64,000 bases of DNA, taken from assembly GCF_006175995.1 (NCBI RefSeq), contig NZ_VDMB01000001.1:1-64000 (forward strand). The letters are read 5' to 3'. The stretch comes from Desulfobotulus mexicanus (GTDB taxonomy: Bacteria; Desulfobacterota; Desulfobacteria; Desulfobacterales; ASO4-4). This document shows positions 1 to 64,000 of the stretch, piece after piece; within the stretch, counting starts at the first letter, position 1; each line of letters starts with the position of its first letter. Below the pieces are notes generated by a model. That model saw only the letters and a list, made by a program, of their open reading frames with translations, made no database searches and had not been told where the DNA came from. The translations under genes and the position numbers were made by a program.

Positions 1-187
1 GAATTGCTTCATTACGAAGAGCCGATGCTGAAGGCGTAAGCCTGTGAAGAAGTCGATTGATGGAATCATGCGCAGGAGCATTTTTTTGCTCCTGTAAAAC
101 TCTCTCAACCTCTGTGCAGGTAAAAATTTTGGGACTTGCTGTCAAAAAAGCCATGTAATCATATTCAGAAAATTTTGGTGGATTCAT
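1..187 (-). CDS. IS701-like transposase, N-terminal part (runs off window)
   Basis: An open frame starts with ATG at 187 and reads to the window edge without a stop, giving 62 residues that begin MNPPKFSEYDYMAFLTASP and contain an APAHDSINRLLHRL segment. This opening (MNPPKF..-DY..FL-A, then a conserved -APAHD-..RLL-R- block) resembles the N terminus of IS701-like DDE transposases common in Desulfobacterales; that is recalled, not searched. The catalytic DDE region would lie outside the window, so activity cannot be judged. The left inverted repeat should lie between 188 and about 250, next to the arsR promoter, but I could not define it. The frame is well maintained, so this is more likely an intact IS cut by the window than a decayed fragment. 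Confidence 0.65.
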   Translation of the reverse strand, partial: MNPPKFSEYDYMAFLTASPKIFTCTEVERVLQEQKNAPAHDSINRLLHRLTPSASALRNEAI

Positions 188-286
188 AATCTTTAAACCT
201 TAAATGGAACCGGTAAAAACATCAACTGCGTAACTCCTAAAATGAATGAAAAAAATCCTTGGCAGAACAGAAGATGGCTGTTACGT

Positions 287-302
287 TTAGCCTGTTGGCT
301 AA
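287..302. promoter_or_regulatory. Inverted repeat upstream of arsR (possible operator)
   Basis: TTAGCC and GGCTAA form a 6-bp inverted repeat with a 4-base spacer, 21 bp before the arsR start. ArsR-family repressors bind inverted repeats overlapping their own promoters, so this is a reasonable operator candidate. It does not match a specific known ArsR site, and no clear -35/-10 pair was identified. Confidence 0.3.
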
Positions 303-323
303 GTATGAAAGTGTGGAGGAGCT

Positions 324-680
324 ATGGAAAAGCTGCTGGCTATTACCAAGGCCCTTTCCGATGCTAATCGGCTTCGGGTTCTCATGGCCCTGACGGAAAG
401 GCCCCATCTCTGCGCCTGTCACCTGACGGAAATGCTGGGTGTGACAGGTGCAACGGTATCCCGCCACATGGGTCTGCTCCGGCAGGCCGGTCTTGTGGAA
501 TCCAGAAAATGTGGAAAATGGACCCATTACACCCTTTGCACCGGCAATTTAAAGACCGACACCATCCTCTCATGGATGCAGCTGCATATGCCGGAAAATG
601 AAGTGATTCGTGCAGACCGGGAGTTTATCCGAAGCTGTGTTCTGGAAAAAATGGAATGTGAAGAAGGATGTTGTCTGTAG
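324..680 (+). CDS. arsR: ArsR-family metalloid-responsive repressor
   Basis: A 118-residue winged-helix protein of typical ArsR/SmtB size. The sequence has an LCACHL motif (Cys30 and Cys32) at the start of the helix-turn-helix, which matches the As(III)-binding Cys-x-Cys of classical ArsR. The HTH (about 38-60, GVTGATVSRHMGLL) and wing (KCGKWTHY) follow. The C terminus adds a Cys cluster (Cys112, 116, 117) that could be a second thiolate site. In the family, arsenite binding releases DNA and derepresses the operon. The start is ATG with GGAGGAG just upstream. It lies 66 bp before acr3 on the same strand, so autoregulation of an arsenite-resistance operon is inferred. Confidence 0.9.
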   Translation: MEKLLAITKALSDANRLRVLMALTERPHLCACHLTEMLGVTGATVSRHMGLLRQAGLVESRKCGKWTHYTLCTGNLKTDTILSWMQLHMPENEVIRADREFIRSCVLEKMECEEGCCL

Positions 681-746
681 TTTTGAGGATTACTATTTAT
701 GCTGAAAACAAAACTTTAAAAAATGCTGCGTTAAAAGGAGAAGCCC

Positions 747-1814
747 ATGACAGCCAAAGACAGCAGACCGCTGGGTTTTTTTGAAAGGTATCTTACTCTC
801 TGGGTTGCCCTGTGCATGGTGGCAGGCATCCTGATTGGTTTTCTTTTTCCGGGAATGGCCAAGGTTATCAATGCCATGTCCATAGAGCAGGTGAACCTTC
901 CCATAGGGCTTCTGCTCTTTTTGATGATTTATCCCATCATGATTCAGATTGATTTTCCTCAGGTTGCCCAGGCCTTGAAAACACCGCGGCCTGTGCTGAC
1001 AACCCTTGTGATTAACTGGGGAATCAAGCCCTTTACCATGACTTTTTTTGCCTGGATCTTCATGTTTTTTATCTGGGCCCCTTTTATACCCGAAGACATG
1101 GCCAGTGAATATTTTGCAGGCATGGTGCTCTTAGGTATTGCGCCCTGTACTGCCATGGTTTTTGTCTGGAGCTATCTGTCGAAGGCCAACATGGGCCTGA
1201 CCCTTGTCATGGTAGCCATCAACTCCCTTACCATGCTGGTTCTTTATGCTCCTCTGGGAAGTGTGCTGCTTGGCGTGGCTCTGCCCATTCCCTTTATCAC
1301 ACTGAGTCTCACCGTTGGTTTTTATGTGGGCGTTCCCCTTGTGGCGGGCTGGCTTTCCAGGCGATATCTGATTCATAAAAAAGGAAAAGAGTGGTTTGAT
1401 ACGGTTTATGTGGCCAAATGGGGAAAGGTTTCCATTATTGCTCTGCTGGCAACTCTTGTTTCCCTTTTCATTCTGCAGGGCGATGTCATTCTGCGCTCTC
1501 CCCTTGTTATTGTGATGATTGCCATTCCCCTTATTATTCAGACCTTTGCCATTTTTGGCCTTGGTTATGTGGTCTGCCGTTTTCTGGGGATTTCCTATGA
1601 AGACGCAGCGCCCACTTCCATGATCGGTGCCTCCAATCATTTTGAGGTGGCCATTGCCGTAGCAATCACCATGTTTGGTGTTACCTCCGGCGCTGCCCTG
1701 GCTGCCGTTGTGGGGCTTTTAATTGAAGTGCCCATCATGCTGGCTCTGGTGCGTTTCTGCCTCAGGACCAAGGCCTTTTTCCCGTCTGAGCCTGAAAAGG
1801 CACCCATTGCCTGA
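747..1814 (+). CDS. acr3: Acr3-type arsenite efflux permease
   Basis: A 355-residue inner-membrane protein with about ten hydrophobic segments, the usual size for the Acr3 (ArsB/ACR3, BART) family, which exports arsenite using the proton gradient. Cys134 sits in GIAPCTAMVFVWSYLSKAN, matching the conserved transmembrane-4 Cys needed for transport in Acr3. The GASNHFEVAIA motif near residue 296 is also typical. The start follows an AAAGGAGAA ribosome site. Its position directly after arsR makes this a minimal arsR-acr3 module. No ArsC arsenate reductase is present, which fits an anaerobe meeting arsenite directly, although arsC could lie elsewhere. Confidence 0.92.
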   Translation: MTAKDSRPLGFFERYLTLWVALCMVAGILIGFLFPGMAKVINAMSIEQVNLPIGLLLFLMIYPIMIQIDFPQVAQALKTPRPVLTTLVINWGIKPFTMTFFAWIFMFFIWAPFIPEDMASEYFAGMVLLGIAPCTAMVFVWSYLSKANMGLTLVMVAINSLTMLVLYAPLGSVLLGVALPIPFITLSLTVGFYVGVPLVAGWLSRRYLIHKKGKEWFDTVYVAKWGKVSIIALLATLVSLFILQGDVILRSPLVIVMIAIPLIIQTFAIFGLGYVVCRFLGISYEDAAPTSMIGASNHFEVAIAVAITMFGVTSGAALAAVVGLLIEVPIMLALVRFCLRTKAFFPSEPEKAPIA

Positions 1815-2026
1815 TGCTGTTAATGGCTTTTTGCCCATGGAGATAGAGGGCAGACACATTAAAGGCATGGCAGAATAAAAGAGATAAGCAGATTTTACAA
1901 AGGGTGCAGACGAGAAGCTCTGTATCCTTTTTTAATCTGTTCTTTACCTGAGGCAGCTCTTTCTTTAATGTGGTCCGGGTGTGTAGAAAGCAGATTCTGT
2001 AAACCATAAACCCTTGGAGGCTTTGT

Positions 2027-2437
2027 ATGCAGATCTTTCGCATGATGATTGTTTCTATTTTACTGTTTTGGACTGCTTCAGCGACCCTTGCCGGGGAAGG
2101 TATTGTCTGGCTGTCAAAGGATCAGGCCGTGGAAAGGGCTGCTGCGGAAGGCAAAAAGATATATTATTATTTTTATACGCCATCCTGCCCATCGTGCCAG
2201 ATAATGGGGAAAAATACCCTGGAGGACCCGGAAGTGGTCAGCCTGCTCAACTCAGGTTTTGTCAGCACAAAAGTGCATGCTTCATTGAACAGAGCGCAGG
2301 CTGAAAGCCTTGGCGTCACCCTTGTACCCACAAGCATCTTTTTTTCAGCGGAAGGAGAGGAGATTTCCCGTAAATCAGGTTATCTTCCGCCGGATGAGTT
2401 TATTGAAGTGCTGAAAAATCTGGATGCAGAAAAATGA
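2027..2437 (+). CDS. Exported thioredoxin-fold protein
   Basis: A 136-residue thioredoxin-like protein. Residues 1-22 form a signal peptide ending ...TLAG. The active-site motif is CPSC (54-57) after a YFYTPS strand, and the cis-Pro loop is visible as LVPTS. The CPSC site and the partly oxidised-lifestyle neighbour suggest a periplasmic thiol-disulfide or thiol-reductase role. It overlaps the next gene by 4 bp (ATGA), so the two are probably translationally coupled and act together: a VKOR domain would oxidise or recycle this partner. TTGGAGG precedes the ATG. It lies 212 bp after acr3, so it may be in the ars operon or have its own promoter. Substrate unknown. Confidence 0.8.
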   Translation: MQIFRMMIVSILLFWTASATLAGEGIVWLSKDQAVERAAAEGKKIYYYFYTPSCPSCQIMGKNTLEDPEVVSLLNSGFVSTKVHASLNRAQAESLGVTLVPTSIFFSAEGEEISRKSGYLPPDEFIEVLKNLDAEK

Positions 2438-3480
2438 TAAAAAAGATTTTTCATTTGCTGCTTGTAACTGCTCTTTTTTTCAGTGCATGGATAGCGGTCA
2501 ATGATTTGTTTTCAATGTCCTTTCTGTCTCCTTCCGATCTGATTGGCTGTGAAACAGCCTGCAGCTCCCTGCACGAATCCAGCATCGGTATCTTATACGG
2601 TATTCCCCTTTCCCTGCTGGGTTTTATGGGGCTTCTTGTTTTCTGGATTTTACGGATCAGAGGTTTTGATAAAGCAGGCTTTTTGATTGTGTCTGCCATG
2701 GTGGGAGCAGAGCTTTATCTGATTCTGCTGCAGTTTTTTTATTTCAGGGAATTCTGCTCCTCCTGTCTTATTTTTGCAGCCATGGTTTTTATGATTTATG
2801 CCCTGACTCTGGTCCAGGATTTTTTCCTGAAGCCTCCTGTCCTTATTCGGGAGCTGCCTTTAAAATTATTCCCTGCCTTTGTTTTTATGCTGGTTCTTCA
2901 TATGGTTTTATTTCCACCCTTTTTTCCTGAGAGAATCCTTGCTGAAGGCCTGCCCATATGCCTTACGGAAAAAAAGAGCGGTTCAGATCTCCTTCGCATA
3001 GAGGTGTTTGTTTCTCCGGATTGCCCCTATTGTGAGGCTGCGGTTTCCTACCTTTCCAGTATTTTTTATGAAAAGAATCTTAAGGCATCCATACGCATCA
3101 AGCATGTGGGGCTGAATGTTCAGTCAAGGCGCATGGCCATCGAGAATGTTGCCATGGGAATTTATGGTGATCTTTCGTCAGCGGCTTTAAAGATGGCGGA
3201 ATGCTATATCATGCAGAATGAAAAAGAGCTGGCAGAGATTCAGGGAGGCCAGCTGCAGACCCCGATGATCCGCCTCGTGCGTGACGATGATGTCCGCTTT
3301 TTTACCGGTTGGACGGCCCGGAATCAGGATCAGATAGCAGAAATTCTGGGTGCACTTATGCCGGACAGAGGCCGTCCCGCAGGAACTGCGGACTGGTTTC
3401 ATAACCGCCTGCCAAGCGGGGATACGGTTCTGTGTCCTTCCACGGGGACACCTTCAGGCAGCGGCGTCTGCGGGTTCTGA
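2434..3480 (+). CDS. VKOR-DsbA-like fusion (membrane disulfide catalyst)
   Basis: A 348-residue protein. Residues 1-165 are four to five hydrophobic helices of the vitamin K epoxide reductase family, with the loop cysteines Cys39 and Cys43 (CETAC) and the quinone-proximal CxxC at Cys108-Cys111 (FCSSCL). From about 188 a thioredoxin/DsbA-like domain follows, with CPYC at 197-200 and a LQTPMI cis-Pro loop. In bacteria such fusions pass electrons from the oxidase domain to quinone, replacing DsbB. The topology puts the thioredoxin domain in the periplasm. The last 40 residues are low-conservation and rich in G, S and P. Coupled by ATGA to the preceding thioredoxin-fold gene. The link to arsenic resistance is positional only. 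Confidence 0.85.
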   Translation: MIKKIFHLLLVTALFFSAWIAVNDLFSMSFLSPSDLIGCETACSSLHESSIGILYGIPLSLLGFMGLLVFWILRIRGFDKAGFLIVSAMVGAELYLILLQFFYFREFCSSCLIFAAMVFMIYALTLVQDFFLKPPVLIRELPLKLFPAFVFMLVLHMVLFPPFFPERILAEGLPICLTEKKSGSDLLRIEVFVSPDCPYCEAAVSYLSSIFYEKNLKASIRIKHVGLNVQSRRMAIENVAMGIYGDLSSAALKMAECYIMQNEKELAEIQGGQLQTPMIRLVRDDDVRFFTGWTARNQDQIAEILGALMPDRGRPAGTADWFHNRLPSGDTVLCPSTGTPSGSGVCGF

Positions 3481-3559
3481 AAGGGATTTTTTGTCTGTCT
3501 TGTGCCCGAAACAAGAGTTTTAAATCAGGGCTGATGGTTTTGATGAAGATACCTTTTGT

Positions 3560-3587
3560 CCCCGCATCCCTCTGGGGAGGGCCGGGG
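3560..3587. repeat. Decayed GC-rich palindrome related to the 44.8-kb repeat
   Basis: A short GC-rich imperfect hairpin between the convergent VKOR gene and the large minus-strand gene. The run GGGAGGGCCGGGGTGA matches the arm sequence of the palindrome at 44827-44919 on the other strand. It probably represents a degenerate copy and could also act as a bidirectional terminator. Confidence 0.4.
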
Positions 3588-3594
3588 TGATGGT

Positions 3595-6500
3595 TCAGTT
3601 TTCAGGTATCCAATGCTTGAGGGTCTGAAGATACTGACGGTAGTTTGCCAGATAAAAGGAAAGGCCAGTCCCGAAGTTTTTACCGATAAGCCCGTTTATC
3701 AGTAGTGTACTCACGTATTTTTCTTCTTTCAGTACCAGATGATAGGCATAAAAAATCCGGCGTTCTTCCTCGGACATGCGCTGAAGTCTTTTTTTCAGGG
3801 CAACACCTGCTCTGGGCTGGTACATGAAAAAGTAAAGAAAATCCAAGGCATTGATGATCACCTTTGTGCTGAGTCCGGAGTGGGGATGATTTTCCGGGAG
3901 AATGCGACTTTCGGGTTCTGAAAGCAGGGTGAGAATGTCGGATTCGGGAAAGGCCAGTTCCAGCTCCATACAGGTTTCAAAGACCTGCCTCATTTTTTTT
4001 CTGTAGTCCTGGGCCCTCAGCCCAAGGTTGTGGAAGCGGTCCGCCATGCCTTCGATGATTCCTGCAACGGTATCCGATGCGGTTTTGGATATGATGGCGG
4101 CCCATTTCTGCAGTGCTTCGTCCGGAGTGCCGTGGCCCATACTGCCAAGGATCTGGCCGCAGATACCATTAAAGAGGACAGCGACGGGAATGGCGAGAAG
4201 GCTTCTGAAAAAATTAGCGATCACAGCCGCTCTGGGAAGCCCCCTGAAAAAATTATGGGTGGAAATATAAATGCCGTTTGCAAGTCCCATGCAGGCATAA
4301 AGGGCAATGGGATTGCTGGACGTGGTGATGGCAAGGGTTTCGTCAAGAATTCTGGTTTTGACCACATAATCCAGCAGGGGAACGGAAAAGCCTGTAAAGA
4401 GAAGGGAGTCTGCCACACGGCTCCAGCGGACATGGTCGTGCCACTTCAGAAGGGGGGAACGGCGAATGCCGCCTCCGCCCAGCACGGATTGCAGGATATT
4501 GCGCAGCCCCGTAATAACAAACCAGATTACGGCACCGAAATAGGCCAGCAGCCACCAGTCCTTTGTCAGGGCAAAGGTTAAAAAAGCAGGAATAAAGCCG
4601 ATGGCCACCTTCAGAAACTGGGTGAGCGAGGTGTTGAGATAGGCCAGCGGATGAAACCGGAAGATTTCTTTTTTGTTTTTGCTGGATGTTTTTTTTGTCT
4701 GATCATTGCTCATGGTACCGCCCAGGGTAATGACATTGCCCCTTGGTTCCAGACGCACTGCACTTTTCCGGATTATATAGTCCTGATGTTTGCTGTGGGT
4801 GAAGGGCCGCAGTATTTTTGCATAACGAAGGCGGTACATCAGGGGGGCCAGTTTTGGAAAGGGCGGCTTTTTGGGTATCCAGGTGATATGGGGCAGAACA
4901 GGGATACGTATTCCAGGTCTGTGATGGTGGACACCCATTTTTTTGTGCAGATAGTGTCTGCTGCGGAAGGGCAGGGTATCCCGGAGCACCAGTCCCATTC
5001 CGAAAAAACGGGGGGAGTTACCCGTTGAATCCGTTCCGATCCGGGTTTTCAGGGGGCGGTGAGCGTAGGGGGAAACCATCCGGCCCAGTTGTCTGATGAT
5101 GCTTTCCAGGGCTGCGGACTGATTCAGGGCATAGGAGTTCCCGCATTCCTGAAGCCTTTGACGGCAGTCCGTGAGCATTCGTTTCAGGCTGATGATGTTG
5201 CCCTGATTCAGTGCCAGTTGGAATGCGTTGATCTCTTTGTAGGCCAGGGCTTTTCCCATGGCCTGATCTTTGAGATTGAAAATTTCAAGGTGGGTAATTC
5301 TGCCCCTGCCCAGAAAAAGCAGCTCCGCCACATCTTCCACCCTCAGATGTTTGAGGTTGAGGGTCAGGGAGAAGGAGGGGTGCAGGTCGGAGAGTTTTTC
5401 GCAAAGCACTTCAGGTGAAAGGGTGAGGAGTTCCGGCAGCTCGCTTTCAGTAAGCTGAGGATATCGCTGTATTTCAGGAAGAAGATAGTCTTTTTCGATT
5501 ATTTCCGGAGTCAGCCTTTCAAGGGCTGCGTTGCGTTTTGCCAGGAGGCTTGTTGCCGAAGATTCAATATCCGTATCTCCGGAAGCCGGACGCAGAGTTT
5601 CAGGTGCTTTGTTGAGAGGGGAAGATCCTTTGTCTCCTTGAGGGAGAGGACTGGCTTGAGGGAGTTCTTGCGGCGGTGATTCAGTCCCGGAAAAGGCCTC
5701 ATATATGGCACTTTTTAAAAGCCTGTGGAGGTAGGCGGAGAGGTGAAGGGTGGAGGGTTGGCCCAGCCCCACCATGGCCAGAAAATCATCCGTGCTGGTT
5801 TCGGGTATGCTGATGGCCAGATCTTTTTCCATGGCAGGCCGATGGACCCGGTCGAAATGGTTCAGTTTTTTCAGTACCAGATCAGCCCTGTGGGAGGAAA
5901 CGGCCCGGCCCTTTTCCATGAAGGCATCCACCTCCGGCAGATTGAAAAGTCTGGCCATGGCCTCTGCCGTATCCAGTCCCGCAGGTGCCCAGATAAAGGA
6001 AACCATGCGCCCCCGGAATAAAACTTCGTATTCAATGCCTATGGAAGCTTTAATACCCATGATGGCTGCGGCGTTCATGAGTTCGGATAATGCCTGTTCT
6101 GGGATGTGGTTGTAATAAATAACCCGGATTTCCCGTATGCCTTTTATCCAGGCGTCCATGATAAGATGACAGGGGTTTTTACGGCCCTTGGTGTTGGCAT
6201 CGTGGACATGGTCGTCAAAGCTGACCTGATTCCACTCTTCCGGCATTTCAAGGAGATGATAGTGGCTGAGGAGTTTGCGGATTACCCTGGGTCTGCCCCC
6301 GGCAGCCCTTCTGAAATCATGGGCAAGGGCCAGCTGACGGCGGGTATCCCTTTCATCACATCGGATCAGTTCCTTCATCAGCTGGAGAAGAACCCTGGCC
6401 GTATTTTTACGCAGGTTACCCTCGCTGGAATTCATAACTTCATCCACAAGGGATTGCAGGGCTGTCAGCCGGTCTTCCACCCTTCCCTCATCCAGACTGT

Positions 6501-6699
6501 CCAGAAGATGGGCAATGGCATAGGCCATGCGAAGCTCCCTTGGCGCAGCCATTTCCTTGATGCCTCTGGGATGCAGGTAGGGCCCGACACGCTGGCGCAG
6601 ATGTTTCTGCTTTTTCTGGCGGGTCCGGATGTCTCTGATGATTTCCAGCAGGTGATAATCTGCCTCATCAAACATGAGTTTTTCGAAGTTTTTTCCCAT
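3595..6699 (-). CDS. Large conserved-type protein: PHP-like N part plus membrane C part
   Basis: I do not recognise a named family over the whole length. The start at 6699 (MGKNFEKL) is preferred to the ATG 24 codons upstream because the upstream residues look non-coding, giving 1034 residues. Residues 1-150 are helical and charged. DDHVHD at about 162-167, followed by GRKNP, DAWIKGI and strand-like segments, resembles a PHP/metal-hydrolase barrel; that is inference from pattern. A proline- and serine-rich linker lies near 360-400. A basic region around 590-650 is followed by several hydrophobic helices (about 680-880) with HPLAYLNTSL at their start, and then a charged helical tail. Recalled homologues are hypothetical proteins of similar size in deltaproteobacteria. 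It is transcribed alone. Confidence 0.75.
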   Translation of the reverse strand: MGKNFEKLMFDEADYHLLEIIRDIRTRQKKQKHLRQRVGPYLHPRGIKEMAAPRELRMAYAIAHLLDSLDEGRVEDRLTALQSLVDEVMNSSEGNLRKNTARVLLQLMKELIRCDERDTRRQLALAHDFRRAAGGRPRVIRKLLSHYHLLEMPEEWNQVSFDDHVHDANTKGRKNPCHLIMDAWIKGIREIRVIYYNHIPEQALSELMNAAAIMGIKASIGIEYEVLFRGRMVSFIWAPAGLDTAEAMARLFNLPEVDAFMEKGRAVSSHRADLVLKKLNHFDRVHRPAMEKDLAISIPETSTDDFLAMVGLGQPSTLHLSAYLHRLLKSAIYEAFSGTESPPQELPQASPLPQGDKGSSPLNKAPETLRPASGDTDIESSATSLLAKRNAALERLTPEIIEKDYLLPEIQRYPQLTESELPELLTLSPEVLCEKLSDLHPSFSLTLNLKHLRVEDVAELLFLGRGRITHLEIFNLKDQAMGKALAYKEINAFQLALNQGNIISLKRMLTDCRQRLQECGNSYALNQSAALESIIRQLGRMVSPYAHRPLKTRIGTDSTGNSPRFFGMGLVLRDTLPFRSRHYLHKKMGVHHHRPGIRIPVLPHITWIPKKPPFPKLAPLMYRLRYAKILRPFTHSKHQDYIIRKSAVRLEPRGNVITLGGTMSNDQTKKTSSKNKKEIFRFHPLAYLNTSLTQFLKVAIGFIPAFLTFALTKDWWLLAYFGAVIWFVITGLRNILQSVLGGGGIRRSPLLKWHDHVRWSRVADSLLFTGFSVPLLDYVVKTRILDETLAITTSSNPIALYACMGLANGIYISTHNFFRGLPRAAVIANFFRSLLAIPVAVLFNGICGQILGSMGHGTPDEALQKWAAIISKTASDTVAGIIEGMADRFHNLGLRAQDYRKKMRQVFETCMELELAFPESDILTLLSEPESRILPENHPHSGLSTKVIINALDFLYFFMYQPRAGVALKKRLQRMSEEERRIFYAYHLVLKEEKYVSTLLINGLIGKNFGTGLSFYLANYRQYLQTLKHWIPEN

Positions 6700-6947
6700 A
6701 AGATTTCCCGGATAAAAAAAGGACTGGTGCCTGACAGTAGAAGATATGTGCCAACAGACCTGAAATAGCAATAAACATGCCTGAAGGATTTTCCTGTTTT
6801 ATGGCCGTTTCTGCTGCATTTGTCTGTCGGTATTTTTGGGTCTTTGTAAAGAAAAAGGACAGGAGAAGGTCATTAAATAAAAAACCGGTAATTATTCAGC
6901 AAGCGTTCCCTTTCCCTCCGGGCTCATTTTTATCCATAAGTTGAATT

Positions 6948-7181
6948 TCAGAAATCAGGGAGCTGATAAGGTGAAAATGATGGGGCGCAGCCCCTGTTTT
7001 TCTCCTCTTCCTCTGTTTGGGGCGCATCTTCGCCCACTAGAACCGGCCTGCCATTTTCCCAGAAAACCGCATACTGGCCCAGCCGTCGTTTTTTTTCCAG
7101 GGCTTTTCCCACGGCCGTCCGCAGGGCTTCCAGCTGTTGCTGGGCTTCAAGGGACGGCTTGTTTTCCTGCTTTATATTCAT
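6948..7181 (-). CDS. Small partner protein of zeta-like kinase (possible antitoxin)
   Basis: A 77-residue, mostly helical and charged protein starting [20 protein letters not shown]. The ATG overlaps the stop of the zeta-toxin-like gene by 4 bp (ATGA), so translation is coupled. The motif [20 protein letters not shown] is reminiscent of small proteins found beside single-domain zeta/AAA kinases, which makes an antitoxin or accessory role plausible. The toxin-first gene order is the reverse of classical epsilon-zeta. The C terminus is low complexity (TEEEEKNRG) and may be extension. No HTH is visible, so it may not be the DNA-binding regulator. Confidence 0.6.
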
Positions 7182-7753
7182 AGTCCGGCCTCCCGGATGA
7201 GAAGGTGATAAAAGTCTCCATGATTTACGGTGCGACTGCTGCCGCATTGTTCAAATATAAGAACAGGGCTGTCCCCTATGTTCATAAAGCAGTTGCATGT
7301 ATCAACCCGGTAACTGTAATCAAGCAGCAGGAGACGCAGGCTCCGGGGGAAACGCCGCTCAATGTCTTTCAAGGGAATGGGATGCCCGCCATGGGCGACC
7401 CGTTCGGAAACCCGTAATTTTGATATCTCAACATCTGGTAAGGCCAGATAAATCAATTTAATCAGCCAGCCCTCCTGCCGCAAACGATCCACCAGAGCCA
7501 GATAGGTGCGCCCTGCGAGGGTGGTTTCAAAGGCAAAATCCTCACTTTTTTGGATACGGGCCTCAATCTCTTTCAAAAAAATCCTGCTTGCGGTCAGCAG
7601 TTCCCGCTCCGGTGCAAGGGGAGAGAGTCCCGCAGCAATGAGATCCGCATTCACAAAGTGTGTGCATCCTGCCATCCGGGGCAGGTATTCCATGGCAAAG
7701 GTGGTCTTCCCTGCCCCATTGGGTCCGGCGATGATCCAGCAGACAGGCTTCAT
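7178..7753 (-). CDS. Zeta-toxin-like nucleotide kinase
   Basis: A 191-residue P-loop protein. Walker A is GPNGAGKT (about 10-17), followed by NADLIAAGL, then FAFETTLAG (about 72), which in zeta toxins and related kinases helps bind substrate. The [15 protein letters not shown] lid with conserved Arg residues is also present. Zeta toxins phosphorylate UDP-N-acetylglucosamine; chromosomal relatives of this shorter type often have unproven substrates. The start at 7753 (MKPVCWII) is chosen because the upstream in-frame extension overlaps low-complexity sequence. The stop overlaps the small partner gene. It is divergent from the broken gene at 7846. Confidence 0.82.
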
Positions 7754-7845
7754 TGTCTCATGATTCCTTTCCTCTGGTTTTTTTCTATTGTTTAAGGGGC
7801 GCTTTCCCCGTGAAAAAAACATAGCAGAACAAGCTTGGGGCGGGA

Positions 7846-8881
7846 ATGAAAATGTACGGGAATAAAAATATGCCAGTTGAAAAAGGTGGGCCTGCGGATG
7901 CCAACAAAGATGGTCGAATCACAGCAGCGGAGTTGTCTGTCTGCCATTTCAAGGGAAATGCAGGTGCAGGAATCCTCTGAAATCAGTACAAGGATCACGC
8001 AGCAGGGAGACAGTGTGTCAAGGCGTGTGGCCGCAGAGGTGCATCTCAAGAATGGAAGACAGATGCAGCGGGCAAGGCGTACCCACCATGCCCTGCTTAA
8101 TGGGATACACTATGTGGCCATGGAGGTGGATATAAGGCCCGATGCGGATATTCTTGCCGGACGCATGAGATCCATCTGGATTTCTGAGGGTCTTTCCATG
8201 CCAGCCCATCTTTGCTTTGACGGGCTGAAAGCCCTGACATCGGGTCCCCTTGCCGTGCGTTTGATAAGTCTTCTTTCATCCCCCCATGGGGAAGGGGAGA
8301 GGGTGCTGCCCCTTTCTTTGGAGAGAAAGGATGGGCTATGGATTCTAAGCCTTTGCAGGGAGTCTTTACCCCTTGCGGAAGTAAGGGGACTATTTGATTT
8401 TTCCGTATATGGTTCGGGTAGAAGCAGGCTTTTCATGGAAGCCCCTTCGGGAAAACGCCTTTCCAACCGTCTGCGACACGGAGAGCAGGTGGTTTTCCGC
8501 ATGGACGGTCTGCCATCTTCCGGATGGTTTTCCCTTTTCAATCTCTATCCCGACGGCAGGGTCAGTGTGATGGAAGACAACCTTGCCGCAGGGCCGGGCA
8601 GTCTCAGGGTGCCGGAACAGGCCTGGGATTTTTTCACCAACGCCATCCTTGAGCAGGGCGTGGCCCAGTTGGACACCTACATTGCCGTATTTACCAGAGA
8701 GCCTCTGGAGCTGGTGCGTTTCCGGCGTCTTGGGGATGTGGAGGGCCTTGTTTCCGGGGAGGGCAGTTACGGTGCCCACAGTCTGACTGCCGCTGGAATC
8801 AGCCTTTGCCAGTTTCCTCTTCCGGTGTTGCGTATACTCCATCCTTGTTGTGATCTTCGGTGCCCACCAGGGCAGGGTTGA
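7846..8881 (+). pseudogene. Frameshifted EF-hand / DUF4384-like gene remnant
   Basis: The frame opening at 7846 encodes an EF-hand loop, [13 protein letters not shown], at 7897-7935 and then stops. The frame one base over continues from there for about 300 residues to 8881. The switch point holds a tandem TGTCTGTC at 7934-7941; removing one TGTC joins the frames as ...AAELSAISREM. The C-terminal 120 residues (RHGEQVVFRMDG, YPDGRVSV, FTREPLELV) resemble DUF4384, a domain often found in caspase-family proteins that also carry EF-hand loops. No caspase or signal peptide remains, so the 5' part also seems lost. The last 28 codons are antisense to ectC. A shortened product starting at the TTG at 7877 cannot be excluded. 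Confidence 0.55.
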
Positions 8882-9206
8882 AAACACAGACAAGGCGCAT
8901 ATCTTCAGAAGCCCTTAAAAGATGGGGCTCATGTCCGTTAAGGGCATACATGGTGCCATCGGATATGGGGATGATTTCTCCGGTGTCCAGTCTTTCCAGC
9001 TCACCTTTGCCACCAACACAATAGACGGCTTCCAGATGGTTTTTGTACCAGATACGGGTTTCCGTACCGGCAAAGATGGTGGTTTCATGGAAAGAAAAAT
9101 CCATGCCATCTTTTGCCAGAAGAAAACGGCGGCTGACCCAGTTGCCGTTGGCAGCCTTTTTATCCCGCTCCGTTCCTGTGATTTCCTTTAAGGTACGAAC
9201 AATCAT
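8799..9206 (-). CDS. ectC: L-ectoine synthase
   Basis: A 135-residue cupin-fold protein starting MIVRTLKEITGTERD. It closes N-gamma-acetyl-diaminobutyrate to ectoine, the last biosynthetic step. Family signatures are visible: ANGNWVSRRFLLAKDGM, FAGTETRIWYKNHLEAVYC, the metal-binding region around Glu and His, and GHEPHLLRASEDMRLVCVFNP. The start at 9206 follows a clear AGGAGAG site; an ATG nine codons upstream is not supported. It is the last gene of the ask-yitT-ectA-ectB-ectC run. The 215-bp gap from ectB carries a hairpin repeat. Its 3' end overlaps the opposing gene remnant by 83 bp. Confidence 0.96.
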   Translation of the reverse strand: MIVRTLKEITGTERDKKAANGNWVSRRFLLAKDGMDFSFHETTIFAGTETRIWYKNHLEAVYCVGGKGELERLDTGEIIPISDGTMYALNGHEPHLLRASEDMRLVCVFNPALVGTEDHNKDGVYATPEEETGKG

Positions 9207-9230
9207 AAATCTCTCCTGCTTCTTTGTAAT

Positions 9231-9412
9231 CACTCAGCACTGTTTATTCAGAAAATTCAGTGTTGTAATTGCAGCATCATCGTACTGCGGCAAGGTACCC
9301 TGGCTATTTGCAAGTGACATTGCAATCGTTTCGGATTGCGTCACGGGCAAATAGCTTGGGTGCCTGTGTATCTGTCTGGCAGATATGGTAGTTGAAAATT
9401 GTGCTGAACATT
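9231..9412 (+). repeat. Interspersed palindromic repeat, copy A (internally deleted)
   Basis: This copy lies in the ectB-ectC gap. The arms starting GGTACCCTGGCTATTTG (9293) and ending GCTTGGGTGCC (9363) form a stem of about 34 bp with a 6-base GTTTCG loop. Flanking sequence (CAGCACTGTTTATTC on the left, GTGCTGAACA on the right) matches the outer parts of the copy at 59174-59511 in reverse orientation. Compared with that copy, about 150 bp of the inner arms are missing, leaving a simple strong hairpin. If the ect genes are co-transcribed, it sits in the mRNA between ectB and ectC. Confidence 0.8.
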
Positions 9413-9421
9413 TACGGTTCT

Positions 9422-10681
9422 TTAAGCAATTTCTCTTTCTTTGAGAACATCCTTGACACTCTCTGCAATGATGGCCAGACCTTCCTTGAGAAGCTCTTCT
9501 TCGATAAGCAGGGGCGGCAGCAGCTTGAGAACCTGCTTTTCGGCACCCGCCAGCTCCATGACAAGGCCCTTTTCAAAGCATTTCTGGGAAATCGCCCTTG
9601 CAATGCCGCGCTCAGGTATTTCAAGTCCCCAGATCATACCCCTGCCGCGGATGTTCGCTTCAAGCTCCGGCCAACTGGTCCGGATGACATCAAGACCTTC
9701 ATACATGAGATTGCCCTTGTACTGTATGGACTCGCTTAAGGCGTTGTTATCCCAGTAGGACAGGGCTTCGGTGCAGGCCACAAAGGCCAGGTTGTTGCCG
9801 CGGAAGGTTCCTGTATGTTCACCGGGTTTCCACTGGTCGAGATCTGGCCGCATCAGAACAATGGCCATGGGAAGACCGCCGCCGATGGCCTTGGACAGGG
9901 TGATGATGTCCGGCTTGATGTCGGCGAACTCGAAACTGAAGAAGCTGCCTGTCCGGCCGTTACCCACCTGAATATCATCAATGATGAGAAGAATATCAAA
10001 TTCACGGCAGAGATCGGAAAGCCCCTTCAGCCATTCTGCGGAAGCCACGTTGATGCCACCCTCGGCCTGTATGGTTTCAACGATGACGGCAGCGGGCAGG
10101 TCAAGGCCTGAGCTTGTATCTTCAATCATTTTCCTCAGGCAGGCCAGAGAATCCACGCTGTCGCCGAAATAGTTTTCAAAGGGCATGAAGCTGACGTTGG
10201 ACCGGCTGATGTGGGCCTCGTCTCTGTAGAAGGTGTTGCCCGTTACGGCAAGGGCACCCATGGAAAGACCATGGTAACCATTGGTGAAGGAAACCACATT
10301 GGAGCGTCCCTTTACGGTTCTGGCCAGTTTCAGGGCGCTTTCCACGGCATTGGTACCCGTGGGGCCGGTGAACTGGATTTTATAATCCATATTGCGGGGC
10401 TCCAGAATGGTGGATGAAAATTTCTCCAGAAAACTCCGCTTGGCTGTAGTGGCCATGTCCAGACCATGGATAATACCGTCGGACTGAATATATTCAATCA
10501 TGGCTTTGGAAATTTTTTCGTTGTTGTGTCCGTAATTAAGGGTTCCGGCGCCGGCAAAAAAGTCAATGTAGTTTTTCCCGTTCTCATCTGTGAGAATGGC
10601 ACCCTTTGAGGTGGCAAAGATGGTGGGAAATGAACGGATATATCCGCGGACCTGGGATTCGAGGGCTTCAAATATTCTCAT
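9422..10681 (-). CDS. ectB: Diaminobutyrate--2-oxoglutarate aminotransferase
   Basis: A 419-residue class III PLP aminotransferase that converts aspartate semialdehyde and glutamate to L-2,4-diaminobutyrate, the first committed step to ectoine. The N terminus MRIFEALESQVRGYIRSFP is characteristic of EctB. Further landmarks are DFFAGAGTLNYGHNN, the PLP-phosphate region TGPTGTNAVESALKLAR, NGYHGLSMGALAVTG, the cofactor Asp in IIDDIQVGNGRTG and the Schiff-base Lys in LSKAIGGGLPM near residue 268. AGGAGAAC precedes the start. It lies between ectA and ectC on the same strand. The 149-bp gap to ectA shows no terminator. Confidence 0.96.
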   Translation of the reverse strand: MRIFEALESQVRGYIRSFPTIFATSKGAILTDENGKNYIDFFAGAGTLNYGHNNEKISKAMIEYIQSDGIIHGLDMATTAKRSFLEKFSSTILEPRNMDYKIQFTGPTGTNAVESALKLARTVKGRSNVVSFTNGYHGLSMGALAVTGNTFYRDEAHISRSNVSFMPFENYFGDSVDSLACLRKMIEDTSSGLDLPAAVIVETIQAEGGINVASAEWLKGLSDLCREFDILLIIDDIQVGNGRTGSFFSFEFADIKPDIITLSKAIGGGLPMAIVLMRPDLDQWKPGEHTGTFRGNNLAFVACTEALSYWDNNALSESIQYKGNLMYEGLDVIRTSWPELEANIRGRGMIWGLEIPERGIARAISQKCFEKGLVMELAGAEKQVLKLLPPLLIEEELLKEGLAIIAESVKDVLKEREIA

Positions 10682-10830
10682 TTTGTTCTCCTGTTTTAAT
10701 TATTGTGGAAGAATTTTTTATTCATATGTCAGGGTCTGGATCGGCATCCTGAAAAATTCAAATTTCAGGATTAATGGCAGTCCCTCTTGATTTGTGACTT
10801 TTTTTATATGGTTTTTTGGAAAAAGCTCTT

Positions 10831-11328
10831 TCATTCCGGTGTGAGGGGGCCAATGCGAAACAAAATTTCCGGCTCATGGGAAGCCTTTCCAAAGCAGGAA
10901 GCCGGAAATATTTCATCTTCAAAAATCCATGGTGCGCCATACTGTCTGGCCAGTGCCGTAAAAAGAGCAATGGAAGCCCTGTTGGACGGAGTTACCGTTG
11001 CTTCCACCCGAATGGGATTTACCCTCCGGGTCAGCTCACTGAGCATGGCAAGGCCCAGTCCCTCTCCCCTGCAGGATGCAGCCACGCAGACCTGCCAGAT
11101 AAAAAGGCAGTCCGGGTCATCGGGTGGTGTCAGTCCTGTAATAAAACCGGCGGGGTGCCCGTTTTTTTCTGTGATAAGGGATGTTTTGGAGAAGGCATGG
11201 CCGAAGTATATATAGTAATAGGCGGAGTTCAGATCCAGCGCCGGTGTTTCTTTGACCATCTGCCAGAGGGTTCCTCCGTCGTTTGCTTCGGGATGGCGGA
11301 ATGTATAGGGGGTGCTGTCGGGTTTCAT
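10831..11328 (-). CDS. ectA: L-2,4-diaminobutyrate N-acetyltransferase
   Basis: A GNAT-fold enzyme of about 165 residues that makes N-gamma-acetyl-diaminobutyrate from diaminobutyrate and acetyl-CoA. Visible motifs are FRHPEANDGGTLWQMVKE, LDLNSAYYYIYFGHAF (typical EctA substrate region), FIWQVCVAASCRGEGLG (acetyl-CoA loop) and VEATVTPSNRASIALF. Two adjacent ATGs occur at 11331 and 11328; the second has better spacing to GAGG. The frame extends 48 codons further upstream, but that part has no family similarity and would overlap the promoter. A promoter with a palindromic operator lies upstream at 11461-11494. Confidence 0.95.
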   Translation of the reverse strand: MKPDSTPYTFRHPEANDGGTLWQMVKETPALDLNSAYYYIYFGHAFSKTSLITEKNGHPAGFITGLTPPDDPDCLFIWQVCVAASCRGEGLGLAMLSELTRRVNPIRVEATVTPSNRASIALFTALARQYGAPWIFEDEIFPASCFGKASHEPEILFRIGPLTPE

Positions 11329-11460
11329 CATCGGCCTCGTTTGATCAGAGCGCAGATTCTGAGGCTCTTTTCCTCCTTGGGTTTGATTGTATAAAAGTAA
11401 AGTGTCTCTGCTCCCTTTGGGAAAAGCAGATTCTATGGCTGACGTGTTTAGATAAAAACA

Positions 11461-11494
11461 GACAAACCATAGCATGCTATGATTTGTCTGTCAA
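11461..11494 (-). promoter_or_regulatory. ectABC promoter with overlapping palindromic operator
   Basis: On the minus strand TTGACA (11494-11489), a 17-base spacer and TATGGT (11471-11466) form a near-consensus sigma-70 promoter. A 28-bp palindrome at 11461-11488, perfect except for one mismatched pair, covers the whole spacer and the -10 element; its centre is CATAGCATGCTATG. A protein bound there would block RNA polymerase directly. Transcription would start about 130 bp before ectA. This implies ectABC can be expressed apart from ask-yitT. The binding protein is unknown; no EctR-type MarR regulator is encoded nearby. Confidence 0.7.
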
Positions 11495-11516
11495 GTTTTT
11501 GACTGTTTGCGGAGTT

Positions 11517-12377
11517 TCAGTAGACCTTTCGTTTGGAAAAGGAGGCTCCCATTACAGAGAATGTATTTTCCACTATGAACAGGGAGTTTTCATCTTCCGT
11601 AAAAACGATTTCTTCCAGTTTTTTAAGCTGTACGTTGTTGATGACGGTCATGAGCACCTGGCGTTCCGTACGGAGATAGGCACCAACCGCAGGGATGAGG
11701 GTGGAGCTCATGCCCAGCTCATCAATGACCCTGCGGGCAATGGTGTCGGCTTCGTTGGATATAATGAAAACAACCTTGCGCTGGTTGAACATGGAAAGGC
11801 TGTATTCCATGGTGGCGGAGGCCACAAAAACCATAATAATGGATGCTATGACAAGGTCGGTGTCAAAGGCGATGAAGCTTATAAAATATAAAATGAGATT
11901 GAAGGCGAAATAGGATTTGCCAAGCCCGATATTGTAGCGTTGCAGCAATAGCAGGGCAACAATGTCCAGGCCGCCGTTGGAACCCAGGGAGCGAAGAACT
12001 ATGCCCGCACCCATGCCGGATATGACACCACAGCTTATGGCCGCATAGAGCTGATCTTCAATGGGTATGGTGTAAGGGTAAAGGGCAAAGGCCGCTGTGG
12101 TCACAAGGATGGCCCAGATGGTGTAGAGGACAAATCGTCTGCTGAGAAGCATTCCCCCTACAATCATTAGGGGGATGTTGAGCACAAGAAAGATGATGCC
12201 CGGTTCAAGGAGGCCGGTAAGGTAGTAGGTCAGAGATGCCAGTCCAAAAAGACCGCCGGGTACAAAGGCATGGGGTGTGGCAATGCCTTTGATGGCGATG
12301 GCGTACATTATGGCACCGAAGGTTATGAGAATAAGATTCCACCATACGGTGTAGCTGACGTCGCGTTTGAAGAACAT
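11517..12377 (-). CDS. YitT/DUF161-DUF2179 family membrane protein
   Basis: A 286-residue membrane protein. About five or six hydrophobic helices (residues 12-190) include the family signatures FVPGGLFGLASLTYYLTG and GSNGGLDIVALLLLQRY. A soluble C-terminal DUF2179 domain follows (about 205-280: VVFIISNEADTIARRVIDE, RQVLMTVINN). YitT-family proteins are poorly characterised. It sits 11 bp after the ectoine-type aspartokinase and 189 bp before ectA. That placement is unusual and suggests a link to osmolyte or amino-acid handling, by inference only. The start is ATG at 12377, with AGTGGAG shortly upstream. Confidence 0.85.
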   Translation of the reverse strand: MFFKRDVSYTVWWNLILITFGAIMYAIAIKGIATPHAFVPGGLFGLASLTYYLTGLLEPGIIFLVLNIPLMIVGGMLLSRRFVLYTIWAILVTTAAFALYPYTIPIEDQLYAAISCGVISGMGAGIVLRSLGSNGGLDIVALLLLQRYNIGLGKSYFAFNLILYFISFIAFDTDLVIASIIMVFVASATMEYSLSMFNQRKVVFIISNEADTIARRVIDELGMSSTLIPAVGAYLRTERQVLMTVINNVQLKKLEEIVFTEDENSLFIVENTFSVMGASFSKRKVY

Positions 12378-12388
12378 GCAGGCTCCAC

Positions 12389-13846
12389 TTATGAGGCCAT
12401 GGCATCGGCCCCGGTTGTTGCGTTTTCTTTGTGGGCTTCGTCCTCCACAAGACGTTTGTGGAGGGCTTTGGCAGCCCTTGCATAGTCTTCTTCCGCTACT
12501 ATGAACTGCATGTCAACCTGTCTCATGGATTGTTGCAGTGCAAGAATATTGACGCCTGCTTCATGCAGCGCCGCTGTTGCCTTTGCGAGAAATCCTGGGA
12601 CCTTCATATTGCTGCCGATGGCGGCAATTAGGGCCACTTTGCGTATGGTGACCTCTGCTCCGGGAAAAGTTTCTTCCAGTGCTTCCGTGAGCCGGTTGGC
12701 CCTTTTTAAAGAGCTGTCCACATAATGAATGATGGTGTTGGCGTTCAGGTTTCTGCCAATGGACCGCATTTTGAATCTTCGGAAAACATCACAGACCGTC
12801 GCCTCTCTGTCGTAATAGCCTACCCTGTCCTGGTCAAAAACTTCTATGGCCAGAACGTTTTCCCTGCCGGCAATGATTTCCACGCAGGGTTTCTTGCTTT
12901 TGTATCCGCCGTCTATAACCGTACCCGGATGTTCCGGTTCAAAGGTGTTTTTGACACGGATGGGAATACCTGCCTGTCGCAGGCCTTTGGCCGCCTGTGG
13001 ATGTATGGCTTCCATGCCCAGATCGGAGAGCTGATCTGCCACATCATAGTTGGTGCGGCCCATGGGTGCCACATTTTCCGGACCCATGAGTTTGGGGTCT
13101 CCTGAGCTTAAATGGAATTCCTTGTGGATGATGGCTTCGCTGGCGCCCGTAATGCAGGCAACTTTGCTGAAGGTGATTTCTGAATAGCCCCGGTCAAAGG
13201 TGGCCATGAGGCCTTCTTTGCACCGGGTGTATCCTGTGACAATGGGCATTTCCTGGGCCACATCAATTTCTGCGAAAACAGACTGGATTTTTTCATCAAT
13301 GGGCAGGGCGCATTCTTCCATCCATCCGGAAAGATCCACAAGCCGGGCGTTGATGCCGTAGTTCTGGAGGATCTGAACCGTGTTAAAGGCGCTGTGGGCT
13401 TCTCCTACGGCGCTGAGCATTTCCCGGACTGTCATGAGGTGTTCTTCCAGCTGGAAATGTCCGAAGGAGCAGAGCCTTGTGAGATCCAGCAGGCAGCTGC
13501 GAGCACCTTCAATGCGTTCGCGCACAAATCGGTCTGCGGTCATGAGATCCAGTCCCAGAGGGGCCAGTTCTGCATTGATGGCAATCATACGTTCCGCAAC
13601 ACGGTTGAGGGAATCTCCCCATGCCCAGGAAGCATCGTCATTGGCAAAAAGGCCGTAAACGCCGGGTTCTCTGCTTTTTTTCTGTTCCAGCAGCAGATCG
13701 GTGATACCACCATAGGCAGAGACCACAAAAATGCGATTGTAAAGGTCTTCGGGGTTGCGCTGACCAAGGATGATGTTCTGCAGGACATCGCTGAAACGGG
13801 ACATGGATGTGCCCCCTATTTTTTCAACGGTATGCTTTGTTTTCAT
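12389..13846 (-). CDS. ask: Ectoine-pathway aspartokinase
   Basis: A 485-residue aspartate kinase of the Ask_Ect type, which feeds aspartyl phosphate to ectoine synthesis. The kinase N terminus reads VEKIGGTSMSRF (the KxGGTS nucleotide site), then FVVSAYGGITDLLLE. ACT domains occupy the C-terminal 150 residues (VALIAAIGSNMKVPGFLAKA). A strong AAGGAAT ribosome site precedes the ATG. In many halophiles this gene follows ectC; here it leads the cluster and is separated from ectABC by yitT and an internal promoter. Ask_Ect enzymes are less feedback-inhibited than the lysine and threonine isozymes, which fits the role. Confidence 0.93.
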   Translation of the reverse strand: MKTKHTVEKIGGTSMSRFSDVLQNIILGQRNPEDLYNRIFVVSAYGGITDLLLEQKKSREPGVYGLFANDDASWAWGDSLNRVAERMIAINAELAPLGLDLMTADRFVRERIEGARSCLLDLTRLCSFGHFQLEEHLMTVREMLSAVGEAHSAFNTVQILQNYGINARLVDLSGWMEECALPIDEKIQSVFAEIDVAQEMPIVTGYTRCKEGLMATFDRGYSEITFSKVACITGASEAIIHKEFHLSSGDPKLMGPENVAPMGRTNYDVADQLSDLGMEAIHPQAAKGLRQAGIPIRVKNTFEPEHPGTVIDGGYKSKKPCVEIIAGRENVLAIEVFDQDRVGYYDREATVCDVFRRFKMRSIGRNLNANTIIHYVDSSLKRANRLTEALEETFPGAEVTIRKVALIAAIGSNMKVPGFLAKATAALHEAGVNILALQQSMRQVDMQFIVAEEDYARAAKALHKRLVEDEAHKENATTGADAMAS

Positions 13847-14189
13847 TGCTATTCCTTTGCGTTTCCTGAAAGATTCTCTTTTTGCCTGAAGAGATCCCTA
13901 TTTTTGTTCTGGAATTTTTATGGGAAGCCTGTGGCCGGGTGGGTCGGTATCCGGCTGGATGCCTGATCATGTGCCTTGCTTATTCCATGTCATTTTTTCC
14001 AGATAAATATTTGATACGGCTGTCAGGGTAACATCTTAAAAAGATTAGCCGCGTGAGGGGAGCTTGTCAAGGAAAACGTCAAAATAATGACGTGACAAGG
14101 GAGCTTTTCCGGGGGTAGTATTTAAAGGATGCAATGTATGTTGCGGTGCTTTTTGTGATTGCTGGCCTTGCTTTTCCTTTGTTTTCTGG

Positions 14190-14268
14190 CTCGCTTGCCA
14201 TCGGGCTATGGGCTGAAATCTGAACGCGGGCAGGCACAAGGTCTGTACCCGTTAAGTCTTTTTAGGCT
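14190..14268 (+). repeat. Repeat fragment shared with 59-kb region
   Basis: The stretch ending in ACAAGGTCTGTACCCGTTAAG resembles GCAAGGTCTGCTCCTGTTAAG at about 59139-59159. The surrounding 14046-14327 gap has no convincing gene. The match is short and diverged, so family membership is tentative. Confidence 0.3.
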
Positions 14269-14276
14269 ATTATTTT

Positions 14277-14304
14277 GCATAGGCACCTTTATGGGTGCCT
14301 ATGC
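14277..14304. repeat. Perfect hairpin downstream of hemC
   Basis: Eleven base pairs (GCATAGGCACC with GGTGCCTATGC) with a 6-base loop lie 24 bp after the hemC stop. There is no T-run on the hemC-reading side beyond a weak AT tract, so it is either a 3'-end-protecting hairpin or a poor terminator. GGCACC/GGTGCC ends also occur in the large palindromic repeats of this window. Confidence 0.5.
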
Positions 14305-14327
14305 TCATGGCTGAAAGATGAGGATAA

Positions 14328-15263
14328 TCAGATATTCTTTTGTCTGTGAATTTCATCCAGAATGCTTCTGCCCCCTGCTGAAAGGATTTCACCCGCAAGG
14401 CTGTGGCCCATTTTTTCGGCATTTTTGTTTTCGCCTTCAAGCTTTCTGTGAATAAGCTTTTCTCCCATGGGATCAATGATACCGGCAGAAATACAGAGAC
14501 TGTCTCCTTCAAGCTCGGCAAAGGCAAAGGCTGGAATGCTGCATCCCCCTTCGAGACGTCGCAGAAAGGCCCGTTCTGCCAGAAGGCGTGTTTCCGTGGG
14601 AAGGTGGTTGAGGGCTGTGCGTATTTTCTTTCTGCGCTCAGGATCAAGGTGGGTAAAGGCTTCAATGGCAATACATCCCTGACCTACGGGAGGAATGAAA
14701 AGGGTTAAGGGGAGTTTTTCTGCTATCAGCTCATCATAGCCCATGCGGTGGACACCGGCGAAGGCGAGGATAAGGGCATCACACTGACCTTCGTCCATTT
14801 TGCGGATGCGGGTCTGCAGATTGCCCCTCATATCCACAACCTTTATATGGGGGAAGTGATGTTTTAACAGGGCCACCCGCCGCACCGATGATGTTCCCAC
14901 GGTCAGGGGGATCTCTGTATTGCTGAGGCTGGCATCTTTTTTCCGGCTTACAAGGACATCACCGGGATATTCCCGCTCTGTGAAGGCAATAAGCTCAAAG
15001 CCTTCGGGAAGAACGGACTGCATATCCTTGGCGCTGTGTACGGCAATGTCCATTTCGCCGGAGGCCAGGGCAGCTTCGATTTCTTCGGTAAACACACCCT
15101 TGGAACCTATTTTGGCAATGGAGACATCAAGTATTTTGTCACCTTTGGTTTCCAGAGGGATAAGCTCGGTATCCATGCCAGCTTTCTGTAGAAGATCAGC
15201 AACGTATTCTGCCTGCCAGAGGGCCAGCTTGCTTTTTCGGGTGCCTATGCGAATGGGGGACAT
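14328..15263 (-). CDS. hemC: Porphobilinogen deaminase (hydroxymethylbilane synthase)
   Basis: A 311-residue enzyme that polymerises four porphobilinogens to hydroxymethylbilane in tetrapyrrole synthesis. Signatures include RIGTRKSKLALWQAEYVADLL, IAVHSAKDMQSVLPEGF, GTSSVRRVALLKHHFP, VVDMRGNLQTRIRKMDEGQ and the dipyrromethane-cofactor Cys in LEGGCSIPAFAFAEL. The start MSPIRIG at 15263 with AAGGAG is chosen; the longer in-frame extension has no family match. It follows an amidohydrolase gene on the same strand with a 178-bp gap. No other haem or sirohaem genes are adjacent. Confidence 0.96.
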   Translation of the reverse strand: MSPIRIGTRKSKLALWQAEYVADLLQKAGMDTELIPLETKGDKILDVSIAKIGSKGVFTEEIEAALASGEMDIAVHSAKDMQSVLPEGFELIAFTEREYPGDVLVSRKKDASLSNTEIPLTVGTSSVRRVALLKHHFPHIKVVDMRGNLQTRIRKMDEGQCDALILAFAGVHRMGYDELIAEKLPLTLFIPPVGQGCIAIEAFTHLDPERRKKIRTALNHLPTETRLLAERAFLRRLEGGCSIPAFAFAELEGDSLCISAGIIDPMGEKLIHRKLEGENKNAEKMGHSLAGEILSAGGRSILDEIHRQKNI

Positions 15264-15441
15264 CGGAACTCCTTGGGGAATCTGTATTTGAACGGATTGC
15301 CAGATATTTGTTTTTAATGGGTGCTTTCTTCCGGTTATGGTAAAAATACATGCCGGATACCATGGCTCTATAACAGAAATAAGCGCTAAATCAAAAGCAT
15401 CCTTTATTTTCCACAGGTTTTTATGCTTTTGGCTGACGAGG

Positions 15442-16281
15442 CTAAGTGTGGGGCCAGAGAAAGCGGGCTGCATTTTTTCCGCAGAGGTTCAGGATCTCTT
15501 CTGTGGAAAGGCCTGCTTCTTCCATGTCCCTGAAGTAGCGGGCAGGCGACAGGAGGGGCCAGTCTGAGCCGAAAAGGAGAGGATTTTCGGATCTCTTGAG
15601 TAAAAAGGAATAGGCGTCATTTTTATAGAGATAGGGAAAGGCTGCCGTGTCATAGGCAACAAGGTCTTTTTTTCCGTTGATTCCTTTTTTCATAAGATTG
15701 TAAAAGGGATATCCTCCGCCGCCGTGGGCAAGAATCATGCGGTTTTCGGGAAAACGGAGCAGGAGCTTTTCAATGCCTTCAAGGGAAATGGGAGCTTTTC
15801 CCGGATAGCTGTGGCCTATGGGATCGTTGGTGTGTATGAGGATGGGGGCCTGAAACTCTCTGCACAGCTCCATGATGGGGCTGAGTTTTTCCAGAAGATC
15901 TTTATCAAAATCCCTGTGATAGCATGCCAGCTCGCCGATGCCCAAGGCACCGGCCCGAAGGCAGCGTTCTGTTTCATCTGCGGCCCATGAATCTTCCGGG
16001 TTGACACAGCAGAGGGCAAGGATGCGACCCTCATATCTGCGGCTGGTTTCCATGAGAAAATTGTTGTGCTGCTTAAGGCGCTGTCTGCTGCGCCAGGGGA
16101 ATCCGCAGGCAAGGGAGATCTGTATGGAGTTTGCATCCATGGATGCAAGGAGGGCCTCTGGACCCTGAATGCTGGATGCTGGATTTTCATACAGCAGGGC
16201 AAAGCTTTGGTCATCCAGAAACTCTTTGCGGTTTTTCTGAACTATTTCAGGAAAAATATGGGTGTGGCAGTCGATGCGCAT
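15442..16281 (-). CDS. Amidohydrolase-2 family metal-dependent hydrolase
   Basis: A 279-residue TIM-barrel hydrolase. The N-terminal metal motif is MRIDCHTHIFPE (His-x-His), followed by GALGIGELACYHRDF, PILIHTNDPIGH, RMILAHGGGGYPF and the C-terminal LLFGSDWPLL carrying the catalytic Asp. This order matches amidohydrolase_2 (ACMSD/isoorotate-decarboxylase type), where members hydrolyse or decarboxylate small ring or amide substrates; this one's substrate is unknown. The length is standard. It is divergent from trmL across a 165-bp gap that contains a CCTAAAG/CTTTAGG inverted repeat. Confidence 0.85.
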   Translation of the reverse strand: MRIDCHTHIFPEIVQKNRKEFLDDQSFALLYENPASSIQGPEALLASMDANSIQISLACGFPWRSRQRLKQHNNFLMETSRRYEGRILALCCVNPEDSWAADETERCLRAGALGIGELACYHRDFDKDLLEKLSPIMELCREFQAPILIHTNDPIGHSYPGKAPISLEGIEKLLLRFPENRMILAHGGGGYPFYNLMKKGINGKKDLVAYDTAAFPYLYKNDAYSFLLKRSENPLLFGSDWPLLSPARYFRDMEEAGLSTEEILNLCGKNAARFLWPHT

Positions 16282-16446
16282 GGATTTTTTCCGGGTTTTC
16301 TGATTAAAGGGTGCCGTTGGTAAGTGTTCGGGTACCGGATCTCAAGTATGACCTAAAGGGATTTTTATTTCCATGATCTTTAGGTGAGGCCGATCTGAGT
16401 CTAAAAAATTACAGGCAGTTCAGGAAAGAAAAAACAGGTATAGAAA

Positions 16447-16932
16447 ATGAAGAGGGTCAGCTCAGAACGTCATATTGTACTGGTTCATCCGGAAATTCCA
16501 TGGAATACGGGCTGTGTGGGCCGGACCTGTCTGGGAGTGGGGGCCACACTGCATCTGGTGGAGCCTTTGGGATTCTCCTTAGACGCAAAAGAGGTAAAGC
16601 GGGCGGGCCTTGATTACTGGCCAAGGGTTTCTTTAAAGGTGTGGCCTGATTTTGCCTCTTTTATGGATTTTATGAAACCCGCTGAGGAAGAACTTCTTTT
16701 CTTTACTAAAACCGCCAGCCGGACATTCAGGGAGATCACTCCTCTGGACCGGATGATTCTTGTGTTCGGTTCTGAATCCAAAGGACTTCCACCGGAAATT
16801 CTGGCTTCCTTTACGGGGCAGCATGTGCATATTCCCATCCATGACAGCATCCGTTCCCTGAATCTTTCCACGGCCGTTGGAATCGGTCTTTTTGAGAGTC
16901 TGAAGGGAAGGGATCCGGGGCATGGATGGTAG
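16447..16932 (+). CDS. trmL: tRNA (cytidine/uridine-2'-O-)-methyltransferase
   Basis: A 161-residue SPOUT methyltransferase of the TrmL group, which methylates the wobble ribose of certain leucine tRNAs using SAM. Motifs: HIVLVHPEIPWNTGCVGRTC (motif 1, with the Asn and Arg seen in TrmL), LVFGSESKGLPPEI (motif 2) and IPIHDSIRSLNLSTAVGI (motif 3, knot region). The length fits TrmL rather than the larger TrmH. The 3' end overlaps the possible upstream starts of the DUF1007 gene, so the three plus-strand genes may be one operon. Confidence 0.9.
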   Translation: MKRVSSERHIVLVHPEIPWNTGCVGRTCLGVGATLHLVEPLGFSLDAKEVKRAGLDYWPRVSLKVWPDFASFMDFMKPAEEELLFFTKTASRTFREITPLDRMILVFGSESKGLPPEILASFTGQHVHIPIHDSIRSLNLSTAVGIGLFESLKGRDPGHGW

Positions 16933-16948
16933 GGGAGGCAGTGTTTAT

Positions 16949-17575
16949 ATGAGAAAAAACGGCAGGAGAATTATGATAAGGGTTGGATGCTGGATGATTC
17001 TCGTTTTCTTCACGGGGTTTTCATGGGGGGCGCAGGCGCTGGCCCATCCCCATGTCTTTATGCAGACGGCCCTGGAGCTGGAGCTGGACGAAAAGGGTGT
17101 GCGGGGTATATGGCAGAGATGGGCCTTTGATGAATATTTCAGTGCCTGGGTCATCGAAGACTTTGATAAGAATAAGGATGGTGTCTTCTGTGAAAAGGAG
17201 CTGAAGATAGTTTATGAGGAAACTTTTCAGAATCTTGAAAACTTCGGTTTTTTTACGAGAATTCTGAAGGATGGCAGGATGATTCCTGTTAAAAAGATAG
17301 AGCATTTTTCAGTAGAGATAGAAGATGGTCATGCGGTTTATTCTTTTTTTATCCCCTTTGCCGTTTCTCCGGAAGAAGGAACTTCAAAATTTTATATAGC
17401 GGTTTATGACGAGTCTTTTTTCTGTCATCTTTTTTTCCCGCCGGAAAATGTGGGAATACGGGGAAGTGAGCATGGCTGGAAGGTGGTGTCCGCCCCTGAG
17501 GAGAGACCGGACCTTGCTTACTATTACGGATTCATGACGCCTGTGGCTCTTCGTTTTGAGGTGGAAAGGCAATGA
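16949..17575 (+). CDS. DUF1007 family exported protein
   Basis: A protein of about 208 residues with an N-terminal signal segment ending around ALAHPHVF, the typical DUF1007 start where His residues follow cleavage. An EF-hand-like loop DFDKNKDGVFCEKEL lies near residue 72. DUF1007 genes are regularly paired with NicO/RcnA-type transporters, and the His-rich mature N terminus suggests periplasmic metal binding; both points are family knowledge. The start at 16949 follows GGGGAGG; an ATG eight codons later is possible. The stop overlaps the transporter start by 4 bp (ATGA), so they are coupled. Confidence 0.83.
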   Translation: MRKNGRRIMIRVGCWMILVFFTGFSWGAQALAHPHVFMQTALELELDEKGVRGIWQRWAFDEYFSAWVIEDFDKNKDGVFCEKELKIVYEETFQNLENFGFFTRILKDGRMIPVKKIEHFSVEIEDGHAVYSFFIPFAVSPEEGTSKFYIAVYDESFFCHLFFPPENVGIRGSEHGWKVVSAPEERPDLAYYYGFMTPVALRFEVERQ

Positions 17576-18510
17576 TGCGAAAAATCGGATGGCTTATTTT
17601 TGTGTTTTTGTTTCTGGCTTTGGCCGGAGAGGCCTTTGCCAATAGTCCCTTCCAGCGGTCTGCTCAGGCTGCACCTGCGGAAAAAGAATCTTCTTTCAAA
17701 CCCGCAGACCTTCTGCCCTCATGGGTCCGTGATGCCGGTTCCAAAGCCATGGGCAGGATTCTTGTCTGGCAGGTTCAGCTTCGCCAGAAGGCAGGGGGCT
17801 ATGCCCGCCAGATCCGTGAAAATCCATGGGGTAAGGCTTTTTGGTCCTATATGGGGCTGGCCTTTGCCTATGGGGTCGTCCATGCTCTGGGACCGGGGCA
17901 TGGCAAGGTCTTTGTGAGTACATGGTTTTTAAGTCGGAAGGGCAGTCTGGCCCAGGCCATTACCATGGGAGGGCTCATGGGTTTTCTCCATGTATTTTCG
18001 GCTCTTGTGCTGGTTTTCATACTTTATTTTGTATTGAAGGCGGGGGGGCCGGGTGCCATGGACGGTGCAGGCTCACAGATACAAAAATTCAGTGCCGGGC
18101 TGATTGTGCTTGTGGGAATTTTTATGGTCTGGAAGTCCTTCCGCAGCATGGTTCACGGTCATGGTGAAGGGGATAATTGTTCCTGCTGTGCGCCTGCTTC
18201 AGACAGCCGGAGTTTTCTTTCCTTAAGTCTGGCTGTGGGCATGGTTCCCTGTCCTGGTGCGGCCCTCATACTCTTTTTTTCCATTTCTCTGGATATTCTG
18301 CTGGCAGGGGTCTTGGCCATGGTCTTTCTGGCGGCGGGTCTTTCCCTGACTACGATTACTTTTGGTGTGCTTTCCCTTTATGTAAGGAGGGCCTTTGCCA
18401 CCATGGGTTCCGGTGTGCGGGTGAGGCCCCTGTGGTATCAGGTTCCGGTCCTTGTGGGGGCTTTGTGCATTACTGGGATGGGAGCCTTGCTTTTTTTCAG
18501 TCCTGTGTAG
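17572..18510 (+). CDS. NicO/RcnA-type nickel-cobalt (metal) transporter
   Basis: A 312-residue membrane protein with a signal-like N terminus and about six to seven hydrophobic segments. The family signature HALGPGHGKVFVSTWFL (metal-binding His residues) lies near residue 104, followed by GLMGFLHVFSALVLV. A cytosolic Cys- and His-containing loop (GHGEGDNCSCCAPA) around 200-214 and AVGMVPCPGAALIL complete the fold. NicO members export or import Ni, Co or related ions. The Cys-rich loop and coupling to DUF1007 suggest metal efflux or delivery; which ion is not determinable here. Confidence 0.85.
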   Translation: MMRKIGWLIFVFLFLALAGEAFANSPFQRSAQAAPAEKESSFKPADLLPSWVRDAGSKAMGRILVWQVQLRQKAGGYARQIRENPWGKAFWSYMGLAFAYGVVHALGPGHGKVFVSTWFLSRKGSLAQAITMGGLMGFLHVFSALVLVFILYFVLKAGGPGAMDGAGSQIQKFSAGLIVLVGIFMVWKSFRSMVHGHGEGDNCSCCAPASDSRSFLSLSLAVGMVPCPGAALILFFSISLDILLAGVLAMVFLAAGLSLTTITFGVLSLYVRRAFATMGSGVRVRPLWYQVPVLVGALCITGMGALLFFSPV

Positions 18511-18635
18511 GGGGTATAGGGGCAGCCACGGGCTTTTTACGGACTGTCACGGGTTGTTGTCTGTTTTTGTTTGTCCTTGAAAGTCTTTGTATGTCTGTGT
18601 TTCTCTGGTCTGTGCCCTTAATGCCTTTAAGCTTT

Positions 18636-20144
18636 TTATCCATGGGAAAAACCATGGGTCGCCCATTCCGGAAGCCCTGTGATGTTCCCTTCGGATGCCC
18701 CAAGACAGGTACCGATGCGTGTGATGCCGGAAAGCTTTGTGCTCAGTTTTTCAGCTACGCTATCTTCAGCTGTGAAAAGAAGCTCATAGTCTTCTCCGCC
18801 TGTTAAGGCAAAGAAAAGGGGGGTTTTTCCGCAGCGGCTGGCGTAGCCAAGAAGATCCGGAGACAAGGGGATGTCGTCAGGATTAAGGGCAAGGGTGAGG
18901 CGAGATGCCTTTGCCAGATGCAGAGCATCACCTGCAAGGCCGTCGCTGATATCCATGAGGCAGCGGACGCCCGCATCCGAAAGAAGGGCTGCGGCATCGA
19001 AGCGGGCTTTTGGTTTGATAAAGCGGCGGATCAGGACTTCTGCACCTTTGCGGTTTTCGGAAAGAAGGGCATGGCAGCCAGCGGCGGCATCGCCTGAAAA
19101 GCCTGTCACATAAATCCCCTCCCTGGTTTTTGCAAGGGACCTGCGGGGAAAGATTTCTCCTCCTTCCCCTATCATAAAGAGATCCACGCACAGCACTTCC
19201 GCTTTACAGATATTACCACCGGCAATGCTCCCGCCCGTTTCTCCCAAGGCCTGAAGCATACCCTGCTGCAGGGCAAGGATATCCACTTCTCTTTCTCCGG
19301 GGGGCAGACCCAGATTTACAAAAAGTGCAACGGGCCTTGCAAAGGAGGCGGCAAGGTCGCTGGCAGTAGCCATGACGGCTCTGTAGCCCAGCTCTTCAAA
19401 GGACATCCAGTTTCTTAAAAAATGAACGCCTTCTCTCTGGGTGTCGGTGGATATGACTGGCCTTTGCAGGCAGGGCAGAAGGGCTGCATCATCTCCGGGG
19501 CCCACGGGTATGACGGGGTCTTTTTTGTCTGCTGTCAGTTTTCGGATAAGGTCAAATTCATTCCATGAGGCTTTTCCCGCAGATTTTACTTTTGTCCCAC
19601 CAAATCGACTGTGCCAGCTGTCAAAGCGTTCAAGCTGATGGTCTCCGAAACGGGCCAGCTGACTTCGTATGATGGCAAGGGGTTTTTCCCTGCCAGCCTC
19701 CCCCGGATTTTTGGAGAAGAATTTATCAGCATAGCAGATGATTTCCTCTTCAAGGGAGACCGGCTGCATGTCCCGCTGGGGCAGGGGCAGCTTTTTTTTC
19801 AGAATCTCTTCCTTTGAAAGGCCCGTTCCCGTGTGGCGCTCACAGACCAGAGCGTGGCGGGGCAGGCCCTCTTTTTTCAGTATGTCGTGGCCGAGAAAGC
19901 CGTGGCAGATGTAGGCATCTTTCCCATGGCAGCCGATGCCCGGGGCATGGGTGAGGCCGATGCCGATATCATGGAGAAGGGCGGCTTCGGCAATAAAGTT
20001 GAGATCCGGCCCTTCTTCCATGATTTGCAAAGCCGCATCCAGTGCTTTGCGGGCCACCATGCGGGAGTGCTGCAAAAGAATCTCCCTTGCAGGGTGGCCT
20101 TCGGGATAATAATGATCCAGAATTGTCAGGATCTTTGGATTCAT
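18636..20144 (-). CDS. thiL: HD-domain / thiamine-monophosphate kinase fusion
   Basis: A 502-residue two-domain protein. Residues 1-180 are an HD phosphohydrolase domain with LLHDIGIGL (His58-Asp59), HGFLGHDIL and CERHTGTGL. Residues 195-502 are ThiL, which phosphorylates thiamine monophosphate to the cofactor TPP: VGPGDDAALLP, STDTQREGVHFL, SDLAASFARP, MDISDGLAGDALHLA and LTGGEDYELLF. Normal ThiL is about 320 residues. The usual GGD of the ATP/Mg site reads GGN at 309-311. The start overlaps the prfB stop by ATGA, so the two are coupled. It converges with the NicO gene. The HD domain's substrate is unknown. Confidence 0.88.
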   Translation of the reverse strand: MNPKILTILDHYYPEGHPAREILLQHSRMVARKALDAALQIMEEGPDLNFIAEAALLHDIGIGLTHAPGIGCHGKDAYICHGFLGHDILKKEGLPRHALVCERHTGTGLSKEEILKKKLPLPQRDMQPVSLEEEIICYADKFFSKNPGEAGREKPLAIIRSQLARFGDHQLERFDSWHSRFGGTKVKSAGKASWNEFDLIRKLTADKKDPVIPVGPGDDAALLPCLQRPVISTDTQREGVHFLRNWMSFEELGYRAVMATASDLAASFARPVALFVNLGLPPGEREVDILALQQGMLQALGETGGSIAGGNICKAEVLCVDLFMIGEGGEIFPRRSLAKTREGIYVTGFSGDAAAGCHALLSENRKGAEVLIRRFIKPKARFDAAALLSDAGVRCLMDISDGLAGDALHLAKASRLTLALNPDDIPLSPDLLGYASRCGKTPLFFALTGGEDYELLFTAEDSVAEKLSTKLSGITRIGTCLGASEGNITGLPEWATHGFSHG

Positions 20145-21254
20145 GCCTTGCCCTTTGCGTGGCTTCTGCGGAGCAGTTCCGCCTGAATGAAGCCGTCCAG
20201 AGAACCGTCCAGCACGGCCTGACTGTTGCCCGTTTCATGGTTGGTTCTGTGGTCCTTGATCATCTGGTAGGGATGGAGCACATAGGAGCGTATCTGGGAA
20301 CCCCAGGCAATTTCTCCCTTGCTGTCATGCATTTCCTGCATTTTTTCATCCTGCTTTTGTTTTTCCAGCTGATACAGGCGGGACTGCAGAACCTTCATTG
20401 CCATTTCCCGGTTTCTGTGCTGGGATTTTTCCTGCTGGCAGGAGACCACAATGCCTGTGGGCAGATGGGTGATGCGGATGGCGGAGCTGGTCTTGTTCAC
20501 ATGCTGACCTCCTGCACCGGAAGCCCGGAATACATCCACCCGCAGATCCTTATCTTCGATGTCAATTTCGATTGCCTGATTCACCTCAGGATAAACAAAA
20601 ACCGAGGCAAAGGAGGTCTGTCTTTTGCCGTTGGCGTTGAAGGGGGAAATGCGTACCAGTCTGTGGACTCCGGATTCGGTTTTGAGATAGCCAAAGGCAA
20701 ATTCTCCGCTTACGGTGAAGGTTACACCTTTGATACCCGCCTCGTCTCCGGGCTGATAATCCACCATCTGCATGGAAAAACCCTTGCGCTCCACCCAGCG
20801 GCTGTACATGCGGAAGAGCATTTCCGCCCAGTCCTGGGCTTCCGTGCCTCCGGCACCGGCATTGATGGACATGATGGCTGTGGCGGAATCATCTTCTCCG
20901 TCCAGCATGAGCTTTAGGGAAAGATCACTAAGGCTTTCTTCCACCCCATCCATCTGAAGGGCCACATCTTTTACGGTTTCTTCATCCCCTTCTTCCACGG
21001 CCATTTCCAGAAGCATTTCCGCATCATCAATGGCTGTTTCGATTTTTTTATAGCTTTCCAGTTTGCCTGAAAGGAGGGTGCGTTCCTGAAGAACAGGCCT
21101 GGCGGCTTCGGGGTTGTCCCAGAAATCTTTGTTGGCTATTATGGATTCAATTTCACTTAAGCGGTAGCTGAGGTGTTCGAGGTCAAAGACACCCCTTTAA
21201 CTGAAGGAGTTGGGCGCGCTGATCCTTTGTGCGCTGCTTCAGTTCTGCGGACAT
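20141..21254 (-). CDS. prfB: Peptide chain release factor 2 (programmed frameshift)
   Basis: Release factor 2, which reads UGA and UAA stops. The gene starts at ATG 21254 after AAGGAGAATACC, runs 23 codons (MSAELKQRTKDQRAQLLQLK...) to an in-frame TGA at 21185-21183, and continues in the +1 frame to 20141. The slip site CTTTGAC preceded by AAGGGGT is the classical RF2 autoregulatory frameshift signal: low RF2 lets ribosomes slip past the UGA. The catalytic GGQ motif appears as ASGAGGQHVNKTSSAIR, and the SPF-type recognition region lies in MAVEEG...YSRW...RISPF. The product is about 370 residues. ATGA-coupled to the downstream HD-thiL. Confidence 0.95.
21183..21198 (-). promoter_or_regulatory. 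RF2 +1 programmed frameshift site
   Basis: On the minus strand AAGGGGT is followed by GTCTTTGAC, placing the SD-like stimulator, the slippery CTT and the UGA stop in the canonical RF2 arrangement. The frame after the slip joins exactly with the long downstream frame. Confidence 0.93.
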
Positions 21255-21283
21255 GGTATTCTCCTTAAAAAATTAAATGAAAC

Positions 21284-21299
21284 CCCCTGCATGCAGGGG
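21284..21299 (-). terminator. Palindrome between lnt and prfB
   Basis: A perfect 16-bp palindrome (CCCCTGCATGCAGGGG) is followed on the minus strand by TTTCATTTAATTTTTT. It could terminate or attenuate transcription leaving lnt before prfB. It lies 30 bp upstream of the prfB start, so it might also affect prfB translation. Confidence 0.5.
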
Positions 21300-21337
21300 A
21301 AACGGAATTTTCTGAAAAAATCAGATTTTTTTTATTC

Positions 21338-22942
21338 TCAGGCAGATCTGCCCGCCGCTTTTTTATGAAGGGGCAGGGCTGATGCCATAAAATATAATAC
21401 TATCACAAAGAGACAGGTCCATGCAAAAAAATCCCCGATCCGGGCATAGATGCTTTTTTCTTTGAAAAGGGGTGCCCGGACGTTGAGGATTTCTGTGGTA
21501 TTCATGGCTGTTTTTTCCACTATGCGTCCAGTGGGCAGGATAAGGACACTGATGCCAGTGTTGGCACTACGTATGACGGCTCTTCGGAACTCAACGGCGC
21601 GGAACTGGCTGAAGGCGAGGTGCTGGGCAGGGCCGCCGGTGTTCCCGAACCATGCATCATTGGTCTGGACGGCAAGGAGTTCAGCCCCCTTTGCTACAGC
21701 TTCCCTTGCAATATAAGGAAACACGCTTTCAAAGCATATCAGGGGGGCGATAAACGTATCCTGAAAGGCAAGTACGGGCGGATGTATGCCGGAGGTGAAT
21801 TCTCCTGCGGGAACAATGAACTGATCAAGAAATGGCAGATAGCGTTTCAGGGGGATGTATTCGCCAAAGGGTACCAGGTGGCGTTTGTCATAGCGTGCAA
21901 GAATATCTCCTTCGGGGCTGATGAGATAGCTGGTATTGAAGAAAAGATATTTCCCGCTGGAATCTGTTTCATAGACGGGTGAGCCGGTGAGGTGATATCC
22001 ACCGGATTCCCTGATCTGGGAAAGAAATTGGCGGGTGGGAGCCATGTCCGTGAAGAGATAAAAGGGGGTGGCTGTTTCCGGCCAGAGGAAAAGGCGGTTT
22101 TCGCCTTCAGGGGCTTTTTTCATTAGTTTGTGGTAACGGTTCAGGGTTTCCTTTTGCAAGGAAGGGTCCCATTTCTGATCCGGTGGAAGGTTGCCCTGAA
22201 GGATGGAAACCTCAATGGCTGGAGCCAGGGCTATGGTTTTATCTATATCTTTGATGCGGAAATGTCCGTAAATTCCGAGTAAAAGCCAGAGGCAGAGGGG
22301 GATGATGAAATTTTCCCCTTTTTTTCCGGGAAAGGCCAGGGTCAGATTTACCATGACAATGGCAAAGGAAAGAAGATATGCTCCGCCTATGTCTGCTGAC
22401 TGTATGAGAAGGGGGACATCGGCAAGGCCATGGCCCAGCTGTGCCCATGGAAAACCTGTAAAAAGATGACCCCGTATGAACTCAAGGGCTGTCCATGCAG
22501 CTGGGGCAAGGATAAGAATATTTTTTTTCTTCCGGTAAAGGTGGTGGACGAAAAGAAAGAAAAAGGCCGGATAAAGGGCCATGTAGGAAGCCAGAAGTCC
22601 GAGGGCTCCCAGGGCTGCAGGCCAGGGAAGGCCGCCGAAGGTTTGTACGGTGTAAGCCAGCCAGTGCAGTGTTGCTGAAAAGAAAAAAAACCCGAAGATG
22701 AATCCAAGGCGGAAAGCCCTGCCACCCTTGTCCATGGTGGCGGCGTTTCGTATGGGAAGGATGAGGGTGATAAAAAGGATGGGCCATAGTCCAAGGGGCG
22801 GGAAGGCGGCAAAGGTTGCTGTACCACAGAGGGCGGCTGTGGCCGAAGGTGGCAGGCTAAAGGGAGTATTTTCTCCGGTCAAAGGAGCAGATTCACATTG
22901 AGATTCCTTTAGCCCTGTGTTATGTTTTTTTTGTTTTGTCAT
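21338..22942 (-). CDS. lnt: Apolipoprotein N-acyltransferase
   Basis: A 534-residue inner-membrane enzyme that adds the third acyl chain to bacterial lipoproteins. Several transmembrane helices (about 35-225) precede the periplasmic carbon-nitrogen hydrolase domain. The catalytic triad is visible as Glu289 (LFLWPETATPF), Lys353 (YDKRHLVPFGEYIP) and Cys403 (APLICFESVFP). A last helix lies near 505-525. The length is typical. The first about 30 residues are hydrophilic, and an internal start is possible. It leads the lnt-prfB-thiL minus-strand run and is divergent from the STAS gene. Confidence 0.95.
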   Translation of the reverse strand: MTKQKKHNTGLKESQCESAPLTGENTPFSLPPSATAALCGTATFAAFPPLGLWPILFITLILPIRNAATMDKGGRAFRLGFIFGFFFFSATLHWLAYTVQTFGGLPWPAALGALGLLASYMALYPAFFFLFVHHLYRKKKNILILAPAAWTALEFIRGHLFTGFPWAQLGHGLADVPLLIQSADIGGAYLLSFAIVMVNLTLAFPGKKGENFIIPLCLWLLLGIYGHFRIKDIDKTIALAPAIEVSILQGNLPPDQKWDPSLQKETLNRYHKLMKKAPEGENRLFLWPETATPFYLFTDMAPTRQFLSQIRESGGYHLTGSPVYETDSSGKYLFFNTSYLISPEGDILARYDKRHLVPFGEYIPLKRYLPFLDQFIVPAGEFTSGIHPPVLAFQDTFIAPLICFESVFPYIAREAVAKGAELLAVQTNDAWFGNTGGPAQHLAFSQFRAVEFRRAVIRSANTGISVLILPTGRIVEKTAMNTTEILNVRAPLFKEKSIYARIGDFFAWTCLFVIVLYFMASALPLHKKAAGRSA

Positions 22943-23032
22943 TTAAGGCCCCTTATGAAATCCCGCCATTTTCAGGTATTCCCATTGTCGGAACCCCGGC
23001 ATCTCTTTTTCTATAATACACGGAGTGCAGCC

Positions 23033-23344
23033 ATGAGTCAGATTGTAAAGGAGCAGGATTGGACCACTGTCATTCCCGGCGTGGATATTGTTGCGTCCAT
23101 GGCCAATGATTTTCGTACGGAACTTCAGAATCTTATTCAGGAAAGCAGCGGGGATATCCAGCTGGATCTTGCTGGTGTGGAAATGGTGGATTCTGTTGGT
23201 ATCGGCGTTATTATTGCTACCCATAATTCCCTGAACCGCCAGGGGCGTAAGCTGAAGGTTGTCAATGTGGCCAAAGATATTTACAGTCTGTTCAGCACCA
23301 TGCGTCTGGACCGGCATTTTTCCGTAGAATCCATCGGGTCCTGA
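23033..23344 (+). CDS. STAS-domain (anti-sigma-factor antagonist-like) protein
   Basis: A 103-residue single STAS domain. The conserved phosphorylation region is LAGVEMVDSVGIGVIIATHN, with Ser64 in the DSxG position used by SpoIIAA-like antagonists. The C-terminal half (KLKVVNVAKDIYSLFSTMRLDRHF) matches the family. Partner kinase or phosphatase genes are not adjacent, so the signalling circuit is unknown. The start at 23033 follows GGAG with good spacing; the longer upstream frame overlaps lnt and is not favoured. A strong terminator follows. Confidence 0.85.
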   Translation: MSQIVKEQDWTTVIPGVDIVASMANDFRTELQNLIQESSGDIQLDLAGVEMVDSVGIGVIIATHNSLNRQGRKLKVVNVAKDIYSLFSTMRLDRHFSVESIGS

Positions 23345-23382
23345 TCCTTAATATTTTTGAGATGGCGCTTGATTCAAAAAAG

Positions 23383-23414
23383 AAAACGCCCTGTCATGAG
23401 CAGGGCGTTTTTTT
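23383..23414 (+). terminator. Rho-independent terminator after STAS gene
   Basis: AAAACGCCCTG and CAGGGCGTTTT form an 11-bp stem with a 7-base loop and a T-run. It is A-rich on the other side, so it may also stop transcription leaving the tRNA-Pro on the minus strand. Confidence 0.88.
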
Positions 23415-23422
23415 AGTTTTTC

Positions 23423-23499
<77 letters not shown>

Positions 23500-23571
23500 A
23501 TAAAGAGAAAAAATGTTTAGCACGCTTCTTAGGATAGTGCAAGGGCTTCTTTTTTATTTTAGAGTTCTGAT

Positions 23572-24255
23572 TTAATGGACCATGGAATCGATGAATCTGT
23601 CTATGCCATTTGCAATGGCTTCTGCCAGGGTATTCTGATTGTCGGGGTCTGCCAGCCAGAGGGCATCCCGGGGGGACCGAAGATTACCGGTTTCCACAAG
23701 AACGGCGGGCATGGTCAGTGGTTTCAGAAGGAAAAGGTCGGCTTCCATTATCCTTATTCTTTGGGGAAGATTTTTATTCTCCATGGTCTTTGCAAGGCTG
23801 TTTGCAAGTCTTATGCTTTGCTCCCTATGGAGCCTATGGCCTTCATCCCAGATGCCGGAATCCGTATGCTGGCTGATATGGGGAGGCAGGTGGATAATTC
23901 TTATGATGCCGGAGATCTGTGGTGCTGAGCCGTCGGTGTGAAGGCTGACAAAAAGATCGGCTTTTCCTCTGTTGGCTGCGGCTGTGCGCTGCACCGGATC
24001 CGGATTGTGATCACCTTCCCGGGTTAGGAGAATCCTGTTGTTGTCCCGGAGTTTTTTTGAAATTTTTTTTGCCAGCAGAAAGCAGATGCTCTTTTCCGTG
24101 CTGCCATCTGGTCCCTTTACCCCGGTATCATTGCCACCGTGTCCGGGGTCCAGCATGATGATGGCCTTTCTGTCCTGAAAGCCGGACGCTGTGCAGGCGC
24201 ATGCCAGTGTGCTTGCCAGGATAAGGGAAAGAAAAAAAGCATATTTGTTTCGCAT
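23572..24255 (-). CDS. N-acetylmuramoyl-L-alanine amidase (Amidase_3)
   Basis: A 227-residue zinc amidase that cleaves the peptide stem from peptidoglycan. An N-terminal signal (MRNKYAFFLSLILASTLACAC) includes a lipobox-like LAC/CAC, so it may be a lipoprotein, although two Cys positions are possible. Catalytic landmarks are MLDPGHGGNDTGVKG (zinc His), the Glu in STEKSICF, FVSLHTDGS (zinc His) and AVLVETGNL (catalytic Glu). The domain is minimal, without SPOR, LysM or AMIN targeting modules. It is divergent from tig across a 409-bp gap. Confidence 0.88.
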   Translation of the reverse strand: MRNKYAFFLSLILASTLACACTASGFQDRKAIIMLDPGHGGNDTGVKGPDGSTEKSICFLLAKKISKKLRDNNRILLTREGDHNPDPVQRTAAANRGKADLFVSLHTDGSAPQISGIIRIIHLPPHISQHTDSGIWDEGHRLHREQSIRLANSLAKTMENKNLPQRIRIMEADLFLLKPLTMPAVLVETGNLRSPRDALWLADPDNQNTLAEAIANGIDRFIDSMVH

Positions 24256-24300
24256 GTTTGTATGTCCGGTAACTGTATTGGTCTGTTAATGGGTTTTTTC

Positions 24301-24329
24301 TTGACACATATAGACGGCATGATTAAATT
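24301..24329 (+). promoter_or_regulatory. Candidate promoter upstream of tig
   Basis: TTGACA, a 17-base spacer and TAAATT point towards tig, 336 bp ahead of its start. The rest of the 24256-24664 gap shows no gene, RNA structure or repeat that I could support, so the long leader is unexplained. Confidence 0.4.
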
Positions 24330-24664
24330 TAAAAGATTGCTTCGTGCTTTGTCCGATGAAATCGGTGTCGGCGGAGTACCCTGCAAAGAAAAGACTTTAA
24401 AGGAAAAGTTCGGGTTCCGTCAAGCAGGGCAGGGATACCATAAGGACACCAACAGGCAGAAAAGGGATGGTTTCTGTAATGTAAAAATCCTTAGAAACAA
24501 TAAATGTTTTGGGTATTTTCTTTTTTTTTATGTTAAAGGCATTCCCGGTATTTATGGGCCTGTATGTCGGGACAGGTTCTGATAATTTGAAAAGAATGGA
24601 TGTTTGGTTTGCTTACCATAGACCCCCCATGGGCTTTTAAGGTTTTTACGAAGAAAGGATCATC

Positions 24665-26011
24665 ATGCAAGTTACGGTAGAAGATCTGAGCACGGTCAAG
24701 AAGGCCCTGCACATAGAGATTCCGGGTGAAACAGTGGCAAAGGCAGTGGATGCCGCATATCAGGATCTGAAAAAAACCGTGAAGATCAAGGGCTTCCGTC
24801 CCGGTAAAACACCACGTTCCGTTCTGGAACGCATTTATAAGAAGGATGTTCACGCAGATGTATCCCAGAAGCTTATTCAGGATGCCTTTGTGGATGCGGT
24901 CCGGAAGGAGAATCTTAATTTTATAGGAACGCCGGACATGAACCTGCCGGATCTTGAGGCCTTTGATGAGAAGGGACCCTTAAAGGTTGGGGTTACCCTT
25001 GAAGTACGTCCGGAGATAGGTGAGATTGATTTTAAGGGTATTCCCGTTAAAAAAACACTTCACGTTTTTAGTGAGGGTGACGTGGATACGCAGATTGAAA
25101 TGCTGCGTAAGAATCTTGCCAGAAAGGTCCCCATTGCAGAGGAAAGGCCCGCACAGTCCGGAGATTTTATTCTTATGGATTATGAAGGCCTTGTGGAAGG
25201 ACAGCCCTTTGACGGTACTCCAAAAACTGAAAATCATGCCTATCTGATTGGCAGGAATACCCTTTCTCCTGCCTTTGATGAAAATCTGGAAGGTATGAAT
25301 ATTGGGGAAACCCGTACCTTTGATGTCAGCTATGATGAGCAGTATGTCAATAAGGCCTTTGCAGGAAAGACCATCTCCTTTACGGTGACTCTGAAGGGTA
25401 TCCATGAAGAGATTCTTCCGGAGCTGGATGCAGATTTTGCAAAAAATTTCGGGGATTTTGAAAGTGTTGAAGATATCCGGATCAAAATCCGTGACAACCT
25501 TCAGCAGGGTTATGCCAAACGCATTGAGCAGGAAGTGAATGAACAGATTTTTTCTGCCCTCATCGAAAAAACCAGTTTTGAGGTTCCCGATGTCATGGTA
25601 AACTATGAGCTGGAAGGTATTCTGGAAGAGGCGGAGCGGGCATTTTCCGCCAATGGAGTTACCTTTGAGCAGCTGGGGCAGACCAGAGAAATGCTGGCGG
25701 AAGAATACCGTGGCCTTGCGGAAAAGCAGGTACGCCGCCATCTGATTCTGGGAAGCATCATTAACCAGGAAAAACTGGATCTGGATGCAGACGAGATCAT
25801 TGCCGGCTTTGAAGAGCTGGCCAGAAATTTCAATCAGCCCGTGGACCTTATCAAGGGCTTTTATGAAAGCAATCCTGAAAAGCTTGAATTTTTCAGGCAC
25901 ACCATGCTTGAAAAAAAGGCGATTCAGCTTATTTTGGATAACAGTTTGATTGAAGAGGTCTCTCCGGAAGCCGCTGAAGATGTGGAAAATACGGAAGACC
26001 AGACTGTCTGA
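24665..26011 (+). CDS. tig: Trigger factor (ribosome-associated chaperone)
   Basis: A 448-residue chaperone that binds nascent chains at the ribosome exit and has peptidyl-prolyl isomerase activity. The N-terminal ribosome-binding signature appears as [20 protein letters not shown] near residues 38-57. The FKBP-like domain (about 155-240) includes [19 protein letters not shown] and [16 protein letters not shown]. The C-terminal helical arms make up the rest. An AAAGGATC site precedes the ATG. It is the first gene of the tig-clpP-clpX-lon run. Confidence 0.96.
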
Positions 26012-26100
26012 AGCCTGATGCGTTGTCTGTGTGGAAGGTTTTCCTTCCGGACCGTAAATGCAGATGTCGGGCCAAACAAGGAGAAAAAGGGAGGTTCGTC

Positions 26101-26718
26101 GTGCCGCTGATTCCCATGGTTGTGGAACAAAGCAGCAGAGGCGAGAGGGCATACGATATTTATTCGCGGCTTCTCAAGGATAGAATTGTTTTTCTTGGTT
26201 CCCCGGTAAATGACGAGATTGCCAATCTCATTGTGGCCCAGTTGCTGTTTCTGGAGTCCGAAGATCCTGAAAAGGAAATTAATTTTTACATCAACTCTCC
26301 CGGAGGCGTGGTAACGGCCGGTATGGCCATTTACGACACCATGCAGTACATCAAGCCGGATGTGGTGACCGTATGTATCGGTCAGGCCGCCAGTATGGGA
26401 GCTTTGCTCCTGGCTGCAGGGGCTGATGGCAAGCGTTATGCACTGCCCCATTCCCGTATTATGATTCATCAGCCCCTGGGTGGTGCCCAGGGACAGGCAT
26501 CGGATATTCAGATTCAGGCCCGGGAAATCTTAAGGATCAAAGATACCCTGAATCATATCCTTGCAAGGCATACCAAGCGGGATCTGGCATCCATAGAAGC
26601 GGATACGGATCGGGATCATTTTATGAGTGGTGAGGAAGCAAAGGCCTACGGTATTGTCGATCATGTGGTGGCAAGCCGGGATGACCTTGCGGCCATTATT
26701 GAGAAAACGGAGGGCTAA
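26101..26718 (+). CDS. clpP: ATP-dependent Clp protease proteolytic subunit
   Basis: A serine protease of 205 residues that forms double heptameric rings and works with ClpX. The catalytic Ser is in [15 protein letters not shown], the His in [14 protein letters not shown] and the Asp in [12 protein letters not shown]. The start is GTG at 26101 ([19 protein letters not shown]), chosen because GGGAGG lies six bases upstream and because family members begin at this point; an ATG 26 codons upstream would add non-family residues. It lies 89 bp after tig and abuts clpX. Confidence 0.96.
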
Positions 26719-27972
26719 ATGACGGATAACGGCGAGACCGGAGACAAGCTTTTCTGCTCGTTCTGCGGCAAGAGCCAGAAGGATGTCCGGAAGCTCATCG
26801 CAGGTCCTGCGGTCTATATCTGTGACGAATGTATCCAGCTTTGCAGCGAGATCATAGAGGAGGAAGGAGACAAGTCTCCGGAGGCCCCTGAGCATCTGCT
26901 GACACCCAAGGAAGTGAAAAAGAAGCTGGATGACTACGTGATTGAGCAGGATGCGGCCAAAAAAACCCTCGCAGTTGCGGTAAGAAATCATTACCGCAGG
27001 CTTGAGTCTGCTGCCAGTATGGATGTCCATGATGATGTGGAAATTCAGAAAAGCAACATCCTTCTCATTGGCCCCACGGGCAGTGGTAAAACCCTTCTGG
27101 CTCAGACCCTGGCCCGCTTTCTGGATGTCCCCTTTACCATAGCGGACGCCACCACCCTTACGGAAGCCGGTTATGTGGGAGAAGATGTGGAGAATATCAT
27201 CCTCTCCCTTCTGCAAAATGCCGACTATGATGTGGAGCGGGCCCAGCGTGGCATTGTCTATATAGATGAAATAGACAAGATTGCATCCCGGGGCGACAAT
27301 CCTTCCATTACCAGAGATGTTTCCGGGGAAGGTGTGCAGCAGGCCCTTTTGAAGATTATTGAGGGAACCACGGCCAGTGTGCCGCCCAAGGGTGGTCGTA
27401 AGCACCCACAGCAGGATTTCGTGAAGGTTGATACTTCCAAGATTCTTTTCATCTGCGGGGGAACCTTTACGGGGCTGGACAAGATTGTGCAGCGCAGGAT
27501 CGGTCAGAAAGCCATGGGCTTTGGTGCTAAGGTTACCAAGCCCGGTGACAAGTCAGCTTCTGAACTGCTGCACCTTGCAGAGGCAGGAGATCTTGTGAAG
27601 TTTGGTCTGATTCCGGAATTCCTCGGGCGTCTGCCGGTGATTGCTATCCTTGAGGAGTTGAAGGAAGACGCTCTGGTAAAAATTCTGAAGGAACCTAAGA
27701 ATGCTCTGGTTAAGCAGTTCCAGAAGCTTTTTGCCTTTGAAGGCGTGAGTCTGCGCTTTACGGATGGTGCTCTGGAGGCCGTTGCCAAAGAAGCGGTGCG
27801 CAGAAAATCCGGTGCAAGGGGCTTGAGGGCCATCCTTGAGAATATCATGCTGGATATCATGTACGAGATTCCATCCCTGGAAAACGTTAAGGAATGTGTA
27901 ATCAGTGAAGAAGTTGTGCTGAATAAGGAAGAGCCCATTCTTTTGTATGCGCAGTCCAAGCAGCAGGCATAG
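26719..27972 (+). CDS. clpX: ATP-dependent Clp protease ATPase subunit
   Basis: A 417-residue AAA+ unfoldase that feeds substrates to ClpP. The N-terminal zinc finger is [15 protein letters not shown]...CDECIQLC. Walker A is [13 protein letters not shown] and Walker B is [11 protein letters not shown], with the sensor and RKH loop in GRKHPQQDF. The ClpP-docking IGF loop reads QKAMGFGA, with Met in the Ile position. Its ATG follows the clpP stop with no gap, so translation is coupled. Confidence 0.96.
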
Positions 27973-28004
27973 ATTCGATAATATCAGTAAAGGGTTTTGG
28001 GTCG

Positions 28005-28042
28005 CAGGGCTTTTTATTAGACTGTGGCCTGAGCCCTTTTTT
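28005..28042 (+). terminator. Possible terminator between clpX and lon
   Basis: AGGGCT and AGCCCT flank a 20-base loop, followed by TTTTTT. The stem is short, so partial read-through into lon is plausible. Confidence 0.45.
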
Positions 28043-28118
28043 AATATCTGCGTGGTCAATTATTTATATTCCGGGAGAGATGCTTTTTTCCGGATGTTTC
28101 TAATCCGAGGATGACACT

Positions 28119-30464
28119 ATGGCGGTATTGACGCTTCCCCTGATTCCCCTCCGGGATATGGTTCTTTTTCCCCACATGGTTGCGCCCCTTTTTGTCGGGC
28201 GTAAAAAATCCATCCGTGCTCTTACTGCGGCCATGGAGCAGGAGAGGCGGGTTTTTCTTATAACCCAGACCGAGGCCGATGTGGATGATCCGGAAGAAAA
28301 GGATCTGGCAGAAATAGGTTGTGTGGGACGGGTTTTGCAGCTTCTTAGGTTGCCCGATGGAACGGTGAAAGCCCTGGTGGAAGGGGAAGGCCGGGCCCGT
28401 ATGCTTGTCTGTGATGAAAGCAGGGAGGATTATGGCCGTGCTGAGGTAGAGCCTTTCATGGAAACCGGTGTGCAGCCATCCGAGGCCCAGGCACTTATGC
28501 GGGCTATTATGGAAAGTTACAGGGAATACGCAAATCTGAATAGAAAAACTTCTGCAGAAACCCTGGATGCCATTGCGGCGATTCAGGATCCTGCTCACCT
28601 CAGTGATGCCGTGTCTGCCCAGTTCTCATTTAAGATTGCCGATAAGCAGCAGCTCCTTGAAACGGAAGATCTTGTGGAAAGGATGCTGCTTCTGGTGAAT
28701 CTGATCCGTACAGAAGCTGAAATTTTCTCAATGGATCAGAAGATCCGTACCCGTGTGAAGCGGCAGATGGAGAAAAACCAGAGACATTATTACCTCAATG
28801 AGCAGATCCGGGCCATCCGTAAGGAGATGGGGGATGCCGAAGATATTCTTGAGGAAATAGCGGATTTTGAAAGGCGGCTTGAAGAAAAACAGCCCCCTGA
28901 AGAAGCCGTTGCCAGGGTTCGGTCAGAAATTCGTAAGCTGAAGATGATGCCCCCCATGTCAGCGGAAGCGACGGTGGTGCGCAATTATGTGGACTGGATT
29001 CTGGCTCTGCCGTGGAACGAGATTTCTGAGCTTTCCTCGGATCTTGATGCCGCGGAAGGGGTACTGGATAAGGATCACTATGGTCTTGAAAAGCCCAAGG
29101 AGCGCATCCTGGAATATCTGGCAGTACAGACTCTGGTTCAGAAGATCAAGGGACCCATTCTCTGTCTGGTGGGGCCTCCGGGTGTGGGTAAGACCTCTCT
29201 GGCCAGAAGTGTTGCCAGGGCCACAGGCCGCAAATATGTGCGTCTTTCCCTGGGTGGGGTCCGGGATGAGGCGGAAATACGGGGGCACAGGCGTACCTAT
29301 ATCGGTGCCATGCCCGGTAAGATTATTCAGAGTCTGAAAAAGGTGGGTACCAGAAACCCGGTTTTCTGTCTGGATGAGGTGGACAAGATGAGTATGGATT
29401 TCAGGGGAGATCCTTCGGCTGCTCTTCTGGAGGTGCTGGATCCGGAACAGAATGCCACCTTCAGTGATCACTATCTGGATCTGGATTGTGATCTTTCTGA
29501 AATTCTTTTCATTACCACGGCCAATACCCTGCACAATATCCCCCTGCCTCTGCAGGACCGTATGGAGATCATACGCATTCCCGGTTACACGGAGATAGAA
29601 AAGTACAATATTGCGATTGAACATTTGATTCCCAAGCAGGTTTCACAGCATGGCCTTGAGCTTTCCCAGATACATTTTACCAGAAATGCCCTTTATCATA
29701 TTATCCGTTACCATACCCGGGAGGCTGGGGTAAGGAATCTCGAAAGGCAACTGGCGGCTGTCTGCCGTAAGGTGGCCAGGGATCTGGTCCGGGAGAGGGG
29801 GAAGGCGCCTTTTTCCATTGATGTGGCTGCGGTGCGTAAATATCTGGGAGTGGATCAGTACCGTTTCGGTTCTGTGGAAAAGGAAAATCTGGTGGGCACG
29901 GTCACAGGACTGGCCTGGACTCAGGTGGGCGGAGAGCTTCTTACCATTGAGACGGTATTAATGCCGGGCAAGGGTGAGGTTACCGTGACGGGTAAGCTTG
30001 GGGATGTGATGAAGGAGTCCGCCAGGGCAGCGATGAGTTATGTGCGGTTCAGGAGTGAATCTTTTGGTATTGATCCTGATTTCTATAAGGAAAAGGATCT
30101 GCATATTCATTTTCCCGAAGGTGCCATTCCCAAGGATGGCCCCAGTGCAGGTATTGCCATCTGCACGGCACTGGTTTCTTCCCTTACGGGTCGGCCAGTG
30201 GACAGGAACGTGGCCATGACCGGAGAAATCACTTTGCGGGGCAGGGCGCTGCCCATTGGCGGCTTGAGGGAGAAGGTGCTGGCTGCCCACAGGGGAGGGA
30301 TTGTGCGGGTTCTGTACCCTGCGGAAAATGAAAAGGATATCAAAGAGATACCTGCTTCTGTTTTGAAGAAGGTCCGCATGATAGCGGTCAGTCATATGGA
30401 TGAGGTGCTGGAGCTGGCCCTCCTTCCGGCGGAGCAGCAGAAAAAAAGTAAGAAGAAAAAATAA
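28119..30464 (+). CDS. lon: ATP-dependent protease Lon
   Basis: A 781-residue AAA+ serine protease that degrades misfolded and regulatory proteins. The N-terminal LAN domain begins [22 protein letters not shown]. Walker A is [14 protein letters not shown]. The proteolytic domain has the catalytic Ser in [10 protein letters not shown] and the catalytic Lys in [17 protein letters not shown]. The C terminus is Lys-rich (KKSKKKK). GAGGATG lies upstream of the start. The length and order are those of classical LonA. It completes the quality-control cluster. Confidence 0.97.
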
Positions 30465-30545
30465 AAACGTGTTTTTTTGCTTGACGGAAAAAACACATGC
30501 TGGTAGATAGATCTCGCTTTTGTGATGGAAAGCTTGTCACAAAAT

Positions 30546-30621
30546 GGGCGAATAGCTCAGCTGGGAGAGCAACGGCCTTACAAGCCGTAGGTCACAGGTT
30601 CGATCCCTGTTTCGCCCACCA
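30546..30621 (+). tRNA. tRNA-Val (UAC)
   Basis: The acceptor GGGCGAA pairs with TTCGCCC, the D arm is GCTCAGCTGGGAGAGC, the anticodon is TAC in CCTTACAAG, and the T arm is GGTTCGATCCC with encoded CCA. It is 6 bp from the next tRNA. Confidence 0.96.
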
Positions 30622-30627
30622 CCTCAA

Positions 30628-30704
<77 letters not shown>

Positions 30705-30714
30705 ACAAAAAATA

Positions 30715-30749
30715 AGGACTTACGGGTTGATCCTGTAGGTCCTTTTTTT
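30715..30749 (+). terminator. Terminator after tRNA-Asp
   Basis: AGGACTTACGGG and CCTGTAGGTCCT form a stem with two mismatches and are followed by seven T residues. Confidence 0.8.
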
Positions 30750-30815
30750 GTTGTTGGAGTAGTTTTTGCTTAATACGCTTGTTCAGCTGTTTTTTTGTTT
30801 GAAAAGGAGCTATTT

Positions 30816-31835
30816 TTGATCCCTGCTCAAAAACCTTTTATTATCCCCCTTTTTCTGCCCCATGCCGGATGTCGCCACCATTGTATTTTCTGTAACCAGA
30901 ATACTCTGCACCCGAAAAGCGGGAAAAAAAATATTTCCACGCTGCGTAATGAGATGGATCGCTGGCTGGCATTTCCCAGGGATCTTCAGCGGCCTGTGGA
31001 GCTGGCATTTTTTGGGGGAAGCTTTCTGGGACTTCCGGAAAAGGATATAAATGCCTGTATTGAGCTGGTTAAAGATATTCCCGATGCAGGCTTAAGGTTT
31101 TCCACCCGCCCGGATACGGTAAGCAGGGCATCCCTTGAGCTGCTCAGCGCATCGGGTCTTTTCATGACTGCGGAGTTAGGGATTCAGTCTTTGGATGAAA
31201 GGGTACTGCGCCTTTCTGCCAGAGGGCATGGCGTGGATGAGGTTGTGGAGGCATTTAAGGAGCTGAGGCAGGCCGGGATAAGTGTGGGGGCTCAGATGAT
31301 GACAGGTCTTCCTGGAGCCTCTGGGTCTTCGGATCTGGATACGGCGGAAAGGCTTGTTTCTCTGGGGCCGGATTTTGCTCGAGTGGCGCCGACTCTGGTG
31401 TTGAAGGGCAGTGGGCTGGAAAAGCTTTTTGTAAGAGGAAAGTACAGACCCATGGAATTTTCTGAGGCTGTGGAACGGACGGCGGCCTATGTGAATATTC
31501 TGGAAAAGGGAGGGGTTCCTGTACTGCGCATCGGTCTTCAGACGGATGCACATCTGGAGGAGAGCCTGCTGACCGGTCCCCATCATCCTTCCATGGGGGA
31601 GTGGGTGCGGGGTAGGATTCTTGGTGATGAGGTTCTGGAGGCCTTCGGTCGCATGGAAGGAAACCATATAAAAAAGTCTTTGCGTATAAGGGTTTCTCTG
31701 AACTTGCGCAGCCGTATGCAGGGCATGGGAAAAAGCAATTTCCTGCGCTTTGAGCGGGCATTTTTTCCGGCCCCCTTTTCCATTGTCACGGAAAAAGATC
31801 AGGAGCCGGATTTCTGGGTCATTGAATACGCATAA
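30816..31835 (+). CDS. Radical SAM protein (Elp3-like)
   Basis: A 339-residue radical SAM enzyme. The cluster motif is HAGCRHHCIFCNQN near residues 18-31 (Cys-x3-Cys-x2-Cys), followed by ELAFFGGSFLGLP and TAELGIQSLDERVL. The arrangement resembles Elp3/COG1243-type radical SAM proteins but lacks the GNAT domain of Elp3, so the substrate is unknown. The chosen start is TTG at 30816, because AAGGAG lies six bases upstream; a TTG seven codons earlier is the alternative. It is convergent with the penicillin-binding protein gene, leaving 9 bp between stops. Confidence 0.85.
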   Translation: MIPAQKPFIIPLFLPHAGCRHHCIFCNQNTLHPKSGKKNISTLRNEMDRWLAFPRDLQRPVELAFFGGSFLGLPEKDINACIELVKDIPDAGLRFSTRPDTVSRASLELLSASGLFMTAELGIQSLDERVLRLSARGHGVDEVVEAFKELRQAGISVGAQMMTGLPGASGSSDLDTAERLVSLGPDFARVAPTLVLKGSGLEKLFVRGKYRPMEFSEAVERTAAYVNILEKGGVPVLRIGLQTDAHLEESLLTGPHHPSMGEWVRGRILGDEVLEAFGRMEGNHIKKSLRIRVSLNLRSRMQGMGKSNFLRFERAFFPAPFSIVTEKDQEPDFWVIEYA

Positions 31836-31844
31836 GGCTGATTT

Positions 31845-34235
31845 TTAAAGGCCCTGTTTGAAAAAATCCTTTTCATCTTCAATCTGCCCGGACCTTGGTG
31901 AAAAATCTACAGGTTCATGGCCTTTCTGGAAATATTCAAAGGTGGTGGATTTGGATTCTGCAATGGGCAGCAGCCCGGTTTCCGCATCTATATTAACGGT
32001 GACAATGCCAGGAGGTGGGGGCGGGAAGCTTTTTGGACTCTGGTTTTTATGGATGCTTTCCATGAAATCAACCCATATGGGGGCTGCCGCCCTGGAGCCG
32101 GTTTCCCCTTCACCCAGTACACCATCCTCATCCATTCCTACCCAGACCCCTGTTATGTAAGCTGGAGAGTAGCCAACAAACCATGCGTCCTGAAGATTGT
32201 TGGTGGAGCCGGTTTTGGCAGCAACGGGCCAGCCTTTCTGAATCATCGTCCTGGCACGCCATCCCGTACCGTTGGTTACTGCGCTTTCCAGCAGGCTGGT
32301 CATCAGAAAGGCTGTTTCATCGGAAATAACCTTTTCGCTGAACGGGCGGTTTTTTTCCAGAAGTTTGTTGTTTCTGTCCCTGATTTCCGTAACAAAGATG
32401 GGATCCGAAAGTCTCCCCTGATTGGCAAAGACAGCGTAAGCATTGACAGTTTCCAGCAGAGTATGTCCGGAGGATCCAAGGGCAATGGAAAGATCCCGGT
32501 TAATGGGTGAGGTGAGTCCCAGTTTCCGGACATAGCTCAGGGCATAATCTATGCCGATATCCTGCAGCACCTTGATGGTAATGACGTTTCTGGATTTGTT
32601 GAGAGCTTCCCTTAGCATGGTGGGACCATAAAAGGTGTCCTGATAGTTTTTGGGTTTCCAGGTGAAATCCCTTTCTCGATCTCTGAAAACAAAGGCCGTA
32701 TCCATAATTATGGATGCCGGGGTGTATCCTTTATCCAGTGCTGCAGCGTAGACAAAGGGCTTGAAAGCCGACCCCACCTGTCTTCTGGACTGTATGGCCC
32801 TGTTGAACTGGCTGGCTCTGAAATCTCTGCCACCCATTATGGCCCTGACTTTGCCATTGCCAACTTCCATGCAGAGGAGGGCTGCCTGGGCCTTGGGGAT
32901 TTGTTCCAGGCGCAGCTCCCAGAGATTGTTTTCCTGTTTTTTTACTAGCCGGACCAGAATTTCATCCCCTGTTTTCAGGGCCTGACCGGGGCGCTGGAGG
33001 CGGGTATTGTAATAGGCTGTTTCAGGGTCAGGCCTGCGGGCCCAGCGCATGGAGGATAGAGGGATTTCCCCTGTGTGTTTTCCAAAACGTACCATGGTTT
33101 TTCCGTTCTGGTTGTCTACATTCACAACGATGCCATGGGTTACTGTATCCGGATCGGGGTTTTCAAGGTTTTCTCCGATGGAAGCTACTGCCGCTTCAAT
33201 GCCCGTGATTCCGACATGGCGCAGGGGGCCGCGGAAGCCCTGTCGTTTGTCCAGATCATTGAGGCCTTTGTGAATGGCTTTTTCCGCATTTCTCTGAATG
33301 GAAAGATCCAGTGCCGTATGAATCTGAAGCCCGTCTTCGTAGAGGGCTTTTTCTCCATATCGGTTCAGTACATATTGGCGGACATGTTCCGTATAATAGG
33401 GGGCCATTTCAATATAGATATTCTGGCGGGGGTGGATTTCCAGTTTTTCCTGCCGGGCTTTTTCTGCCTCCTCCTGTGATATTACTTCATCGTGAACCAT
33501 GCGGGAAAGAACATAGAGCTGGCGTTCCCTTGCCCGTTCCGGGTGACGGAAGGGGGAGTAACGGCTGGGAGCCTGGGGAAGGCCTGCCAGTATGCTGGCC
33601 TGGGCCAGGGAAAGGTCCTTTGCGGATATGCCGAAATAGTTCTGGGCAGCAGCTTCAACGCCGTAGGCTCCGTGGCCCAGAAAAATCTGGTTCAGGTAAA
33701 GATGAAGGATGGCTTCTTTTTCCAGGGATGCTTCAATTCTGTAGGCAAGGATGGCCTCACGGATTTTTCTGGCATAGCTCCGTTCCGGAGTAAGGAAGAA
33801 ATTTTTAGCCACCTGTTGGGTGATGGTGCTGCCGCCCTGTGTGATGTTCTTTGCCTGAATACCTTTGACCAGTGCTCTGGTAATGGCCATGGGGTCAATG
33901 CCCCTGTGTTCAAAAAAACGGGAATCTTCCGCAGACAGAAAAGCCTGCACCAGCAACTCCGACATTTCTTCGAGGGGAATGACAATGCGCCTTTCCCTGA
34001 AAAATTCAGCAACAACGGTGCCGTCCTGGGCATAGACTGTGGAAATTGCTGGAGGACTATAGGCCTTTAGGCTGGCTACGGATGGCAGGCCCTTGGAAAA
34101 ATAGAGATAAACAGATACAAGGACGGCAGAGGCTCCGAAAATAAGAAAAAGCAGACCGAAGAAAAACAATTTTATAATTTTTTTGAAAAGACTTTTGGGA
34201 GCCGGGTTTTTGGTTTTGGGGGAAGGGGATGTCAT
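31845..34235 (-). CDS. mrcA: Class A penicillin-binding protein (PBP1A)
   Basis: A 796-residue bifunctional peptidoglycan synthase. A membrane anchor at about 22-48 is followed by the GT51 glycosyltransferase (AEDSRFFEHRGIDPMAI, GGSTITQQVAKNFFL). An OB-like insert near 320-450 is typical of PBP1A. The transpeptidase has SxxK in RQVGSAFKPFVYA, SRN in LNKSRNVI and KTG in AAKTGSTNNLQDAWF. The product makes glycan strands and crosslinks them at the inner membrane. It is a lone minus-strand gene, divergent from hisI. Confidence 0.95.
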   Translation of the reverse strand: MTSPSPKTKNPAPKSLFKKIIKLFFFGLLFLIFGASAVLVSVYLYFSKGLPSVASLKAYSPPAISTVYAQDGTVVAEFFRERRIVIPLEEMSELLVQAFLSAEDSRFFEHRGIDPMAITRALVKGIQAKNITQGGSTITQQVAKNFFLTPERSYARKIREAILAYRIEASLEKEAILHLYLNQIFLGHGAYGVEAAAQNYFGISAKDLSLAQASILAGLPQAPSRYSPFRHPERARERQLYVLSRMVHDEVISQEEAEKARQEKLEIHPRQNIYIEMAPYYTEHVRQYVLNRYGEKALYEDGLQIHTALDLSIQRNAEKAIHKGLNDLDKRQGFRGPLRHVGITGIEAAVASIGENLENPDPDTVTHGIVVNVDNQNGKTMVRFGKHTGEIPLSSMRWARRPDPETAYYNTRLQRPGQALKTGDEILVRLVKKQENNLWELRLEQIPKAQAALLCMEVGNGKVRAIMGGRDFRASQFNRAIQSRRQVGSAFKPFVYAAALDKGYTPASIIMDTAFVFRDRERDFTWKPKNYQDTFYGPTMLREALNKSRNVITIKVLQDIGIDYALSYVRKLGLTSPINRDLSIALGSSGHTLLETVNAYAVFANQGRLSDPIFVTEIRDRNNKLLEKNRPFSEKVISDETAFLMTSLLESAVTNGTGWRARTMIQKGWPVAAKTGSTNNLQDAWFVGYSPAYITGVWVGMDEDGVLGEGETGSRAAAPIWVDFMESIHKNQSPKSFPPPPPGIVTVNIDAETGLLPIAESKSTTFEYFQKGHEPVDFSPRSGQIEDEKDFFKQGL

Positions 34236-34453
34236 TTTTTACTCTCTATATATGGATGCCTGAAGATTCCCTGTCAGGGATTTGTATCCTCTGATGTCTG
34301 TTTTCGTAGCAGATTCAGCCTGCGGGGGCAAGATAAGCTTCCTGAAATGCCGGAGGGTTTGACAGTTTTGGCAAAGGCAGCGTAGATAAAGCCTGAAAAA
34401 AATGAAGAAGTTCTTTTACTTGTCATATTATGCATGGGTTCGGGAGGGAAATT

Positions 34454-34828
34454 GTGATAGATTTTGAAAAATGCGGGGGGCTTATCCCTGTAATTGCACA
34501 GGATGTGAACTCAGGGGATGTGCTGATGCTGGCCTACATGAATGTGGAGGCTCTGGAACAGACCCTTAAAACGGGTAAAGCTACGTATTACAGTCGTTCC
34601 AGAAAAGCTCTCTGGGTAAAAGGGGAGACTTCCGGTAATGAGCAGGAAGTGAGGGAAGTGCTTCTGGACTGTGATGGGGATACTCTGCTTTTGCGTGTGG
34701 TTCAAAGGGGTGGCGCTGCCTGTCATACGGGTCATGCTTCCTGTTTTCATCGGCGGGTGGCAGAGGATGGCAGTCTGGAGACCGTGGGTGTTCCCCTTTT
34801 TGATCCTAAAGATGTTTATGGAAAATAA
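34454..34828 (+). CDS. hisI: Phosphoribosyl-AMP cyclohydrolase
   Basis: A 124-residue zinc enzyme of histidine synthesis that opens the purine ring of phosphoribosyl-AMP. The family core is [27 protein letters not shown], then [13 protein letters not shown], and the metal residues in [11 protein letters not shown] and [12 protein letters not shown]. There is no HisE fusion. A GTG start at 34454 is favoured because GGGAGGG lies just upstream; an ATG eight codons earlier has no ribosome site. Other his genes are absent here. It is followed 19 bp later by engB. Confidence 0.94.
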
Positions 34829-34847
34829 TAAAGTGTAAGGAAGGTCC

Positions 34848-35447
34848 ATGCATATAAAGTCAGCAGAATTTATTACCAGTGCTGTTAAGTCCTCCCAGTA
34901 CCCGCCGCCGGATTTGCCGGAAGTTGCCTTTGTTGGCCGGTCTAATGTGGGAAAATCCTCCATGATCAATTGTCTGGTTCAGCGCAAGAGTCTTGTTAAA
35001 ACCAGTCAGACACCGGGAAAAACCCAGCTGGTGAATTTTTTTCTGGTTAACGGGTGCATGCGCTTTGTGGATCTTCCCGGCTACGGGTATGCAAAGGTTC
35101 CAAAATCTGTACAGCAGCAGTGGGGACCTATGATTGAAACCTATATTTCTCAGCGACCCAATCTTTGCGGGCTTTTTCTTCTTATGGATATCCGCAGGGA
35201 TGCCAGAGAGGAAGAAGGACAAATCCTGCAATGGCTGATGGAAAAAAAGCTTCCTGTGCGTCTGGTTCTGACCAAGGCGGATAAGTTCAGCCGGTCTGCA
35301 GCCCAGAACCGCTTTAAAATACTGCTGGAGCAGACAGGGCTGGAAAAGGATGATCTGCTGCTTTTTTCATCTGTTACCCGTCAGGGCCGGGATGAGGTCT
35401 GGAGCCTTGTGTCATCCATGACAGGAATTTATGATACTTCGGTGTAA
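34848..35447 (+). CDS. engB: Ribosome-biogenesis GTPase EngB/YsxC
   Basis: A 199-residue small GTPase needed for 50S subunit assembly. G1 is FVGRSNVGKSSMIN, G2 is TPGKTQLVNFF, G3 is FVDLPGYGYAKVPK, and G4 is LVLTKADKFSR; all are in family order. Preceded by AAGGAAGG. It sits between hisI and era, with short gaps, so an operon is likely. Confidence 0.95.
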   Translation: MHIKSAEFITSAVKSSQYPPPDLPEVAFVGRSNVGKSSMINCLVQRKSLVKTSQTPGKTQLVNFFLVNGCMRFVDLPGYGYAKVPKSVQQQWGPMIETYISQRPNLCGLFLLMDIRRDAREEEGQILQWLMEKKLPVRLVLTKADKFSRSAAQNRFKILLEQTGLEKDDLLLFSSVTRQGRDEVWSLVSSMTGIYDTSV

Positions 35448-35497
35448 TGTAAAAAGTTTATCTTGTGCAGTATAAACAGTCAGCAGAGGAAGAATCC

Positions 35498-36394
35498 ATG
35501 TCAGAAAGCCCGTCTTTCCGTTCCGGTTTTGTGGCCATTATCGGTGCACCCAATGCGGGAAAGTCCACCCTGATGAATCGCCTGATTGGTGAAAAAATTG
35601 CCATCACATCCAGAAAACCCCAGACCACGAGGAACAGAATACTGGGCATTGTTCACAGGCCTTTGTGTCAGCTTGCCTTTGTGGATACGCCGGGTGTTCA
35701 CAAGGCGGGTAAAATACTGAACCAGCGGATTGTGGAAGCAGCCCTTGGCGCCATTCCCGATGCGGATGTGGTTCTATGGCTGATGGATGTCAGCAGATCC
35801 TTTTCAGAGGAAAACGACCTGATTCTTAAGCATCTGCAGGTCTGCAAAAAGCCGGTGATTCTGGCTCTGAATAAGATAGATCTGGTTGCAAGACCTGAGC
35901 TTCTCCAGTGGATGGAACGCTGGAATAATCGTTTTTCTTTCCAGGAGATTATTCCCGTCTCTGCCATGGTGGGGGATCAGCTGGACATTCTTCTGGATGT
36001 GCTGGAAAAATATTTGCCCGAAGGACCACCGCTTTTCCCCGAAGACAGCCTGACGGACAAGTCCACGCGTTTTATTGTGGCCGAGCTGATACGGGAAAAG
36101 GTACTGCGTCGTACGGGTGAAGAGATTCCCTATTCCATTGCCGTAACCATCGAGTCTTTTCAGGAGGGCGGTCCCGGAGAAAAGGCGGAGATTCATGCGG
36201 CCATTCATGTGGACAGAGATTCCCAGAAGGGGATTCTGATAGGGAAGGGCGGGAGTCGTTTAAAGGAGATAGGCACCGATGCCCGCAGGGATATTGAAGA
36301 GCTTGTGGGGAAAAAGGTTTTTCTGAAGCTCTTTGTGCGGGTGCAGAAGAACTGGACCCGGGACACCAAGGCCATGGAGAGGTTCGGGTATTGA
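35498..36394 (+). CDS. era: GTPase Era
   Basis: A 298-residue GTPase with a C-terminal KH RNA-binding domain that assists 16S rRNA maturation. G1 is IIGAPNAGKSTLMN, G2/G3 are TTRNRILGI and FVDTPGVHKAG, and G4 is ALNKIDLV. The KH part includes LIGKGGSRLKEIGTDARRDI. The ATG at 35498 follows GAGGAAG; a GTG 11 codons upstream lies in weaker context. It is followed 25 bp later by the HNH gene. Confidence 0.95.
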   Translation: MSESPSFRSGFVAIIGAPNAGKSTLMNRLIGEKIAITSRKPQTTRNRILGIVHRPLCQLAFVDTPGVHKAGKILNQRIVEAALGAIPDADVVLWLMDVSRSFSEENDLILKHLQVCKKPVILALNKIDLVARPELLQWMERWNNRFSFQEIIPVSAMVGDQLDILLDVLEKYLPEGPPLFPEDSLTDKSTRFIVAELIREKVLRRTGEEIPYSIAVTIESFQEGGPGEKAEIHAAIHVDRDSQKGILIGKGGSRLKEIGTDARRDIEELVGKKVFLKLFVRVQKNWTRDTKAMERFGY

Positions 36395-36419
36395 CCGGAG
36401 TCCTGAGGAGTTTCCCTTT

Positions 36420-36725
36420 ATGGAATATCAGTGGTTTGAAGATGATGTTTTTGTAAAAAAAGAAAGGCAGAAAGCCAGGGAGCTGCGTCAGACCGAGTGG
36501 TGGAAAAGACAGTGTGCCAAAGGGAGCTGCTCCTATTGTGGTCGCTCCGTTGCTGCCGCTGATCTCACCATGGACCATGTGGTTCCCCTGGCAAGGGGCG
36601 GCAGGAGTACAAAGGGTAATGTGGTGACGGCGTGCAAGGCCTGCAATACAAAGAAAAAACAGATGCTGCCTTTGGAATGGGAAGTATGGCTTCTTCAGGC
36701 TGAAGAAGGCAGGGGAAAGGGCTGA
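36420..36725 (+). CDS. HNH endonuclease-like protein
   Basis: A 101-residue protein with a CxxC...CxxC zinc framework (CSYCGRS and CKACNTKK) surrounding an HNH core: LTMDHVVPLARGG (Asp-His) and GNVVTACKACN (Asn). This is the McrA-like HNH type. Small stand-alone members occur next to housekeeping genes in many deltaproteobacteria and are not always mobile. It starts with ATG after GAGGAG, 25 bp after era. Function unknown: possibly DNA nicking or repair. A strong terminator follows. Confidence 0.82.
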   Translation: MEYQWFEDDVFVKKERQKARELRQTEWWKRQCAKGSCSYCGRSVAAADLTMDHVVPLARGGRSTKGNVVTACKACNTKKKQMLPLEWEVWLLQAEEGRGKG

Positions 36726-36806
36726 GGCTTTTCGTTTAAAGCGGGGTTTTTTTTAGCTGATTTCCTGAAATGGAGATATTTTATTCACCCTGTCTCTAAA
36801 AATACT

Positions 36807-36862
36807 GCGCCTCTGGTTTGTCCTTGTGAAAATAAGGATGCGAACCAGAGGCGGTGTTTTTA
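36807..36862. terminator. Bidirectional terminator between HNH and HTH-like genes
   Basis: GCCTCTGGTT and AACCAGAGGC form the outer stem, and TCCTT and AAGGA form an inner stem. The hairpin is followed by TGTTTTTAT on the plus strand. It separates two convergent genes. Confidence 0.75.
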
Positions 36863-36868
36863 TAAGGT

Positions 36869-37477
36869 TTATCTGCATAGCCTGTGTATGGTCTGGGCAT
36901 GCCAGCGCCCACGGCCGGAGAAGGTGGGGTAATCATTGTCCGTCAGATAGGCCGCAATCTGCTCATAGGTCATGTTATCTTTTCTGAGTTTTTCAATTAG
37001 CTTAAGGATGTATTTGCGGCTGGTTTTTCTTACATCATCTTCCGTGGTGTCAAGAAACTCAGGGTCTCTGACATGATTATTTCTGGTTTGTGCATCATTT
37101 TTTTCTTCTGGCGTGGCAGTCTGTGTCGCCGGAGGAGACGACAGGTTATCCAGCAGTCTGTCGAGGCTGTCTGCAAGGCGTTCCAAGGCTTCTGCCTTGC
37201 GTTCTTCGGCTTCTGCCTTACGATCTTCCATAAATATCCGGTCCCGCTGTGTCTCTACGAGGTTTTCCAGAGAAGCCTGCAGAGCAAGGAGGGTTTCTTC
37301 GCGGATGGCAGGAGTCTGTGCCTGAGGTACGCGGGGTGTCCTGCGATCCTGGCCGGTTCTTCTTTCCGTATGACTGGGAGCGTTTGGGTTGTTGTCGTGG
37401 CTGCCTTTGTTAGGCTTGTTGAAGCGGCGTTCCTTTGCCGCAGACTGGTTCCGGAGGTTCTGAAGAAAATCATTCAT
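36869..37477 (-). CDS. Uncharacterised protein with recombinase-like C-terminal HTH
   Basis: A 202-residue hydrophilic protein that I cannot name. Residues 1-60 are basic and disordered-looking (NRRFNKPNKG, ERRTGQDRRT). Residues 62-112 are a coiled coil rich in Glu, Ala and Leu (DRKAEAEERKAEALERLADSL). The last 50 residues (KYILKLIEKLRKDNMTYEQI then SGRGRWHAQTIHRLCR) resemble the Recombinase/resolvase DNA-binding module that ends many HTH proteins. A nucleoid- or DNA-associated role is inferred. It is flanked by terminators and appears monocistronic. Confidence 0.7.
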   Translation of the reverse strand: MNDFLQNLRNQSAAKERRFNKPNKGSHDNNPNAPSHTERRTGQDRRTPRVPQAQTPAIREETLLALQASLENLVETQRDRIFMEDRKAEAEERKAEALERLADSLDRLLDNLSSPPATQTATPEEKNDAQTRNNHVRDPEFLDTTEDDVRKTSRKYILKLIEKLRKDNMTYEQIAAYLTDNDYPTFSGRGRWHAQTIHRLCR

Positions 37478-37713
37478 TAGGATATCCTGTTATAAGCTCG
37501 CACTCTGGCGATAAGAAGTGATGTCTCCACTGTAACATCGGAGTTTTAAAAATACATTAAAATCTGTAAGTATTTTTCCTTTGAAGAAAAAATCAAATTT
37601 TCCCGTATTGATATATCAGATAATGAAAGATGTCAAATCTGCTTTTTTCTTAAAATAAATAAGCCCTTTCTGATCAAGACATGGCTTATGCCCCCTGTCT
37701 TTCGTAGCAGTAT

Positions 37714-37756
37714 AAAAAACGGGTCAGAATGAAATTTTCATTCTGACCCGTTTTTT
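37714..37756 (-). terminator. Terminator after fadL-like gene
   Basis: A long perfect hairpin (AAAAAACGGGTCAGAATG and its complement) with flanking A and T runs. It can act in both directions and lies 39 bp after the minus-strand gene. Confidence 0.9.
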
Positions 37757-37794
37757 ATTGAAGTACAATTGATTTATGAAAAATCAGCAGTTTT

Positions 37795-39162
37795 TTAGAA
37801 GCGATAGGATACGGTGATTCCGGCTCCCAGAAGGTAGCCTTCAGCTTTGGCGTGAACCCTTGTGGGGTCTGGAGAAACTTCTCCCGCAAATACCTTGTTC
37901 AGGTTGACGGATTCTCCACCAACAATGCGGGTCTGTTCAATGGCCGTGTACTGGAGAACCGTATCAATGGTGAATTTTTCAAAGTTAAAGCCTGCACCAA
38001 AGGAGTAGGTTTTCTTGTCCGCATCCGGCCACATGGTGTCCAGGGTGTCATCGGGAATGGGGGTGGGGTCATAGAAGTAGCCGGCACGTAAAGTGACAAG
38101 ATCGCTCATGATATATTCGCCACCAAAGCGCAGCTGCCTTGTGTTTTCCCAGTTGCGAGGGGATGAGATTTCTTTTTTACCAAGGGCTACAAGGTCAATT
38201 CCAAGACTGTTTTCAATGCTTGTGATGGGTTCGGTCTGGTTTTTGAGTATGGACCACTCTGTCCATACCAGATCCATCTGCATGGAAAAACGGTCATGGG
38301 GGGTATAGCGAATCCCTGCCTGAATCTGCTGGGGATGGTTGTAGTCCAGGGTGGCTTTGGCTACTTTGATGCCATTTACATAGGCATCGCCTTCAAAATC
38401 CACGTCCGTTTCACTTCTGTAGGTAAGTCCCAGGGTAAGGTTTTCCACAGGTTTGTACTGTATTCCGAGGTTGAAGGAATAGTTCAGCTCGTCCTCAAGC
38501 TCGATTTTCAGGTGGGCGCCGTCCAGGGTGCGGAGCATGTCTGGTACAGTACCTTCGCTGGTGAGATCTTTGGCGCCAACATAATATATTTTTTCTGCAG
38601 CGGATTTGGTTTGGCCTATGGAAACGCCAAAGCCCAGAGACAGCTTGTCATTTACTTTGTAAGCAAGGCCTGGGTTGATGACTTTACGGAAGTAATAGGA
38701 GTGGAATGAGCTGTATGCCGTGGGATTCACCTTTGGGTCGCTGGGGAATTCCACCTCAAGGCCAAAGGGTGAGTAGATGGCAACACCCATGAAAAGCCTT
38801 TCTGAAAGGGGCATGGCAAAACCCACATGGGGGGCATAGAGGTTTTCCGAAGAATCGGAAAAGCTCATGGCCTCATTTTTACTTCGGGGGAAGTCAGGGT
38901 TACTGGACCCTTCAATATAGAAGTCCTTCATCTTGATTGTGGGGTCTATCATGTGTAGGCCGCCAGCCAGGGTGGGTCTCTTGATCTGGGTAAGACCGGC
39001 TGCATTGTAATAAACGGCAAAGGGATCATCGGCATAGGCACCGTAGGCGCCGCCCATGGAAGTTGCTTTGGCTCCTATGCCAAAGGTGTCAACGCAGCCG
39101 GCATAGGCCGTACCTGCACCCAGGACTAAAGCTGTCGCCAGACAAAGAATCTGCTTTTTCAC
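37795..39162 (-). CDS. FadL/OmpP1-family outer membrane channel
   Basis: A 455-residue outer-membrane beta barrel for uptake of hydrophobic compounds. The signal peptide (KKQILCLATALVLGAGTAYAG) is followed by the characteristic hatch start FGIGAKATSMGGAYGAYADDPFAVYYNPAG-like sequence, here ending NAAGL. The C terminus ends in Phe (VSYRF), as expected for BAM recognition. The start is GTG at 39162 with AAGGAGG upstream; a longer in-frame ATG start would add 36 unrelated residues before the signal peptide. The likely ligands are fatty acids or aromatics; which one cannot be told. Confidence 0.9.
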   Translation of the reverse strand: MKKQILCLATALVLGAGTAYAGCVDTFGIGAKATSMGGAYGAYADDPFAVYYNAAGLTQIKRPTLAGGLHMIDPTIKMKDFYIEGSSNPDFPRSKNEAMSFSDSSENLYAPHVGFAMPLSERLFMGVAIYSPFGLEVEFPSDPKVNPTAYSSFHSYYFRKVINPGLAYKVNDKLSLGFGVSIGQTKSAAEKIYYVGAKDLTSEGTVPDMLRTLDGAHLKIELEDELNYSFNLGIQYKPVENLTLGLTYRSETDVDFEGDAYVNGIKVAKATLDYNHPQQIQAGIRYTPHDRFSMQMDLVWTEWSILKNQTEPITSIENSLGIDLVALGKKEISSPRNWENTRQLRFGGEYIMSDLVTLRAGYFYDPTPIPDDTLDTMWPDADKKTYSFGAGFNFEKFTIDTVLQYTAIEQTRIVGGESVNLNKVFAGEVSPDPTRVHAKAEGYLLGAGITVSYRF

Positions 39163-39413
39163 GTAGGCCTCCTTGATGGTGGTTTTAAAACTATGGTTAG
39201 ACAAGCATTGCATAAAAAATTTCGGATCTGAAAAACACATCCGCCTGTTTTTGATGGAGCTTAATTTCATACATGGATTTTTTTGTTGAGACCCATGTTG
39301 GTCCGGGTTTATCTGGTTTTTTGCCTGAAATATACATTGTGAAAAGCGAACGGTGTTTCAGATTTAGCGGAGACAGATGGGTAAGTCAAGAAAAAAGGAA
39401 GTAGTCAGGATGG

Positions 39414-39436
39414 AAAAGGGGGAAAAGCCCCCCTTT
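39414..39436 (-). terminator. Terminator after FG-GAP-like gene
   Basis: On the minus strand AAAGGGGGG, a short loop, and CCCCCTTTT form a hairpin 14 bp after the stop, with T residues following. Confidence 0.7.
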
Positions 39437-39449
39437 GATGGATTTTGGT

Positions 39450-40907
39450 TCAGCGGAAAAGGGCGCAGCTTACAAAACGGGTTTCAGGGGACAGTGAGAG
39501 ATCTCCTCCTCCTTTTACAAGGGCGAGGATGACTTTGGCAGGTTCCTGGTCTTTGGCAGGTATGTGAATAAAATCCGAAATATAACCGTCAAATTCAGGG
39601 GTTCTGGCCGTAACTTCCATTTCATAGCCATTCCATGAGAGCAGGTGGAGGCTGCCCGTGCGGAAGATACGCAGCCTTTGGAAAAGGCCGCCTGCCGCTT
39701 CGCTGTTGTGCAGGGCGAGGATTTTTTCCGTACCGCCATCTTCGGAAAGAAAACGGGTACGTCCGTAGAAATAATACCTGTTTTTTTCATCATGGCGGCT
39801 CTGGCTTCCGGAATAATCCATGGATACGGGAATTCCCCCATAGGAATTCCGGCTTTCCCAGAAAGTTTCACCATTTTCAGAAGCAAGGGAAAGGGTTCCG
39901 TTTTCTGCCATATAGAGGCGGTCCTTTGGATCATTGTCGCGGACACTAAGGGGGATGGCGTCAAACAGGTTATTTTCGGGGTGGGAACTTTCTGCCAGGT
40001 TGATGCCTTTCTCAGTAACACGGGCTTCCATGACCGGTCCGGAAAAGAGGTTCTCCCTGAACCCCCGCAGACGGGTCAGTATGACATCTTCTCCTTTGGA
40101 GTTACGTCCCCTGGCAAAAAAACGATTTCCCGGACCTGCTATGACATGAATTTTGTCATTTTCCAGAACCATTACCCTGGAGCGCATTCTCTGATTGCCG
40201 GGGTTCACAGCGGTCAGCCATATTTCTGCTTGGCCGTTTTTGTTGGTATCCAGCACATGCATCTGAAGGGCAATTTCATAGTGGGGCAGGGAGAAGGAGG
40301 CAAGGGTGTTCTGGAGTGAAGCGTCCATGATGCGGATAAGCCTTCGGTCCGCAAGGACAATTTCCATTTCTCCGTTTCCCGTGAGGTCTCCTGCGTCCAT
40401 GGCCACCACGGCTCCTTTATATGGGTTGCTGATGTGGAGAACCTCAAAGGAGGTCTTTTCATCCGCTGTGGACTGCTCTTCCAGCTTTTTGCTGCCGGAG
40501 ATTATGGTTTCCGCAGGGCTTTCTGTCTTCTGTAAAAAAGCCAGCACTTTATCTCCAAAAGCCGTAACTTCAGGAAGAAGAGCAGCATCATTTCCGGTGC
40601 TGTTTCTTTGTGATATTTGTATTTTGTCCGTGCTTTTTTGTACCAGGGCAAAGTCTGTGATCATTGTGCCGCCAAAGGCGGTTATGCGGGTACGGATTTC
40701 AAAAGAAGCTTCTTTTGTATTTCGGCTAAGCCATCCTTCAGAATCCAGCTGTCCATCCAGAAGGGACTGTATACCGTCGGCCAGAAAAGAAAGATCTTCC
40801 GATGCGTGGATAAGAGGTGGGGAGATAAATACAGTTTCTTTAGCCTGCAGTGACTGCAGGTTTGCAAAAATAAGAAAGAGAATGGAAAAAAGGATGGGCC
40901 GTTGCAT
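39450..40907 (-). CDS. Exported FG-GAP/VCBS-like repeat protein
   Basis: A 485-residue secreted protein with signal peptide MQRPILFSILFLIFANLQSLQA. Residues 25-130 look like an N-terminal alpha/beta domain (ASEDLSFLADGIQSLLDGQL) resembling the TolB-N/LpoA-like nucleotide-type domains of envelope proteins. From about 150 the chain has FG-GAP-like units: VVAMDAGDLTGNGEMEIVLAD and LDTNKNGQAEIWLTAVNP, typical of beta-propeller blades. The C-terminal half is strand-rich. I cannot assign a function; surface or periplasmic binding is likely. It is on the same strand as the FadL-like gene, 287 bp upstream of it. Confidence 0.75.
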   Translation of the reverse strand: MQRPILFSILFLIFANLQSLQAKETVFISPPLIHASEDLSFLADGIQSLLDGQLDSEGWLSRNTKEASFEIRTRITAFGGTMITDFALVQKSTDKIQISQRNSTGNDAALLPEVTAFGDKVLAFLQKTESPAETIISGSKKLEEQSTADEKTSFEVLHISNPYKGAVVAMDAGDLTGNGEMEIVLADRRLIRIMDASLQNTLASFSLPHYEIALQMHVLDTNKNGQAEIWLTAVNPGNQRMRSRVMVLENDKIHVIAGPGNRFFARGRNSKGEDVILTRLRGFRENLFSGPVMEARVTEKGINLAESSHPENNLFDAIPLSVRDNDPKDRLYMAENGTLSLASENGETFWESRNSYGGIPVSMDYSGSQSRHDEKNRYYFYGRTRFLSEDGGTEKILALHNSEAAGGLFQRLRIFRTGSLHLLSWNGYEMEVTARTPEFDGYISDFIHIPAKDQEPAKVILALVKGGGDLSLSPETRFVSCALFR

Positions 40908-41204
40908 GGAAAGGCTCCTTAAGTTTTTTTACAGGATTTGTTATAGAATAGCAGGTTTAGTATATTTACGATAGCAGGCCTGTAAATTATCATTAAAAAA
41001 ATATAAAGAATACCTATAAGCAATTTTTTAAAGGATGCAAAGGGGAGGGTTGCAAAAAAATGAAGGTTAAATTTACGGGTTGACTTTAGCTGGTTGCCTT
41101 GCTAAGCATGATCCTGAATTTTTCCTTTGGAAGGAGAAGGGTCAGGCCTCCGGAGGAGCATGTTGTATTTCCTAATCATTAATCTGAAAATCAGGAGAAT
41201 GCCC

Positions 41205-42536
41205 ATGAAAAAGCTGTTTGTTTCCGCCGTTGCGGGTTTGGCCATGCTTGGTCTTGCCCTTCCGGCATCTGCCTTTGAAAATGAGTTTGGTGGTTACTGG
41301 AGAACCAGAGCCTTTACCCAGGGAGATTTCGGTGCTGACGGATCCCAGGATCTTTCCCGTGTAGATACCCGTACTCAACTTAATTACACAGCAAAGTTTT
41401 CCGACAACCTTAAGTTTGTGAACGTATTCCAGATGAATGCTGTCTGGGGTGATGAAGCAAACCAGGACACTTATGGAAAAGTTGGTGGTAAGGGCAGTAA
41501 TGATGTTCAGGTAAGAAGGTCTTATCTGGATGCTGGTTTTGGTGACTTCAATGTAAAAATTGGTATCCAGCCTGCAACAGTTGCAAGGGGATTCCTCTTT
41601 GACGATGAAATGGCCGGTGTCAATGTTACCTATGTTGGGAATGGTTTTGACGTTCCAGTTATGTGGGTGAAAGCCGTTGAAGGTGGTCGTGGAAAAGACA
41701 TGAACAAGCAGGATGTGGATATGCTCATCGTATCCCCCAATATTGAAGTAGCTCCTAATATTAATATAAACCCTGTTTTAATGGGACTGTATTCAGATGA
41801 TTCTAAGCTTGGCATGAATGAAGAAGGTTCTTTCATGCTTAGTGATAACAAAAATTATTACAATACTGGAACAGTGTATTCTTCTGAAATTGCCCTGCTG
41901 TATCTTGGTATGAATGCGGATATGGATTTTGGCATGGGTTCTGCGTGGTTTACAGGGATTTATCAGTTTGGTAGCATAGACTCTTATGAAACAGGTTTAA
42001 CAGGTGCTACTAAAAGCGATGATGTTCGTGCTTTCCTTGTAGCCTTGGGTGGTGAAGTTAATATTGATCCTTTCAGTATCCATGGCCAAATGTTCTATGC
42101 TTCCGGGCAGGATCAGAAAGGTTGGAAAGACGGTGATGATATAAATGTTTTCGTGCAGCCCTATGGTCAGTCTTATTACTGGTCTGAAATTATGGGTTTC
42201 GGAATCTTTGATAATCAAGCTTCTCACGGATCTCCTGCTGATCAGATTGGTAACATAATGGCTGTTAATTTGGGGGCATCTATGTCTCCTATGGAAAGAC
42301 TTACCGTTACCGCTGACATTTGGTACGCAGAGTTGGCAGAAGATGCTTATATTGGTACCGTTAATGGTGTTGAAAAATGGGAAAAAGAGCTGGGAACAGA
42401 GCTTAATTTAAAGGCTACTTACAAGGTGACTAATAATCTGACCCTGGATGTTGTAGGTGCCTATCTCTTTGCTGGCGATGCTACAGGCAAGGATGACCCC
42501 TACCTTGTGGGTACTCGTCTTGCCCTTAGCTTCTAA
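41205..42536 (+). CDS. Porin-like outer membrane beta-barrel protein
   Basis: A 443-residue barrel. The signal peptide MKKLFVSAVAGLAMLGLALPASAF precedes strand-rich sequence: GGYWRTRAFTQGDFGAD, TRTQLNYTAKFSDNLKFVNVFQMN, RRSYLDAGFGDFNVKIGIQ and a last strand ending LALSF, with C-terminal Phe. The Asp-rich and Gly-rich loops and the length suggest a porin or an alginate/DcaP-like channel, but no subfamily is clear. The start at 41205 follows AGGAG. The second half is visibly more AT-rich than the neighbours (many AAT, TAT and TTT codons), compatible with transfer or high-expression codon choice. Confidence 0.82.
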   Translation: MKKLFVSAVAGLAMLGLALPASAFENEFGGYWRTRAFTQGDFGADGSQDLSRVDTRTQLNYTAKFSDNLKFVNVFQMNAVWGDEANQDTYGKVGGKGSNDVQVRRSYLDAGFGDFNVKIGIQPATVARGFLFDDEMAGVNVTYVGNGFDVPVMWVKAVEGGRGKDMNKQDVDMLIVSPNIEVAPNININPVLMGLYSDDSKLGMNEEGSFMLSDNKNYYNTGTVYSSEIALLYLGMNADMDFGMGSAWFTGIYQFGSIDSYETGLTGATKSDDVRAFLVALGGEVNIDPFSIHGQMFYASGQDQKGWKDGDDINVFVQPYGQSYYWSEIMGFGIFDNQASHGSPADQIGNIMAVNLGASMSPMERLTVTADIWYAELAEDAYIGTVNGVEKWEKELGTELNLKATYKVTNNLTLDVVGAYLFAGDATGKDDPYLVGTRLALSF

Positions 42537-42576
42537 TCTGATCTTCCCTTCTTTTAGGTAAAATAGAAAATAAAAT

Positions 42577-42620
42577 AAAAGTCCGGGAGACAAAAGTCTT
42601 CCGGACTTTTTCATTTTTTT
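42577..42620 (+). terminator. Terminator after porin-like gene
   Basis: AAAAGTCCGGGAGAC and GTCTTCCGGACTTTT form a stem with a 4-base loop, followed by a T-rich run. It lies 41 bp after the stop. Confidence 0.9.
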
Positions 42621-42671
42621 AATCTCACGATTTTCAAGCCACAGGAAAATTGCAGGTTACGCAAGTCAGCG

Positions 42672-42691
42672 GGCACCCGTAAAAGGGTGCC
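42672..42691. repeat. Short GGCACCC hairpin in an otherwise empty gap
   Basis: GGCACCC and GGGTGCC flank a 6-base loop. The 42621-42853 interval around it shows no gene I can support. The stem sequence equals the end sequence of the palindromic repeats at 46.2 and 59.2 kb, so it may be a remnant. Confidence 0.4.
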
Positions 42692-42853
42692 ACTGTAAAA
42701 CAGGGCCGTAAAAATCATTCGTAGGTTTATCCTTGTGCCCGCCTTTTGATGGGTTGCCCGTTGATGGACAATGCTGCAGGCCCATGATCCTCCAAATATG
42801 GCTTTCATCTGTAAGACCTGAAAAAACATCACCTGTCTCTGGCGATTCTCCAA

Positions 42854-42893
42854 TAAAAAAAGGGCCCGGAATGGAAAAAATATTCCGGAACCC
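42854..42893 (-). terminator. Terminator after gatB
   Basis: On the minus strand GGGTTCCGGAAT and ATTCCGGGCCC form a stem followed by TTTTTTTATT, 30 bp after the stop. Confidence 0.85.
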
Positions 42894-42922
42894 ACGATTT
42901 GTTTTTATTACGGTAAAGCTTT

Positions 42923-44356
42923 TTATTCAAGCATACGCTGCAAAAGCTCCGTCACCACCTTGGGGTTGGCCTGTCCCCTTGTGGCTTTCATCACCTTGCC
43001 CATGAAAAAGGACATGAGCTTGGTTTTGCCGCCTTTATAGGCTTCCACCTCTGCTGGATTTTCTTCCAGCACCTTCTGCACCGCCGTTTCCAGCTCTGAT
43101 GTGTCGGAAACCTGGGAAAGGCCCTTTTCTTTAATGATGATATCCGCAGACCTGCCGGTTTCCGCCATGTCTTCAAAGACTTCCCTTGCAATTTTATCGT
43201 TGATATCCCCCTTTTCCAGAAGCTGCAGCAGTTCTCCTAGAGCTTTGGCGGATACAGGGGTGTTTTCAATGGAAAGTCCCTTGGCATTGAGAAGTCCCAG
43301 CAGATGAACCGCCACCCAGCTGGTGCAGCGTCGGACATTGGCGCATTTTTCAAGGCAGGATTCAAAGTAGTCCGCCAGTTCACGGGAGGCGGTCAGGGTG
43401 GCAGCATCATCATTTTTAAGGCCAAGGCTTTCCACAAAGCGGGCTTTGCGGACTTCCGGCAGTTCGGGAAGGTTTTTTCTCAGATCTTCTATCCAGTCTT
43501 CATCTAGCACCAGAGGTACAAGGTCAGGGTCCGGGAAATATCGGTAGTCGTGGGCTTCTTCCTTGCTGCGCATGGAAAAGCTCTGGTTTTTCACGCTGTC
43601 CCAGAGTCTGGTTTCCTGAATGATTTTTCCGCCGCTGCGGAGAATGCTTTCCTGTCGTTTTATTTCATAATGAATGGCTTTTTCAATGTAGCGGAAGGAG
43701 TTGAGGTTTTTAAGTTCCGCACGGGTACCCAGTTTTGTTTCTCCCTTTGGCCGGAGGGACACGTTGGCATCACAGCGGAAACTGCCCTCTTCCATGTTGC
43801 CGTCACAGATATCCAGATAGCGGACAATGGCATGGAGCTGGCGCAGATAGGCCACGGCTTCGGCCGGGGATGACATGTCAGGTTCGCTGACCACCTCGAT
43901 GAGGGGGGTGCCTGCCCGGTTCAGGTCCACAAGGCTGGCCGGACGAAAGGGGTCGTGGCTGGATTTGCCCGCATCTTCTTCCATATGAATGCGGGTGATG
44001 CCAATGCGTTTTTTTTCCGGCCTGCCTTCCACCTCGATGTCCAGCCAGCCGTGCTCGCCAATGGGCATGGCAAACTGGGAAATCTGGTAGGCCTTGGGAA
44101 GATCCGGATAAAAATAATTTTTCCGGTCAAAGCGGCTTTCCCGGTTCAGGGTGCAGTTGGTGGCCAGAACTGCCTTTGCAGCCATTTCAGCGGCTTTTTG
44201 GTTGAGCACGGGGAGGCTGCCGGGAAGGGCCAGGCACACTGGGCAGGTATGGGCATTGGGACCGGCACCAAAGGCTGTGGAGCAGCTGCAGAATATTTTG
44301 CTTGCGGTTTTGAGCTGTACATGCACCTCAAGACCGATGACCGTTTCAAAATCCAT
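42923..44356 (-). CDS. gatB: Asp/Glu-tRNA(Asn/Gln) amidotransferase subunit B
   Basis: A 477-residue subunit of GatCAB, which converts Glu-tRNA(Gln) and/or Asp-tRNA(Asn) to the amide form. Signatures: [12 protein letters not shown] at the start, [64 protein letters not shown], and the C-terminal YqeY-like helical domain. A zinc site is suggested by CSCSTAF and CPVC. The start at 44356 has GAGGAT upstream; longer forms are not supported. gatA and gatC are not adjacent. Confidence 0.96.
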
Positions 44357-44569
44357 GTAAACATCCTCATTTGGGGTAAGCTGTGTGTATTCAGTCAGGA
44401 AAGAAAAATTAGTATGCAGAAGCCTTTGTGTCAATCTTCTTGCGTGTTTCAGGTATAGAAAGTTTTTCTTTTATCCTTTACAGGCAGCGGAAAAAATTGG
44501 AAAAGAACCACTGTGTCTGATGCGTCTGCAGCGGTATTCCCGGCCTGATCTTTATTGAGGAGGATTTTT

Positions 44570-44758
44570 GTGGCTTTTTTTCTCTGTGTCATTGGTATGG
44601 TCATGATTGTGGAAGGCATTCCCTACTTTGCCTTTCCGGATAAGATGAAGGCCATGATGGCCGAGATGCTAAAGCTTCCTTCGGCAAGGCTGCGGCGCTT
44701 TGGTTTTGTTCTCATGATGGTGGGGCTGGCTCTGGTTTATCTTGGGCGGGGAGCTTAG
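44570..44758 (+). CDS. DUF2065 small membrane protein (YjeT-like)
   Basis: A 62-residue protein with two hydrophobic helices (AFFLCVIGMVMIVEGIPYFAF and FGFVLMMVGLALVYL) separated by a charged stretch (MKAMMAEMLKLPSARLRR). This is the YjeT/DUF2065 pattern. The function is unknown in any organism that I know. The GTG at 44570 is preceded by GAGGAGG, which decides the start. It is divergent from gatB. Confidence 0.78.
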   Translation: MAFFLCVIGMVMIVEGIPYFAFPDKMKAMMAEMLKLPSARLRRFGFVLMMVGLALVYLGRGA

Positions 44759-44826
44759 TGGTTATTGTACTCCGCACGGTCATTTTTGAAACAAAATGAT
44801 GAACATTTTGGTTTTATTACTTTCTT

Positions 44827-44919
44827 CCCTCACCCCCGGCCCCTCTCCCGGAGGGAGAGGGGAGAAAAGCAGCCATTCTCAAGGCTCCCTCTCCCCTTGG
44901 GAGAGGGTTGGGGTGAGGG
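44827..44919. repeat. GC-rich nested palindrome (REP-like)
   Basis: The outer arms CCCTCACCCC and GGGGTGAGGG enclose two inner hairpins, CCCTCTCCC-GGA-GGGAGAGGG and CCCTCTCCCC-TT-GGGAGAGGG-like. The whole can fold as a three-way structure. The same sequence type is common as interspersed repeats in many proteobacterial genomes. It occupies the gap between the DUF2065 gene and queA. A decayed relative is at 3560-3587. Confidence 0.85.
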
Positions 44920-45026
44920 TCTCATTAAATAAATCAGAATAACAATCCAATTTTCAGATGTTTCACAGATGGGCATCTGGAGTATAAATACGATGAGGTC
45001 CTACTTTTTGTTTGAAAGGGTTTTTC

Positions 45027-46085
45027 ATGTTCAGCCTTTCGGATTATGGCTATGATCTGCCTGCGGAGCTTATAGCTGACCGCCCGGTTCCGGAGCGGGA
45101 TACTTCCCGTCTTCTGGTGCTGGACCGCAGCAGGGGTGATGTGGCGCATCGCTATTTTAAAGATATAAAAACTATATTTCAGCCCGGAGATCTTCTTGTT
45201 GTCAATGATACCCGTGTGATACCGGCCCGCCTCCATGGTGTGAAAGCTACGGGTGGCAGGGTGGAAATTCTGTTGCTGGATTATGTGGGGGGCTGCCTGC
45301 ACTTTGAAAGGGAGGGGGTTTTTCAGTGCTCCTGTCTGGTGAGGGCATCCAAAAGACCAGCTGTGGGCAGTGATCTTTTCATAGGGGATAGTATACGGGT
45401 CCGGGTGGAAACGCTGGAAAGGGATGGCTCGGCCATCCTGTCCTTTCATACGGAAGATCCCATGCCCCAGGCCCTCATGGATGCTGGCAGTCTGCCCCTG
45501 CCACCCTACATTGAAAGAAAAGAGGAAGACCCTGAGGATGCCGTCCATTATCAGACCGTATATGCCAGCAGGGAAGGGGCTGTGGCTGCACCTACGGCCG
45601 GACTGCACTTTACGGATGGCCTGCTTGCGGATTTGCAGGCAAAGGGTGTGGAGCTGCGGCATCTGACCTTGCATGTGGGTTATGGCACCTTTGCTCCAGT
45701 GCGGGTGGAGGATATACGAAGCCACAGTATGCACAGTGAACGTTTTGAGATCAGTGAAGAAACGGCAGATGCCATTCTCAGGGCAAAGGCTGAAAAAAGA
45801 CGCGTGATTGCCGTGGGCACTACCTGTGTGCGTACCCTGGAATATGCGGCCATTCAGGATGGCGGGCTGAAGCCGGGGGCTGGCTTCTGTGATCTCTTTA
45901 TTTATCCGGGGTTTGAGTTCCGGGTTGTGGATGCCATGCTCACCAACTTTCATCTGCCGGAAACAACGCTTATGATGCTGGTTTCTGCCTTCGGAGGCTA
46001 TGATAATATCAGAAAGGCCTATGGTGAAGCCATAGCCGAAAGGTACCGCTTTTTCAGCTATGGGGATGCCATGCTGATGATTTGA
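45027..46085 (+). CDS. queA: S-adenosylmethionine:tRNA ribosyltransferase-isomerase
   Basis: A 352-residue enzyme that transfers the ribosyl part of SAM to preQ1 in tRNA to make epoxyqueuosine. Family landmarks are FSLSDYGYDLPAELIADRPV, FQPGDLLVVNDTRVIPARL, EGAVAAPTAGLHFTDGLL, HVGYGTFAPVRVEDI, RVIAVGTTCVRTLEYAA and ETTLMMLVSAFGGYDNIRKAY. ATG at 45027 with a weak GAAAGGG site. It precedes tgt with a 421-bp gap that holds palindromic repeat copy B. Confidence 0.96.
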   Translation: MFSLSDYGYDLPAELIADRPVPERDTSRLLVLDRSRGDVAHRYFKDIKTIFQPGDLLVVNDTRVIPARLHGVKATGGRVEILLLDYVGGCLHFEREGVFQCSCLVRASKRPAVGSDLFIGDSIRVRVETLERDGSAILSFHTEDPMPQALMDAGSLPLPPYIERKEEDPEDAVHYQTVYASREGAVAAPTAGLHFTDGLLADLQAKGVELRHLTLHVGYGTFAPVRVEDIRSHSMHSERFEISEETADAILRAKAEKRRVIAVGTTCVRTLEYAAIQDGGLKPGAGFCDLFIYPGFEFRVVDAMLTNFHLPETTLMMLVSAFGGYDNIRKAYGEAIAERYRFFSYGDAMLMI

Positions 46086-46164
46086 TTCCTGTGGGTTTTG
46101 TAGCTGGTTTGCATATTTTTTGAACTGACAAGGCTATCATTTCACTGGTTCGGTTCCAGTGTAA

Positions 46165-46393
46165 GGCACCCTTGCTGTTTGCAAGTGACATTGCAATCGT
46201 TTCGGATCAGAGCTTTGCAGGCCTGTGCGAAAGAAGCGGCAAACTGTCTGAGCCGACACAAAGGCAGCGAACTTTAGTCTGCTATGGTAATCAAAAAGCT
46301 CATCCTGCCTGTGGCGGCGAGTTTTTGCCGGTTCCGCACAGGGCAAGAAGCTCTAAGAATAAGATTGCGTCACGGGTAAACAGTATGGGTGCC
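46165..46393 (+). repeat. Interspersed palindromic repeat, copy B
   Basis: A 229-bp imperfect palindrome between queA and tgt. It aligns along its full length with copy C (59221-59448) in the opposite orientation: for example TTTGCAGGCCTGTGCGAAAG, CCTGCCTGTGGCGGCGAG and GATTGCGTCACGGG are shared. The ends read GGCACCC...GGGTGCC. The arms fold back on each other around an AT-rich centre near 46280. There is no coding potential. The flanks differ from copies A and C, so only the hairpin part is conserved here. Confidence 0.85.
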
Positions 46394-46488
46394 TCAGCAC
46401 CTGCCGGGCAGCAATTGCCGATACCAAACGAAAATGGCAGGAAATAATGAGGTATGTCTGTAACCGTTTTTCCCCTTGAACCTGTTGA

Positions 46489-47628
<1,140 letters not shown>

Positions 47629-47659
47629 ATGACCACATAAGATCATGAAAGGAAGGGAT

Positions 47660-48847
47660 ATGAGCATTACCAGAAAAATGGAAGGATTCATTGAAAAATC
47701 ATCCTGGATCCGCAAGATGTTTGAGGAAGGGGCCCGCCTGAAGGGGCTTTATGGTGCGGAAAATGTTTTTGATTTCAGTCTGGGCAATCCCAATGTACCC
47801 CCACCTGAGCTTTTTCAGAAGACTCTGATGTCCGTTGCTGCGGATAATCCCGAGATGATCCATGGTTATATGCCCAATCCCGGATACCCTGCTGTGCGTG
47901 CCAAGGTGGCGGCCCAGGTCAGTCTGGAACAGGGAATGGAAGTCAGCGGGGATGAAATTCTCATGACCTGCGGTGCTGCGGGTGGCTTGAATGTTATTTT
48001 TAAAAGCATTCTGGATGCAGGGGATGAGGTGGTGGTACCATCTCCCTATTTTGTGGAATACAACTTCTATGCGGATAATCACGGCGGAAGCATCCGTGCG
48101 GTTAAAACAAAACCGGATTTTTCTCTGGATCTGGTCGCCATTGAGGCTGCCATCTGTGAACGGACCCGTGCCGTTCTGATCAACTCCCCCAACAACCCTA
48201 CAGGTCAGGTCTATTCCCGTGAAAGCCTTGAAGCCCTTGGCCGTATGCTGGAGGAAAAAAGTGCGGCCCTTGGCCGGACCCTTTACCTGATTTCCGATGA
48301 GCCCTACAGAAAAATCATATATGATGGAATTGAGGTTCCGGGGCTTTTCACCTGTTACCGCAACACCATGGTAACCACCTCTTATTCCAAGGATCTTTCC
48401 CTTGCCGGAGAGCGCATTGGTTATGTGGCCCTTTGTCCTGCGGCGGAAGCCAGAGATGCCCTTCTCGGGGGTATGGCCCTTGCCAACAGGATTCTTGGTT
48501 TTGTGAATGCACCGGCCCTGATGCAGCGGGTGGTGGGTGAGCTGCAGGGAGTTACCGTGGATATCGGAGAGTATGCAAGAAAGCGCAGTCTTCTCTGTGA
48601 CGGCCTGAAGAATGCGGGATATGAATTTACCGTTCCCGGCGGTGCCTTCTATCTTTTCCCCAAAAGCCCCATAGCCGATGATGTGGCCTTTGTCCGGCTT
48701 TTGCAGGAGGAAAAGGTGCTGGCCGTACCCGGTTCCGGTTTCGGTGGTCCCGGTCACATCCGTTTGAGCTATTGTGTTTCCGACGCCACCATCACAGGGG
48801 CCATGCCCGGATTCAGAAGGGCCATGGAAAAGGCGAAGGATCTTTAA
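47660..48847 (+). CDS. PLP-dependent class I/II aminotransferase
   Basis: A 395-residue fold-type I aminotransferase of the aspartate/aromatic type. FSLGNPNVPPPE, TCGAAGGLNVIFKSI, VPSPYFVEYNFY (aromatic stacking) and INSPNNPTGQVYS are visible. The Schiff-base Lys is in TSYSKDLSLAGERIGYVAL, and the substrate-carboxylate Arg is in HIRLSYCVSDA. The substrate cannot be told. The ATG at 47660 has GGAAGGG upstream; an earlier ATG five codons before has none. Gaps to tgt (31 bp) and to the next gene (40 bp) suggest one transcript. Confidence 0.9.
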   Translation: MSITRKMEGFIEKSSWIRKMFEEGARLKGLYGAENVFDFSLGNPNVPPPELFQKTLMSVAADNPEMIHGYMPNPGYPAVRAKVAAQVSLEQGMEVSGDEILMTCGAAGGLNVIFKSILDAGDEVVVPSPYFVEYNFYADNHGGSIRAVKTKPDFSLDLVAIEAAICERTRAVLINSPNNPTGQVYSRESLEALGRMLEEKSAALGRTLYLISDEPYRKIIYDGIEVPGLFTCYRNTMVTTSYSKDLSLAGERIGYVALCPAAEARDALLGGMALANRILGFVNAPALMQRVVGELQGVTVDIGEYARKRSLLCDGLKNAGYEFTVPGGAFYLFPKSPIADDVAFVRLLQEEKVLAVPGSGFGGPGHIRLSYCVSDATITGAMPGFRRAMEKAKDL

Positions 48848-48887
48848 GTAACACGATCCTGAGCCATGAGAATGTAAGGGGTATGTA

Positions 48888-49925
48888 ATGGGGTTTTATA
48901 AAATAATATCTGGTCTGTTGCTGGTTTGTTCCATGGCTTTTCCTGCCATGGCATCAGAGCGGGTCCTGCGGGTGATGAGCCACGACAGCTTCAGCATGGA
49001 TGCTGCCCATGTAAGGGCCTTTGAAGAGGCCCACGGCGTCAAGGTGCGCTTTTTAAAGGCTTCGGGAACCGGGGCTGCACTGAATCAGGCCATCCTGAGC
49101 CGGGGAAAACCCATGGCCGATGTTTTTTACGGGGTGGACAATACCTTTATGGGCAGGGCACTGGAGGCGGATATTTTTATTCCCCATGCATCGCCTCTTC
49201 TGGAGAATGTGCCGGATTACCTGAAGCTGGATCCTTCCTTCAGGCTGACACCCATGGCCCATGGTGATATCTGTATCAATTATGATAAGGCATGGTTTGC
49301 AAAGAAGGGGCTTCAGCCTCCGGCCAGCCTGAAGGATCTGCTTAAACCCGAATATAAGGGTCTGCTGGTGGTACAGAATCCGGCGACATCTTCTCCGGGG
49401 CTGGGTTTTCTGCTGGCCACGGTGGATACCTTTGGTGAAGATGGCTGGCTTGCCTTCTGGGAGGGCCTGCGGAAGAATGATGTCCGTGTGGTGGCTTCTT
49501 GGAAAGAAGCATACTGGGGTCATTTTACGGCGGCATCCAAAGGAAAAAGGCCTCTGGTGGTGAGTTACGGAGCCAGCCCTGCGGCGGAGGTTCATTTTGC
49601 AGAAAACAAGCCCGAAGAAAGCCCCACCGCAGCCATTACAGCCGAAGGCACCGGATTCCGTCAGGTGGAGTTTGCAGGCATCCTCAAAGGAACAGAGCTG
49701 CCGGAACTGGCGGCCCTGTGGCTGGACTGGATGCTGGATAAGCCTGTTCAGGAAGCCATTCCCCTTTCCATGTTCATGTTCCCTGCCAATGAAAAGTCAG
49801 AGCTTCCGGAGGTTTTTCAGCGCCATGCCGTCAAGCTGGAGGGAAAAGGGGGACTTTCCGCAGAACGGATTCATGCCATGCGTGAAGTTTGGATGGATTC
49901 CTGGACACGGGCGGTTCTGAGGTGA
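48888..49925 (+). CDS. ThiB-like periplasmic substrate-binding protein
   Basis: A 345-residue exported binding protein with signal peptide (MGFYKIISGLLLVCSMAFPAMA). It resembles the thiamine-binding ThiB/TbpA family: VMSHDSFSMD, ADVFYGVDNTFMGRALEA, VVQNPATSSPGLGFLLATVD, SWKEAYWGHF, VVSYGASPAAEV and the C-terminal VWMDSWTRAVLR. Iron-binding FbpA-type proteins share the fold, so thiamine is favoured but not proven. The stop overlaps the permease GTG by 4 bp. There is no TPP riboswitch in the short upstream gap. Confidence 0.83.
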   Translation: MGFYKIISGLLLVCSMAFPAMASERVLRVMSHDSFSMDAAHVRAFEEAHGVKVRFLKASGTGAALNQAILSRGKPMADVFYGVDNTFMGRALEADIFIPHASPLLENVPDYLKLDPSFRLTPMAHGDICINYDKAWFAKKGLQPPASLKDLLKPEYKGLLVVQNPATSSPGLGFLLATVDTFGEDGWLAFWEGLRKNDVRVVASWKEAYWGHFTAASKGKRPLVVSYGASPAAEVHFAENKPEESPTAAITAEGTGFRQVEFAGILKGTELPELAALWLDWMLDKPVQEAIPLSMFMFPANEKSELPEVFQRHAVKLEGKGGLSAERIHAMREVWMDSWTRAVLR

Positions 49926-51583
49926 GAAAGGCTGTTTCTTTCAAGGGCCTGCTTTTTCTCATCCCTGCTCTTTTTCTGGCTTATTTTTATTTTTATCCCC
50001 TGCTTCGTATGGCAGGTCTCGGTTTTTCCGGTCTGTGGGCCGGAGATCCGGGGCTTGCCCGTTTTTTTGGCAGCAGGGATTTTATTTCGGTGCTGGCCTT
50101 TACCTTCTGGCAGGCACTTTTATCAACCCTTCTTACCCTTATCTTTGCCCTGCCCGGAGCCTGGGTCTGGGCCCGATACCGTTTTCCGGGCAGAGGGATT
50201 TTTGCCCTTGTGGTGAGCCTGCCCTTTGTGCTGCCTGCTGTGGTGGTGGCAGCGGCCTTCCTTTCCCTTCTGGGACCATCGGGAATTCTTGCGGATCTAT
50301 CCTCTTTTCTGTTCGGCCGCCCCCTTTATCTGGAAGATTCCCTGATACTGGTTCTCATGGCCCATGGCTTTTTCAATTATGCCGTGGTGTTTCGTATAGT
50401 GGGCGGATTCTGGGCCAGAATTCCTGAGTCCGTCTGGGAGGCGGCCCGGATTCTCGGAGCTGGCACCTTCCGTTCTTTTTGGTATGTGGCCCTGCCCCTC
50501 TTGGCACCGGCCCTTTTATCGGCATCGCTTTTGGTTTTTCTTTTCTGCTTTTCCAGCTTCGGCATCATTCTTATGCTGGGCGGACCCGCCATGTCCACCC
50601 TGGAAACAGAAATTTACCGCAGGGCTTTGCATCTCTTTCAGCTGCCCGTAGCAACCATGCTGGCCTGTGTTCAGCTGGTTTTGAACTTTGCTGTGATTTT
50701 TGTTCAGGGTCGCCTTGAAAAAAGATTTCAGACCGCACTCGCCTTTTCCCGAAGACCTGAAAATCCTTCTCCCAACAGAAAAAAAAGACTGCCCCTGATG
50801 GTGGCCCTTGTGTCCGGCAGTATCATGGCCCTGCCCTTGGGCGCCATGGTGCTGGCATCTCTCCGTGTGGGGGATAACTGGTCCATTGCCGCCTACACCC
50901 AGCTTTTTCGGGAATCCGGGGACGGTCTTTTCCTGATTTCTCCGGCAGCAGCCATGGGCCATTCCCTGATTTTTGCCCTGGCATCCATGTCCCTTGCACT
51001 GCTTACGGGTCTTTGTGCGGCGGTTTTTCTGTCCCGTTCTGATCTGCGGGGCAGAAATCTTTTAGAAACCTTTTTCATGCTGCCCCTTGCCACTTCTGCC
51101 GTGCCTTTGGGGCTTGGTTTCATACTGGCCCTGCACTGGCCCATTGATCTGAGGGGGACGCCCTTTCTGATTGTTATGGCCCACAGCCTTGTGGGCTTTC
51201 CCTTTGTGATGCGGGTGCTGCTGCCCGCCTTCCGCAGCGTGCCAAAAAATCTTCTGGAAGCTGCCATGACTCTGGGAGCTTCTCCGGCCCGGACTTGGCG
51301 TCTTATTTTATTTCCGCTGGTACTGCCAGCCCTTGGTGCTGCCGCCATTTTTGCCTTTACCATCAGCCTTGGGGAGTTCGGAGCCAGCCTTTTTGCCGTG
51401 CGGCCTGAGTTTGCCACCCTGCCCGTGAGCATTTACCGCTACCTTTCCCATCCCGGAGCTTTGAATTATCCCAAGGCCATGGCCATGAGCGTCTGGCTGA
51501 TGCTTATGACAGCAGGCAGCTTCTGGCTGCTTTCCCGTCTCATGGGGCTTATGAAGACCCGAAGTACACAGGATGAAAAATGA
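49922..51583 (+). CDS. ThiP-like ABC transporter permease (duplicated domains)
   Basis: A 553-residue inner-membrane permease with about twelve helices in two homologous halves (residues 1-275 and 300-553), each with an EAA-type loop: ESVWEAARILGAG and KNLLEAAMTLGASPARTW. This fused two-domain architecture is that of ThiP and FbpB. The GTG at 49922 forms a GTGA overlap with the upstream stop and is preferred over an ATG 11 codons earlier inside the binding-protein gene. The stop overlaps the ATPase ATG by 4 bp. Confidence 0.88.
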   Translation: MRKAVSFKGLLFLIPALFLAYFYFYPLLRMAGLGFSGLWAGDPGLARFFGSRDFISVLAFTFWQALLSTLLTLIFALPGAWVWARYRFPGRGIFALVVSLPFVLPAVVVAAAFLSLLGPSGILADLSSFLFGRPLYLEDSLILVLMAHGFFNYAVVFRIVGGFWARIPESVWEAARILGAGTFRSFWYVALPLLAPALLSASLLVFLFCFSSFGIILMLGGPAMSTLETEIYRRALHLFQLPVATMLACVQLVLNFAVIFVQGRLEKRFQTALAFSRRPENPSPNRKKRLPLMVALVSGSIMALPLGAMVLASLRVGDNWSIAAYTQLFRESGDGLFLISPAAAMGHSLIFALASMSLALLTGLCAAVFLSRSDLRGRNLLETFFMLPLATSAVPLGLGFILALHWPIDLRGTPFLIVMAHSLVGFPFVMRVLLPAFRSVPKNLLEAAMTLGASPARTWRLILFPLVLPALGAAAIFAFTISLGEFGASLFAVRPEFATLPVSIYRYLSHPGALNYPKAMAMSVWLMLMTAGSFWLLSRLMGLMKTRSTQDEK

Positions 51584-52662
51584 AAAGCCTTCTTGAGGTT
51601 GAAAATATTGAGAAATGGCATGGCCTGCTGAAAACCCTGGACGGAATTTCCCTGTGTCTGGAAGAGGGAGAAATCCTCACCCTTTTAGGGCCTTCCGGAG
51701 GCGGTAAAACCACTTTACTGCGTATCCTTGCGGGCCTTGAAAATCCGGACAGGGGGAGGATCTGTCTGGACGGCAGGGATCTGGCCCCTGTGGAGCCCCA
51801 CAGGCGGGGGGTGGGGCTTGTTTTTCAGGATGCGGCCCTTTTTCCCCATCTTAATGTGGAAGCCAATGTGGCCTTTGGTCTGCGCATGGCAGGGATGAAA
51901 AAAAAGGAAAGTCAGCACCGTGTCTTTGAAATGCTGGAACTGGTGGGGCTTTCCGGTATGGAAAAAAGGCGTGTGGACGGCCTTTCCGGTGGGGAGCGTC
52001 AGCGGGTGGCCCTGGCCCGGAGTCTGGCTCCTTCTCCAAGGCTTTTACTGCTGGATGAACCACTGGGAGCTCTGGACCGCAATCTGCGGGAACGTCTGGC
52101 CAGAGACCTGAGGACTATTTTAAAAAAACAGCAGCTTACAGCTGTCTTTGTCACCCATGATCAGGAAGAGGCTTTTTCACTGGGGGACCGCATTGCCGTC
52201 CTTCTGGATGGTCGTCTGGAACGAATGGATAGGCCTGAAGCCCTTTCCGCATATCCGGGAAGCCCTGCTGTGGCCCGTTTTCTGGGAGAACCCAATGTTT
52301 TTACCATAAAGGAGCTGCCTGCAGGTCTCCGGGGGTATTTTGGGGATCTTTCCGATGAAAGGGCTGTTCTGATACGGCCCGAGGGCATAGGGCTGCTGCC
52401 TTTTATTCCGGCGGAGGGAGGGGGCGGCAGAGCCTGTAAGTCCCTGGTCGGGGAAAAAGATGCCGCTTTTCTGTCGGCCCATGTGAAGGAACGCCGGTTT
52501 TTTGGCGCATTTTTCCGGGTGGAGCTGGACTTTGGCGGGGGCTTTGTCCTCACCGCAAGGCTTCCCGTATCAATGGTGCCGCCGGAAGAGGGAGCAGAGG
52601 TGGAGCTGGTTTTGAAAGAAGGCATGTTTTTTGCTTTAAACAGTGTTCAGAGAGACCGATGA
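51580..52662 (+). CDS. ThiQ/FbpC-like ABC transporter ATPase
   Basis: A 360-residue ATPase. Walker A is LLGPSGGGKTTLLRIL, the Q-loop is LVFQDAALFPHL, the signature is GLSGGERQRVALARSL, Walker B is LLLLDEPLGALD, and the H-loop is AVFVTHDQEEAF. The length, about 100 residues beyond a minimal ThiQ, carries a C-terminal TOBE-like regulatory domain (GYFGDLSDERAVLIRPEGIGL...), as seen in iron and polyamine importers. This makes the substrate less certain than ThiB similarity alone would suggest. Coupled to the permease by ATGA. Confidence 0.9.
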   Translation: MKSLLEVENIEKWHGLLKTLDGISLCLEEGEILTLLGPSGGGKTTLLRILAGLENPDRGRICLDGRDLAPVEPHRRGVGLVFQDAALFPHLNVEANVAFGLRMAGMKKKESQHRVFEMLELVGLSGMEKRRVDGLSGGERQRVALARSLAPSPRLLLLDEPLGALDRNLRERLARDLRTILKKQQLTAVFVTHDQEEAFSLGDRIAVLLDGRLERMDRPEALSAYPGSPAVARFLGEPNVFTIKELPAGLRGYFGDLSDERAVLIRPEGIGLLPFIPAEGGGGRACKSLVGEKDAAFLSAHVKERRFFGAFFRVELDFGGGFVLTARLPVSMVPPEEGAEVELVLKEGMFFALNSVQRDR

Positions 52663-52768
52663 AAGACCTTCCCAAGGAGATGAGTAAAGGTTGGCCTTAA
52701 ACCCTGAAGGGATAGTTTTTCAAGCTTTGGGTCCAGAGTGCCGAAAAAGGGTACAGGAACTAAAAGGA

Positions 52769-52808
52769 CTGTCCGTCAATGGAGACCTTTTTCCAGGATG
52801 TCGGACAG
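52769..52808 (+). promoter_or_regulatory. Structured leader before first mntP-like gene
   Basis: CTGTCCG and CGGACAG pair around an inner TGGA/TCCA stem, 31 bp before the ATG. A run of GGAACTAAAAGGACTG precedes it. It may be an RNA leader element; it does not match the Mn2+ (yybP-ykoY) consensus as far as I can tell. Confidence 0.3.
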
Positions 52809-52839
52809 ACCGGATAATCCAAAAGAGGGGAGGTTCCCC

Positions 52840-53415
52840 ATGTGTCCCGTACAGATACTCCTCATATCAATGATCCTTGCCATGGACGCCTTCGTACTTT
52901 CCCTGGCCCGGGGACTTAGGATAGAAAGTCTTTCCTGGAAGCGTATGTTACGGGTTGGCGGTTTTCTCGGGGTTTTTCAGGGCGGGATGCTGCTTATTGG
53001 GTGGGCTGTCGGGCTTTTTGCCGGGATCTGGTTTTCGGGCTGGTATCCATGGCTGGTTTTTGGCATACTTGTTTTCATCGGATGCAGCCGTATCCGCTGC
53101 GGTTTGCGCAGCATTGGTAATCCTCCCCGGCGGGTGCTTTGCTGCCGTAGCATGTCTTTGTGGACCCTTGCTTTGATTCTGAGTCTTGACGCTTTTGCCG
53201 TGGGTCTTGGTCTGGGGCTGGTTTCTGCTGTGATGCCAGTTCTTACAGGCTTTGTCATTCTTTCCACCATGGGTATGGTTGTTACGGGGATGTCTCTGGG
53301 GCGGTTCCTGGGCGATCTTCCCTGGATGCGAAATCTTTCCGAGTGTGCAGGTGGAGTTTTTATTCTGGCACTGGCTTTCCGCTCCATGCCCGTTCTTCCT
53401 TTTTTTCTGATGTAA
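52840..53415 (+). CDS. MntP-like efflux protein, first of tandem pair
   Basis: A 191-residue membrane protein with about six helices in two DUF204 repeats. The conserved acidic motifs are AMDAFVLSLARG in helix 1 and SLDAFAVGLGLGL in helix 4. MntP exports Mn2+. The start at 52840 (MCPVQILL) follows GGGGAGG; an upstream in-frame ATG at 52738 is not supported. It lies 178 bp after the ABC ATPase. It diverges from the second copy in several loops (CCRSMSLW), so a different metal or a heteromeric pairing is possible. Confidence 0.83.
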   Translation: MCPVQILLISMILAMDAFVLSLARGLRIESLSWKRMLRVGGFLGVFQGGMLLIGWAVGLFAGIWFSGWYPWLVFGILVFIGCSRIRCGLRSIGNPPRRVLCCRSMSLWTLALILSLDAFAVGLGLGLVSAVMPVLTGFVILSTMGMVVTGMSLGRFLGDLPWMRNLSECAGGVFILALAFRSMPVLPFFLM

Positions 53416-53465
53416 GTGGTATCACCGGCAACGGGCGGATAAGCCCTCTGAATGATAGTTTTTAT

Positions 53466-54038
53466 ATGACATTTTTCCATCTTCTTGCCATATCCCTGGC
53501 CCTTGCTGTGGATGCCTTTGCCGTGGCCCTTGCTGTTGGTGTCCGGATGCAGCAGCTGGGTTTCAGGGATGTTCTGCGTCTTGCCTGGCATTTTGGTTTT
53601 TTTCAGGCTGGTATGGCAGGCATAGGCTGGAGTTTCGGGCTGGGGCTGCGGAGTTTTGTACAGCCATGGGATCACTGGCTGGCCTTTGGTCTTCTCTGGC
53701 TGGTGGGCCTGAACATGGTTCGCTGTGGTATTTTCGGAGAAGAAGAGGTCCGGGATGTGGCCGATCCTACACGCGGCGTTACCCTGCTGCTTTTATCTCT
53801 GGCCACCAGCATTGATGCCCTTGCCGTGGGCATTTCCCTTTCCGTTCTGGAAATTTCCGCCACATTCCCCCTTCTGGTTATTGGCAGTGTGGGATTTCTC
53901 ATGACGGCTCTGGGTATTGTCTGGGGTTACCGCATGGCAAAAAGCTTTGGCATCGGTGCCTGGGCTGAGGTGGTTGGAGGTCTTGTGCTTATGGGGATAG
54001 GCGTGCGCATTGTCATGGAACACACCAAAATTTTTTAG
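53466..54038 (+). CDS. MntP-like efflux protein, second of tandem pair
   Basis: A 190-residue DUF204/MntP protein with about six helices. The acidic repeat motifs AVDAFAVALAVG (helix 1) and SIDALAVGISLSV (helix 4) are both present, and the loop after helix 3 carries EEEVRDVADPTRG. The start at 53466 has no good Shine-Dalgarno, so it is probably translated after the first gene. Gap 50 bp. The pair is followed by a hairpin terminator and then a ZraSR-like system on the other strand. Confidence 0.87.
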   Translation: MTFFHLLAISLALAVDAFAVALAVGVRMQQLGFRDVLRLAWHFGFFQAGMAGIGWSFGLGLRSFVQPWDHWLAFGLLWLVGLNMVRCGIFGEEEVRDVADPTRGVTLLLLSLATSIDALAVGISLSVLEISATFPLLVIGSVGFLMTALGIVWGYRMAKSFGIGAWAEVVGGLVLMGIGVRIVMEHTKIF

Positions 54039-54046
54039 AACCATGG

Positions 54047-54088
54047 GGTTTCAGGGAGGCAGGAGGGGAGGCCTGCCTCCTTGAAACC
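54047..54088. terminator. Bidirectional hairpin between convergent genes
   Basis: GGTTTCAGGGAGGCAGG and CCTGCCTCCTTGAAACC pair with one mismatch around an 8-base loop. There is no T-run, but the stem is very stable and it lies between converging mntP-like and response-regulator genes. Confidence 0.7.
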
Positions 54089-54097
54089 TGTTGTGGA

Positions 54098-55462
54098 TTA
54101 TCCGGAACTCTCCGGCATAAGCCCATAGCTTTTGAGCTTTTTATGCAGGGTTTTCCGGGTGATACCCAGCTGCCTTGCTGTTTCGCTTTTATTACCGTTC
54201 AGGGCATGCAGGGTTCTGATGATGGTCGTCTTTTCCACTTCTTCCAGGGGAAGAATGGCCTCAGGTTCTATTATGGGAGGCAGGGGCTGTTCATCGAAGA
54301 AATCCGGCAGCATGAGACCTGCCTCAAGATAGGCACCCGTGGACAGGACAACGGCCCTCTCTATGCTGTTCATCAGCTCCCGTACATTACCAGGCCAGCC
54401 GTGGCGAAGCATGCGGTCCATGGCCTGGGGAGAGAAGCCTTTGATATCTTTTCTGTTTTTTTCAGAAAAATCCTTAAGAAAACGATCCGCCAGCAAAGGG
54501 ATGTCTTCCCGCCTTTCCCGCAGGGCCGGCAGTTTAAGGGTTACCACATTGAGGCGGTAATAAAGGTCTTCCCTGAAACTGCCCTCTTTTACCATATCTT
54601 CCAGAGGTATGTTGGTTGCAGCCACCACCCGGACATCCAGCCTGATCACATCCTCTCCCCCTACCCGTGTAAGTTCCCTTTCCTGAAGAACTCGTAAAAG
54701 CTTGGCCTGCATGCTCATGGGCATGGAGCTTATTTCATCCAGAAAAAGGGTGCCACCCTGGGCCTGGACAAGTCGGCCCTCCTTTCTTCTGTCCGCACCG
54801 GTAAAGGAGCCCCGCTCATGGCCGAAAAGCTCGGATTCCAGAAGGGTTTCCGTGATGGCGGCACAGTTGATTTTAACAAAGGGCCCGTTTCTCCTCGGGC
54901 TGTTGTAATGGATGGCTCCGGCCACCAGTTCCTTTCCTGTGCCGGATTCCCCTGTGACCAGAACCGTGGCTTCCGCAGGGGCGGCCTGGGTGAGGGTTTC
55001 CAGAAGCTGACGCATGGCAGGGCTTTTGCCCACAATGTTTCTGCTATCAAAGAGCTCTCCTGCCTGGGCTTTAAGCCTGTAGTTTTCATCCTTCAGGCGC
55101 ACATGTTCCATGGCCCGGATCAGGGTGATTTTAAGCTTTTCAAAATCCAGGGGCTTGGTGAGATAATCATAGGCGCCCTTTTTCAGTGCTTCTACGGCCG
55201 TATCCACGGATGCATAGGCCGTCATTAGTACTATGGGAATGGCGGGGTTGACCTTTTGTATGGCATCGAGTGCTTCAATGCCTGACATGCGCACCATTCG
55301 TATATCCATGAGAATGAGGTCATAGGCCCGTTTTTCCACAGCAGCCAGGGCCGTATCCCCGTCATCGGCCGTATGGGGTTCATAGGCCCAGCTTTTTACC
55401 ATGGTTTCAAGCATGGTTCTGTGGGCAAGGTCATCATCCACGATGAGGATGGCAGGACGCAT
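54098..55462 (-). CDS. Sigma-54-dependent response regulator, ZraR-like
   Basis: A 454-residue NtrC-family activator. The receiver domain has the phospho-Asp53 (LILMDIRM) and the Lys in YLTKPLDFEKL. The AAA+ domain has Walker A TGESGTGKELVAGAI, ELFGHERGSFTGADRRKEGR (GAFTGA loop reads GSFTGA) and Walker B GGTLFLDEIS. The Fis-type HTH is NKSETARQLGITRKTLHKKL. The chain is very close to ZraR, the zinc/envelope-stress regulator. The start overlaps the kinase gene by 29 bp. It is probably activated by that kinase, and metal efflux genes lie opposite. Confidence 0.94.
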   Translation of the reverse strand: MRPAILIVDDDLAHRTMLETMVKSWAYEPHTADDGDTALAAVEKRAYDLILMDIRMVRMSGIEALDAIQKVNPAIPIVLMTAYASVDTAVEALKKGAYDYLTKPLDFEKLKITLIRAMEHVRLKDENYRLKAQAGELFDSRNIVGKSPAMRQLLETLTQAAPAEATVLVTGESGTGKELVAGAIHYNSPRRNGPFVKINCAAITETLLESELFGHERGSFTGADRRKEGRLVQAQGGTLFLDEISSMPMSMQAKLLRVLQERELTRVGGEDVIRLDVRVVAATNIPLEDMVKEGSFREDLYYRLNVVTLKLPALRERREDIPLLADRFLKDFSEKNRKDIKGFSPQAMDRMLRHGWPGNVRELMNSIERAVVLSTGAYLEAGLMLPDFFDEQPLPPIIEPEAILPLEEVEKTTIIRTLHALNGNKSETARQLGITRKTLHKKLKSYGLMPESSG

Positions 55463-57263
55463 CCTGAAGATCCTTTCCGGAAAAAATCAGCGTAAAGGTA
55501 CTGCCCTGCCCGGGTATGGAAGAAACCACGATTTTTCCGCAGTGGGCTTCCATGATGTTGTGGGCAATGGCAAGGCCAAGGCCTGTGCCTGAAGACCGGG
55601 TGGTAAAATAGGGGTCAAAAATATGGGGCAGGGCATGTTCGTCAATACCTATACCCGTATCCCGTATTTCTATACAAACTTTTCCATCCAGAATAATATC
55701 TGTGACGGTCAGGGTTCCCCCGGTGTCTTTCATGGCATCCATGGCATTGAGAAAGAGATTCAAGAATACCTGCCGGATGCGGTCTTCGTCAAGGGACATG
55801 AGAAGATCTTTGGAAATCCGGTTTTCCGTGCCAAGTTTTGCATCGGCGGCAAGGGAGCCGACCAGCTGCAGTGTGGCTTCGACAAGGTCCCGAATACGGA
55901 TACAGCGTTTTGAGAGTACAACGGGTTTTGAAAAGTCCAGCAGCTGCCCTACTACCCGGTTCAGGCGGTCCACTTCCTGTATCATGATGTCGGCAATTCC
56001 GCTTTCTTCCGGATTATTTCCCTGTCTCTGGCGGAAAAGGGTGGCAAAACCTTTGATGGAGCTTAAGGGATTGCGGATTTCATGGGCAACGCCTGCTGCC
56101 AGTTTGCCAACGGTGACCAGGCGCTGGTTGCGCAGTATTTCCTTTCTCAGGGCATCTATTTCCGAGAGATCCCGGAGCAAAAGCATAATGCCGCCGGGTT
56201 CTTCTTCCGTATCCGGATAAATTCTCGAAAGGCCTGCTTCCAGATGCAGTGTTTTTTCCTTCAGTGTACAGGGTATTTCCCGGTAGAAGCCTTCCCCGTC
56301 CATAAGTGGGGAGCTGAAGTCCGCAGAGGCAAGAAAATCAAAAAGGGGTGCAGGAAGTACCTTTTTTGCAGGTGTGCCCGGTCGGGGAGGATCAATGCAG
56401 AGCAGTTTTTCTGCAAAGGGATTCAGGGTTTTAAGCATTAGTTTTTCATCAAAGGCCAGCAGCCCCATGGGCATGTTTTCCACCAGGTGGTTGGAAAAGG
56501 CCCTTACCCTGGACAAAGTGGTACGTGTCAGCTGAAAGCTCTGGAATAAAAGGATAAAAACAATGCCAGCAAAGCCCACAAGGAGCATCATGCCACTCAT
56601 GAGCAGGGAGTGCCACATGTCCGAGGTTCTGGCCCTTTCCACATTATGCATGTCCAGTCCGATGAAAATCATGAGGTTTTCCTGATTCAGCCGGGAGAGG
56701 GAACCCAGAGACGGGTCCATACTGGCCAGCATGCGGAGACGCTGCTGGATCAGGCTGTCTTCATTGGGGCTGGGAAGAAAGGGCCGGTACACCTCAAAAA
56801 CCGGGGGGTTGTCTCCGTTCTGGAGAATGCGCCAGTAGAGAATATTACGGGTACTGTCCGGATGTTCAATCCCTTCGCTCCGGATCTCGGGGGAGGGAGG
56901 CAGGAGGGCCTGCTGAATTTTCATGCCCACCCTTTCGGGCTGACTGTGGGCAATGATGCTGCCGTTTTCCCGGATGACAAAAAGATAGCGAATGTCAGGC
57001 TGCTTTGCGGTTTCCTCCAGAAGATGCTGCAGCCTGAATCCCTGCCAGTGAGCTGTGGCTATGCCCGTACGGGTGCCTGCTTCAAAGGCCCGGATCAGGG
57101 CGGCCCCCTTTTCCAGAAGCAGACGGTAGGCACTTTCCTTCTGACTCTGTATGGTATTGAAGGTGGCAAATCCCACCAGGGGGAAAAGAACGAGGGAGGC
57201 TCCGGCAACCACCCACGGGGGCAGAGAAGCCCAGAATCGTCCGGACAGCATTTCTTTACTCAT
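55434..57263 (-). CDS. ZraS-like membrane sensor histidine kinase
   Basis: A 609-residue kinase. Helix 1 (about 18-38) and helix 2 (about 220-242) enclose a periplasmic sensor of about 180 residues. A PAS-like domain starts near 265 (NMPMGLLAFDEKL). HisKA has the phospho-His394 in AAGVAHEIRNPLSS. The ATPase domain has NLFLNAMDAM (N box), DTGIGIDEHALPHIF (G1), FTTRSSGTGLGLAIAHN (G2). The architecture is like ZraS/HydH. Together with the overlapping regulator it forms a full two-component system; the stimulus is not determinable. Confidence 0.93.
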   Translation of the reverse strand: MSKEMLSGRFWASLPPWVVAGASLVLFPLVGFATFNTIQSQKESAYRLLLEKGAALIRAFEAGTRTGIATAHWQGFRLQHLLEETAKQPDIRYLFVIRENGSIIAHSQPERVGMKIQQALLPPSPEIRSEGIEHPDSTRNILYWRILQNGDNPPVFEVYRPFLPSPNEDSLIQQRLRMLASMDPSLGSLSRLNQENLMIFIGLDMHNVERARTSDMWHSLLMSGMMLLVGFAGIVFILLFQSFQLTRTTLSRVRAFSNHLVENMPMGLLAFDEKLMLKTLNPFAEKLLCIDPPRPGTPAKKVLPAPLFDFLASADFSSPLMDGEGFYREIPCTLKEKTLHLEAGLSRIYPDTEEEPGGIMLLLRDLSEIDALRKEILRNQRLVTVGKLAAGVAHEIRNPLSSIKGFATLFRQRQGNNPEESGIADIMIQEVDRLNRVVGQLLDFSKPVVLSKRCIRIRDLVEATLQLVGSLAADAKLGTENRISKDLLMSLDEDRIRQVFLNLFLNAMDAMKDTGGTLTVTDIILDGKVCIEIRDTGIGIDEHALPHIFDPYFTTRSSGTGLGLAIAHNIMEAHCGKIVVSSIPGQGSTFTLIFSGKDLQDASCHPHRG

Positions 57264-57379
57264 ATATATTCAATCCCGTCGGTCTTTTGTTTGCGTTCAG
57301 CAGCCTTTCTGAAGGCAGCAAAAATCAGACCATGGGAAAATACAGGAAATACGGTACTTTTATAGAATGCTTCGGATAT

Positions 57380-57424
57380 AAAATAGCCACAAGCATCCCT
57401 GGAAAGGGTTTTTGTGGCTATTTT
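57380..57424 (-). terminator. Terminator after chemoreceptor gene
   Basis: AAAATAGCCACAA and TTGTGGCTATTTT form an outer stem with an inner CCCT/AGGG stem, 29 bp after the MCP stop on the minus strand. Confidence 0.8.
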
Positions 57425-57452
57425 GTATCCATGGCGAGGCGTGGCTCAGGGG

Positions 57453-58970
57453 TCAGGATGCCACCAGTTTTTTAAGGGAAAGGGAGATGTCTGTCAGCTG
57501 ACCGGCGCGGGCATCTACGAGTTGACCATTTTCAGCCAGCTTGCGGCTGGTTTCCCGGATATCCCGTATATTATCCGTAATGGAGGCAGCATTCCGGGCA
57601 TTCTGACTCACCCTTGCATTCACTTCTTCCACACCTGCCGTGGCCTGGCCGATGTGAACGGCAATTTCCTGCATGGTCACGGACTGTTCCTCAACGGCGG
57701 AGGCAATGGCACAGACCCCTTCGTTGGCTTCGTGGACAACGGTGGAAATTTCCCGGATGTCGGCGATGCTTACATTGGTGGCATTCTGAATTTCTTCAAT
57801 CTGCCTGCGGATATCCAGGGTGGCATCGGCAGTCTGTCTGGCCAGATTTTTGATTTCATTGGCCACAACGGCAAAGCCCTTGCCTGCCTCACCGGCTCTG
57901 GCAGCCTCTATGGTGGCATTGAGGGCAAGGAGGTTGGTCTGTTCGGAAATTTCCGTAATGACTTCAGTGATTTTTCCTATGGCTTCAGCCCCATGACCCA
58001 GTGCTCTGATTTTTTCCGTGGAAAGGGAGGCTTTTTTTACCGCTTCTTCCGTAACCTGGCTGGCTCCCTGGGTATTTTGGGCAATTTCCTGAATCGTGCT
58101 GGTCATTTCTTCCACGGCTGAGGCGATGGAGCTGAGGTTGGCCGTGGCCTGATCCATGGCTGCGGCAACACTCTGGATATTCTCCCCCATGGTTTCTGTG
58201 GCAGAGGTGACATTCTCAGCCTTGCTGGAAAGGGCTTCAGTGTCTTCTGCTGTTTCACCGGAGATATCCTTTAATTCCATGGCCGCATGGCCAAGGTTTT
58301 CGGCCTTTTCCTTCATGGCTTCAAAAATTTTTTCCAGCTGTTTTCCCTGCTCTGCTATCTGTGTCTTGTCTTTGATACCTGTCCAGTACCAGCTGTGGTT
58401 GGAGCGGGTCACCATGAGGAGCATGGCGGAAAAAAAGCCAAGGAAGATGGCAAAGGCAAGGGACACGGAATCCCCGTGGATCAGGCCCCAGAGGATACTG
58501 GGCGCAATGACCAGCACAACAAAAATAAGGGCAGCAGACAGTCTGGGGGACATGGATGAGGTGGCTCCGGAAGCCAGCCCGCAGAGGGACAGCACCGCAA
58601 GGAGGGATACCCATTCAATGCCGTAGTGCTGGAGGGAAATGAATCCCAGGAGGCCCCACAAAAAAGCGACGCTGTAATTGCCGAAAAGAAAAAGGCTGTG
58701 CCACAGGGCTGGTGCGCTGTCATAGGATTCCGCTGTTTTTCTGGATACGATGAAGCGAAGGGGTGTTATCAGAACAACCCCTGCGGTGAGCATCCAGAAA
58801 AAAGCAGGCAGATCCTGATTGATGGGGGTAAGAAAGTAAAAGAGAAGCAGACCCATGGGATAGGCGGCAATGGAAGATCTGGATCTGGCAGCCAGTTCCA
58901 GATCGGCTTCCCGCCGGTGCTTTTCCTTAAAAGATCTGCTGATTTTTTCCGTATTTGCTGAATCGTTCAT
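57453..58970 (-). CDS. Methyl-accepting chemotaxis protein with multi-pass membrane domain
   Basis: A 505-residue receptor. Residues 35-195 have about six hydrophobic helices and no large periplasmic loop (MASE-like), unlike the usual two-helix receptors. The cytoplasmic part is a long coiled coil with the MCP signalling tip [33 protein letters not shown]-like sequence near 375-400, and candidate methylation sites in [16 protein letters not shown]. There is no HAMP domain. The C terminus lacks the CheR-binding NWETF. The start at 58970 follows AGGAGA; an ATG nine codons upstream is weaker. The signal sensed is probably membrane-based (redox, lipid or small hydrophobic). Confidence 0.9.
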
Positions 58971-59066
58971 TTTCTTGTCTCCTGATATGTCATTCATTGT
59001 TTGAATGCAGCCTTATGGCAAATTCGTCATATCAGGGCAAGGGTTTTATTGAATGGTTGGTTTACG

Positions 59067-59162
59067 GGCAGGGGCAAGGCCTGGGCTTCGGGAGCCTCAG
59101 CCACCGGCTTTCGAAGCCCAGTACGGGGCCGCACACAGACGCAAGGTCTGCTCCTGTTAAGT
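59067..59162. repeat. Imperfect palindrome beside repeat copy C
   Basis: GGGCTTCG and CGAAGCCC flank a 21-base centre, and outer arms GGGCAGGGGCAAGG and GCAAGGTCTGCTCC are loosely inverted. The right end resembles 14240-14260. It lies directly next to the larger palindromic repeat and may be an independent short element. Confidence 0.45.
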
Positions 59163-59173
59163 TCTTTTGTAGT

Positions 59174-59511
59174 TGTTCAGCATAATTTTTCAGGTACCAT
59201 ACCTGCCAGACAGATGCACAGGCACCCAAGCTATTTGCCCGTGACGCAATCTTATTCGGAAGCTTTTTGTCCTGTGCGGAAGCGGCAAAAACTCGCCGCC
59301 ACAGGCAGGGTAAGCTTTTTTATTACTATAGCAGGCTTGAACACGCTGCCTTTGTGGCGGCTCAGACAGTTTGCCGCTTCTTTCGCACAGGCCTGCAAAG
59401 CTTTGGTCCGAAACGATTGCAACGTCACTTTCAAATAGCCAGGGTGCCTTGCAACACTTCGAATCTGCTGCAATTACAGCATTAGAATTTCAGAATAAAC
59501 TGTGCTGAACA
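59174..59511 (-). repeat. Interspersed palindromic repeat, copy C (full length)
   Basis: The longest copy. The core 59221-59448 begins GGCACCCAAGCTATTTG and ends CAAATAGCCAGGGTGCC, and the arms continue pairing inward through CCTGTGCGGAAGCGGCAAA / TTTGCCGCTTCTTTCGCACAGG and GCCGCCACAGGCAG / CTGCCTTTGTGGCGGC to an AT-rich loop near 59315-59340. Outer ends TGTTCAGCATAA and TGTGCTGAACA are also inverted. The 13-bp direct repeat GTTCTTTTGTAGT at 59161 and 59517 flanks the element, like a target-site duplication. No protein is encoded. Relatives are copies A and B. Confidence 0.85.
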
Positions 59512-59546
59512 GTCACGTTCTTTTGTAGTCTCACAGACCCATCCTT

Positions 59547-62500
59547 TTAGTCCCTGTCTATATCCAGACGCAGCCCCGTATCTGTAGGAGGCTTTGCCTT
59601 TTTCTGCCATAGCTCCCCTGTTGTCAGGGCCTGCCATGCCCACGGCGCCCAGGAAAGAATCCGGCCAGCCAGCCAGAGTGCCCAGGCAAACATCAGCACA
59701 CGCCAGAAAAAGATGGGCATGGTGAAAACGCCTGCTGAGGGCAGGAGGCCATCACTGCGGTCTGCCGTCCAGCGCAGAAGCCCTGTGTGGGAACCGTTGC
59801 CTGCAATCTGCATATCTGGGATGCCCAGCAGACCGTTGCGGACCCCTTCCAGAAGCAGCAGGGCCATGGTGACAAGCAAAAGCCCCAGACCACACTGCCA
59901 GAGGTTGTGCAGCGATCCCATGGGAACGTTTTGCCTGCTGCGCCAGTCAAAGATGAAAAAGCCTGCACCCAGAATCAGCACGGCAAAGGGGGAAAGGGAA
60001 ACGATTCCCAGACCCAGAAGCAGCCAGTCCCTTGTTCTGAGTGGTGATTTTTCCGGTCTGAAGCTGAGCAGGGCCGTTGCCGTCAGCACCAGAAAAATCC
60101 AGCCCCAGATGCGGACTCCCGGTCCCAGAAGCGGACCATAGGTCCAGAGCAGCCACTGATTTCTTTCCAGATGGATTTCCTGGGTAATGTTGGCCGTGGG
60201 CATGGCCATGTCCATTTTTGGCATGGAAAGAATGCGTGGCCGCCACAGGTTTTTTTTCTGCTCTTCCATTTCCCATATCAGCTGAATTCTGTGGGTGCCC
60301 GGTGTCAGGGGAAGCAGCAGGCCTTCTTTTTCTCCGGGAAGGGGCTGCTGTTCTCCGTTGATGCGGATTTCTTTGATTATGGCCCCTTCCGGATTCTTTA
60401 CAGGATGCAAAAAGGCCTTGCCGGAACGGATCGCTGCTTCCAGGGTTAGTCTCCTGCGCTCCCTGCCGTCTTCAAGTTTCAGAAAAACATTCTCCGCCGT
60501 GCGTGTGGGACCGGGTGCAGGCTCCATGGCAGTGAGGGAAAGGATCAGGCTTTCACCGGGAAGGGGCGTCCATACAAGGCCTCTGCCCGAGGGTCTTGGT
60601 GCCGCCGGGGTTCCGGACCATGAAAGGTGTCGGTCCGTGTCTCCGTGTACTTCCCATGTTTCTGAAAAAAGAAGGGTTTCTGCTGCAAAAAGCTTAATGC
60701 TGTCTTCTTCGGGAAGGCGGCTTTCCCAGACAATGCGCTGCCTGTGGCGGGGGATGGGAATTTCCACATGCCCGTCCCGTACGGTAAAACCATCGCTGAT
60801 TACCGTTTCTCCGGAGATCAGGGGAATGCGCATACTGCCGGAAACAAGGCCTGGATAGGGTCGTATGACTTCGGTTCTGACCTGCCAGTAGCGGTCTCTG
60901 CTTATGATTCTTTTCACCTGCACAAAGGCTTTCAGTTCCGGGGATGCATCTTCAGGGATGTCTTCGGCTCTGCTGTGTGCGGGCGTGAAGGTGAGGCTGC
61001 CACGCACCCTTCCTGCGGCATCCAGTCCTTCAATGTTCCAGTCCGGCGCTTTAAGCATGAGGCTGTCCGGCGGCATGGGAAAATGTATGCGGAATCGTTT
61101 TTCCGGCAATGCCCCTTGAATGCGGAGCTTGTGGATACCCGCTTCCATGGCAATGTGATTTTTTCCCTGCCAGAGCAGAAGGGAGGTTTTTTCCCCGTTC
61201 AGCAGGGTTTCAAAGGAAGGAAGGCTTTCATCGGTGGCGGGTATGGGAAAGGCCAGCTTTTTACCCGCATGGATTTCCATTTCCAGGACAAACCCGGGAT
61301 TTTCTGCCTCGGGATGATCCAGTACAAGGCTTGCGGGACCGCTTCTGGCACAGTGGGGATCACAGAGGTTTTCCGTCTGTAGTCTTTTTTTTAAGTCTTC
61401 CAGCATCCATTCCGGAGGAAATTCAGCCCTGACTCCCGTGGCGGGAATGAAAACCAGAAGAAAAAGAAGGGAGGCCGCACTTTTACCCGCAGAGGATATT
61501 TTATAGGGGAATCCAGCAGCCAGACGGCCCAGAACCAGCAGGACAAAGCCGACCCGGAGCAGAGCCGCAAGGGAAGCCGCCAGGGGCGGTATCAGATAAA
61601 AAACAAGGCTGTGGGAAGATCCGCTAAAGCCAGTATGTACAGGGATGCTCCGCCATTGCCAGGCAGGAACACCGGGACCTGTCTGGGTGACGGCCGGGGC
61701 TTTGGGCGCAGGTTCCTGCGCATAATATTGTTTTCCCGTATCCTGTCTGCTGAAGGCCTGCATGGGGGCTTCTCCTGCCTCCATGGCTAGGTTGGGAAGG
61801 GCATCGGCTACCATGGCTTTTTCCTGTGTCATGGTTTCGCTTCTCAATGTTCTGAGGGGGGCCTGATGGCCTGTCCTTGTGGAAGGGGCCTTATCCAGCC
61901 TTTCCAGCTGGGGATAGATGGCCGTACGGATCTGATCCGCAGCATAGGGGAGGGCCACAAGGCCTGCCGTAAGGAGCAGAAAAACATGGATTCCCGAGAG
62001 AATCACAAGGCCTGCGGGTGGTATGTTTTTCCGGGCAAGGGCGTATTTTCCCAGGGCTGCCGTGGCCGCCAGGCCGAACCAGAAGAAAAGGGGCAGGGGA
62101 AAGCTGTGGTGGAAGAGGGCGATGGCAAGGCCGAAGCCAATGCCCCAGGTCATGCCCCAGATACGCAGGGCCACGCCGGAGAGCATGACCAGAAAAAAGA
62201 GATCCAGCAGGGTCCATCGGGAAGTAAAGCTGTCGTCCATGGCTGTTTTTCCGCCCTGTATGCCTGCCAGATGCCAGCCCGGAGGCAGATGCAGGGTGAT
62301 ATCCGTCTGCTCATGTCGGTGCTGCCATCCCCCAGAAAGGGGAGTGCCGGAGAGTTTTTCATCCATGCGGCTTAGGGCCGTAAGGGAAAGGGGACCCGGT
62401 GGCAGTTCAATGCCCTGCAGGCTGTCCTGCAGGGTGATCATGCGATCCTGTTCATTGAGGGTGATGAGACCCGGCAGGAGCGGGCCTTTTGTATCCATGC

Positions 62501-63656
62501 CCATATAGCGGCGGGTATTGAGGGTACCCGTGAGCTGATCCCGCACCGTGGCTCCTTTTCCGTCAAAGTCCAGCCAGATGTCCCGTTTCAGCCTGATCCT
62601 GTCCTCTGCGGGCTGCTGCCGGGTTTCCCGGATGGCAAGTCCGGGGCTGGCATCTGCTGCCATACGGTAGGCGGCATGGTGTTTCCAGGCATCGGGCAGT
62701 GGGGTCTGTCTGGGATCTACGGACTGCCCGCCCATAAGCTCTGCGGCCCTCAGTTCCGGTGCTGGAACAAAAACCCAGAGTTCGTCTTCCGTGCGACCGG
62801 GCAGGCGTAATTTTGTATCCGATCCGGATATCAGGTGCACAAGGCGGATGGTGAAATTGCCGGGCCGAAGATCCATGATAAGGCCCTCTTTCATACCCGG
62901 TTTCAGGGGCAGGGGACTGTCCACAGATACAAGGGAGGCGTGTTCCGGCATGGACACGGCCAGTTTCTCCTGACGGGGGCTTCCTGAAACAGCCAGCTGT
63001 ATCAGTGTTTCCAGTTCCAGAGGGTGACCATCCTTAAGCTTTCTGAAGATGCGCATCTCCGTCTGGCCCTGATTTGTTTCTTCTCTGGCAGCCGGAGGGG
63101 CCTTCAGCCAGAGCCTGCCCCTGGCATCCCTTTGCAGCTTATGGAGGGTTTTCTGGTTTTTCTGCACCTGTATCAGGGATATTTCATGGGGCAGGGCCAG
63201 GGTGTCGGGAAGGGTACGCCATGCAAACTCACCTTTTATAATATGGCTCCCCGGCTCAAGGTAGATGACGGGCCGGTTTTTTTCCAGAAGCACCGGCTGT
63301 TCCCTTCCATTGACCATCACCCTTCGGGGCATCTCTGCGGCGTCTCCGGGAAGGGGTACGGCACCTTCAAACAATACATCCCAGCCAATGGTAAAATGGC
63401 CGCCCTTTTCTTCCAGTTTAAGGCTAAGGGGACCGGGCCAGATACAGAGGGTTTCAGCCGGATTTCCAGCAGTCTGGGGACAGAAGCTTGCTCTGTCCTG
63501 TTTTTGCACCCATGGCACCCAGGGTTTCAGGGCTTCCGGGATGTTTTCCGGGCTGCGGGCCTGCACACCGGATAAGGGAAAAAAGACAAGCATGGAAAGG
63601 GAAAGGCAGAAAAGGAAGATGGGGAAAGGGCTTTTTTGGGACGGGCAGGTGTGCAT
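59547..63656 (-). CDS. Very large exported/membrane protein, function unknown
   Basis: A 1369-residue protein that I do not recognise by name; similar very large hypothetical proteins are known in Proteobacteria. Signal peptide: residues 1-34 (ends GVQARS). The chain seems two-fold repeated: strand-rich periplasmic modules near 35-460 and 770-1200 share the pattern C..C, VNG/LNGE, LEPG-H-I-G. Hydrophobic helix groups lie at about 475-590, 695-760 and 1220-1345. A low-complexity A/P/Q-rich linker is at about 600-680. AAGGAG precedes the start. It is divergent from nothing; the partial gene at 63815 is on the same strand upstream. Confidence 0.75.
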   Translation of the reverse strand: MHTCPSQKSPFPIFLFCLSLSMLVFFPLSGVQARSPENIPEALKPWVPWVQKQDRASFCPQTAGNPAETLCIWPGPLSLKLEEKGGHFTIGWDVLFEGAVPLPGDAAEMPRRVMVNGREQPVLLEKNRPVIYLEPGSHIIKGEFAWRTLPDTLALPHEISLIQVQKNQKTLHKLQRDARGRLWLKAPPAAREETNQGQTEMRIFRKLKDGHPLELETLIQLAVSGSPRQEKLAVSMPEHASLVSVDSPLPLKPGMKEGLIMDLRPGNFTIRLVHLISGSDTKLRLPGRTEDELWVFVPAPELRAAELMGGQSVDPRQTPLPDAWKHHAAYRMAADASPGLAIRETRQQPAEDRIRLKRDIWLDFDGKGATVRDQLTGTLNTRRYMGMDTKGPLLPGLITLNEQDRMITLQDSLQGIELPPGPLSLTALSRMDEKLSGTPLSGGWQHRHEQTDITLHLPPGWHLAGIQGGKTAMDDSFTSRWTLLDLFFLVMLSGVALRIWGMTWGIGFGLAIALFHHSFPLPLFFWFGLAATAALGKYALARKNIPPAGLVILSGIHVFLLLTAGLVALPYAADQIRTAIYPQLERLDKAPSTRTGHQAPLRTLRSETMTQEKAMVADALPNLAMEAGEAPMQAFSRQDTGKQYYAQEPAPKAPAVTQTGPGVPAWQWRSIPVHTGFSGSSHSLVFYLIPPLAASLAALLRVGFVLLVLGRLAAGFPYKISSAGKSAASLLFLLVFIPATGVRAEFPPEWMLEDLKKRLQTENLCDPHCARSGPASLVLDHPEAENPGFVLEMEIHAGKKLAFPIPATDESLPSFETLLNGEKTSLLLWQGKNHIAMEAGIHKLRIQGALPEKRFRIHFPMPPDSLMLKAPDWNIEGLDAAGRVRGSLTFTPAHSRAEDIPEDASPELKAFVQVKRIISRDRYWQVRTEVIRPYPGLVSGSMRIPLISGETVISDGFTVRDGHVEIPIPRHRQRIVWESRLPEEDSIKLFAAETLLFSETWEVHGDTDRHLSWSGTPAAPRPSGRGLVWTPLPGESLILSLTAMEPAPGPTRTAENVFLKLEDGRERRRLTLEAAIRSGKAFLHPVKNPEGAIIKEIRINGEQQPLPGEKEGLLLPLTPGTHRIQLIWEMEEQKKNLWRPRILSMPKMDMAMPTANITQEIHLERNQWLLWTYGPLLGPGVRIWGWIFLVLTATALLSFRPEKSPLRTRDWLLLGLGIVSLSPFAVLILGAGFFIFDWRSRQNVPMGSLHNLWQCGLGLLLVTMALLLLEGVRNGLLGIPDMQIAGNGSHTGLLRWTADRSDGLLPSAGVFTMPIFFWRVLMFAWALWLAGRILSWAPWAWQALTTGELWQKKAKPPTDTGLRLDIDRD

Positions 63657-63814
63657 GGTTTTCTCCTTTAAAAGAATCCGGTGGGACTACGGAGAGTTTA
63701 TGGAATGAATTCAAAATTTGACTGTCAGGATATGATATTTTTATATTTTTTAAAACCTTGAACTGAAAGGATAAAGATCGTTTTTGAGACTGGAATCGGT
63801 ACTTGTTATGTGTT

Positions 63815-64000
63815 TCAAGGTATATTGCCCTTCAGAAAAGCGGCCCTCTGTGAAGGGCTGGCAAGATTGAGGGAAAAGGAGCGGAACTGTCCGAAACGGT
63901 AAACTGCGGCGGGTACAACCCCTGTGGCGGATGGCGGATATTCCCATAAAATCAGGTCGCCCTGGGGATTGGTAAAACCCTCATCTCTGGTGTGGAAGAT
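63815..64000 (-). CDS. 3' end of a gene entering from the right edge
   Basis: The minus strand reads open from the window edge for 61 codons and stops with TGA at 63815. It contains NPQGDLILWEYPPSATGVVP and AAVYRFGQFRSF. It has normal codon usage and no family that I recognise. It ends 158 bp before the large membrane protein, so both may belong to one operon. Confidence 0.6.
   Translation of the reverse strand: MFHTRDEGFTNPQGDLILWEYPPSATGVVPAAVYRFGQFRSFSLNLASPSQRAAFLKGNIP

Follow-up and report, generated by a model that had tools for sequence, protein, structure and literature searches.

The first 64,000 nucleotides of a contig from the sulfate-reducing bacterium Desulfobotulus mexicanus, analysed here as one stretch (the window), hold at about 59 kb a long palindrome, and the question that this locus raises is whether the palindrome belongs to a transposed element and, if so, which transposase moved it. 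A sequence-only reading had described it as one of three related copies of a non-autonomous, MITE-like repeat distinct from REP and ERIC, and had left the parent family unnamed. In the following, G000 is the genome of the window, G001 that of D. alkaliphilus ASO4-4 and G002 a third Desulfobotulus genome.

Boundaries and parts of the element

The alignment of thirty copies from the window genome yielded GTAAYTRTTCAGCACA as the consensus end and a target duplication of 8 bp, not 13 bp. The 13-bp direct repeat formerly seen around the 59-kb copy is made up of the exact 8-bp duplication GTTCTTTT and a chance GTAGT. On the left, these five bases already open the element, whose consensus has GTAAT there; on the right they are part of the host sequence and occur beside the orthologous insertion in D. 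alkaliphilus as well. The limits of this copy, placed before at 59174-59511, were corrected as given in Table 1, and those of the 9-kb copy, previously 9231-9412, were likewise moved outwards. For the copy reported at 46165-46393 the start was retained, while the end was extended and the copy was recognised as a core only. The GGCACCC...GGGTGCC pair, which had been taken for the ends of the family, is really an internal stem (59222-59228/59442-59448). In contrast, the proposed folding into a single long hairpin was borne out, with -152 kcal/mol for the 59-kb copy and z = -10, none of 100 dinucleotide shuffles being as stable. The only open reading frame of at least 80 codons across this copy, 59001-59438, enters from the flank.

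Table 1. Coordinates of the 59-kb element, its parts and the other family members in the window
Feature	Position	Strand	Basis or remark
Left 8-bp target site duplication GTTCTTTT	59161-59168	+	Identical to 59517-59524; D. alkaliphilus site also occupied
Left terminal inverted repeat GTAGTTGTTCAGCATA (consensus GTAAYTRTTCAGCACA)	59169-59184	+	Alignment and end-pattern search
Complete non-autonomous element, 348 bp, shell A1 + insert C	59169-59516	+	Alignment with other full-length copies
Hairpin arms (long imperfect palindrome; the GGCACCC/GGGTGCC stem lies inside)	59215-59453	+	Fold; 38-copy consensus fold
Insert C, ~155-bp hairpin apex	59253-59407	+	Absent from short copies and from the D. 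alkaliphilus ortholog
32-nt stretch GCTCAGACAGTTTGCCGCTTCTTTCGCACAGG	59360-59391	+	Identical in 38/38 top-scoring copies, 70/83 of the wider set
Right terminal inverted repeat, TGTGCTGAACAGTCAC on the + strand	59501-59516	-	
Right 8-bp target site duplication GTTCTTTT	59517-59524	+	
Short-form element, shell only without insert C, ectB-ectC spacer	9226-9415	-	Target duplications differ by one base
Core-only copy (inner shell + insert C), queA-tgt spacer	46165-46399	-	
Family fragment, 69 bp	42657-42725	.	All collected elements compared with contig 1 by BLAST

The 9-kb copy lacks the ~157-bp hairpin apex, and its target duplications, GCTTCTTT at 9218-9225 and GGTTCTTT at 9416-9423, are near-identical, with a difference of one base. 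It is neighboured by ectB (9422-10681) and ectC (8799-9233); the corresponding spacer of D. alkaliphilus is short and has a terminator-like hairpin in it, without the element. In the 46-kb copy we found neither recognisable terminal repeats nor a target duplication, and its outer flanks were matched to no known shell; the queA-tgt site of D. alkaliphilus consists of unrelated spacer DNA.

Copy number and genomic setting

As had been claimed, the three copies (~9.2, ~46.2 and ~59.2 kb) are relatives of one another, but the number of copies was underestimated, both in the window, where the 69-bp fragment had been missed, and in the genome. In the window genome a search with the 16-bp end, allowing up to two mismatches, returned 102 forward and 102 reverse matches (1 and 2 with a reversed-pattern control), so that there are about 100 elements of this family. 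The same search gave 207 + 219 matches in D. alkaliphilus (0 and 3 in the control) and 22 + 19 in G002 (0 and 2). All figures other than these end-pattern totals rest on sampled contigs. On contig 1 (455 kb) family DNA occupies 31 places and 1.9% of the sequence, and in 1.62 Mb sampled from D. alkaliphilus, including some contigs picked for having hits, 180 places and 3.3%. A DNA search of 194 genomes of the order matched the three Desulfobotulus genomes only, there were no DNA matches to the family in the plasmid and phage collections, and Rfam gave none at E <= 1, all of which is consistent with the earlier exclusion of REP and ERIC.

The insertion targets are A+T-rich and intergenic: under a simple longest-ORF gene model, the 125 copies placed on long contigs all fall between genes. 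Around them, convergent gene pairs are over-represented (34 of 125 copies, against 48 among 367 gene pairs), and gene 3' ends are favoured (86 vs 46). The elements fall mostly into size classes of 185-480 bp and have no transposase gene. Classes of ~240-305 bp in D. alkaliphilus were set aside, several of them having N gaps and being partly assembly artefacts. Runs of N fall exactly in the hairpin cores of some D. alkaliphilus copies (for example L058, G001:C2:81883-82130, and G001:C7:56284-56546), which suggests that the palindrome interrupts short-read assembly; the hairpins of the family appear to cause assembly gaps.

Evidence for mobility

Among 149 elements with paired ends, the 8-bp target duplication is exact in 63 and has at most one mismatch in 90. 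The comparison of empty with filled sites, which had been put forward as a check, identified four clear empty orthologous sites with one target copy (L025, L008, C1:342116 and G1C7:12407) and a fifth, L002, where the single target copy is found to within one base. Other insertions are common to both species (L024, L010, L009, C1:141682 and the 59-kb site, which is filled at the same target by a 185-bp form without the apex in D. alkaliphilus), whereas the 9-kb and 46-kb copies are not present in D. alkaliphilus. In a tree of 74 copies the long branches belong mostly to the window genome, and a younger group is dominated by D. alkaliphilus. Since some insertions are common to the sister species and other sites are cleanly empty in one of them, with a single copy of the target, the Desulfobotulus repeats are a mobile family, with insertions both older and younger. 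The insertions common to both species could also be accommodated by an ancient, immobile repeat family spread by recombination or duplication, but the exact 8-bp duplications and the species-specific insertions speak against it and the precise empty sites with a single target refute it, so that we consider this explanation extremely improbable. The view of a transposed, non-autonomous, MITE-like element is therefore upheld, on the terminal inverted repeats, the 8-bp duplications, the lineage-specific insertions with empty sister sites, the older insertions common to both species and the lack of a transposase gene.

The parent transposon

IS66 has been reported to produce 8-bp repeats (PMC11946415), and the 8-bp duplications, together with the GTAA start of the ends, suggested IS66 as the parent. 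When 389 genomes of the order were searched for the exact end, the only genome outside Desulfobotulus with eight copies, all at contig breaks, was G096, which belongs to another genus. There it belongs to a repeated element with GTAACTATTCAGCAC[A/G] at both ends, four left/right end pairs of which are flanked by an exact 8-bp duplication. At its right end the element encodes the last ~40 residues of an IS66 transposase, with a match to positions 356-386 of NF033517 (E 2.3e-5); the element was read from its ends and its interior is unassembled, hence the transposase is seen as a C-terminus only. Similar ends, GTAACTATTCAGCT, are found in plasmid IS66 elements, one from Oceanisphaera and one from Marinobacter, the latter with the exact duplication AAAACTTT. 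In addition, one end of five D. alkaliphilus copies is extended by 58 bp, the target being duplicated exactly beyond the extension, and their new end, GTAACTTCTGAGTAAC, resembles that of a resident IS66 element, GTAACTTCTCAATAAG.

Several candidates were rejected in the course of this search. Six further genomes of the order gave one to three hits each to the exact end but no convincing end pair around a transposase; G168 yielded a ~139-bp end pair only, and the hits in those six genomes were read as chance. Locus L110 in G096 has just one end, next to unrelated genes, and is not a full element. An IS66 parent in the same genome was also discarded: no intact IS66 transposase (PF03050) was detected in G000 or G002, and the one match in G001 belongs to an element with a different 25-bp end. 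The window genome has a decayed IS66 transposase fragment on contig C2 (120758-120955, L219), interrupted by a stop codon and without recognisable ends.

Since this decayed piece is the only one in the window genome, the action of an IS66-type enzyme as the mover of these elements is something that we infer, albeit strongly, from sequence comparison. The failure to find a parent in the same genome lowers our confidence in the parent assignment and leaves the MITE status as it was. The Desulfobotulus element is like IS66 in its GTAA start, its 8-bp duplication and the end that it has in common with the G096 element, and unlike it in lacking a transposase gene and in beginning with GTAA(C/T)T and not with the canonical GTAAGCG; the IS66 elements that we examined in this order and on plasmids likewise start with GTAACT. 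A further point against the overall reading is the slower change in the inner stem than in the shell (see below), which is unexpected for a wholly passive sequence. The same MITE family could instead have been moved by a non-IS66 transposase since lost, the likeness of the ends being due to convergence, and such a history would fit both the ends without the GTAAGCG start and the failure to find, in any of the three Desulfobotulus genomes, an intact partner whose ends are identical. However, an identity of 15-16 bp with the end of an element that duplicates 8 bp and encodes an IS66 C-terminus is unlikely to arise by chance, and the plasmid IS66 elements have 13 bp in common with the ends, so that we regard a lost non-IS66 enzyme as quite unlikely. 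In our view, IS66 is the best candidate for the parent family, and the Desulfobotulus repeats are most probably MITEs mobilised in trans by an IS66-type transposase.

By this mechanism, an IS66-type transposase would recognise the GTAACT-type ends in trans and the element would be inserted at an 8-bp staggered cut, the repair of which would yield the duplication. The hairpin between the ends would be a stack of stem modules, the outer shell A1 or A2 and the inserts B and C, which may be lost from, gained by and exchanged between copies. The copies of the window genome are now probably immobile for lack of a partner enzyme.

D. alkaliphilus also has a different repeat, of ~57 bp (CAACCCACGCCGTGTTACGGCG...AAGTTACTCAGAAG), at L149 (~16518), L164 (~3225) and about 30 other places. 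It sometimes recurs nearby, and in about ten MITE copies a fused unit of it forms a new right end. A tandem array of this repeat was considered, and TRF found none.

The modular hairpin core

On the outside the copies have a shell, more often A1 than A2, that encloses nothing, C, B, or both. The two shells are 43-49% diverged from each other, whereas the arms of C are only ~4% apart. In D. alkaliphilus the inner stem has fewer singleton changes than shell plus loop (3.9 vs 11.9 per kb, p = 9e-8); the difference is weak in the window genome (10.4 vs 15.6 per kb, p = 0.025), and the signal weakens with both genomes pooled (p = 0.05). In the consensus fold, built from 38 copies, double-sided (compensatory) pair changes number 6, against 2.3 in shuffles, only one of 500 shuffles reaching 6. 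Absolute invariance of the 32-nt stretch did not hold in the wider set (Table 1), which leaves slower change only. Independent mobility of B and C is unsupported at this sampling, as nearly every hit in ~2 Mb accompanies shell sequence.

This pattern could be explained by constraint on the stem, by exchange between copies, or by both. One reading, which we hold as tentative and rather unlikely, is that the core (inserts B and C) may act as a unit of a second level, moving or being converted between shells that are unrelated, with its stem under selection; it would then be a hairpin, selfish or of use to the host, inside an IS66-type MITE. Compatible with the MITE reading, and in our judgement unlikely, is also that the host maintains the core for a function such as RNA processing, transcription attenuation or protein binding, transposition having merely spread it; a host function has been proposed for some ERIC- or Correia-like repeats. 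The slower change of the inner stem in both species, the near identity of cores inside strongly diverged shells, the excess of double-sided changes and the preference for gene 3' ends would all agree with such maintenance. On the other hand, many copies have no core, among them the ortholog of the 59-kb copy in D. alkaliphilus, the presence of copies differs freely between the sister species, the singleton signal is weaker when pooled, and exchange between copies could produce an identical pattern. The family offers a clean test case of whether conserved palindromic MITE cores are selected or just exchanged, and the modular, conserved core is the feature most worth pursuing.

Relation to known repeats

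ERIC, REP/REPIN and Correia are intergenic palindromic repeats that fold into hairpins, and Correia is also regarded as mobile. By comparison with their general description, the Desulfobotulus element is longer, has an 8-bp duplication and carries IS66-like ends. It shares with MITEs the ~16-bp terminal inverted repeats, the fixed duplication length, the short and gene-less body, the many copies and the empty orthologous sites, and differs from the usual MITE in having no parent with the same ends in its own genome, which is usual though not strictly required. Among bacterial MITEs derived from insertion sequences are MITEPsy1 (PMC3189936) and the IS982-derived MITECca01, which reaches up to 169 copies and 3.5% of its chromosome (PMC9769881), a fraction similar to that in the sampled D. 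alkaliphilus DNA. In contrast to such MITEs, the Desulfobotulus family is probably of IS66 type, with no intact parent found, and inside it a long hairpin is put together from modules, the two shells having cores in common.

In the literature searched we found neither a described MITE for the genus Desulfobotulus nor a paper describing an IS66-linked MITE family. We see here an unnamed, mobile MITE family, ordinary in kind and of probable IS66 parentage. It makes up ~2-3% of the sampled Desulfobotulus DNA, nearly all of it spacer, and so it shapes operon spacers, here those of ectB-ectC and queA-tgt; its insertions can be dated between sister species.

To the right of the 59-kb element, the window encodes at 59547-63656 a protein of 1369 residues without a Pfam or NCBIfam match, whose sole relative in the genome-contig scan, 87% identical, is in D. 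alkaliphilus.
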